38,154 nt of DNA, from positions 1 to 38,154 of the forward strand of contig NZ_AMXD01000022.1 of the NCBI RefSeq assembly GCF_000310185.1, given 5' to 3'. The stretch's first letter is position 1; the number at the start of each line of letters is the position of its first letter. The DNA is from Thauera aminoaromatica S2. Its GTDB lineage: Bacteria > Pseudomonadota > Gammaproteobacteria > Burkholderiales > Rhodocyclaceae. The position numbers and the translations under genes are program-made. Shown here piece by piece: positions 1-38,154 of the stretch. The notes under the pieces are model-generated. The model was given only the letters and a program-made list of their open reading frames with translations. It was not told the DNA's origin and searched no databases.

Positions 1-2
1 GC

Positions 3-485
3 GGCCAGGCGCCGCGCCCGCGCGCGGGCGGCCGGCGCAAGCCCCCCTCCACCGCCGGCACCCTGCTGCGCCTGGTGATGCAGCACCCGACCTGGGCCGC
101 GCGCATGCCGGTCGGCCTGGTGCCCGACGACAGCCCGGAAGGCCTCGCGCTGATCGCGATCATCGACCTCTGCAGCCTCGGCGAGCCGATCCCCTCGGGC
201 GGACTGGGCGCGCTGATCGAGCGCTTCCGCGAGACACCCCACGCCGAAACCCTCTCACGTGTCGCCGCGGAACTCGTGGAGGCGGAATTCGACGAAGCGG
301 TGGTCGAGACGCTGTTCGAGGACGCCCTGCGCAAACTGCAGATCGACGGCGTCGGCAAGGAGATCACCGCCCTGCTACAACGGGATCGTGAGCAAGGCCT
401 GGACGCCGCCGGCCGCCATCGCCTCGGAGAGCTGCTGCTCGAGAAGCGGAACCTCGCGAGCAGCGGCAAAGTCTCAGATTTATAG
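3..485 (+). CDS. dnaG: DNA primase DnaG, C-terminal part (5' truncated by window edge)
   Basis: The reading frame is open from the left edge and ends in TAG at 483-485, so only about the last 160 residues are present. The visible part is the helical C-terminal, DnaB-interacting region: an [18 protein letters not shown]-like segment, then a helix-rich tail ending in KVSDL. The zinc finger and TOPRIM catalytic domains lie outside the window. DnaG makes the RNA primers for DNA replication and binds the DnaB helicase through this C-terminal domain. The assignment rests on the tail and on its position directly upstream of rpoD, the classical rpsU-dnaG-rpoD macromolecular-synthesis order. No internal start should be used; the GTG near 75 is inside the gene. 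Confidence 0.85.
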
Positions 486-491
486 TACAAT
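481..491 (+). promoter_or_regulatory. possible -10 element of an rpoD promoter
   Basis: Overlapping TATAGT (481-486) and TACAAT (486-491) hexamers sit across and just after the dnaG stop codon, about 45 bases before the rpoD start, in the only AT-rich patch of the junction. No good -35 hexamer is visible at 16-18 bases, so this is only a candidate for separate transcription of rpoD. Confidence 0.4.
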
Positions 492-534
492 TTCGGGTTT
501 CCCCATTTTCTTACACCCTCACTTGAGGAGTGCT

Positions 535-2535
<2,001 letters not shown>

Positions 2536-2577
2536 AGGCCCGGTGCACCGCCCGGCGGCGCCTGCCGTCGGGCATGC

Positions 2578-2653
2578 GGGCCTTTAGCTCAACGGTTAGA
2601 GCAGAGGACTCATAATCCTTTGGTTGCGGGTTCGAATCCCGCAGGGCCCACCA
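2578..2653 (+). tRNA. ileX: tRNA with CAU anticodon, most likely tRNA-Ile2 (lysidine-modified)
   Basis: A complete 76-nt cloverleaf: acceptor GGGCCTT paired with AGGGCCC, D-loop AGCTCAACGGTTAGAGC, anticodon loop CTCATAA on stem GAGGA/TCCTT, T-arm GCGGGTTCGAATCCCGC, and an encoded CCA. CAU anticodons belong to initiator Met, elongator Met or Ile2. The first base pair G1-C72 argues against the initiator. The consecutive C4-G69 and C5-G68 pairs are the acceptor-stem determinants known for TilS, which converts C34 to lysidine. That favours Ile2, which reads AUA, though elongator Met is not fully excluded. It lies 42 bases after rpoD. Confidence 0.88.
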
Positions 2654-2662
2654 ACGTTTTCA

Positions 2663-2704
2663 AGCACAACGCCAGTCCTCCCCGGGGCTGGCGTTGTGCT
2701 TTTC
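2663..2704 (+). terminator. Rho-independent terminator after the tRNA
   Basis: A perfect 13-bp inverted repeat, AGCACAACGCCAG (2663-2675) and CTGGCGTTGTGCT (2688-2700), with a 12-base loop, is followed directly by a short T tract. It would end the rpoD-tRNA transcript. Confidence 0.85.
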
Positions 2705-2761
2705 GGGTCTCCCACATTCCGTCCAAGGCAGCGTCGTACTGGAAGGGGCACTGGCGCGTGC

Positions 2762-2790
2762 CGCCGATCGAGTCGTTGTCGGCGTTTTTT
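2762..2790 (+). terminator. possible second, tandem terminator
   Basis: CGCCGA (2762-2767) and TCGGCG (2779-2784) form a 6-bp stem followed by TTTTTT (2785-2790). The stem is short and the loop is 11 bases, so it is weaker than the hairpin about 60 bases upstream. No gene is seen between 2705 and the PEP-CTERM promoter. Confidence 0.45.
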
Positions 2791-2880
2791 ACAGTTCCGC
2801 CCGGATCACGCCAGCCAATCACCTTGCCCGCAAGAATTTACTATTTTCCATTCAACAACTTGCCGATTTTCACCCGAGGC

Positions 2881-2896
2881 AGGCATGCCCCTTGCT
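2881..2896 (+). promoter_or_regulatory. candidate sigma-54 (-24/-12) promoter for the PEP-CTERM gene
   Basis: AGGCATGCCCCTTGCT carries GG at 2882-2883 and GC at 2894-2895 with exactly ten bases between them, the invariant spacing of RpoN promoters (consensus TGGCAC-N5-TTGCA). The predicted start is near 2906, about 50 bases before the coding start. In betaproteobacteria, PEP-CTERM genes are often linked to the PrsK/PrsR two-component system, whose regulator is of the sigma-54-activating type, so this fits. A CCCGGA-GT-TCCGGG palindrome at 2912-2925 lies in the predicted leader. Confidence 0.6.
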
Positions 2897-2958
2897 TTAC
2901 ACCCTTCGAGACCCGGAGTTCCGGGAGTGTCACACGGGACCCGAAAGGAGTGATGATC

Positions 2959-3774
2959 ATGCAAGTCAAACCTCTCTGCGCAGCGCTGACGCTGGCAGTG
3001 CTCGCCTCCACGGCATCGGCCGCCACGACGACGCTGTCCGGCACCATCCGCGATTTCTGCGCGCCATCGATCACGGGCACCACGGGCGCTACGACATGCA
3101 CCCAGCTCGCCGATTTCGAAGGCGCCATCCCCGGGGTGGTGCCGAACATGACCGGAACGACCCTGAGCGGCGGGCTCCCCGTCGCCGGCGCGAACATCGT
3201 TGCCGGAGCTTCGACGGCGGCCAACTTCGCGAAATGGTACGTGGACAGCCCGGGCTACAACCTGAGCCAGGCCTTCTCGCTGACGCTCGGCGAAACCACG
3301 CCCGGAAGCGGCGTCTATTCGTACGCCTCGTCGAGCTTCTTCCCGATCGACGGCCAACTCTTCGGCAACCAGGGGCGCGGCCACAACTACCACTTCACGC
3401 TGCACCTCGAGGGCCAGCTCTCCTTTGCCGACCCCACCGCCGCTGCAGACAATTCATTCAGCTTCACCGGCGACGACGACCTGTGGGTGTTCGTGAATGG
3501 CATCCGGTTCATCGACCTCGGTGGCGTGCATGGCGCCGCAAGCGCCTCCTTCACCGAGGAGACGCTGAAGACCGCCGGACTGGCACCGGGAACGGCCTAC
3601 GACCTGGATATCTTCTTCGCCGAGCGCCACACCAGCGAGTCGAATTTCAACATCACCACGAGCTTCGCGATCACGCCTCCTTCGAACAACGTGCCCGAGC
3701 CGGGAGGGCTCGCGCTGCTCGCCCTCGGACTCGCCGGCCTTGGGGCCATTCGGCGCCGGTCTCGGGTGGGATGA
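2959..3774 (+). CDS. PEP-CTERM sorted, fibro-slime-domain secreted protein
   Basis: A 271-residue exported protein. The N-terminus (MQVKPLCAALTLAVLASTASA) is a signal peptide cleaved after an AxA. The C-terminus is a PEP-CTERM sorting signal: VPEPGG, a hydrophobic Leu/Ala/Gly helix (LALLALGLAGLGAI) and a basic RRRSR tail, the signal processed by exosortase. The middle carries the fibro-slime signature: FTGDDDLWVFVNGIRFIDLG, then GGVHG, then a late DIFFAERH and SNFNITTSF. That domain is a carbohydrate- or surface-associated beta fold first noted in slime moulds and Fibrobacter. ATG 2959 is preferred over ATG 2953 because the AAAGGAG at 2944-2950 is then 8 bases away. The gene stands alone between terminators; no exosortase or EPS genes are in the window. 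Its role in matrix or cell surface is inferred from the sorting signal. Confidence 0.85.
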   Translation: MQVKPLCAALTLAVLASTASAATTTLSGTIRDFCAPSITGTTGATTCTQLADFEGAIPGVVPNMTGTTLSGGLPVAGANIVAGASTAANFAKWYVDSPGYNLSQAFSLTLGETTPGSGVYSYASSSFFPIDGQLFGNQGRGHNYHFTLHLEGQLSFADPTAAADNSFSFTGDDDLWVFVNGIRFIDLGGVHGAASASFTEETLKTAGLAPGTAYDLDIFFAERHTSESNFNITTSFAITPPSNNVPEPGGLALLALGLAGLGAIRRRSRVG

Positions 3775-3802
3775 CCCTCGGGAAGGACGGATAGAGACCC
3801 GG

Positions 3803-3832
3803 AACGGCCGCCTGGAGAGCGGCCGTTTTTTT
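3803..3832 (+). terminator. Rho-independent terminator of the PEP-CTERM gene
   Basis: AACGGCCGC (3803-3811) pairs with GCGGCCGTT (3819-3827) across a 7-base loop, followed by a run of seven T (3826-3832). It also separates the gene from the convergent acyl-CoA synthetase. Confidence 0.88.
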
Positions 3833-3860
3833 ACGGTGTTCTCACGGCTTCGAGCCGAAC

Positions 3861-5549
3861 TCACGGCGCGGGGTCGAAATCCTCCTCCCGGAACTCGAGC
3901 GGCGGACGTGCCTCCCCGGGGTCGCGCCCCATCTCCGCCGTGCGAAGCTGCACGCGGCGGATCTTGCCGGAGATGGTCTTCGGCAGCTCGGCGAACTCGA
4001 TGCGCCGGATCCGCTGGTAAGGCGCGAGACGCGCCCGCGCGAAGGCGAGGAGTTCCCCGGCGAGCTCGCGGCTGGGCACATGACCGGCGGCAAGCCCGAC
4101 AAAGGCTTTCGGGACAGCAAGCCGGACGACATCCGGACACGGCACGACCGCAGCCTCGGCGACCGCAGGATGCTCGACGAGCACGCTCTCGAGTTCGAAC
4201 GGACTGATCCGGTAGTCGGAGACCTTGAACACGTCGTCACTACGTCCCACGTAGTGGATGTAGCCCTCGTCGTCGCGATGCGCGATGTCGCCGGTATGGT
4301 AATAGCCGTCCCGCATCGCGATGGCGTTGCGCTCGGGCGCACCGGCATAGCCACTCATCAGGCCGAGCGGACGCGGTTCGAGGCCGATGCAGATCTCGCC
4401 CTCCATGGCCTCCACTCCCTGCTCGTCGAGAAGGACGACACGGTAGCCTGGCAGAGATTTACCGATCGCCCCCGGTCGGGGCCGTACCCCCGGTGGCGTG
4501 CCGAGAACAGCGGTCGTCTCGGTCTGGCCGTAGCCCTCGCGGATGACGATACCCCACGCCTCGCGAACCTCATCGACCACCTCCGGGTTGAGCGGCTCGC
4601 CCGCACTGGCCAGTTCCCGCAGTACCGGTGGCCGCTCGCCGAGCACCTCCTGCACCAGCATGCGCCAGACCGTCGGTGGCGCGCAGAACGAGACCACCGG
4701 ATACGCGTGCAATACGTCGAGCACCGTGCGCGCGCTGAAGCGCGCAGCGTCGAATGCGAACACCGCCGCCTCGGCATTCCACGGGGCGAAGAAGCTGCTC
4801 CACGCATGCTTGGCCCAACCGGGCGAACTCAGGTTCCAGTGCAGATCGCCACGGCCCAGGCCGAGCCAGTACATGGTCGACAGATGACCGACCGGATAGC
4901 TCTGCTGCGTGCCGAGGACGAGCTTCGGCTTCGCCGTCGTGCCCGAGGTGAAGTAGAGGAGAAACTCCTCGTCGCGCGCGGTCGGCCTGTCGGCCACGAA
5001 CACGGCCGACTCCGCGCCCGCATCCTCGTAACAGGCGCAGCCGGGCCGGCGCGCACCCACCACGATCCGACTGAAAGGCGCGGCCAAGTCGTCGAATTTC
5101 GCGGCGTGGCTCGCATCGACGATCACGTGCTCCACCTGCGCTCTCGCCAGTCGATCCGCCAGATCGGCCCCAGTCAACTGGGGGGTGGCCGGAATGACCG
5201 CCGCCCCGAGCTTCATCGCGGCCAGCATGCATTCCCACAACGCCAACTCGTTACCGAGCATCAGCAGGATGCGTGCTCCGCGGCGGACGCCAATTCGACG
5301 CAGGAAATTCGCCGTACGGTTCGAGCGTTGTGTAAGGTCGGCGAAGCTCAACCGCTCTTCCCCGCCCCCTTCGTGCACCACCCAGAGCGCGAGGCGGTCC
5401 GCAGCGTCCGCAACTTGGTCGAAATAATCCAGCGCCCAGTTGAAATGCTCGAGTTGTGGCCATGCAAAACCCCGCCACGCACCCTCTGGATCCGAGCGAT
5501 GCGCACTCAGGAAGTCGCGCGCGTTCAGGAATGTGTCAGTTGCCAGCAT
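3861..5549 (-). CDS. AMP-forming acyl-CoA synthetase (ANL superfamily), copy 1
   Basis: This 562-residue enzyme belongs to the adenylate-forming family that converts a carboxylic acid, ATP and CoA to acyl-CoA through an acyl-AMP. The motifs are intact: P-loop YFTSGTTAKPK (about 199-209), GYGQTET (339-345), YYHTGD (416-421), and the C-terminal PKTISGK with catalytic Lys529. The pattern resembles medium-chain or aryl acyl-CoA ligases (SSPGWAKHAW, APPTVWRML), not acetyl-CoA synthetase, which is longer. The acid used cannot be read from sequence. ATG 5549 follows GGGAGAG at about 6 bases. It is clearly paralogous to the ligase at 29485-31176: the N-termini align as FLxARDFLxxHRSD and most core motifs match. 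It is monocistronic, with the tmRNA gene upstream on the same strand. Confidence 0.88.
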   Translation of the reverse strand: MLATDTFLNARDFLSAHRSDPEGAWRGFAWPQLEHFNWALDYFDQVADAADRLALWVVHEGGGEERLSFADLTQRSNRTANFLRRIGVRRGARILLMLGNELALWECMLAAMKLGAAVIPATPQLTGADLADRLARAQVEHVIVDASHAAKFDDLAAPFSRIVVGARRPGCACYEDAGAESAVFVADRPTARDEEFLLYFTSGTTAKPKLVLGTQQSYPVGHLSTMYWLGLGRGDLHWNLSSPGWAKHAWSSFFAPWNAEAAVFAFDAARFSARTVLDVLHAYPVVSFCAPPTVWRMLVQEVLGERPPVLRELASAGEPLNPEVVDEVREAWGIVIREGYGQTETTAVLGTPPGVRPRPGAIGKSLPGYRVVLLDEQGVEAMEGEICIGLEPRPLGLMSGYAGAPERNAIAMRDGYYHTGDIAHRDDEGYIHYVGRSDDVFKVSDYRISPFELESVLVEHPAVAEAAVVPCPDVVRLAVPKAFVGLAAGHVPSRELAGELLAFARARLAPYQRIRRIEFAELPKTISGKIRRVQLRTAEMGRDPGEARPPLEFREEDFDPAP

Positions 5550-5784
5550 CGGAACTCTCCCGGCAGACTACCCGTTTCGAGCCTAGACCCGGGTTGCGGA
5601 GAGATCACGATCGTCGATCAGGACTATTGACGAAGGTCAACGCGTGTGCCGAATCGTGGTGTGGCCGACCCGGCACGCAGCCTGCCGGGCGGAGCGCGCG
5701 ACGGAGCGTAGACGTGACGATGGGGACCGAAGTCCCCACCGGCTTTTCTTTGGTAACAAGGCTCAAGCAGCCTCGGCATAGGCC

Positions 5785-5817
5785 TTAAGCGGCCAGTGCG
5801 AAACGCTCATCGTTGGC
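5785..5817 (-). other. tmRNA proteolysis-tag reading frame (ANDERFALAA-stop)
   Basis: Read on the minus strand from 5817: GCC AAC GAT GAG CGT TTC GCA CTG GCC GCT TAA, encoding ANDERFALAA. With the alanine carried by tmRNA this gives AANDERFALAA, ending in the LAA degron recognised by ClpXP/ClpAP. It fits the betaproteobacterial tag pattern. Confidence 0.93.
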
Positions 5818-5895
5818 GTTTATGGATTTGCGCGGATTACGTCCGTCGCCTCTCGGGTTGCCTGCTCACCTTTGCCCGCCCTGTCGAAACCGGTA

Positions 5896-5939
5896 CACCC
5901 CCACCCAAGCACACTCCCGAATGCACTTGGGTGGAGGTG
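5896..5939 (-). other. tmRNA intervening loop and processing stem
   Basis: The acceptor half ends CACCTCC-ACCCAAG (5939-5926) and the coding half is preceded by CTTGGGT-GGGGGTG (5909-5896). Together they form one continuous 14-bp stem (one G-U), capped by a 16-base loop. Seven pairs are the mature acceptor stem. The outer part and loop must be removed to make the two pieces. The acceptor is followed by ACCC, not ACCA, so the CCA end is not fully encoded. Confidence 0.8.
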
Positions 5940-6000
5940 AGGGGAATCGAACCCCTGTCCAGAACGCCTCCAGATTGCCGGGATTACAACCATGTCCGCG

Positions 6001-6029
6001 ATCTTACGCAGGTCGGCGGCTGCATTCAA
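6001..6029 (-). promoter_or_regulatory. sigma-70 promoter of ssrA
   Basis: On the minus strand TTGAAT (6029-6024) and TAAGAT (6006-6001) are separated by exactly 17 bases. Transcription would begin near 5994, just ahead of the tmRNA acceptor half. Confidence 0.75.
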
Positions 6030-6136
6030 TGCCTGTGCGAGGACAAGGCCCGGTCCGTTTGTAAGCAATTGCACCGCGCCGGACGAACTCCCTATCCGAC
6101 GCGGCTCCAGCCCGCACGCACCTCGCACCTCGCACC

Positions 6137-6715
6137 TCACGCCTTCGGCACCCTCCCCATCAGGTAGAAGGGCTCGTTGGGCGGCGTACCGGTCAGATGC
6201 ACCAGCCGGTTGCTCATGCTGAAGAAGGCGGTGATCGCGCCGATGTCCCAGATCGCCTCGTCGTCGAAGCCATGCGCGCGCAGGACCGCGAGGTCGGCCT
6301 CGTCGACCTCGGCGCCACGCGTGCTGAGCTTGATGGCGAAGTCGAGCATCGCGCGCTGGCGCGGGCTGATCTCGGCCTTGCGGTGATTGGTGGCGAGCTG
6401 GTCGGCGAGGCGCGGGTTCTTCGCGCGGATGCGCAGGATGGCGCCATGGGCGATCACGCAGTACAGGCACTGGCCGGCAGCCGAGGTGGCGACGACGATC
6501 ATCTCGCGCTCGGCCTTGCTGAGGCCGACGTCCTTCTCCATCAGGGCGTCGTGGTAGTCGAAGAAGGCGCGGAATTCGGCCGGGCGGTGGGCGAGCATCA
6601 GGAACACGTTGGGCACGAAGCCCGCCTTCTCCTGCACGGCGAGGATGCGCTCGCGCACGTCCTCGGCAAGGTCGGCGAGTTCGGGCACCTTGAAGCGGCT
6701 GATGGTTTCGGTCAT
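6137..6715 (-). CDS. AhpD-like / carboxymuconolactone decarboxylase family peroxidase-related protein
   Basis: A 192-residue protein of the AhpD-like fold (uncharacterised peroxidase-related subfamily). The diagnostic CxxCxxxH is present as CLYCVIAH, with Cys83, Cys86 and His90. In AhpD such cysteines form the redox-active disulfide that handles hydroperoxides and is re-reduced by a thiol partner. The sequence is all-helical and soluble, with no signal peptide. ATG 6715 follows a strong GGAGG. It lies 36 bases downstream of acuI on the same strand, so the two are probably co-transcribed. The physiological substrate is unknown; members of this family are often found near oxidoreductases. Confidence 0.85.
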   Translation of the reverse strand: MTETISRFKVPELADLAEDVRERILAVQEKAGFVPNVFLMLAHRPAEFRAFFDYHDALMEKDVGLSKAEREMIVVATSAAGQCLYCVIAHGAILRIRAKNPRLADQLATNHRKAEISPRQRAMLDFAIKLSTRGAEVDEADLAVLRAHGFDDEAIWDIGAITAFFSMSNRLVHLTGTPPNEPFYLMGRVPKA

Positions 6716-6751
6716 TGGAAGTTTCCTCCGTCGATGTGTTTATGGTCGGGT

Positions 6752-7735
<984 letters not shown>

Positions 7736-7814
7736 TTTTCTCTCCCTGGGCGCACCTCGCGCCGGTTTCGCAGTCGAACCCGCATGTTAAACGATGCCCG
7801 CATGGCGCTCGAAC

Positions 7815-7844
7815 TTGGGCCCAAAGGGGCTCTCGGGTGATAAT
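7815..7844 (+). promoter_or_regulatory. candidate sigma-70 promoter for the NMO-family gene
   Basis: TTGGGC (7815-7820), 18 bases, then GATAAT (7839-7844). Transcription would start near 7851. That supports ATG 7876 as the start and argues against the in-frame GTG 7837 and ATG 7843, which overlap the -10 element. Confidence 0.55.
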
Positions 7845-7875
7845 GTCGGACTGCCGAATCAACGGACTCCAAGCA

Positions 7876-9120
7876 ATGAAGCGTGTAGATGACTTCCGCC
7901 TGAAACTGGGCTCCCAGGAACTCGTGCCGATCATGGTGGGCGGGATGGGGGTGGATATTTCCACCTCCGATCTGGCGCTCGAGGCCGCCCGGCTGGGCGG
8001 GGTCGGACACATTTCCGACGCGATGCTGCCGACCGTGTCCGACCGGCGCTACAACACCAAGTACGTCAAGAACAAGCTGCAGCAATACAAGTTCAACGTC
8101 GCCAACGCAGACAAGTCGGTGGTGCAGTTCGACCTCGGCCTCATCGCCGAAGCGACCGCGACCCACGTCGGCCGCACCATGGAGCGCAAGCGCGGGCCGG
8201 GCATGGTGTTCATCAACTGCATGGAAAAGCTGACGATGAACGCGCCCAAGGAAACCCTGCGTGTGCGCCTGCGCACCGCGATGGACCACGGCATCGACGG
8301 CATCACACTGGCAGCCGGCCTGCACCTGGGCTCGCTCTCCCTCATCGAGGACCATCCGCGCTTCCGCGACGTGCAGCTGGGCATCATCGTCAGCTCGCTG
8401 CGCGCGCTGCAGCTCTTCCTCAAGAAGAGCGCGCGCACCGGGCGGCTCCCCGACTACGTGGTGGTCGAGGGCCCGCTCGCCGGCGGCCACCTCGGCTTCG
8501 GCATGGACTGGGCGCAGTACGACCTCGCCACCATCGTCGCCGAGATCCGCGACTGGATGCGCGAGCAACAGCTCGACATCCCGCTGATCCCGGCCGGCGG
8601 CATCTTCACCGGCACCGACGCGGTGAATTTCCTCGAGGCGGGCGCCGCGGCCGTCCAGGTCGCGACCCGCTTCACGGTCACCAAGGAGTGCGGCCTGCCC
8701 GACGAGGTCAAGCAGGACTATTTCAAGGCCGAGGAGGACGAGATCGAGGTCAACCAGATCTCGCCCACCGGCTACCCGATGCGCATGCTGAAGAGCAGCC
8801 CGGCGATCGGCAGCGGCATCCGCCCCAACTGCGAGGCCTACGGCTACCTGCTCGACTCCAGCGGCAACTGCCAGTACATCGAGGCCTATAACCGCGAGGT
8901 TGCCGCGCACCCCGAGGCGAAGAAGGTCAAGGTCTTCGACAAGACCTGCCTGTGCACGCACATGCGCAACTTCGACTGCTGGACCTGCGGCCACTACACC
9001 TACCGGCTCAAGGACACCACCGTGCGCGAGGACGGCGGCGACTACCGCATCCTGTCCGCCGAGCACGTGTTCAAGGACTACCAGTTCAGCACCGAAGGCC
9101 GCATCGCCCTGCCCGACTGA
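7876..9120 (+). CDS. nitronate monooxygenase-family flavoprotein with C-terminal Cys-rich tail
   Basis: A 414-residue TIM-barrel FMN enzyme of the nitronate monooxygenase / 2-nitropropane dioxygenase family. An N-terminal PIMVGGMGVDISTSDLALEA strand-loop is followed by a glycine-rich GPLAGGHLGFG and the phosphate-binding IPAGGIFTGTDAVNFLEAGA, then AVQVATRF. Typical members are about 320-370 residues. This one ends with an extra module holding four cysteines (Cys358, Cys360, Cys368, Cys371) in CLCTHMRNFDCWTCGH, which could bind zinc or an iron-sulfur cluster. The start is ATG 7876, chosen from the promoter position; the upstream sequence has only a weak SD. Family members oxidise alkyl nitronates or act as enoyl or quinone reductases, so the exact reaction is not certain. 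Confidence 0.82.
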   Translation: MKRVDDFRLKLGSQELVPIMVGGMGVDISTSDLALEAARLGGVGHISDAMLPTVSDRRYNTKYVKNKLQQYKFNVANADKSVVQFDLGLIAEATATHVGRTMERKRGPGMVFINCMEKLTMNAPKETLRVRLRTAMDHGIDGITLAAGLHLGSLSLIEDHPRFRDVQLGIIVSSLRALQLFLKKSARTGRLPDYVVVEGPLAGGHLGFGMDWAQYDLATIVAEIRDWMREQQLDIPLIPAGGIFTGTDAVNFLEAGAAAVQVATRFTVTKECGLPDEVKQDYFKAEEDEIEVNQISPTGYPMRMLKSSPAIGSGIRPNCEAYGYLLDSSGNCQYIEAYNREVAAHPEAKKVKVFDKTCLCTHMRNFDCWTCGHYTYRLKDTTVREDGGDYRILSAEHVFKDYQFSTEGRIALPD

Positions 9121-9167
9121 ACCGAGGATGCGCGGATGCGATGCCGTCCGCGCAATAGTTCCTCGGT
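9121..9167 (+). terminator. nested hairpin after the NMO-family gene
   Basis: Directly after the stop codon, ACCGAGGA (9121-9128) pairs with TCCTCGGT (9160-9167), and inside it GCGCGGA (9130-9136) pairs with TCCGCGC (9147-9153). There is no T tract, so it may be a stabilising or attenuating structure and not a true terminator. A second small palindrome, GAGGCC-CAA-GGCCTC, follows at 9170-9184. Confidence 0.5.
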
Positions 9168-9197
9168 GCGAGGCCCAAGGCCTCCGATACTCATCGG

Positions 9198-10289
9198 ATG
9201 AAATTCCCACTCGACCGTCCGATGCAGGTCGCAGTGGTCGACGACACGCAGCTCAACCTGTTCCTGATCGGCAAGCTCGTCGACCGCATGCAAGATGCGC
9301 GTGCACACAACTTCGAGCGCCCCACCGCCGCGCTCGAGTGGTGCCTCGCCAATGCGCCCGACCTCATCATCGTCGACTACATGATGCCCGAGATGGACGG
9401 GCTGGAATTCATCCGCCGCATCCGCGCCTGCCGCGACCGCGACGACCTGCCCATCCTGATGGTCACCGCCAGCCACGAGCGCGACGTGCGCTACGCGGCA
9501 CTCGACTGCGGCGCGAGCGACTTCCTCACCAAGCCGGTCGATGCGCGCGAATTCGAAGCGCGCGTGCGCAACATGCTCAAGCTGCGCCAGGCCCACCTCG
9601 CCAACGAGCACCGCGCCGAGACCCTCGCCGCCGAGGTGCGCCGGGCAACCGCCGACATCCTCGACCGCGAGCGCGAGACCATCACCCGGCTGTCGCGTGC
9701 GGCCGAGTTCCGCGATCCCGAGACCGGCGCCCACATCCAGCGCATGTCGCACTATTCGGCCCTGATCGCCCGCCGCCTGGGCCTGGGAGACACCTTCGCC
9801 GAGACCCTGCTGATGGCCGCACCGATGCACGACGTGGGCAAGCTCGGCATCCCCGATACCATCCTGCTCAAGCCCGGCCGACTGACTGCGGACGAGTTCG
9901 CGGTGATGAAGCGCCACCCGCAGATCGGCCACGACATCCTCAAGGGTTCGTCATCCAGCATCCTGCGCCTGGGCGCAACCATCGCCCTCACCCACCACGA
10001 GAAGTTCGACGGCAGCGGCTACCCGCAGGGACTCTCCGGCCAGTCGATCCCGATGGAGGGCCGCATCGTCGCGGTCGCCGACGTGTTCGATGCGCTCACC
10101 TCCGCACGGCCCTACAAGCCGGCATGGCCGATGTCGCGGGCGATCGCGCTGCTGCGCGAGGGGCGCGGCACCCACTTCGACCCGACCTGCGTCGACGCGC
10201 TCTTCCACACCTGGGAGGACGTGCTCGCCGTGCAGTCGCGCTACCAGGACGAGCACGCCCCGGAGCCGCCCGTCTCGCCCCCCTGCTGA
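9198..10289 (+). CDS. response regulator with HD-GYP cyclic-di-GMP phosphodiesterase output
   Basis: A 363-residue two-domain regulator. The receiver (about 9-130) is intact: Asp15-Asp16, phosphoacceptor Asp60 in LIIVDYMMPEMDG, Thr90 and Lys112. After a helical linker comes an HD-GYP domain with the metal-binding HD dyad in MHDVGKLGIPD (His211, Asp212) and the full HHEKFDGSGYP (266-276), so it should be an active phosphodiesterase degrading c-di-GMP when phosphorylated. No histidine kinase is adjacent. The start is uncertain: ATG 9198 lacks an SD and sits 7 bases after a GATACT hexamer, so translation may be leaderless or begin at ATG 9222 (MQVAVVDD). Control of motility or biofilm is a family-level inference. 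Confidence 0.9.
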   Translation: MKFPLDRPMQVAVVDDTQLNLFLIGKLVDRMQDARAHNFERPTAALEWCLANAPDLIIVDYMMPEMDGLEFIRRIRACRDRDDLPILMVTASHERDVRYAALDCGASDFLTKPVDAREFEARVRNMLKLRQAHLANEHRAETLAAEVRRATADILDRERETITRLSRAAEFRDPETGAHIQRMSHYSALIARRLGLGDTFAETLLMAAPMHDVGKLGIPDTILLKPGRLTADEFAVMKRHPQIGHDILKGSSSSILRLGATIALTHHEKFDGSGYPQGLSGQSIPMEGRIVAVADVFDALTSARPYKPAWPMSRAIALLREGRGTHFDPTCVDALFHTWEDVLAVQSRYQDEHAPEPPVSPPC

Positions 10290-10294
10290 GGCCT

Positions 10295-10316
10295 GCGCCC
10301 CCACCCCCGGGGGCGC
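10295..10316. terminator. GC-rich hairpin between convergent genes
   Basis: GCGCCCCC (10295-10302) and GGGGGCGC (10309-10316) form an 8-bp stem with a 6-base loop between the HD-GYP gene and gloA. It has no T tract on either strand, so a bidirectional terminator role is plausible but unproven. Confidence 0.45.
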
Positions 10317-10321
10317 CTGCG

Positions 10322-10708
10322 TCAGCCCTTGCGCTCGATCAGTTCGACCTTGTAGCCGTCAGGATCCTCGACAAAGGCGATCACGGTGATGCCGTGCTTC
10401 ATCGGTCCCGCCTCGCGCACTACCTTGCCGCCGCGCGCGCGGATGTCGTCGCAGGCCTTCTTCGCGTCCGCGACCTCTAGGGCGATGTGGCCGTATGCGG
10501 TGCCGAGCTCGTACTTGTCCACGCCCCAGTTGTGGGTCAGCTCCAGCACCGCTCCGTGAGCCTCGTCCTGGTAGCCGACGAAGGCGAGGGTGAACTTGCC
10601 GTCCGGATAGTCCTGGCGGCGCAGCAGGCGCATGCCCAGCACCTCGGTGTAGAAGGCGAGCGAGCGCTCGAGATCGCCGACGCGCAGCATGGTGTGAAGG
10701 ATTCGCAT
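10322..10708 (-). CDS. gloA: lactoylglutathione lyase (glyoxalase I)
   Basis: A 128-residue VOC-fold enzyme that isomerises the methylglyoxal-glutathione hemithioacetal to S-lactoylglutathione. All four metal ligands fall exactly at the positions of the E. coli nickel enzyme: His5 ([11 protein letters not shown]), Glu56 (AVLELTHNW), His74 (YGHIALEV) and Glu122 (YKVELIE). Length is typical of the short bacterial, nickel-dependent class. It is the last gene of the minus-strand run from ffh, 27 bases after the metallopeptidase, so it is probably transcribed with it. Confidence 0.95.
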
Positions 10709-10735
10709 GGGGTGTCTTCCTGTATCGTGGTGGTT

Positions 10736-11503
10736 TCAATCTTCGCGGGTGAAGGCGCCGCGGTCGGCGGCGGCGGTCGCGATCACCGGCAGCGTCGCCG
10801 CCGCGCTGCGCAGCGCGGCGCGCGCGGCACGCCAGTCCGGGTACAGACGCTCGACGACCGCCCAGAAGCGCGGCGAGTGATTCATCTCGGCCAGGTGCGC
10901 GACCTCGTGGGCGACCACGTAGTCGATCAGCGCCGGCTCGAGATGGATCAGCCGCCAGTGCAGCCGGATCCCCGAGCGGGTGCTGCAGCTACCCCAGCGC
11001 GTGGCCGCGCTCGACAAGCTCACCGGCGGAACCGCAACGCCGAGACGGTGGCAGTACTCCTCCGCCCGCCCGCGGTACCAGGCCAGTGCGCGCGCGCGCA
11101 GCGCGCGCACCAGCGCCCGCTGCGGATCGACGCCCGCGGGCAGCAGGAGTTCCTCCCGTCCATCCGCCAGGCCCCGCCAGCGCGCCGCGCGCGCCGACAC
11201 CCGGCGCAGCACCAGGACACGCCCGAAGAGCGGCAGGCATACGCCCTCCGCCACCTCCAGCGGCAGCGCCTGCGGCGCCTGCGCCCGCGCCCGCAGACGG
11301 TCGAGCAGCCAGGCACCGTGGCTATGCACGAAACGCTCGACCTCGCCGAGCGGGGTGCGCAGTGGCACCGACACGCGCGCGCCGCGGTGGTCCACCTGGA
11401 GCGCGAACGAGCGCCGCGCCGAGCGCCGCAGCACCAGATCGACACGGGTGCCCTCGACGAGCACGCTGTGCGGCTCTTCCGAGGCCGCCGCCCGAGCGCT
11501 CAA
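10736..11503 (-). CDS. M48/DUF45 (YgjP-like) zinc metallopeptidase
   Basis: About 255 residues. The C-terminal half carries the HExxH zinc site in VVAHEVAHLAEMNHSPRFW, where the downstream His of NHSP is the usual third ligand, plus the family's RWGSC before it. These are hallmarks of the SprT-like/YgjP (DUF45) family, predicted soluble metallopeptidases often found near restriction or housekeeping genes. Their substrates are unknown. The start is not certain. TTG 11503 overlaps the stop of the upstream gene as TTGA and has GGAAG 7 bases before it, which fits translational coupling. GTG 11464 is the alternative and would give 242 residues. The open frame further upstream lies wholly over the CinA-like gene. 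Confidence 0.82.
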   Translation of the reverse strand: MSARAAASEEPHSVLVEGTRVDLVLRRSARRSFALQVDHRGARVSVPLRTPLGEVERFVHSHGAWLLDRLRARAQAPQALPLEVAEGVCLPLFGRVLVLRRVSARAARWRGLADGREELLLPAGVDPQRALVRALRARALAWYRGRAEEYCHRLGVAVPPVSLSSAATRWGSCSTRSGIRLHWRLIHLEPALIDYVVAHEVAHLAEMNHSPRFWAVVERLYPDWRAARAALRSAAATLPVIATAAADRGAFTRED

Positions 11504-12249
11504 GCCTTGTCTTCCCACTCCAGCCCGCGTGCGGAGAGATCGGCCTTGATCACCGCCATCGCCGCCGCGACGCGCGCCGCCGTGCCTTTCATGCCGAGTT
11601 CGAGCGAACGCCGCTGGCCCTCGGCGGCGATCGTGGGCAGGCTGAACAGGGTGGTGTCGGGGAAGTCGGCGGTGACCTGACGCATCAGGCCGATCAGCTG
11701 GCCCTCGTAGGCATCCCACACCGTCACCGCCTGCTCGACGTAGTCTTCGGCGTGGTGCAGGTGGGCGTACTTGGTGTCGAGCACCCACTCCACCATCGGC
11801 CAGGCCATCACCGGAAAGCCCGGGGTGAAGTAGTGCTGGCGGATCGAGAAGCCGGGGATGCGGTTGAAACTGTTGGGGATGATCTCGCTGCCCACCGGAT
11901 ACACGCCCATCTGCAGGCGCTCGGGGGTGATCTCGGCACCGAAGCGGGCACGGATCTCGGCCTCCGCCTCGGGGTGCAGGGCGAGTTCCAGTCCGAGCGC
12001 GGCGCCCGCGGCCTCGCGCGTACGGTCGTCGGGGGTGGCGCCGATGCCACCGAAGCTGAACACCACGTCACCGGTGGCGAAGGTCTCGCGCAGCGTCCCG
12101 GCAAGGCGCGCGAAGTCGTCGCCGACGTAGCGCGCCCACGACAGCTTGAGCCCGCGCGCACCGAGCAGTTCGATCAGCTTGGCGAGGTGTTTGTCGCTGC
12201 GACGGCCGGAAAGGATCTCGTCGCCGATGATCAGTGCACCGAAATTCAT
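11500..12249 (-). CDS. CinA/MoaB-type molybdopterin-binding domain protein
   Basis: A 249-residue protein with the MoCF_biosynth fold: MNFGALIIGDEILSGRR at the N-terminus and the VVFSFGGIGATPDDRTREA loop, as in the N-terminal half of CinA. The C-terminal PncC-type nicotinamide-nucleotide deamidase of full-length CinA is absent. In CinA-like proteins this domain has been linked to ADP-ribose/FAD pyrophosphatase-type activity, but substrate and role here are unknown. ATG 12249 overlaps the EI24 stop as ATGA, so the two are translationally coupled, and its own stop overlaps the metallopeptidase start. Confidence 0.85.
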   Translation of the reverse strand: MNFGALIIGDEILSGRRSDKHLAKLIELLGARGLKLSWARYVGDDFARLAGTLRETFATGDVVFSFGGIGATPDDRTREAAGAALGLELALHPEAEAEIRARFGAEITPERLQMGVYPVGSEIIPNSFNRIPGFSIRQHYFTPGFPVMAWPMVEWVLDTKYAHLHHAEDYVEQAVTVWDAYEGQLIGLMRQVTADFPDTTLFSLPTIAAEGQRRSLELGMKGTAARVAAAMAVIKADLSARGLEWEDKA

Positions 12250-13022
12250 CTCAGCTTCCGCAGGTCGGCACCCGGCTCTGCGTCGAGCACGGTGATGCCG
12301 TGCTGGATGCGATGCCGGCGCAGGGTTTCGAGCATGTAATGGACGAAGGCGAGGCCGGCGAAGGCGGGCGCCACCAGGTTGATCACCGGGACATACGCGA
12401 GCAGGGCCGTGCCGCCGCCGAGGAGGAGCATCTGCGGCCGCCAAGCGTCGCGCAGGCGCTGCAGTTCGCCCTTGTCGGCGTGGTACATCAGCGCGTCGTA
12501 GCCGAAGGCGCGCTGGTTCAGCCAGCCGGTGAGGGTGACCGAGATCAGCAGGCCGGCGCCCGGAATCAGCCACAGCGGCAACGACAGCACCAGCGCGAGC
12601 AGGAACAGCACGCCGGCGACGATGGAGTTCATCGCGCTGCCCAGGTTGGAGCCGCCGCGACGCTGCTCGAGGTCGGCGTAGTCGGTGCGCGCGACGCGCT
12701 CGAGCATCAGCGGCAGGGCCACCGTCGCCACCAGCATCGCGGCGGTGACGTACACCAGCGGGACCACCAGCAGCGCGGTGGCGATCTGGATCAGCACCAG
12801 CACGATCGCCGCGGTGGTCTCCGAGGCCGACAGCCATCCGCCGACGAAGGACCACCCGCTCACCGCGGCATAGAGCCACTCGGTGACCGGCGTCCACGCG
12901 TAGAAGGCCACGCCGGCCCAGATCACCACCGCGAGCAGGCCGGGCCACAGCAGGTGCCAGAACATGTCGCGCCGCCCGAGGCTGCGACCGGCGCGCCCGA
13001 AGGCGACGAGGATGTCCTTCAT
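12246..13022 (-). CDS. EI24-domain (CysZ-like) integral membrane protein
   Basis: A 258-residue membrane protein with several hydrophobic helices: WHLLWPGLLAVVIWAGVAFY, an AAIVLVLIQIATALLVVPLV segment, AGVLFLLALVLSLPLWLIPG, and a C-terminal LLLGGGTALLAYVPVINLV. The last contains the VPVxNLxxP-type motif typical of the EI24/CysZ family. CysZ proteins move sulfate, but many betaproteobacterial EI24 proteins are uncharacterised, so a sulfate role is only a possibility; no cysteine-biosynthesis genes are nearby. It starts 16 bases after ffh and overlaps the next gene by 4 bases. Confidence 0.85.
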   Translation of the reverse strand: MKDILVAFGRAGRSLGRRDMFWHLLWPGLLAVVIWAGVAFYAWTPVTEWLYAAVSGWSFVGGWLSASETTAAIVLVLIQIATALLVVPLVYVTAAMLVATVALPLMLERVARTDYADLEQRRGGSNLGSAMNSIVAGVLFLLALVLSLPLWLIPGAGLLISVTLTGWLNQRAFGYDALMYHADKGELQRLRDAWRPQMLLLGGGTALLAYVPVINLVAPAFAGLAFVHYMLETLRRHRIQHGITVLDAEPGADLRKLR

Positions 13023-13038
13023 GCGTCCGCCCCCCCCC

Positions 13039-14409
13039 TCAGCGCGGCATGCCCGGCAGGCCGCCCGGCATCATGCCCTTCATCGCTCGCATCATCTTGC
13101 TCATGCCCCCCTTGGAGAACTGCTTCATGACCTTCTGCGTCTGCTCGAACTGGTTGAGCAGACGATTGACCTCCTGCACCGTCACCCCGGCGCCCGCGGC
13201 GATGCGGCGCTTGCGGCTGGCCTTGAGGATCTCGGGCTTGGCGCGCTCGAGCGGGGTCATCGAGTTGATGATGCCCTCGATGCGCGAGATCGCCTTTTCC
13301 TCGGCCCCGCCCTGCAGCTTGCCCGCCGCCTGGGCGAACTGTGCCGGCAGCTTGTCCATCATCGAGGATAGCCCGCCCATCTTGCGCATCTGGGCGATCT
13401 GCTCCTTGAAGTCGTCGAGATCGAAGCCCTTGCCGGTCTTGAGCTTCTGCGCGAAGGCCTTGGCCTTCTCCTCGTCCACGCCGCGGCGCGCATCCTCGAC
13501 GAGGCCGAGGATGTCGCCCATGCCGAGGATGCGGCTGGCCATGCGGTCGGGGTGGAAGGGCTCCAGCCCGGAGAGTTTCTCGCCCACGCCGGCGAACTTG
13601 AGCGGCTTGCCGGTGACGTGGCGCACCGACAGCGCCGCGCCGCCGCGCGAGTCGCCGTCCAGCTTGGTCAGCACGATGCCGGTGAGCGGCAGCGCCTCGT
13701 TGAAGGCGCGCGCGGTGTTCACCGCATCCTGACCGAGCATCGCGTCGACCACGAACAAGGTCTCGATCGGCTTGACTGCGGCGTGCAGGACCTGGATCTC
13801 GGCCATCATGGCCTCGTCCACCGCGAGCCGGCCGGCGGTGTCGACCAGCAGCACGTCCATGTGGTGCTTGCGCGCGTAGTCGAGCGCGGCGAGCGCGATG
13901 TCGACCGGCTTCTGCGCGGTCTCGGAGGGGAAGAAGCCCACCCCGGCCTGCGCTGCCACCGTCTTCAGCTGCTCGATCGCCGCCGGGCGATAGACGTCGG
14001 TGGAGACCACCAGCACCTTCTTCTTGTGCTGCTCGTGCAGCAGCTTGGCGAGCTTGCCGGTGGTGGTGGTCTTGCCCGCGCCCTGCAGGCCGGCCATCAG
14101 CACCACCGCGGGCGGCTGGGTGGACAGGTCCAGACCCTCGTGGGCGCCGCCCATCAGCGCCTTGAGCTCGTCGTGCACCACGCCGACCAGGGCCTGGCCG
14201 GGCGTCAGCGAGCCGATGACCTCCTGCCCGACCGCCTTCTCCCTGACCTTGGCGACGAAGTCCTTGACCACCGGCAGCGCGACGTCGGCCTCGAGCAGGG
14301 CCATGCGCACCTCGCGCATCGCCTCCTGGATGTTTTCTTCCGTCAGGCGGGCCTGGCCGCGGAGGGTCTTGACGACCTTGGACAGGCGTTGGGTCAGATT
14401 GTCGAGCAT
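13039..14409 (-). CDS. ffh: signal recognition particle protein Ffh
   Basis: A 456-residue SRP54 GTPase that, with 4.5S RNA and FtsY, targets nascent inner-membrane proteins. The N domain (1-~90) leads into the G domain with P-loop GLQGAGKTTTTGKLA, the insertion-box STDVYRPAA, DTAGRLAVDEAMM, TKLDGDSRGGAAL and the GVGEKLSGLEPFHPDRMASR closing motif. The methionine-rich M domain at the C-terminus (GGMSKMMRAMKGMMPGG) binds signal sequences and the RNA. ATG 14409 has only a weak SD. It leads the minus-strand operon and is divergent from the CcsA-like gene. Its RNA partner, ffs, is also in this window at 29293-29395. Confidence 0.98.
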   Translation of the reverse strand: MLDNLTQRLSKVVKTLRGQARLTEENIQEAMREVRMALLEADVALPVVKDFVAKVREKAVGQEVIGSLTPGQALVGVVHDELKALMGGAHEGLDLSTQPPAVVLMAGLQGAGKTTTTGKLAKLLHEQHKKKVLVVSTDVYRPAAIEQLKTVAAQAGVGFFPSETAQKPVDIALAALDYARKHHMDVLLVDTAGRLAVDEAMMAEIQVLHAAVKPIETLFVVDAMLGQDAVNTARAFNEALPLTGIVLTKLDGDSRGGAALSVRHVTGKPLKFAGVGEKLSGLEPFHPDRMASRILGMGDILGLVEDARRGVDEEKAKAFAQKLKTGKGFDLDDFKEQIAQMRKMGGLSSMMDKLPAQFAQAAGKLQGGAEEKAISRIEGIINSMTPLERAKPEILKASRKRRIAAGAGVTVQEVNRLLNQFEQTQKVMKQFSKGGMSKMMRAMKGMMPGGLPGMPR

Positions 14410-14457
14410 GTTGGGGCAGGCCTTGGGCGCGTGACTTGGAGTAAACTGCGGCTACGT

Positions 14458-15288
14458 ATGCGCACAATTCTACTTCATCTCCTCCCCGCCTCGCTTTACG
14501 CCGGTCTGGGCGTGTTCTTCTGGCGCACCTGCATGACGCGCGGTTCCGCGCTGGAGCCGCGCCGGGAGTGCATGAGCACGCGCGAGCGCCTGCTGCTGCT
14601 GGGCGCCATCGTCGCGCACGGCGCGGCGCTGCACCTGGCGATCTTCCCCGGCAGCGAGATGCGCTTCGGCTTCGGCGTCGCGGTCTCGCTGATGGTCTGG
14701 CTGGCGGTGTGCTTCTACTGGGTCGAGACCCTCTACACCCGGCTCGACGGCCTGCACGCGGCGGTGATGCCCGCAGGTGCGATCGGCAGCCTGGTGCCGA
14801 TGCTGTTCCCGGGCGACCACGTGCTCGCCAACGCCACCTCGCCGGCCTTCCGCGCCCACTTCGTCGTGGCCATGCTCGCCTACAGCCTGTTCACCCTGGC
14901 CGCCCTGCACGCGATGCTGATGTCGGTGGCCGGGCGCCAGCTCCACAACGCACGCTTCAGCCGCCTGCTCTCCGGCCTGCCGCCCCTGCTCACCATGGAG
15001 GCGTTGCTGTTCCGGCTGATTTCCATCGCCTTCGTGCTGCTCACGCTGACGCTGGCGAGCGGCGTGCTGTTCTCCGAGAGCCTGTTCGGCCAGGCCTTCC
15101 GGGTCGACCACAAGACGGTGTTCGCCTTCGTCTCCTGGTTCCTCTTCGGCGGCCTGCTGGTGGGCCGCCGCCTGTGGGGCTGGCGCGGCCGGCTGGCGCT
15201 GCGCTGGACCCTGGCCGGCTTCGTCGCGCTGATGCTCGCCTACGTGGGCAGCCGCTTCGTCATCGAAGTCGTGCTGCATCGCACCTGA
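14458..15288 (+). CDS. CcsA/YpjD-like cytochrome c assembly family membrane protein
   Basis: A 276-residue protein with about eight transmembrane helices. Membrane segments include TILLHLLPASLYAGLGVFFW, LLLGAIVAHGAALHLAIFP and FGFGVAVSLMVWLAVCFYWV, followed by AHFVVAMLAYSLFTLAALHA and ISIAFVLLTLTLASGVLF. The FRVDHKTVFAFVSWFLFGGLL near the end matches the DxKxxxxxxxW-type motif of the CcsA/CcmC/YpjD superfamily, with conserved histidines that may ligate heme. This short form usually lies beside ffh, with the CorC-type gene downstream, in betaproteobacteria. The exact function is unknown. ATG 14458 is chosen because the frame runs straight into the first helix. A TAAACT hexamer at 14442-14447 is a possible -10. 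Confidence 0.85.
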   Translation: MRTILLHLLPASLYAGLGVFFWRTCMTRGSALEPRRECMSTRERLLLLGAIVAHGAALHLAIFPGSEMRFGFGVAVSLMVWLAVCFYWVETLYTRLDGLHAAVMPAGAIGSLVPMLFPGDHVLANATSPAFRAHFVVAMLAYSLFTLAALHAMLMSVAGRQLHNARFSRLLSGLPPLLTMEALLFRLISIAFVLLTLTLASGVLFSESLFGQAFRVDHKTVFAFVSWFLFGGLLVGRRLWGWRGRLALRWTLAGFVALMLAYVGSRFVIEVVLHRT

Positions 15289-15313
15289 GTCCGCCCGCCG
15301 AAGTCCGCGTGCA

Positions 15314-15342
15314 TTGACACCGTCACGAGGGGCTCCAATACT
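15314..15342 (+). promoter_or_regulatory. sigma-70 promoter of the CorC/HlyC-type gene
   Basis: A consensus TTGACA (15314-15319), exactly 17 bases, then AATACT (15337-15342). The predicted start is near 15350, some 22 bases before the GTG. An AGGGGC/GCCCCT inverted repeat (15328-15352) overlaps the -10 and could be an operator or a weak terminator for the gene before it. Confidence 0.7.
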
Positions 15343-15371
15343 CGGGGCCCCTTTCCTTTCCACCGCCCCTC

Positions 15372-16652
15372 GTGACGGACCTCACCCTGACGCTTCAGAT
15401 CGTCGCCCTCGTCGTGCTGCTGACCCTGTCGGCATGCTTCTCGATGTCGGAGACGGTGATGATGGCGGCCAACCGCTACCGCCTGCGCTCCCTCGCCAAT
15501 CAGGGCAGCCGCGGCGCCACCCTGGCCCTCGACCTGCTCGCCCGCACGGACCGGCTGCTCGGCGTCATCCTGCTGTTCAACAACCTGGTCAACACGGGCG
15601 CCGCCACCCTGGTCAGCGTGATCACGCTCGAGCTCTTCGGCAACGAGAGCTGGATCCTCGGCGTGGCGACCCTGCTCGCCACCTTCGCGATCCTGGTGTT
15701 CTCCGAGATCACGCCCAAGGTCGTCGGCGCCAACCACGCCGATCGTCTCGCCCCCTTCGTGGCCTACCCACTCACCGGCCTGCTGCGCGCGTCGTATTTC
15801 GCGGTATGGTTCATCAACCTGTTCTCGCGCGGGCTGCTGAACCTGATGCGTCTGCAGCCGAAGGAGGAGACGAGCTCGGCGCTCTCCGTCGAAGAGTTGC
15901 GCGCGATGGTGATCGAGTCGGGCCAGTACATCCCGCACAAGCACCGCAGCATGCTGCTCAACCTCTTCGACCTCGAGAGCATCACGGTCGAGGACGTGAT
16001 GACGCCGCGCGGAGCGATCGAGAGCATCGACCTGTCCGACCCCGAGGACATCGTCCGCCGCCAGATCGCCACCAGCTTCCACACCCGGCTGGCGGTCTAC
16101 GACGGCGACAGCGAGCACGTGATCGGCGTGCTGCACCAGCGCAAGCTGCTCGGCAACACGCTGGAGGAAAATTTCAGCGTGGACCGCATCCGCGACCTCC
16201 TGGCCCGCCCCTATTTCGTGCCGGCCGACACGCCGCTCTACTCGCAGATCCAGTTCTTCCAGGAGAACCAGCAGCGTCTCGGCTTCGTGGTGGACGAATA
16301 CGGCGAGATCCTCGGCCTGATCACCCTCGAGGACATCATCGAGGAACTCATCGGCAAGTTCACCACCAGCACCCCGGACGTGGGCGACCGCATGCACTGG
16401 GGCGAAGACGGCAGCGTGCTGGTCGATGGCACGTCCAACCTGCGCGAGCTCAACCGCCGGCTCGAGCTCGCACTCCCGATCGATGGTCCGAAGACGCTCA
16501 ACGGTCTGATCCTCGAACACCTGCAGGACATCCCGGAGACCGGGGTATCGATGAAGATCGCCGATACCCCGATCGAGGTCGTGCAGACCCAGGACCGCAT
16601 GGTGCGCACCGCGCGCATCTTCCGTCCGCGGATCGAGGGCGCCGGACAGTGA
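15372..16652 (+). CDS. CorC/HlyC-family CNNM transporter with CBS pair
   Basis: A 426-residue protein with an N-terminal CNNM (DUF21) membrane domain of about four helices (LQIVALVVLLTLSACFSMSE, then VTLILFNNLVNTGAATL-like and ATLLATFAILVFSEITPK). A tandem CBS domain follows (EDVMTPRGAIESIDLSD and LGFVVDEYGEILGLITLEDI), then a small CorC_HlyC domain (VDGTSNLRELNRRLEL). CNNM/CorC proteins export or regulate Mg2+ or Co2+; the old haemolysin label for the family has little support. The start is GTG 15372. It lacks an SD, but it is needed to keep the first helix and sits behind a good promoter. Confidence 0.9.
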   Translation: MTDLTLTLQIVALVVLLTLSACFSMSETVMMAANRYRLRSLANQGSRGATLALDLLARTDRLLGVILLFNNLVNTGAATLVSVITLELFGNESWILGVATLLATFAILVFSEITPKVVGANHADRLAPFVAYPLTGLLRASYFAVWFINLFSRGLLNLMRLQPKEETSSALSVEELRAMVIESGQYIPHKHRSMLLNLFDLESITVEDVMTPRGAIESIDLSDPEDIVRRQIATSFHTRLAVYDGDSEHVIGVLHQRKLLGNTLEENFSVDRIRDLLARPYFVPADTPLYSQIQFFQENQQRLGFVVDEYGEILGLITLEDIIEELIGKFTTSTPDVGDRMHWGEDGSVLVDGTSNLRELNRRLELALPIDGPKTLNGLILEHLQDIPETGVSMKIADTPIEVVQTQDRMVRTARIFRPRIEGAGQ

Positions 16653-16740
16653 GCCCGCGCGCCCCGGCACCGGCTGCGCGCATCTTTACAAGGCCGGGGG
16701 CGGCGGGCAACATCGGCCGCAGTCCGGACACGAGCAAGGC

Positions 16741-18456
16741 ATGGCGGCGACCTCCAAACCGGCCCTGAGCGGCTTCGCCAGGGCCCTGATCCAGCATGGC
16801 CACCTCAAGGAGGCGGACGCGATCGCATGCACCACCCATGCGGGCGAGGCCGCGACCGCCTTCATCCTCGAGGTCGCCAACCGCGGCCTGATGAGCTGCG
16901 CGGCGATGGCCCGCTTCGCCGCCGAGACCTTCGGCTATCCGCTCCTCGACCTCGCCGCCTTCGATGCGGCGATGTTCGCGCGCGAGGCGGTCGACCGCAA
17001 GCTGCTCGCCAAGCACCAGGTCGCGCCGCTCGCCAAGCGCCAGAGCCGCATCACGCTCGCCACCGCCGACCCTTCCAACCTGCGCGCGCTGGACGAGATC
17101 CGCTTCCAGACCGGCCTGCAGATCGAGCTGGTGATCGTCGAGGCGGACAAGCTCAAGCGCGCGGTCGAGGCCCTGTCCGAGTCGGCCGCAGACACGCTCA
17201 AGGAGCTCACCGGCGAAGCCTTCGACATGGACCTGCTGCAGCAGGACGGTCCCGCGCAGCCGCGCGACGAGGAGGAAGCCAACGAGGTCGATGACGCCCC
17301 GGTCGTCAAGTTCATCCAGAAGGTGCTGATCGACGCGATCAACGAGGGCGCCTCGGACGTCCACTTCGAGCCCTACGAGAAGTTCTACCGCATCCGCGTG
17401 CGCACCGACGGCATCCTGCGCGACATCGCCCAGCCGCCGCTGGTGCTCAAGGACAAGATCGCCGCGCGCATCAAGGTGATCTCGCGCCTCGACATCTCGG
17501 AGAAGCGCGTGCCGCAGGACGGGCGCATGAAGCTCGTGTTGTCGCGCAACAAGGCGATCGACTTCCGCGTCTCGACGCTGCCGACCCTGCACGGCGAGAA
17601 GATCGTGATGCGCATCCTCGATCCGAGCTCGGCGATGCTCGGCATCGACGCGCTCGGCTACGACCCCGAGCAGCGCGAGGCGCTGCTCGCCGCGGTCGAG
17701 CGCCCCTACGGCATGATCCTGGTCACCGGCCCCACCGGCTCGGGCAAGACGGTGTCGCTGTACACCTGCCTCAACCTGCTCAACAAGCCGGGCGTGAACA
17801 TCTCCACCGCCGAGGACCCTGCCGAGATCAATCTCGCCGGCATCAACCAGGTCAACGTCAACGAGAAGGCCGGCCTCACCTTCTCCGCCGCGCTGCGCGC
17901 CTTCCTGCGCCAGGACCCGGACGTGATCATGGTGGGCGAGATCCGCGACATCGAGACCGCCGAGATCGCCATCAAGGCCGCGCAGACCGGCCACCTGGTG
18001 ATGTCCACCCTGCACACCAACGACGCGCCCTCCACGCTCGAGCGCCTCAAGAACATGGGCGTGGCGCCGTTCAATATCGCATCCTCGGTGATCCTGATCA
18101 CGGCCCAGCGCCTCGCCCGCCGGCTATGCTCCTGCAAGAAGCCCGTCGACATTCCCGCCCAGGCCCTGCTGGAGGCCGGCTTCGAGCCCGACGAGCTCGA
18201 CGGCGGCTGGCAGCCGATGGGACCGGGCGGTTGCGAACGCTGCAAGGGCAGCGGCTACAAGGGCCGGGTGGGCATCTACCAGGTCATGCCGATCAGCGAG
18301 GAGATCGCCCGCATCATCATGACCGGCGGAAACTCCATGGACATCGCCGCCCAGGCCCGCAGCGAGGGCGTGCTCGACCTGCGCCAGTCGGGCCTGCGCA
18401 AGGTGCGCCAAGGCATCACCTCGCTCGAAGAAGTGCTGGCGACGACCAACGAATAA
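16741..18456 (+). CDS. pilB: type IV pilus extension ATPase PilB
   Basis: A 571-residue GspE/PilB secretion ATPase that powers polymerisation of pilin at the inner membrane. The N-terminal MshEN-type domain (about 1-150) is followed by the core: Walker A GPTGSGKT (330-337), the Asp box in TAEDPAEINLAGINQVNVN, Walker B DPDVIMVGEIRD and the His box THTNDAPSTLERL-like STLHTNDAP. Four cysteines of the zinc site, Cys463/Cys465 and Cys498/Cys501 (GCERCKGSGYKGR), distinguish PilB from the retraction ATPase PilT. It heads the pilB-pilC-pilD run; pilC begins 15 bases later. The MshEN region suggests possible cyclic-di-GMP binding, which would link it to regulators such as the HD-GYP protein. Confidence 0.97.
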   Translation: MAATSKPALSGFARALIQHGHLKEADAIACTTHAGEAATAFILEVANRGLMSCAAMARFAAETFGYPLLDLAAFDAAMFAREAVDRKLLAKHQVAPLAKRQSRITLATADPSNLRALDEIRFQTGLQIELVIVEADKLKRAVEALSESAADTLKELTGEAFDMDLLQQDGPAQPRDEEEANEVDDAPVVKFIQKVLIDAINEGASDVHFEPYEKFYRIRVRTDGILRDIAQPPLVLKDKIAARIKVISRLDISEKRVPQDGRMKLVLSRNKAIDFRVSTLPTLHGEKIVMRILDPSSAMLGIDALGYDPEQREALLAAVERPYGMILVTGPTGSGKTVSLYTCLNLLNKPGVNISTAEDPAEINLAGINQVNVNEKAGLTFSAALRAFLRQDPDVIMVGEIRDIETAEIAIKAAQTGHLVMSTLHTNDAPSTLERLKNMGVAPFNIASSVILITAQRLARRLCSCKKPVDIPAQALLEAGFEPDELDGGWQPMGPGGCERCKGSGYKGRVGIYQVMPISEEIARIIMTGGNSMDIAAQARSEGVLDLRQSGLRKVRQGITSLEEVLATTNE

Positions 18457-18471
18457 AGGACGCTCGATTTC

Positions 18472-19701
18472 ATGGCCACTGCAAGCCGCGCGGCACGTGC
18501 CACCGGTCCGAGGGAGGACCTTTATATCTGGGAAGGCAAGGACAAGACCGGGAAGGTCGTCCGCGGCGAGATCCGCGCCACCGGCGACGCCATGGTCCAG
18601 GCCATGCTGCGCCGCCAGGGCATCCAGGTGATCAAGATCCGCAAGCAGAAGATGGCGCGCGGCGGACGCATCTCCGAAAAGGACATCGCGCTGTTCACCC
18701 GCCAGCTCGCCACGATGATGAAATCCGGTGTGCCGCTGCTGCAGGCCTTCGACATCGCAATGAAAGGCTCCGGCAACGCCGCGCTCGTGCGCCTGCTCAA
18801 CGACATCCGCACCGACGTCGAGACCGGCTCCAACCTGTCGCAGGCCTTCGCCAAGCACCCTGCGCACTTCGACCGGCTGTTCTGCAACCTGGTCGCAGCG
18901 GGCGAGCAGGCGGGCATCCTCGACGGCCTGCTCGACCGCATCGCCACCTACAAGGAAAAGATCCTCGCGATCAAGAGCAAGATCAAGTCGGCGCTGTTCT
19001 ATCCTGCCGCGGTGGTCGTGGTGGCGGGTCTCGTGATCTCGGTGATGATGCTGTTCGTGATCCCCGAGTTCAAGAGCGTGTTCTCCAGCTTCGGTGCCGA
19101 GCTGCCGGTGCCCACCTTGATGGTCATCGCCATCTCGGACGCCTTCGTGGCCTACTGGTACCTGATCTTCGGCGCCCTCATCGCGGCCCTCGTGGCGATC
19201 GCCTGGAGCTACAAGCGCTCGACTGCGATGCAGATCGCGGTCGACCGGCTGGTGCTGCGCATCCCGGTGATCGGCGCGATCATCCGCAAGGCCACGGTCG
19301 CACGCTGGACGCGCACGCTGTCGACCATGTTCGCGGCCGGCGTGCCGCTGGTCGAGGCGCTCGACTCGGTGGGAGGCGCATCGGGCAACCACGTCTATGT
19401 GGTGGCGACACATCAGATCCAGAGCGAGGTCAGCACCGGCACCAGCCTGACGGTCGCGATGCAGAACGCGGAAGTCTTTCCCACCATGGTGGTGCAGATG
19501 GTGTCGATCGGCGAGGAGTCCGGCCAGCTCGACGCCATGCTGGGCAAGGTCGCCGATTTCTTCGAGCAGGAGGTGGACGACGCGGTCGCCGGCCTGTCGC
19601 AACTGCTCGAGCCGCTGATCATGGTCTTCCTCGGCACCATCATCGGCGGCCTGGTGGTGGCGATGTACCTGCCGATCTTCAAGCTCGGTTCGGTCGTCTG
19701 A
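18472..19701 (+). CDS. pilC: type IV pilus inner-membrane platform protein PilC
   Basis: A 409-residue GspF/PilC protein that couples the cytoplasmic ATPase to the growing pilus. Two T2SSF domains are visible, each with the family signature: FTRQLATMMKSGVPLLQAFD and WTRTLSTMFAAGVPLVEALD. Membrane helices lie near the middle (YPAAVVVVAGLVISVMMLFV) and at the C-terminus (MVFLGTIIGGLVVAMYLPIF). ATG 18472 follows AAAGGA. It is 15 bases after pilB and 4 before pilD, so it is co-transcribed. Confidence 0.97.
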   Translation: MATASRAARATGPREDLYIWEGKDKTGKVVRGEIRATGDAMVQAMLRRQGIQVIKIRKQKMARGGRISEKDIALFTRQLATMMKSGVPLLQAFDIAMKGSGNAALVRLLNDIRTDVETGSNLSQAFAKHPAHFDRLFCNLVAAGEQAGILDGLLDRIATYKEKILAIKSKIKSALFYPAAVVVVAGLVISVMMLFVIPEFKSVFSSFGAELPVPTLMVIAISDAFVAYWYLIFGALIAALVAIAWSYKRSTAMQIAVDRLVLRIPVIGAIIRKATVARWTRTLSTMFAAGVPLVEALDSVGGASGNHVYVVATHQIQSEVSTGTSLTVAMQNAEVFPTMVVQMVSIGEESGQLDAMLGKVADFFEQEVDDAVAGLSQLLEPLIMVFLGTIIGGLVVAMYLPIFKLGSVV

Positions 19702-19705
19702 ACCC

Positions 19706-20557
19706 ATGATCGAGCTTCTCCGCGACCCGCTCGCCTTCACCATCCTCTCCGGCCTGGTCGGACTCTTCGTCGGCAGCTTCCTCAACGTCGTGATCCATCG
19801 GCTGCCCAGGATGATGGAGCGCGACTGGCACGCCCAGGCGGCCGAGCTGCGTGGCGAGCAAGCACCCGCCAACGAGCGCTTCAACCTCGCCACGCCGCGC
19901 TCGCGCTGCCCGCACTGCGGGCACCAGATCACGATGCTGGAGAACATCCCGATCGTCAGCTACGTGGTGCTGCGCGGGCGCTGCGCACATTGCGGCGCCG
20001 GCATCAGCAGGCGCTACCCGATCGTCGAAGCCCTCTCCGCGCTGCTGTCGGCCTACGCCGCCTGGCATTTCGGCTTCGGCGCCAGCGCGCTCGGGGCCCT
20101 GCTGTTCGTGTGGGCGATGGTCGCGCTCACCTTCATCGACCTCGACACCCAGCTGCTGCCCGACGACATCACCCTGCCGCTGCTGTGGCTGGGCCTCGCC
20201 TTCAACCTCGGCACCACCTTCGCCGAGCTTCCCGACGCGGTGATCGGCGCGATGGCGGGCTACCTCGCGCTGTGGGCGGTGTTCTGGCTGTTCAAGCTCG
20301 CCACCGGCAAGGAGGGCATGGGCTACGGAGACTTCAAGCTGCTCGCCGCGATCGGCGCCTGGCTGGGCTGGCAGATGCTGCCGCTGACCATCCTGCTGTC
20401 CTCGCTGGTGGGCGCGGTGGTCGGCATCCTGCTGATCGTCGTCGCCCGCCACGGCCGCAACGTGCCGATCCCCTTCGGCCCCTACCTCGCCGCGGCCGGC
20501 CTGATCGCGCTGTTCTGGGGCGAGCGCATCACCGAGCGCTACCTCGGGCTGCTCTGA
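19706..20557 (+). CDS. pilD: type IV prepilin peptidase / N-methyltransferase PilD
   Basis: A 283-residue bifunctional membrane enzyme that removes the leader of prepilins and N-methylates the new N-terminus. The N-terminal methyltransferase part carries both zinc CxxC pairs (CPHCG at Cys68/Cys71 and CAHCG at Cys93/Cys96). The aspartyl-protease residues are Asp145 in TFIDLDTQLLPDD and Asp209 in GYGDFKLLA. The start helix is LVGLFVGSFLNVVIHRLPRM, typical of the family. It closes the pilBCD operon. The coaE and yacG genes that usually follow pilD in many proteobacteria are not here, nor is any pilin gene. Confidence 0.97.
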   Translation: MIELLRDPLAFTILSGLVGLFVGSFLNVVIHRLPRMMERDWHAQAAELRGEQAPANERFNLATPRSRCPHCGHQITMLENIPIVSYVVLRGRCAHCGAGISRRYPIVEALSALLSAYAAWHFGFGASALGALLFVWAMVALTFIDLDTQLLPDDITLPLLWLGLAFNLGTTFAELPDAVIGAMAGYLALWAVFWLFKLATGKEGMGYGDFKLLAAIGAWLGWQMLPLTILLSSLVGAVVGILLIVVARHGRNVPIPFGPYLAAAGLIALFWGERITERYLGLL

Positions 20558-20714
20558 GCGCGCGCCGCGCGCGCCGCTGCGGACGGTCCGCCACGGGGGG
20601 CTTGAAGCCCTCCTCCCCCGCCCTCATCTTGCACCCGGGCGCGACCGTTCCGGACGCGCTTTTTCCTTATGCTGCGTTGCGTTAGACTTGCGCACTTGTT
20701 TTCGGGAGCACGCC

Positions 20715-20978
20715 ATGCCCATCTATGAATATCGTTGCCCGAGCTGTGGTTTCCAGAAGGAACACCTGCAAAAAATGAGCGACGAGCCCCTGTCCGTCTG
20801 CCCGTCCTGCGGCACGACCGGCTACGCCAAGCAGTTGTCGGCGGCCGGCTTCCAACTCAAGGGCTCGGGCTGGTACGCCACCGACTTCAAGGGCGGAGCC
20901 AAGAGCGCGGCCCCGGCGGCCGAATCCACGCCCTCGCCTGCGACCGGCGGCTGCGGCGGCGGCTGCGCCTGCCACTGA
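20715..20978 (+). CDS. FmdB-family zinc-ribbon regulatory protein
   Basis: An 87-residue protein whose N-terminus MPIYEYRCPSCG with a second CPSCG about 28 residues on makes the FmdB zinc ribbon. The tail is low complexity (Ala/Ser/Pro) and ends in a glycine-cysteine cluster GGCGGGCACH, seen in many proteobacterial members. FmdB was named for regulation of a formamidase operon, but most members are uncharacterised. ATG 20715 follows CGGGAG at 20703-20708. It precedes the DUF502 gene and aspS, a conserved betaproteobacterial order that suggests a housekeeping role. Confidence 0.9.
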   Translation: MPIYEYRCPSCGFQKEHLQKMSDEPLSVCPSCGTTGYAKQLSAAGFQLKGSGWYATDFKGGAKSAAPAAESTPSPATGGCGGGCACH

Positions 20979-21060
20979 GCGGATCGACCCATCTCGCGGC
21001 GGGCCGGCCGCGGCGCGGCAGACGCAAGCAGCCGCGCAGCGCGGCGGCCAGGAACCCCAC

Positions 21061-21687
21061 TTGAAAAAATACTTCATCACCGGCCTGCTGATCTGGCTCC
21101 CGCTGGCGATCACCTACATGGTGATCGCCTGGATCGTCGGCACGCTCGACGCGATCCTGCTGTGGCTGCCCGCCGAATACCAGCCGAGCCGCTACATCGG
21201 CTTCGACATCCCCGGCGTGGGCGTCGTCGCGAGCCTGCTGCTGGTGTTCTTCACCGGCCTGGTCGCCGCCAACGTGCTCGGGCAGAAGCTCGTGCAGCTC
21301 TGGGAAGCGCTGCTTGCCCGCATCCCGGTCGTCAAGTCGATCTACTACAGCGTCAAGCAGGTCTCCGACACGGTGTTCTCGAGCAACGGCCAGGCCTTCC
21401 GCAAGGCGCTGCTGGTGCAATACCCGCGCGAGGGCGTGTGGACCATCGCCTTCCTCACCGGCCAGCCGGGCGGCGACGCGGCCGAGCACCTGCGCGGCGA
21501 CTACGTCAGCGTGTATGTACCGACCACGCCCAACCCGACCTCGGGCTTCTTCCTGATGATGCGGCGCAGCGAGGTCGTCGAGCTCGACATGAGCGTGGAC
21601 GACGCGCTCAAGTACATCATCTCGATGGGCGTGGTCGCTCCGCCGGCGCGCAGGCCGGAACCCGTGCCCGCGCTGTCCGACACCTGA
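21061..21687 (+). CDS. DUF502 family membrane protein
   Basis: A 208-residue protein with two N-terminal membrane helices (ITGLLIWLPLAITYMVIAWI and GVVASLLLVFFTGLVAANVL), followed by a soluble domain with the conserved ARIPVVKSIYYSVKQVSDTV and the TPNPTSGFF motif. Both are diagnostic of DUF502, whose function is unknown. The frame begins with TTG 21061 (read MKKYFITG). No better start is visible, and the TTG keeps the first helix. It lies between fmdB and aspS, as in related genomes. Confidence 0.85.
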   Translation: MKKYFITGLLIWLPLAITYMVIAWIVGTLDAILLWLPAEYQPSRYIGFDIPGVGVVASLLLVFFTGLVAANVLGQKLVQLWEALLARIPVVKSIYYSVKQVSDTVFSSNGQAFRKALLVQYPREGVWTIAFLTGQPGGDAAEHLRGDYVSVYVPTTPNPTSGFFLMMRRSEVVELDMSVDDALKYIISMGVVAPPARRPEPVPALSDT

Positions 21688-21774
21688 ACGAAGCTCCCCG
21701 AACACTCCAGCCTCTCCACCCTGCCGAATCCTGAATCCCCGGGCGCAAGCGCCCCCGAACCTGCGGAACCCGAC

Positions 21775-23574
21775 ATGCGAACTCACTACTGCGGCAAAGT
21801 CACCGCCGCCGACCTCGACCAGATCGTCACCATTTGCGGCTGGGTACATCGCCGCCGCGACCACGGCGGCGTCATCTTCATCGACCTGCGCGATCGCGAG
21901 GGCCTGGTGCAGGTGGTGTGCGACCCCGACCGCGCGGAGATGTTCAAGACGGCCGAATCGGTGCGCAACGAGTTCGTCCTCAAGCTGAGCGGCAAGGTGC
22001 GCCGCCGTCCCGCCGGCACCGAGAACGCCAACCTCGTCTCGGGCGAGATCGAGATCCTCTGCCACGACATCGAGGTGCTCAACGCCGCCGCCACGCCGCC
22101 CTTCCAGCTCGACGACGAGAACCTGTCCGAGACGGTGCGCCTGACCAACCGCGTCATCGACCTGCGTCGCCCGCAGATGCAGAAGAACCTGATGCTGCGC
22201 TACAAGACCACGATGGCCTTCCGCCGCTTCCTCGACGGCGCCGGCTTCATCGACGTCGAGACGCCGATGCTGACCAAGAGCACGCCCGAAGGCGCGCGCG
22301 ACTACCTGGTGCCCTCGCGCGTGCACCCGGGCCAGTTCTTCGCCTTGCCGCAGTCGCCCCAGCTCTTCAAGCAGCTGCTGATGGTGGCCGGCTACGACCG
22401 CTACTACCAGATCGTCAAGTGCTTCCGCGACGAGGACCTGCGCGCCGACCGCCAGCCCGAATTCACCCAGGTCGACCTCGAGACCTCGTTCATGAACGAG
22501 CACGAGATCACCGCCCTGGTCGAGGAGATGATCCGCTACGTGTTCAAGGAAGCGATGGCGGTCGAGCTGCCCGCGCCCTTCCCGCGCATGACCTACGCCG
22601 AGGCGATGCGCCGCTACGGCTCGGACAAGCCCGACCTGCGCGTGACGCTGGAACTCACCGACGTCACCGACGCGGTGCAGGACGTCGCCTTCAAGGTCTT
22701 CAGCGGCCCCGCCACCTCGGGCGGCCGCGTCGCCGCGATGCGCGTGCCGGGCGGCAACAGCCTGACCCGCGGCGAGATCGACGAATACACCAAGTTCGTC
22801 GCCATCTATGGCGCCCGCGGCCTCGCCTACATCAAGGTCAACGACGTCACCCAGCCCAACGAGCACGGCCTGCAGTCGCCGATCGTCAAGAACCTGCACG
22901 AGACCGCGCTGCGCACCATCCTCGAGCGCACCGGCGCGCAGTCGGGCGACCTGATCTTCTTCGGCGCCGACAAGACCAAGGTGGTCAACGACGCCATGGG
23001 CGCGCTGCGCATCAAGCTCGGCCACGAGAAGGGCTACGTCACCGGCGAGGCCTGGCGTCCGCTGTGGGTGGTCGACTTCCCGATGTTCGAGTACGACGAG
23101 GACGACAAGCGCTGGACCGCCTGCCACCACCCCTTCACCAGCCCCAAGGACGAGCACATCGACCTGCTCGAATCCAACCCGGGCGAGTGCCTGGCCAAGG
23201 CCTACGACCTCGCCTTGAACGGCTGGGAGATCGGCGGCGGCTCGGTGCGTATCCACCGCGCCGACGTGCAGGCGCGCGTGTTCGAGGCACTGAACATCGG
23301 CCCCGAGGAGCAGCAGGCCAAGTTCGGCTTCCTGCTCGACGCGCTCAAGTACGGCGCCCCCCCGCATGGCGGCCTGGCCTTCGGCCTCGACCGCATCGTC
23401 ACCATGATGACCGGCGCCGAATCCATCCGCGACGTCATCGCCTTCCCCAAGACCCAGCGCGCCCAGTGCCTGCTCACCGACGCGCCGAGCGGCGTGGACG
23501 AGAAGCAGCTGCGCGAGTTGCACATCCGCCTGCGCCAGAAGGTCGAGACCCAGGTCGAAGTCGAGCGCGGCTGA
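21775..23574 (+). CDS. aspS: aspartyl-tRNA synthetase
   Basis: A 599-residue class II synthetase. It opens with the OB-fold anticodon-binding domain ([40 protein letters not shown]). The class II motifs are motif 1 near [20 protein letters not shown], motif 2 in [20 protein letters not shown] and motif 3 in [15 protein letters not shown]. The GAD insertion domain characteristic of bacterial AspRS lies between motifs 2 and 3, around residues 270-420. The length fits bacterial AspRS of the D-type or non-discriminating kind. A hairpin with 11-bp arms follows at 23603-23645. Confidence 0.98.
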
Positions 23575-23602
23575 GTCCGGCGGCACACCGGCCGGAGATC
23601 CC

Positions 23603-23645
23603 GAAGCCCCTGCCGGATCGCCGCGAAGGCGGCCGCAGGGGCTTC
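23603..23645 (+). terminator. long hairpin after aspS
   Basis: GAAGCCCCTGC (23603-23613) pairs perfectly with GCAGGGGCTTC (23635-23645), with more GC pairing inside. No T tract follows, so it may act as a terminator only weakly, but it clearly marks the end of the aspS unit. Confidence 0.6.
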
Positions 23646-23677
23646 AGCCTGCCGGCGCCATGCCGTAATCTTCACGG

Positions 23678-25369
23678 ATGGCCCGCACGCCGCGCGGCCC
23701 CCCGATCCCGGACGCCCCGATGCTCCTCCCCCACGGCCTGCAGGTCCTCGTCGTCGAATCCCAGTCGAGCATGCGCGCGCAGCTGCGCAACATGCTCGCC
23801 TCGATCGGCATCGACTCGCCGCAGTTCGCGGTCTCGGCGAGCATGGCGATGCGCCGCCTGCGCGCGCAGCCCTTCGACCTCATCCTGTCCGAATACGACC
23901 TCGGCGAGGGCCAGGACGGCCAGCACCTGCTCGAGGACCTGCGCCAGCACGCCATCATCCCGCCCGACACGGTGTTCGTGATGATCACCGGCGAGCGCAA
24001 CTACGAGCGCGTGATCAGCGCCTGCGAGCTCGTTCCCAACGACTACATCCTCAAGCCGCTCACCGCCGAGAGCCTGCGCGTGCGCCTGCTGCGCGCCTTC
24101 GAGAAGCGCGACGCCTTCCTGCCGGTGTGGCAGCTGATGAAGCTCGGCGACCCCGTCGGCGCGCTCGCCGCCTGTCGCGAGGCGCGCGACCGCCACCCGC
24201 AGTACCTGGTCGATTTCATGCGCCTGCAGGCGGAGCTGCACGCCCAGATCGGCCAGATCGAGGAGGCCGCGGCGCTGTACCGCGAGATCCTCGCCGCGCG
24301 TCCCATCCCCTGGGCCTCGCTCGGGCTGGCACGCATGCTGGTGGTGCGCGAGGCCTGGGTCGAGGCCGAGCACCTGCTCGCCGACCTCGTCGCCCGCCAC
24401 CCGCGCTTCATCGAGGCGCACGAGCTGCTCGCACGCGTGCAGGAGGAGACCGGCCGCCCCGCCGAGGCCTGCGGAACCCTGCAGCGCGCGGCCGATCTCT
24501 CGCCCTACCGCCTCCCGCGCCTGCGCCGGCTCGGCGAGCTCGCCCTGCAGGCCGGCGAGCTCGACCGTGCCGAGCACAGTCTCGCCGAGGCGGTGCGCCG
24601 CGGCAGCTACTCCGAATTCCGCGACCCCGAGGATCACGTCCGCCTGGTGCAGGCCCAGCTCGCCCGTGAACGCCCGGACGAAGCCTTGGCCACGCTTGCC
24701 GACCTCGAGCGCAACCTCGTCCGCCACCCCAAGGGCGAACTCTGCCTCGCCGTCGGCAACGCCCTGTTCGAGGGCCACCGCAACGACGCCGAAGGCCTGC
24801 GCAGCGCCATGGTGCGCGCGCTCGCGAGCCCCGAGCGCATCCGCGAGCTCTCCCCCGGGCTGCGCCGCGACCTGCTCGAGCTGTGCTACGACCGCAAGCT
24901 CGAGAGCGAGGGCCGCCAGCTCCTCGCCGACCTGATGCGCACCCACGGCGACGACCGCAGCCTGGCGAGCACGCGCGCCGCGCTCAAGGCACGCGGCTTC
25001 GAGAACCTCTCCGCCGAGGTCGAGGAGCAGGTGCAGAACGAGGTCAGGACCTTGATCGGCGCCGGCGCCGAAAAAGCGCGCAGCGGCGACTACGACGGCG
25101 CGGTCGCCGAGATGATGAACGCGGCGCGCAAGATGCCGGGCAACCCGCACGTGCTGTTCAATGCCGCGCTCGCCTTGCTGCGCCACATCGAGCACCGCGG
25201 CTGGAACGAGGCCTTCGCCGCGCAGGCGCGCAGCCTGATCGAGCGCACCCAGCGCATGGCGCCCGCCAACCCGCGCCTGGCGGCGATTACCGAATTCCGC
25301 CACGAGCTCATGAAGCGCTACGGTATCCGCCCCGAGCGCGCCCCCGTCACCCGCACCCGCCGCGCCTGA
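23678..25369 (+). CDS. TPR-repeat response regulator with degenerate receiver
   Basis: A 563-residue protein (549 if it starts at ATG 23720, which better fits the receiver start). The receiver occupies about 21-140: VLVVESQSSMRAQLRNML, then FDLILSEYDLGEGQDGQ, then VMITGE and DYILKPL. The conserved Thr104 and Lys126 are present, but the phosphoacceptor position is Glu72 (SEYDLG) and the acidic pocket DD pair is replaced by Glu27-Ser28. The rest is a long helical array of TPR-like repeats (EAAALYREILAARP, EAEHLLADLVARHP, AEACGTLQRAADLSP, and others up to the C-terminus). No DNA-binding or enzymatic output is seen, so it probably works through protein-protein contacts. It sits directly before the RNase (6 bases). 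Confidence 0.85.
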   Translation: MARTPRGPPIPDAPMLLPHGLQVLVVESQSSMRAQLRNMLASIGIDSPQFAVSASMAMRRLRAQPFDLILSEYDLGEGQDGQHLLEDLRQHAIIPPDTVFVMITGERNYERVISACELVPNDYILKPLTAESLRVRLLRAFEKRDAFLPVWQLMKLGDPVGALAACREARDRHPQYLVDFMRLQAELHAQIGQIEEAAALYREILAARPIPWASLGLARMLVVREAWVEAEHLLADLVARHPRFIEAHELLARVQEETGRPAEACGTLQRAADLSPYRLPRLRRLGELALQAGELDRAEHSLAEAVRRGSYSEFRDPEDHVRLVQAQLARERPDEALATLADLERNLVRHPKGELCLAVGNALFEGHRNDAEGLRSAMVRALASPERIRELSPGLRRDLLELCYDRKLESEGRQLLADLMRTHGDDRSLASTRAALKARGFENLSAEVEEQVQNEVRTLIGAGAEKARSGDYDGAVAEMMNAARKMPGNPHVLFNAALALLRHIEHRGWNEAFAAQARSLIERTQRMAPANPRLAAITEFRHELMKRYGIRPERAPVTRTRRA

Positions 25370-25375
25370 ACCCCG

Positions 25376-25780
25376 ATGCTGCGTACCGTCCTGCTCCGCC
25401 TGCTGCTCCTCCTCGTACTCGGCGCGGGCCTGCCCGCCTGCTCGCCCGGCGCCGCGCCCGATGCCCCGCAAGCTGCACAGGGCCTGCTGCAGCCCTCGCA
25501 CGCCGGGCTGCCGGCCGAGGCGATCGAGACACTGGCGCTCATCCAGCGCGGCGGCCCCTTCCCCTACCGCAAGGACGGCACCACCTTCCAGAACCGCGAA
25601 CGCCTGCTACCGGCGCGGCCGCGCGGCTATTACCGCGAATACACCGTGCCCACGCCCGGCGCGCGCGATCGCGGCGCGCGCCGCATCGTCAGCGGCGGCG
25701 ATCCACCCGAGGTGTTCTACTACACTGCCGACCACTACCGCAGCTTCCGCGAGATCGCACCGCTGCGTTCGCTGCCCTGA
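25376..25780 (+). CDS. barnase/RNase Sa-type guanyl ribonuclease, predicted lipoprotein
   Basis: A 134-residue precursor. The N-terminus is a hydrophobic signal (VLLRLLLLLVLGAG) ending in the lipobox LPAC (Cys22), so the mature enzyme should be lipid-anchored outside the cytoplasm. The remainder matches the N1/T1/Sa-like ribonuclease fold. The active-site set is complete: Glu88 in GYYREYTV, Arg99 and Arg103 in RDRGARRIV, and His120 in YYTADHYRSF. Members cleave single-stranded RNA after G. The spacing to the RNase Sa residues (Glu54, Arg65, Arg69, His85) is kept to within one residue. It is followed 11 bases later by a barstar-like gene. Confidence 0.88.
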   Translation: MLRTVLLRLLLLLVLGAGLPACSPGAAPDAPQAAQGLLQPSHAGLPAEAIETLALIQRGGPFPYRKDGTTFQNRERLLPARPRGYYREYTVPTPGARDRGARRIVSGGDPPEVFYYTADHYRSFREIAPLRSLP

Positions 25781-25791
25781 GCCGTCCGTCC

Positions 25792-26157
25792 ATGAGCCAC
25801 ACCTCGCACGCCCCCGCCGCGCAGCCGACTCCCCCGCTGCGCATCGACCTCGCCGGCTGCACGGACAAGGCCGGACTGCTCGCGCGCATCGCGACCGCGC
25901 TGCGCTTCCCGGACTGGTTCGGCCACAACTGGGACGCGCTCTCGGATTGCCTGTGCGATCTCTCCTGGCTGCCCGCCGCGGCCTACCGGCTCGAATTCCT
26001 GCATGCCGACGCGCTGCGCGCGACCGCGCCCGAGACCTTCGCCACGCTGTGCGAGATCCTCGACGAAGCCGGCGACTTCTGGCGCGCCGAGGGCGTGGGC
26101 TTCGGCCACACCTTCATCCCCGCGCTTCCCGAGGCACCTTCCGGCGCGCCTCGATGA
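25792..26157 (+). CDS. barstar-family ribonuclease inhibitor
   Basis: A 121-residue soluble protein with no signal peptide. The barstar signature is present: FPDWFGHNWDALSDCL, aligned with the barstar loop YYGENLDALWDCL. It keeps both key acidic residues, Asp48 (barstar Asp35) and Asp52 (barstar Asp39), which in barstar reach into the barnase active site. ATG 25792 lies 11 bases after the RNase stop. Its role would be to neutralise RNase that has not yet been exported. The last 44 bases overlap the antisense CWC gene. Confidence 0.88.
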   Translation: MSHTSHAPAAQPTPPLRIDLAGCTDKAGLLARIATALRFPDWFGHNWDALSDCLCDLSWLPAAAYRLEFLHADALRATAPETFATLCEILDEAGDFWRAEGVGFGHTFIPALPEAPSGAPR

Positions 26158-26317
26158 GCTCGGCGAGGCAGCGCGGGCAATAGCACTCCCCCGCACCTTC
26201 GGCCGGCACCGCAAACGCGGCCGGCAGCGCCGCACACCAGCACTCCGCCTCGCCTGCGCGCATGCCGCAGGTGAAGGCCGCGCCGCAGCGCGGACAGACA
26301 TTGGTGGTTTCGTTCAT
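26114..26317 (-). CDS. cysteine-rich CWC family protein
   Basis: A 67-residue protein with eight cysteines. The N-terminal CPRCGAAFTCG and the ECWCAALP give the CWC signature, and CYCPRCLAEL follows near the end, so a zinc-binding fold is likely. The family is widespread in proteobacteria and has no known function. The start is ATG 26317. The 3' end overlaps the barstar 3' end on the opposite strand by 44 bases. Confidence 0.8.
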   Translation of the reverse strand: MNETTNVCPRCGAAFTCGMRAGEAECWCAALPAAFAVPAEGAGECYCPRCLAELIEARRKVPREARG

Positions 26318-26395
26318 CGGCGTCTCGCCTCCCTGGTTCGTTCGAACTCCGCCGCAAGGTTAGCGCAGCCGGACGGGCAGGGTGCGCGCGCGGCC

Positions 26396-26424
26396 CTTGA
26401 AAACGCTTCCTCCGCGCCTATATT
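26396..26424 (+). promoter_or_regulatory. sigma-32 (heat-shock) promoter of hsp20
   Basis: CTTGAAA (26396-26402), 14 bases, then CCTATATT (26417-26424), close to the RpoH consensus CTTGAAA-N11-16-CCCCATNT. It lies about 50 bases before the small heat-shock protein start. Confidence 0.78.
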
Positions 26425-26475
26425 GGTCTTGAAGCCGGATCCCCCGGCAAGAACCCGGACCCAGGAGGACACGAC

Positions 26476-26913
26476 ATGAGCAACCCTCTCACCCGTCGCA
26501 CCGACCCGTTGGACGACTTCTTCCGCGGCTTCTTCGTGCGCCCCGTCGACTTCGGCGGCCAGCAGCTCGCCACCCCGGGCACCGACGCGCCGCAGATGCG
26601 GGTCGACGTCAAGGAGACCGCGCAAGGCTACGAAGTGCATGCCGAACTGCCCGGCATGAAGAAGGAGGACATCCACGTGCATATCGACGGCCCGGTGGTG
26701 TCGATCAGTGCCGAGCGCAAGCAGGAGAAGGAGATCAAGGACGGCGAGAAGGTGCTGCGCACCGAACGCTACTTCGGCAAGATCTCGCGCAGCTTCCAGC
26801 TCGGCCAGGAAATCGACGAGGCTGCGGCAAGCGCGAAGTTCAACGATGGCGTGCTCGAGCTGAACCTGCCCAAGAAGGCCGAGGTCCAGGCCAAGCGGCT
26901 CAACATCGAGTAG
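26476..26913 (+). CDS. Hsp20 / alpha-crystallin small heat-shock protein
   Basis: A 145-residue ATP-independent holdase chaperone that binds unfolding proteins until DnaK or ClpB can refold them. The alpha-crystallin domain runs from MRVDVKETAQGYEVHAELPG to the GVLELNLPKK motif near 127-136, with ERYFGKISRSFQL in between. The short N-terminal arm (DDFFRGFFV) and a C-terminal tail ending KRLNIE are typical. The start is ATG 26476, with GGAGG at 26463-26467 upstream. Heat induction is supported by the sigma-32-like promoter. Confidence 0.95.
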   Translation: MSNPLTRRTDPLDDFFRGFFVRPVDFGGQQLATPGTDAPQMRVDVKETAQGYEVHAELPGMKKEDIHVHIDGPVVSISAERKQEKEIKDGEKVLRTERYFGKISRSFQLGQEIDEAAASAKFNDGVLELNLPKKAEVQAKRLNIE

Positions 26914-27015
26914 ACGCCTGCCCGGCAGTTCGGGACAAACGGGATTCAGGAGTGGCGCGATTCGCGAGCGGGTCTTCAGCCAGAGACCGAGTTCGGCAAG
27001 TGCGGCGCGGCAGCC

Positions 27016-27146
27016 ATCGCGACTCGCGTCGCTCCTACAGCCCCCCGGAAGCCTCGCCGGTTCGCGTAGGAGCGACGCAAGTCGCGATCCCCCTGCAGCG
27101 CCCCCGAGGCCTCGCCGGTTTTCGTAGGAGCGACGCAAGTCGCGAG
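27016..27146. repeat. REP-like palindrome cluster A (3 copies)
   Basis: Copies at 27016-27038 (minus orientation), 27066-27088 and 27124-27146 (both plus) between hsp20 and argB. Core GGAGCGACGC followed by RAGTCGCGA, forming GCGAC/GTCGC stems with GCAA or GCGA loops. The two plus copies are about 58 bases apart and share adjoining CCTCGCCGGTT-like sequence. No gene is seen in 26914-27193. Confidence 0.85.
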
Positions 27147-27193
27147 CCGCGTCGCACGCCATCCTCGACGGCGGCGCGGCAAACGCGCGGGTT

Positions 27194-28126
<933 letters not shown>

Positions 28127-28225
28127 CTAGTGGCCAGCCCGCGGAACCGGAAGTGCACCGCAGCAAAGCCCGGTGAGGTAACGGTCTATATACATCCAGG
28201 CTATCCTGATCGTCTAAACGTTCAA

Positions 28226-28255
28226 TTGGAACTATCAAGGCCGATCGCCGATACT
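28226..28255 (+). promoter_or_regulatory. candidate promoter of the ZIP transporter
   Basis: TTGGAA (28226-28231), 18 bases, then GATACT (28250-28255). The surrounding GTTCAATTGGAAC is an imperfect palindrome over the -35 and might bind a regulator. This is a moderate match only. Confidence 0.45.
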
Positions 28256-28308
28256 GGCTCCATCGGACAAGGCGGCCCTGCCGCCACGCTCACAGGAGGA
28301 TCCACATC

Positions 28309-29211
28309 ATGGTCGACAAGGTCGCTCGCCTGCATTTCCAGCACGCCAGCCCGGCCGGAGCCCTGCGCGCGCTCAGCGGCTGGCTGATCGCCATCACCGG
28401 TCTGGCGCTGCTCGTCGCCCAGCTCGTGCGCAGCGTCGAGGGCTTCGACCTCGCCGTAACGGGCGCGATGGCAGGCGGCGCCATGGCGGCCGCAGCGACC
28501 GCGCTGGGTGCGGTGCCGCTGCTCGTCGTGCGCCAGATCGGCGCCAGCGTGCAGGGCATGCTGCTCGGCTTCGGCGCCGGCGTCATGCTCGCCGCGAGCG
28601 TGTTCTCGCTGCTGCTGCCCGGCTTCGACGCCGCGCTCGCGCAGACCGGCTCGGAGACCGGCGCAGCCCTGCTGGTCGCCTTCGGCGTGCTGCTCGGTGC
28701 CGGCGGCATGCTCGCCATGGATCGCGCCCTGCCGCATACCCACTTCCCCGAGGGCCGGCGCAGCGGTGCCGCGGTGTGGCTGTTCGTGTTCGCGATCGCC
28801 GTGCACAACATCCCGGAAGGTCTCGCGATCGGCGTGGCGGCCGGACTCGAAGGCACGGGCGCCGGCTCGGGCGACGCGGTCGCGGCAGGGATCTCGCTGC
28901 AGAACGTGCCCGAAGGCCTGATCGTCGCCATCGCCCTGGTGGCGGCGGGCTACGGTCGCTGGCTCGCCTTCGGCGTCGCGGCGGCGTCGGGCCTGATCGA
29001 GCCGATCGCGGCGATCGCCGGTTCGATGATGGTGTCGGTCTCGGCGAACATCCTGCCCTGGGGCCTGGCCGGCGCGGCCGGCGCGATGCTCTTCGTGGTC
29101 AGCCACGAGATCATCCCCGAGTCGCACCGCCGCGGTCACGAGACGCTCGCCACCGGCGGCCTGATGGTGGGCTTCGTGATGATGATGCTGATGGATACGC
29201 TGCTCGGGTGA
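28309..29211 (+). CDS. ZIP-family divalent metal transporter
   Basis: A 300-residue inner-membrane protein with eight likely helices. The two metal-binding motifs of the ZIP family are intact: VHNIPEGLAIGVAAG in helix 4 and LQNVPEGLIVAIALV in helix 5, with further SHEIIPESHRRGHE near the end. ZIP proteins bring zinc, iron or manganese into the cytoplasm; the metal cannot be told here. A short His-containing loop (PHTHFPEGRR) precedes helix 4. ATG 28309 follows a perfect AGGAGG at 28292-28297. It is monocistronic and ends at the palindrome at 29257-29286. Confidence 0.93.
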   Translation: MVDKVARLHFQHASPAGALRALSGWLIAITGLALLVAQLVRSVEGFDLAVTGAMAGGAMAAAATALGAVPLLVVRQIGASVQGMLLGFGAGVMLAASVFSLLLPGFDAALAQTGSETGAALLVAFGVLLGAGGMLAMDRALPHTHFPEGRRSGAAVWLFVFAIAVHNIPEGLAIGVAAGLEGTGAGSGDAVAAGISLQNVPEGLIVAIALVAAGYGRWLAFGVAAASGLIEPIAAIAGSMMVSVSANILPWGLAGAAGAMLFVVSHEIIPESHRRGHETLATGGLMVGFVMMMLMDTLLG

Positions 29212-29256
29212 GGCACGAGGCGTCCGCAGTGAAGCGCACCGAGCGGGGTGCAAAAG

Positions 29257-29286
29257 ACGAAGGGCGCTCCGCGGAGCGCCCTTCGT
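29257..29286. terminator. perfect 30-base palindrome, terminator of ffs and probably of the ZIP gene
   Basis: Each arm is ACGAAGGGCGCTCC with GC at the centre. On the minus strand it is followed by CTTTT, a T tract fitting termination of the 4.5S RNA. On the plus strand there is no T run, so it would act less well there. Confidence 0.75.
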
Positions 29287-29292
29287 GTGTTC

Positions 29293-29395
<103 letters not shown>

Positions 29396-29402
29396 GGCCG
29401 GC

Positions 29403-29411
29403 ATTGTAGCA
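29403..29411 (-). promoter_or_regulatory. extended -10 promoter of ffs
   Basis: TGC-TACAAT on the minus strand (29411-29403) is an extended -10. Transcription would start at about 29396, the first base of the 4.5S RNA. No convincing -35 hexamer is visible at 16-18 bases. Confidence 0.65.
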
Positions 29412-29484
29412 GCATGCCGGCCGCTGCGGTGCGGCAAAGAAGCCGCCCACCACCGCAGCGATCAACCCCGCGTGCAGCCCCTCA

Positions 29485-31176
29485 TCAACCCTTGAGCTCG
29501 GGGAAGTCTTCCTCGAAGAACTCCAGCTCGCCGCGGGCGGCCTCGCCGCGCGCCTCTTCGGCCTTGCGCAGCTCGACGCGGCGGATCTTGCCCGAGATGG
29601 TCTTGGGCAGGTCGGCGAAGGAGAGGCGGCGGATGCGCTTGTACGGGGCCAGGCGTTCGCGGGTGAAGGCGAAGATGTCCTTGGCCAGCTCGCGGCTCGG
29701 CTCCTGGCCGGCGACCAGGATCACGAAGGCCTTGGGCACCGCCAGGCGCAGCGGATCCGGGCTCGGCACCACCGCGGCTTCGGCGACCGCCGGGTGCTCG
29801 ATGAGCACGCTCTCGAGCTCGAAGGGGCTGATGCGGTAGTCGGAGGCCTTGAACACGTCGTCGGCGCGGCCGACGTAGGTGATGTAGCCGTCCTCGTCGA
29901 TGCTGGCGACGTCGCCGGTGCGGTAGTGGCCGTCACGCATGACCTCGGCGGTCTTGGCCGGATCACCCGAGTAACCCACCATCAGGCCGACCGGACGGTG
30001 CTCGCCCATCACCAGCGCCACCTCGCCCTCGACCGAGGGCTTGCTCTCGGCATCGAGCAGGGCGATCTTGTAGCCGGGGAGCGGACGGCCCATGGAGCCG
30101 GGCTTGAGCGGCTGGTCGGGGGTGTTGCCGATCTGCGCGGTGGTCTCGGTCTGGCCGAAGCCGTCGCGGATGGTGATGCCCCAGGCCTTCTTGACCTGGT
30201 CGATGACTTCGGGGTTGAGCGGCTCGCCGGCACCGATGAGCTCGCGCAGCTTGGTCTTGACCGAGGCCAGGTCCTGCTGGATCAGCATGCGCCACACGGT
30301 CGGGGGCGCGCACATCGTGGTGACTTCGTACTTCACCAGCACGTCGAGCAGGGCCGCCGCGTTGAAGCGGTTGTAGTTGTACAGGAACACGCAGGCGCCG
30401 GCGTTCCAGGGCGCGAAGAAGCAGCTCCAGGCGTGCTTGGCCCAGCCCGGCGAGGAGATGTTCATGTGACGATCGTTGGGCTTGAGGCCGATCCAGTACA
30501 TCGTCGAAAGGTGGCCGACCGGGTAGGACTGGTGGGTGTGCAGCACCAGCTTGGGCTTGGAGGTCGTGCCCGACGTGAAGTAGAGCAGCAGCGGGTCGTC
30601 GACGCGGGTCACGCCGTCCGGGGTGAAGGCGTCGGATTCGGCCGCGGCGTCCTCGAAGGCCTTCCAGCCGGCGGGCGCGCCGCCGACGGCGATGCGGCCG
30701 AAGCTGCCGGGCAGGTTCTCGAATTTGTCGGTGTGGGCCTTGCCGATCACCACGTGCCTGACCTGGCCGCGCTCGACGCGGTCGACGAGGTCCTCGGGGG
30801 TCAGCAGCGTGGTGGCGGGGATCACCACGGCGCCGAGCTTGATCGCGGCGAGCATGGTCTCCCACAGCGGCACTTCGTTGCCGAGCATGATCAGGATGCG
30901 CTCGCCGCGCTTGACGCCCTGCTTGCGCAGCCAGTTGGCGACGCGGTTCGAGCGCGCCGACATCTCGGCGAAGGAAAGCTTCGACTCGCGGCCGTCTTCC
31001 TCGATGATCCACAGCGCCGGGTTGTCGTTGCCCTTGGCCATCGCATCGAAGTAGTCCAGCGCCCAGTTGAACTCCTTCAGCTTGGGCCACTTGAAGCCGG
31101 CGTAGGCCGTCGCGTAATCGCTGCGGTGCTGCAGCAGGAAATCGCGCGCGGCGAGAAATTCGTTGACTGCGCTCAT
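29485..31176 (-). CDS. AMP-forming acyl-CoA synthetase (ANL superfamily), copy 2
   Basis: A 563-residue ligase with all core motifs: YFTSGTTSKPKLVLHT (P-loop), DGFGQTETTAQIG, HYRTGDVASIDEDGY, VGRADDVFKASDYRISPFE, and PKTISGKIRR with the catalytic Lys. It is paralogous to the protein at 3861-5549, with the same length and long matching stretches (SSPGWAKHAW, CAPPTVWRML, GEPLNPEV, SVLIEHPAVAEAAVVP). The two differ mainly in tail and linker. The substrate acid is unknown. ATG 31176 follows GGAGAG at 31181-31186; the frame is open further upstream but without a start that has an SD. A TAAAAT -10 and a repeat operator lie in the divergent promoter region. Confidence 0.9.
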   Translation of the reverse strand: MSAVNEFLAARDFLLQHRSDYATAYAGFKWPKLKEFNWALDYFDAMAKGNDNPALWIIEEDGRESKLSFAEMSARSNRVANWLRKQGVKRGERILIMLGNEVPLWETMLAAIKLGAVVIPATTLLTPEDLVDRVERGQVRHVVIGKAHTDKFENLPGSFGRIAVGGAPAGWKAFEDAAAESDAFTPDGVTRVDDPLLLYFTSGTTSKPKLVLHTHQSYPVGHLSTMYWIGLKPNDRHMNISSPGWAKHAWSCFFAPWNAGACVFLYNYNRFNAAALLDVLVKYEVTTMCAPPTVWRMLIQQDLASVKTKLRELIGAGEPLNPEVIDQVKKAWGITIRDGFGQTETTAQIGNTPDQPLKPGSMGRPLPGYKIALLDAESKPSVEGEVALVMGEHRPVGLMVGYSGDPAKTAEVMRDGHYRTGDVASIDEDGYITYVGRADDVFKASDYRISPFELESVLIEHPAVAEAAVVPSPDPLRLAVPKAFVILVAGQEPSRELAKDIFAFTRERLAPYKRIRRLSFADLPKTISGKIRRVELRKAEEARGEAARGELEFFEEDFPELKG

Positions 31177-31241
31177 GGTTCTCTCCTCTCCAGGACGTCG
31201 TTGGAATGCTCCGGACGGGTGCATGCCCGCCCGATCCCGCT

Positions 31242-31262
31242 ATTTTACGTTGACGTTAACGC
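31242..31262 (-). promoter_or_regulatory. -10 element and candidate operator upstream of acyl-CoA synthetase copy 2
   Basis: On the minus strand TAAAAT (31247-31242) is a likely -10. Overlapping it on the upstream side, the plus strand reads ACGTTGACGTTAACG (31247-31261), made of ACGT-TG-ACGT and CGTTAACG dyads. This resembles the ACGTT-rich sites known for MerR-family LiuR regulators of branched-chain amino-acid and acyl-CoA genes. That identity is only an inference, and no such regulator is in the window. Confidence 0.45.
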
Positions 31263-31435
31263 AGCGCACCATTCTTGATCGAAATTATGTTTATGACCGG
31301 CAAAGTGCTTCACCCGCCCGATCGCCGCGGCAAGCGCCCTCGTCGCTCGCACCCGGGCTGCGGGGCGCCGCATCCACTGTCGATATACTTGCCGCTTGCG
31401 AGCGAGTATCGCCGCCGATCGTGCAAGGAGCAACC

Positions 31436-32257
31436 ATGCCCCCCCCCTCTTCCCGCCTGCAAGCCCGCTACGGCCAGGAATCCATCCCCGCCGAGATCGC
31501 CCTCAACCCGCTCGTCGAGCACCTGCTCGACCACCGCTCGGTGCGCGCCTACCTGCCCGACCCGGTCACCGATGCCGAGCTCGCCGCGATCGTCGCCGCC
31601 GCGCAATCGGCGGCGAGTTCGTCCAACCTCAACGTGTGGAGCGTGGTCGCGGTGCGCGACGCCGATCGCCGCGCCAGGCTGGCCGAGCTCGCCGGCGACC
31701 AGGCCCACGTGCGCGAGGCGCCGCTGCAGCTCGTGTGGCTCGCCGACCTCGCCCGCCTGCGCCGCATCGCCACCGGCCTCGGGCGCCCGGCCGAGGGCCT
31801 GGACTACCTCGAGATGTTCCTCACCGGCGTCATCGACGCCGCGCTCGCCGCGCAGAACGGCGCGGCGGCGGCCGAATCGCTCGGCCTGGGCATGGTGTAC
31901 ATCGGCGGCATGCGCAACCACCCCGAAGAGGTCGCCGCGCTGCTCGGCCTGCCGCCCGGCGTGTTCGCGGTGTTCGGCATGTGCGTCGGCCGTCCCGATC
32001 CGGCGCGCCCGGCCGACATCAAGCCGCGCCCGCCGCAAGCGGTGGTGCTGCACCACGAACGCTACTCGCTCGACGCCCAGGACGCCGGCATCGCCGCCTA
32101 CGACCGCGCGATGACGCGCTTCTACGCGGAGCAGAAGATGAACGTGCATGGCACCTGGAGCGTGCACTCGTCCAAGCGCATCGCCGGCCCCGAGACGCTC
32201 TCCGGCCGCCACCGCCTGGTCGAGGCGCTCCAGGCGCTCGGCTTCGCGCTCAAGTAA
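31436..32257 (+). CDS. nitroreductase-family FMN oxidoreductase (NfsA-like)
   Basis: A 273-residue flavoenzyme of the NfsA/Frp type, using NADPH to reduce nitroaromatics, quinones or flavins. The FMN-binding HRSVRAYLPDPVTDAEL is near the N-terminus, followed by the AQSAASSSNLNVWSVVAVRD segment. Later come AQNGAAAAESLGLGMVYIGG and a C-terminal arm with SKRIAGPETLSGRH-like sequence, typical of NfsA relatives. ATG 31436 follows CAAGGAG. It is divergent from the acyl-CoA synthetase. A TATACT hexamer at 31384-31389 may be its -10. The next gene begins 34 bases later and is probably co-transcribed. Confidence 0.88.
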   Translation: MPPPSSRLQARYGQESIPAEIALNPLVEHLLDHRSVRAYLPDPVTDAELAAIVAAAQSAASSSNLNVWSVVAVRDADRRARLAELAGDQAHVREAPLQLVWLADLARLRRIATGLGRPAEGLDYLEMFLTGVIDAALAAQNGAAAAESLGLGMVYIGGMRNHPEEVAALLGLPPGVFAVFGMCVGRPDPARPADIKPRPPQAVVLHHERYSLDAQDAGIAAYDRAMTRFYAEQKMNVHGTWSVHSSKRIAGPETLSGRHRLVEALQALGFALK

Positions 32258-32291
32258 TCCCCTCCCTCCTGCCCGCAAAGAAGGATCCGCC

Positions 32292-33707
32292 ATGCGCAAA
32301 CGCGACACGACGCTGAGCACCGACCAGAAGGCGCTCGCCATCAACCTGGACAAGTACAAATACGGCTCCATCGTCGAGATCGGCGCAGGGCAGGAGGTGG
32401 CGCGCCGCTTCTTCCACGTCGGCGCCGCCGCCGGCACCATCGCCAAGACCATGTCGGCCTACGACATGGCGGTCAGCGACGACATCTACGGCCACGTCGA
32501 CCGCTACGTCAGCCGTGCCCGCCTGCTGCAGATGCTCGACAAGGAGTTCACCCAGGTCGTCGCCCGCCTCGCCCACGTGCGGCCGAAGAACACCACCTTC
32601 TTCGCCTACGCCGCCACCGTCACCGCGCGCAGCTTCAAGCAGAAGAACGAATGCCACGGCTGGGTCGGCATCCGCCTGCAGCTGCACCCGGGCGCCGCGC
32701 CGAGCGACGTGGTCATGCACGTGCGCATGCTCGACAACGACAACGCGCTGCAGTCCGAGGCGCTCGGCATCCTCGGCGTCAACCTCATCCACGGCGCCTT
32801 CTTCCACCACGACCAGCCCGAGTGGGTGGTGGAAGGTCTCGCCGACGGGCTCGGCTCCGAGCGCATCGAGGTCGACCTGATCCACTTCTCCGGCCCGTAT
32901 TTCGACGAAGTGGAAAACCGCCTGATGAACCTGCACCTGATCCGCAGCTGGCTCACGCGCGCGGTGGTCTTCAACCCGCAGGGCGAGGTGGTGGTGCCGG
33001 GCGAGCTCCTCTACCGCAAGCCGGTGATGGTGATGCGCGGCAGCTTCAAGCCGGTGACCCTGGTGAATGTGGACATGATGGCCGCCGGCCTGCGCCAGTT
33101 CAGCCAGCTCGCCGCGGTCGACGACAAGGAGATCGTCTCGCTCGCCGAGATCACCATGAACTCGCTGATCAGCGGCGACAACGTGGACGGCGCCGACTTC
33201 CTCGCCCGCATCGATCTGCTCGCCTCGCAGGGCTACACGGTGATGATCTCGGACTATGTGCGCTTCTTCCGCCTGCGCGCCTACCTGCGCCGCTACACCC
33301 AGAAGCCGATCGGGATCGTGCTGTCGGTGCGCGACTTCGCCTTCCTGTTCGACGAGAAATACTATGAAGGCCTGGAGGGCGGCATCCTCGAGGCCTTCGG
33401 CAAGCTTTTCCCGGACAACACCCACGTCTATGTGTATCCGTCCCGCCCGCGCGGCACCGACGCCTCGGCCACGGTGACGCTCGACAACGTGGCCGTCCCC
33501 GCCAACCTGCGCCACCTGCTCGCCCACCTCAAGGAAAACGACAAGCTGGTGGCGGTGCAGCCGCACGACGACACCCACCTGCACATCGACATCGGTGAGG
33601 TGCTCACCGGCCTGCGCCGCGGCCGCGGCGAGTGGGAGACCGACGTGCCCGAGGCGGTTGCGCAACGCATCATCGAAGGCCGCCTGCTCGGCTACGATAC
33701 CGAGTGA
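32292..33707 (+). CDS. conserved protein of unknown function (471 aa)
   Basis: A soluble-looking 471-residue protein with no signal peptide or membrane helix. I do not recognise an assigned function. The most striking block is at about 20-65, KYKYGSIVEIGAGQEVARRF then HVGAAAGTIAKTMSAYDMAV, with several glycines. A YVSRARLLQMLD follows. Further on there is QLHPGAAPSDVVMHVRMLDN, NAALQSEALGILGVNL-like GILGVNLIHGAFF, and a central VMVMRGSFKPVTLVNVDMMA. A C-terminal half with YTVMISDYVRFFRLRAYLRR follows. Such strong local conservation suggests an enzyme or nucleotide-binding protein. ATG 32292 follows AAGAAGGAT. It lies 34 bases after the nitroreductase and ends at a clear terminator. Confidence 0.8.
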   Translation: MRKRDTTLSTDQKALAINLDKYKYGSIVEIGAGQEVARRFFHVGAAAGTIAKTMSAYDMAVSDDIYGHVDRYVSRARLLQMLDKEFTQVVARLAHVRPKNTTFFAYAATVTARSFKQKNECHGWVGIRLQLHPGAAPSDVVMHVRMLDNDNALQSEALGILGVNLIHGAFFHHDQPEWVVEGLADGLGSERIEVDLIHFSGPYFDEVENRLMNLHLIRSWLTRAVVFNPQGEVVVPGELLYRKPVMVMRGSFKPVTLVNVDMMAAGLRQFSQLAAVDDKEIVSLAEITMNSLISGDNVDGADFLARIDLLASQGYTVMISDYVRFFRLRAYLRRYTQKPIGIVLSVRDFAFLFDEKYYEGLEGGILEAFGKLFPDNTHVYVYPSRPRGTDASATVTLDNVAVPANLRHLLAHLKENDKLVAVQPHDDTHLHIDIGEVLTGLRRGRGEWETDVPEAVAQRIIEGRLLGYDTE

Positions 33708-33735
33708 GCGGCCCTGTGCACGCCCCCACGACTCC

Positions 33736-33764
33736 GGACCCTGCAGCACGCGGGGTCTTTTTTT
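33736..33764 (+). terminator. Rho-independent terminator of the nitroreductase/unknown-protein unit
   Basis: GACCC (33737-33741) pairs with GGGTC (33753-33757) across an 11-base loop, then seven T (33758-33764). The stem is short but the T tract is strong. Confidence 0.75.
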
Positions 33765-33898
33765 GAACTTCGGCGGGAGCGACGGTCTGTATTAATGCAG
33801 CGCAACATCCGCGCCGCAGGCTTGCACAAGCCTCTTGCTTTCGATCGCGCGCGCGGCATCCTGCGCACAGCGCATCCGCACCGGCACGGAGCACGGAC

Positions 33899-36613
33899 AT
33901 GAGCCCGCGAACCGCCCAGCTTTCCCCCATCGAGAACGCCCACGCCCGCGCGGCCGACGAGGTCCTCGCAGCGCTGGACAGCAGCCCGACGGGCCTCTCT
34001 GCGGACGAGGCCGCACGACGTCTCGCCGAGATCGGCCCCAACCGCCTGCCCGAGCCGCCCCGGGACGGCGTGGTCAAGCGCTTCTTCAAGCATTTCAACG
34101 ACGTGCTGATCTACGTGCTGCTCGGCGCCGCCGCGATCACTGCGAGCCTCGGCCACTGGATCGACACCGGCGTCATCCTCGGCGTGGTGGTCATCAACGC
34201 CATCATCGGCTTCATTCAGGAAGGCAAGGCCGAGGAGGCGCTTGCAGGCATCCGCAAGATGCTGTCCCTGCGTGCCGAGGCCTGCCGCGACGGACACTGG
34301 AGCGCGGTGGACGCCGACGGCCTGGTGCCCGGCGACATCGTGCGCCTGCGCTCGGGCGACCGCGTGCCCGCCGACGTGCGCCTGATCGAGGCCACCAACC
34401 TGCGCATCGAGGAGTCCGCGCTCACCGGCGAGTCGGTCCCCGCCGACAAGAACACCGCCGCGGTCGAGGCCGCCGCCGGCGTCGGCGACCGCTTCGGCAT
34501 GGCCTATTCGGGCACCCTGGTCGCCGCCGGGCGGGGCATCGGCGTGGCCGTCGCCACCGGGCCCGACACCGAGCTCGGCCGCATCGACCGCCTGATCGCC
34601 GAGGTGCAGCCCCTGCAGACCCCGCTCACCCGGCAGATGGTGCAGTTCAGCAAGATCCTGTCGGTGCTCATCGTCGGCCTGGCGCTGCTCATGCTGGGCG
34701 TCGGCCTCGCGGTGCACGAGCAGCCGCTGGCCGAGGTCTTCCTCGCCGCGATCGGCTTCGCGGTCGCGGCCATCCCCGAAGGCCTGCCCGCCATCCTCAC
34801 CATCACGCTCGCGCTCGGCGTTCAGCGCATGGCGCGGCGCAACGCGATCACGCGCAAGCTCACCGCGGTCGAGGCGCTCGGCTCGGTCACGGTGATCTGC
34901 TCGGACAAGACCGGCACGCTGACGAAGAACGAGATGACCGTGCGCCACGTCCTCACCCGCGGCGGCTTCTACGAGGTCAGCGGCACCGGCTACCGCCCCG
35001 AGGGCGAGATCACCCTCGAAGGCAAGGTCGCCAGCCTGGCGCACCACGACCACCTGCACGCGCTGATCGAGGTCGTCGCGGTCGCCAACGACACCCACAT
35101 CGCCGAAGAGGACGGCCAGTGGAAGGTCACCGGCGAGCCCACCGAGGGCGCGCTGCGCACGCTCGCGCACAAGGCCGGCTTCGACGCCGGCGCGCACCAG
35201 CGCCACGACAGCATCCCCTTCGAGTCGGCCAACAAGTTCATGGCCACGCTCGACACCGCCCCCTGCGGGCAGCGCCGCATCCTGCTGAAAGGCGCGCCCG
35301 ACCGCCTGCTCGAGCGCTGCCGCCACGAGCTCGGCGCCGACGGCGAGCTCGTGGCGCTCGACCGCGCCTTCTGGGAGGAGCGCATCGACGCGCTGAGCGG
35401 CGAGGGCCTGCGCGTGCTCGCCGCCGCCGCGCGCGACGTGCCCGACAGCAAGGACGCGCTCGTCATCGAGGACCTGCAGGAGGACATGGTCTTCCTCGGC
35501 CTCATCGGCATCATCGACCCGCCGCGCCCGGAAGCGATCGCGGCGATCCGCTCCTGCCACGAAGCCGGCATCCGCGTGAAGATGATCACCGGCGACCACG
35601 CCGGCACCGCGCGCGCAATCGGCATCGAGATGGGCCTGGGCACGGCCGACGCGCTGAAGGTGATCACCGGCGCCGAGATCGAGGCCGCCAGCGACGAGGA
35701 ACTGCAGCGGATCGCCCACGACTGCGACCTCTTCGCGCGCACCAGCCCCGAGCACAAGCTGCGCCTGGTCGAGGCCCTGCAGGCGCGCGGCGAGGTGGTG
35801 GCAATGACCGGCGACGGGGTCAACGACGCCCCCGCGCTCAAGCGCGCCGACGTCGGCGTGGCGATGGGCATCAAGGGCACCGAGGCCACCAAGGAGGCCG
35901 CCGAGATCGTGCTCGCCGACGACAACTTCTCCACCATCGAGCGCGCCGTCGAGGAAGGTCGCACGATCTACGACAACCTGCGCAAGGCCATCCTCTTCAT
36001 CCTGCCCACCAACGGCGCCCAGGGCTTCGTGATGCTCGCCGCGGTGGTGCTCGGCCTCACCCTGCCGCTCACGCCGGTGCAGATCCTGTGGGTGAACATG
36101 GTGGTGGCGGTCACGCTGGCGCTTGCGCTCGCCTTCGAGCCCGCCGAGCCGGGCGTCATGCAGCGCCCGCCGCGGCGCCCCGGCGCGCCGATCATGGACG
36201 GCGCGATGCTGTGGCGGGTGGGCTTCGTGTCGCTGCTGATCGGCGGCGCCACCATCGTCTCGTTCGAGTATTCGCTGCTGCAGGGCATGGAACTGCAGGC
36301 CGCGCGCACGATGGCGGTCAACACCCTGGTGGTCGCGCAGGCCTGGTACCTCTTCAACAGCCGCTTCCTCACCGCCTCCAGCCTCTCGCCCGCGCGCCTG
36401 TTCACCAACCCGGCGGCGCAGGTCTCGGTGCTGATCCTGGCCCTGCTGCAGCTCGGCTTCGTCTACCTGCCCTTCATGAACACCTGGTTCGGCACCACCC
36501 CGCTCGCGCTCGAATACTGGCTGCCCCCGCTCGCGATCGGCGCGCTGGTCTTCCTCGTGATCGAGGCCGAGAAGGCGCTGCAGCGGCGATACGGGGCGCG
36601 CAAGAGCGGCTGA
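33899..36613 (+). CDS. P-type cation-transporting ATPase (P2-like, HAD-IC)
   Basis: A 904-residue ion pump. The actuator motif SALTGESVP is near 173, PEGLP in helix 4 near 293, and the phosphorylation site [14 protein letters not shown] has Asp336. Also present are the nucleotide-binding [24 protein letters not shown], and the hinge [21 protein letters not shown] near 637. The N-terminal cation-ATPase domain and C-terminal six-helix domain are complete. The ion is unclear. The helix-6 segment is [19 protein letters not shown], lacking the Asp of the NxxTD motif of Ca2+ pumps, so calcium is not assured. TATTAAT (33790-33796) is a possible -10, and a hairpin AGGCTT-GCAC-AAGCCT (33818-33833) lies before ATG 33899. 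PPK2 follows after a REP pair. Confidence 0.9.
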
Positions 36614-36635
36614 GCGGGCGCCTCGCCAGGCGCCG

Positions 36636-36704
36636 ATCGCGACTTGCGTCGCTCCTGCAGAACCGACACATCCTCGGATCGCCTGCAGGAGCGACGCAAG
36701 CGGC
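36636..36704. repeat. REP-like palindrome cluster B (2 copies)
   Basis: A minus-orientation copy (36636-36658) and a plus-orientation copy (36685-36704) face each other, 26 bases apart, between the ATPase and PPK2. The second has lost its right arm: it reads GCGACGCAAGCGGC where the intact form has GCGACGCAAGTCGC. In RNA the pair could form one larger hairpin. Confidence 0.8.
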
Positions 36705-36851
36705 TTCGCCACGTGCCGCGTTCGACTTCTCCCGCGCGGGGCTCCTCTGCGGGTGGTCGCGCCGAGCCTCCCCGTGCAGCTCCGGTGCGGACCGCTCGCA
36801 CCACGACTCGCGCGCATCCGGTGCATGACGTCGGCCGCAAGGAGGCGGACA

Positions 36852-37790
36852 ATGTCCCGCACGCCCGCTTCGGCCCACCCCAACCAGACGGAGCATCCGA
36901 TGAGCAAGCACAAACCGATCGACATCGCCGGGTTTCGCGTCGAGGGCGGCAAGAAGGTCGACCTCGCCGACTGGCCGACCAAGGTCCGCGCCGTCTACGA
37001 CTCGAAGAGCGACTACGAGGAGCGCCTGGACGCCGGCACCGAGCGCCTGGCCGAGCTGCAGGAGATGCTCTACGCCCACGACCGCTACTCGCTGCTGGTG
37101 ATCTTCCAGGCCATGGACGCGGCCGGCAAGGACGGCGCCATCCGCCACGTCATGTCGGGCATCAACCCGCAGGGCTGCCAGGTGTTCAGCTTCAAGCACC
37201 CGAGCCCCACCGAGCTCGACCACGACTTCCTGTGGCGCACCCACGTCGCGCTGCCCGAGCGCGGCCGCATCGGCATCTTCAACCGCTCGTACTACGAGGA
37301 GGTGCTGATCGTGCGCGTGCTCCCCGAGATCCTGCGCGGCCAGCAGCTGCCCGACGAGACCCTGGCCGCGCGCGACTTCTGGGGCGAACGCTTCCGCTCC
37401 ATAGTCGACGCCGAGGCCCACCTGCACCGCAACGGCACGCGCATCGTCAAGATTTTCCTGCACCTTTCGAAGGACGAGCAGCGCGACCGCCTGATCGCCC
37501 GCATCGACGAGGAAGACAAGAACTGGAAGTTCGACGAAGGCGACATCGAGCAGCGCAAGCACTGGGACAAGTACATGGCCGCCTACGCCGACTGCCTGCG
37601 CGCCACCAGCACGCCCGATTGCCCATGGTACGTGGTGCCGGCCGACGACAAGAAGAACGCCCGCCTGATCGTCTCGCAGATCCTGGTCGACACCCTCGCG
37701 GGGCTCGACCTGCACTACCCCGAGACCAGTCCGGCACGGCGCGAGAAGCTCCTCGAGATCCGCCGCCAGCTCGAAGCCGGCGAGGTCTGA
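36852..37790 (+). CDS. ppk2: PPK2-family polyphosphate:nucleotide phosphotransferase
   Basis: A polyphosphate kinase 2, which transfers phosphate between polyphosphate and nucleoside mono- or diphosphates. The Walker A is [16 protein letters not shown], followed by [17 protein letters not shown], the lid and Walker B region [19 protein letters not shown], and [20 protein letters not shown]. The single PPK2 domain and GxNPQG type resemble the class often using AMP or ADP. ATG 36852 has a near-perfect AAGGAGG at 36839-36845 and adds 16 residues ([16 protein letters not shown]). ATG 36900 ([11 protein letters not shown]) is where the family homology starts, with CGGAG 6 bases before it, and gives 296 residues. 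Either could be used. Confidence 0.92.
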
Positions 37791-37801
37791 CTTCGCCGGC
37801 C

Positions 37802-37909
37802 TCCGGATGCACCACGACGTCTTGTGGGAGCGACGCGTTGTGCTGCGTTCCGGCCGCGTTACCCTTTGACGCGTCCGGATGCACCACGACGTCTTGTGGG
37901 AGCGACGCG
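37802..37909 (+). repeat. 36-base direct repeat, 72 bases apart
   Basis: The segment beginning TCCGGATGCACCACGACGTC occurs at 37802-37837 and again at 37874-37909, identical over 36 bases and running into a REP-like copy each time. This looks like recent duplication of a REP plus its flank. Confidence 0.85.
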
Positions 37910-38130
37910 AGTCGCGATTGCAGCCTGCGGGAGTCGTGGCGCGGACCGAAGTGCCGCGGTCGCGACTTGCGTCGCTCCCACAAAAGACCGCGCACTGCCG
38001 TCGCCGCGACGCCCACCCCGGGCCGTGACAGCGATCGATCTCCCGTGGGAGCGACGCGAGCCGCGATCCCTGCGCCGGAGATCCGCTCGGCGGTCCGTCG
38101 TGCGCCGCATCGCGACTGGCGTCGCGCCTG
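37824..38130. repeat. REP-like palindrome cluster C (5 copies)
   Basis: Copies at 37824-37842 (plus, right arm lost), 37896-37918 (plus), 37959-37981 (minus), 38045-38067 (plus, one arm base changed) and 38109-38130 (minus, degenerate, loop GCCA). The last 364 bases of the window, 37791-38154, contain these and no recognisable gene. Confidence 0.85.
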
Positions 38131-38154
38131 TCGCCCCCGGGCGCGGCGGTTTCT

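Follow-up and report, generated by a model that had tools for sequence, protein, structure and literature searches.

A circularly permuted two-piece tmRNA gene of Thauera aminoaromatica S2 and the patchy alternation of permuted and standard ssrA among Rhodocyclaceae

Introduction

A minus-strand locus in a 38,154-nucleotide stretch of Thauera aminoaromatica S2 (NZ_AMXD01000022.1, positions 1 to 38,154; the whole stretch is called the window) raises two questions: whether it encodes the tmRNA of this cell as two pieces in permuted order, and why close relatives carry ssrA in one form or the other. A preliminary description, made from the letters alone, had read the locus as a two-piece tmRNA gene with a 14-bp processing stem and a promoter of its own, the latter two offered as possibly new. 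Sharkady and Williams reportedly defined a third lineage of two-piece tmRNA, the beta type, in 2004. Permuted two-piece tmRNA in Betaproteobacteria, the Rfam models that describe it and phage-borne two-piece tmRNA are already in print; 50 of 53 phage-borne cases come from marine or aquatic samples (PMC9004378), and the permuted form is explained by tandem duplication with loss of the outer segments (PMC3978253).

Results

Identity and anatomy of the window gene

The window gene is the tmRNA gene of the cell, circularly permuted and of the betaproteobacterial two-piece type. ARAGORN reports a permuted tmRNA at 5694-6021 (-) with the tag ANDERFALAA, and Rfam RF01850 (beta_tmRNA) matches at 5715-6042 (-) with 327.5 bits over model positions 1-331 of 331, above the gathering score of 84 bits. 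The second permuted model, RF04321 (tmRNA_permuted), scores 172.3 bits over 1-213 of 213. The tag frame contains the resume codon and an ALAA-like end followed by a stop. The acceptor half precedes the tag half, both on the minus strand, with CACCUCC at 5939-5933 ahead of GGGGGUG at 5902-5896; this order, the tag and the two-piece betaproteobacterial class all agree with the preliminary description.

The S2 assembly searched is 99.9% complete (4.28 Mb, 317 contigs). It holds one RF01850 match over the cut-off, the window locus itself, and no RF00023 match (standard ssrA) over the cut-off, all eleven matches, the window locus among them, falling below it. A standard ssrA elsewhere in the genome is therefore rejected, as is a pseudogene or remnant, the window gene being intact and the sole ssrA over the cut-off. 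Because no standard gene scores elsewhere and both ARAGORN and RF01850 match here, the identification withstands the computational check, and the identity and anatomy of the gene are established by computation. The partner protein SmpB is encoded in the same genome (PF01668, 203.3 bits). The parts of the gene, all on the minus strand, are as follows.

6024..6029, minus strand: -35-like hexamer TTGAAT (sequence; TTG start in 72 of 74 permuted genes)
6001..6006, minus strand: -10-like hexamer TAAGAT after a 17-nt spacer (spacer of 17 in 68 of 74; the stretch lies within the RF01850 consensus)
5933..5995, minus strand: acceptor piece, the 3' part of a normal tmRNA, with H2 strand GGUUGU, T-arm and CACCUCC (RF01850 and RF04321 alignments, ARAGORN); its 5' end, 5995, is a probable position placed from that of the promoter
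5939-5933, minus strand: acceptor 3' strand CACCUCC (ARAGORN, Rfam, sequence)
5903..5932, minus strand: transcribed linker (ITS), a 13-bp extension of the acceptor stem closed by a CGGG tetraloop (fold, covariation over 79 distinct relatives)
5715..5902, minus strand: coding piece, the 5' part of a normal tmRNA, from GGGGGUG through the 3' hairpin (RF01850 alignment)
5902-5896, minus strand: acceptor 5' strand GGGGGUG (ARAGORN, Rfam, sequence)
5785..5817, minus strand: tag reading frame ANDERFALAA and stop (ARAGORN)
5741..5772, minus strand: conserved helix region 3' of the tag (RF01850 alignment)
5715..5740, minus strand: GC-rich 3'-terminal hairpin with a UUCG loop, then ...UCA, with no U-run (RF01850 alignment)

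A predicted linker helix extends the acceptor stem

Directly beyond the seven acceptor pairs, the 30-nt linker (5932-5903) folds back on itself, adding 13 pairs and generating an uninterrupted 20-bp helix; three of the outermost six linker pairs are G-U. The preliminary description was thus right that the acceptor pairs run on unbroken, but the stem has 20 pairs (7 + 13) rather than 14. The 71-nt stretch containing the helix has a folding energy of -41.3 kcal/mol, whereas its shuffled versions average -25.6 (z = -4.56), and none of 200 shuffles is as stable. When the letters of the linker are shuffled, 12 of 12 outer pairs, G-U allowed, form in 15 of 200,000 trials and seven of seven in 657 of 200,000.

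The helix covaries among relatives, as judged from an alignment of 79 distinct acceptor-plus-linker sequences, 48 of them the distinct sequences of 61 long-linker genes and the rest drawn from 57 of 58 named-organism loci, the divergent Herbaspirillum locus described below being left out. Across the 12 linker pairs scored, 89.5% of cells are paired, and two-sided changes occur in nine of the 12. By comparison, slid registers pair 23-51% of the cells, shuffled letters a mean of 42% (maximum 47%), and arms dealt among the sequences a mean of 78% (maximum 82%); this last control has a mean two-sided-change count of 5.4 and a maximum of 9, so that some arm shuffles also attain the observed count.

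The helix is kept with some latitude. The second linker pair forms in only 50 of the 79 sequences, five of the 79 linkers form no more than 5-6 of the 12 pairs, and an uninterrupted run of at least seven pairs beyond the acceptor stem is found in only 43 of the 61 long-linker genes; an unbroken helix is therefore not needed everywhere. Minimum-energy folds nevertheless close end to end in 60 of the 61, and 57 of the 61 have 18-23 in-register pairs, acceptor included, despite linker lengths of 28-46 nt. The CCA end is not encoded in the window gene, which reads ACCC, nor in 55 of the 61 long-linker genes; the other six encode it.

A second linker design accounts for the remaining 13 of the 74 permuted genes compared. 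In these, only 4 nt separate an encoded CCA from the first G, and all 13 read ACCA; with so short a linker they have no long stem. They belong to G104, G156, G191, G198, G220, G281, G270, G164, G070, G207, G084, G064 and G175. Eight of them adjoin ubiG in the ancestral direction (see below), for which reason the 4-nt linker might be the older design.

That the stem might be new, as first suggested, holds in part: the extension is absent from the RF01850 structure, but it is common to most relatives examined. No description of the linker helix was found in the open-licence literature searched, and one may be present in the 2004 paper that defined the lineage.

Promoter and 3' end

The putative promoter of the window gene, TTGAAT-N17-TAAGAT, is weak by consensus; its support is conservation in relatives. 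Only 8 of its 12 hexamer positions agree with the sigma-70 consensus, and a scan of 5640-6180 for hexamers 16-18 nt apart found no site at a threshold of nine of 12. Among the best sites of the 74 permuted genes, chosen with no scoring bonus, 72 start with TTG and 68 have a spacer of 17 nt, compared with means of 9 and 15 of 74 in shuffled upstream stretches. The mean best-site score is 9.0 of 12, against 6.7 in shuffles, and the score is 9 or 10 in 50 of the 74. The element named in the preliminary description is therefore present as a conserved site, but it is not new, because the stretch already lies inside the RF01850 consensus.

At the opposite end, the model terminates in TCA in 67 of the 74 genes, and TTTT follows the hairpin closely in only two. 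No intrinsic terminator, meaning a hairpin with a U-run, was found at the 3' end of the window gene; lacking the U-run, its hairpin is not a standard intrinsic terminator.

Proposed maturation and function

Membership in the family makes function as a two-piece tmRNA almost certain, and one precursor, two mature RNAs, alanylation and trans-translation are what the family would predict. RNA polymerase would begin transcription about 7 nt downstream of the -10 box, yielding a single precursor comprising the acceptor half, the 30-nt linker, the coding half and the terminal hairpin. The acceptor strands and the linker would fold into one 20-bp hairpin, and a cut within this extended stem would release two RNAs of about 60 and 190 nt, still held together by base pairing in the acceptor stem and H2. 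Trimming would shorten the 3' side and, since CCA is not encoded, CCA would then be added, while RNase P would finish the 5' side at the first G of GGGGGUG. The two-piece tmRNA would be charged with alanine and, with SmpB, perform trans-translation, adding the tag ANDERFALAA. As a whole, a permuted gene giving one precursor, a cut stem and a two-piece product acting with SmpB is very probably the best explanation of the locus.

For the first cut, RNase III acting in the extended stem has, in our judgement, an even chance. The preferred order would begin with an RNase III cut in the two-turn helix, followed by trimming, CCA addition and RNase P. RNase P normally reads the RCC(A) of a precursor; RNase III is favoured because the extended stem would bury these residues, the discriminator and the following CC being paired with the leader, and because stem length is kept (mostly 18-21 bp, about two helical turns) while linker length varies. 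A conserved double helix of about two turns, as an RNase III stem calls for, is found here (20 pairs) and in most long-linker relatives.

It is also a serious possibility, somewhat short of an even chance, that ordinary tRNA enzymes do the work alone, RNase P making the 5' end of the coding piece and tRNase Z or exonucleases the 3' end of the acceptor piece, with the extended stem serving only as an aid to folding or stability. The RCC residues of the window precursor, predicted to pair with the leader, would make an unusual RNase P substrate, and the missing CCA of the 55 long-linker genes likewise argues against this route. On its side, the family includes the 13 genes with encoded CCA and a 4-nt linker, to which a long stem is not available, and one review calls RNase P and tRNase Z probable for two-piece tmRNA (PMC3985003).

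Patchy distribution of permuted and standard ssrA

In Thauera, 27 of 29 genomes have RF01850 over the cut-off, the match in G026 being partial and at the end of a contig. Of the other two, G017 carries a standard ssrA (198.7 bits), and G027, which is 81% complete, has neither form over the cut-off. Among 24 order-mates outside the family, the standard gene is over the cut-off in 22 and the permuted gene in none. A strict scan of named-organism sequences yields 58 stretches with the permuted gene, mostly from Thauera, Azonexus, Dechloromonas, Propionivibrio, Accumulibacter, other Rhodocyclaceae or (beta)proteobacterial MAGs.

Of 249 family genomes sampled evenly and surveyed at E <= 1e-20, 92 have RF01850, 137 have RF00023, two have both and 22 have neither. 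The two genomes with both forms are G064 and G175, one of them doubtful. The standard tmRNA of G175 (L281, 2779-3140) lies on a 3.5-kb contig and encodes the odd tag DNEYNYEY; it is perhaps contamination or a phage gene. Besides Thauera, 11 genera hold both kinds (g7, g42, g45, g52, g54, g56, g69, g76, g83, g86 and g91), the permuted case in g7 consisting of two partial matches. For example, within one genus the single-contig genome G187 is permuted and the single-contig genome G096 is standard.

Herbaspirillum sp. CF444 carries a divergent permuted tmRNA (L116 3305-3653, from NZ_AKJW01000033.1; tag ANQPQYIAYGT; RF04321, 114.8 bits) whose linker has no long stem, together with a standard ssrA of 218.4 bits.

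A tree of three linked neighbour genes (mtaD-like, ompA-like and ubiG proteins; 673 columns, six rows with under half of them) was built from 73 genomes picked to cover mixed genera, so its rates of change are not representative. Over its 70 labelled rows the form changes 18 times; the starred branches by themselves require 17 changes when the permuted label is followed and 15 when the standard label is. A tree constrained to unite the permuted rows is rejected (AU p 6.5e-56). Grouping the permuted genes of Thauera as one clade is also rejected (26 rows against 48, AU p 0.00036), on an alignment of only 251 columns.

Genomic loci

The ancestral place of ssrA is beside ubiG. Five of the six standard genomes of other family genera that were laid out (G029, G030, G033, G034 and G035) share the order gyrA, mtaD-like, ompA-like, ubiG, gph-like, ssrA; around the standard ssrA of the sixth, G031, this cluster was not seen. 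The names come from NCBIfam, with scores over the cut-off for GyrA, TRZ/ATZ hydrolase and UbiG and under it for OmpA and phosphoglycolate phosphatase. Judged by coordinates, no more than 2 kb separates the permuted gene from ubiG in at least 22 of the 92 genomes with the permuted form; its direction is ancestral in 13 of these and reversed in nine. A Rhodocyclaceae MAG (L102) has mtaD, ompA, ubiG, gph and the permuted ssrA in order.

In Thauera the permuted gene has moved: it adjoins rpoD in several genomes and lies elsewhere in G001, G003 and G014. The standard ssrA of G017, which nests with these three at 100/99 on the neighbour-gene tree, sits between ubiG and the gene that comes after ubiG in them. 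Close to the gene its flanks match those of the three at 83-87%, and further downstream at 78-82%; G001, G003 and G014 have only 34-251 bp between the aligned flanks, that is, an empty site.

In the window, a tRNA-Met (2578-2653, plus strand) lies directly downstream of rpoD, and a PA14-domain protein with a PEP-CTERM end is encoded at 2620-3774 (+); the length of DNA between rpoD and the tmRNA gene differs among relatives. A prophage-borne copy in the window was considered and rejected, since among the six ORFs between the tRNA-Met and the tmRNA gene Pfam recognises only the PA14/PEP-CTERM protein. The window also encodes a bacterial small SRP RNA at 29295-29393 (-), with 81 bits.

Phage and plasmid carriers

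Two scans of a metagenomic viral collection yielded seven distinct permuted-tmRNA stretches, two of which hold close relatives of the window gene. L310 (298.2 bits) is 95% identical over 297 nt to an Accumulibacter gene and 92% over 288 nt to the window gene, and L311 (269.2 bits) is 97% identical over 330 nt to a Propionivibrio gene. Ten proteins were tested in each record. In the 43-kb record behind L311, a helicase, a primase and two ParB-methyltransferases precede the tmRNA, terminase, portal, head protease, tape measure and tail assembly proteins lie beyond it, and one of the ten has no match. In the 18.5-kb record behind L310, the same ParB-methyltransferase pair adjoins the tmRNA, accompanied by a primase, an annealing protein, an antirepressor, a regulator and an integrase; no structural protein was found among the ten. 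The integrase frame also matches a DNA-invertase family. A frame of the 43-kb record is 66% identical to this integrase. A Pfam PF00589 integrase search of five of the viral records found none. Judged by gene content, both carriers look like temperate tailed phages, the 18.5-kb record being a fragment of one. The beta-type permuted tmRNA genes of the two phage records (L317, 17908-18247; L316, 198-523) both adjoin a ParB-methyltransferase gene pair.

The other five viral stretches are more distant permuted tmRNAs. On viral contig L312, ARAGORN places a tRNA with anticodon CTA (amber) at 11222-11297, about 1.1 kb from a divergent permuted tmRNA. Among the loci compared, most of them with only 1.5-5 kb of flank, matches to the phage ParB-methyltransferase, terminase and integrase at E <= 1e-20 were found only in phage records.

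Of 50,697 named phage records, 14 match the window gene and none over 80% of it. The best is Stenotrophomonas phage vB_SmaS-DLP_6 (70% over 48%), and the other 13 are cyanophages matching over 10-12%. With none covering 80%, and with both carriers coming from the metagenomic viral collection, no named phage holds a close copy. Five plasmid records match as well; the three examined, Cupriavidus KK10 p1 (a 1.67-Mb replicon), Cupriavidus USMAHM13 and the conjugative Pandoraea pPO70-1, carry permuted genes of 284.1, 231.7 and 131.6 bits, respectively. The plasmid loci are L313, L314 and L315, and L314 encodes the unusual tag GKNDAFYYEAA.

Discussion

The window gene shares with the RF01850 model the order of its parts, the promoter region and the 3' hairpin; the model leaves the linker unpaired, whereas in the window gene it forms 13 pairs stacked on the acceptor stem. 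The one-piece ssrA of other Rhodocyclaceae (RF00023) has the same kind of tag, T-arm and acceptor logic but differs in its normal order, longer middle part and encoded CCA. In working principle only, the helix resembles rRNA processing stalks, long helices that form between the sequences on either side of a structured RNA and are cut by RNase III. The alpha-type two-piece tmRNA of Caulobacter and Orientia likewise has permuted order and a cut precursor but is a separate lineage with its own model, RF01849. In the alphaproteobacterium Orientia, Northern blots show a 372-nt permuted precursor and pieces of about 80 and 240 nt (PMC7335160). RF04321 is matched in full length by the window gene but has base pairs only in its tRNA-like domain (PMC11915505).

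Repeated horizontal replacement of standard by permuted ssrA is the likeliest cause of the alternation between the two forms; most simply, the permuted gene would spread and take the place of the native one. On balance we lean towards a single origin of the Rhodocyclaceae permuted ssrA, which would behave as a compact, mobile unit that brings its own promoter, is borne by temperate tailed phages and by plasmids, and has repeatedly replaced the one-piece ssrA, either at the native locus or elsewhere with clean loss of the native gene. It would exist in two coexisting linker designs, one with a 20-bp stem and mostly without CCA, the other with 4 nt and CCA.

Vertical inheritance is an unlikely alternative account, under which both forms were present in an ancestor and each lineage lost one of them, with no transfer. 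In its favour, G064 has both: its standard ssrA shares a contig with ubiG, and its permuted ssrA lies on a different contig. Against it stand the 18 form changes, with 17 forced for the permuted and 15 for the standard label by the starred branches alone, the presence of both forms in only two of 249 genomes, one doubtful, the rejection of a single clade for the Thauera permuted genes, and the existence of phage and plasmid carriers. It is very improbable that the patchiness is mostly an artefact of misbinned metagenome contigs: many survey genomes are fragmented, the standard gene of G175 sits on its short contig with an odd tag and G231 has only two partial matches, but form changes persist when the tree is limited by assembly (seven among 28 genomes of at most 20 contigs, five among 25 of at most 10, four among 15 of a single contig), the single-contig genomes G187 and G096 differ within one genus, and both flanks of the G017 standard ssrA match those of its Thauera sisters.

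No report of within-genus alternation, or of beta-type tmRNA in such phages, was found in the open-licence literature searched. The window gene itself adds one further sequence to a catalogued family, and the added value of the analysis is comparative. Close relatives that differ in form, together with phage and plasmid carriers, would permit a direct comparison of why cells swap a one-piece for a two-piece rescue RNA, and the conserved stem offers a testable route by which the precursor may be cut.
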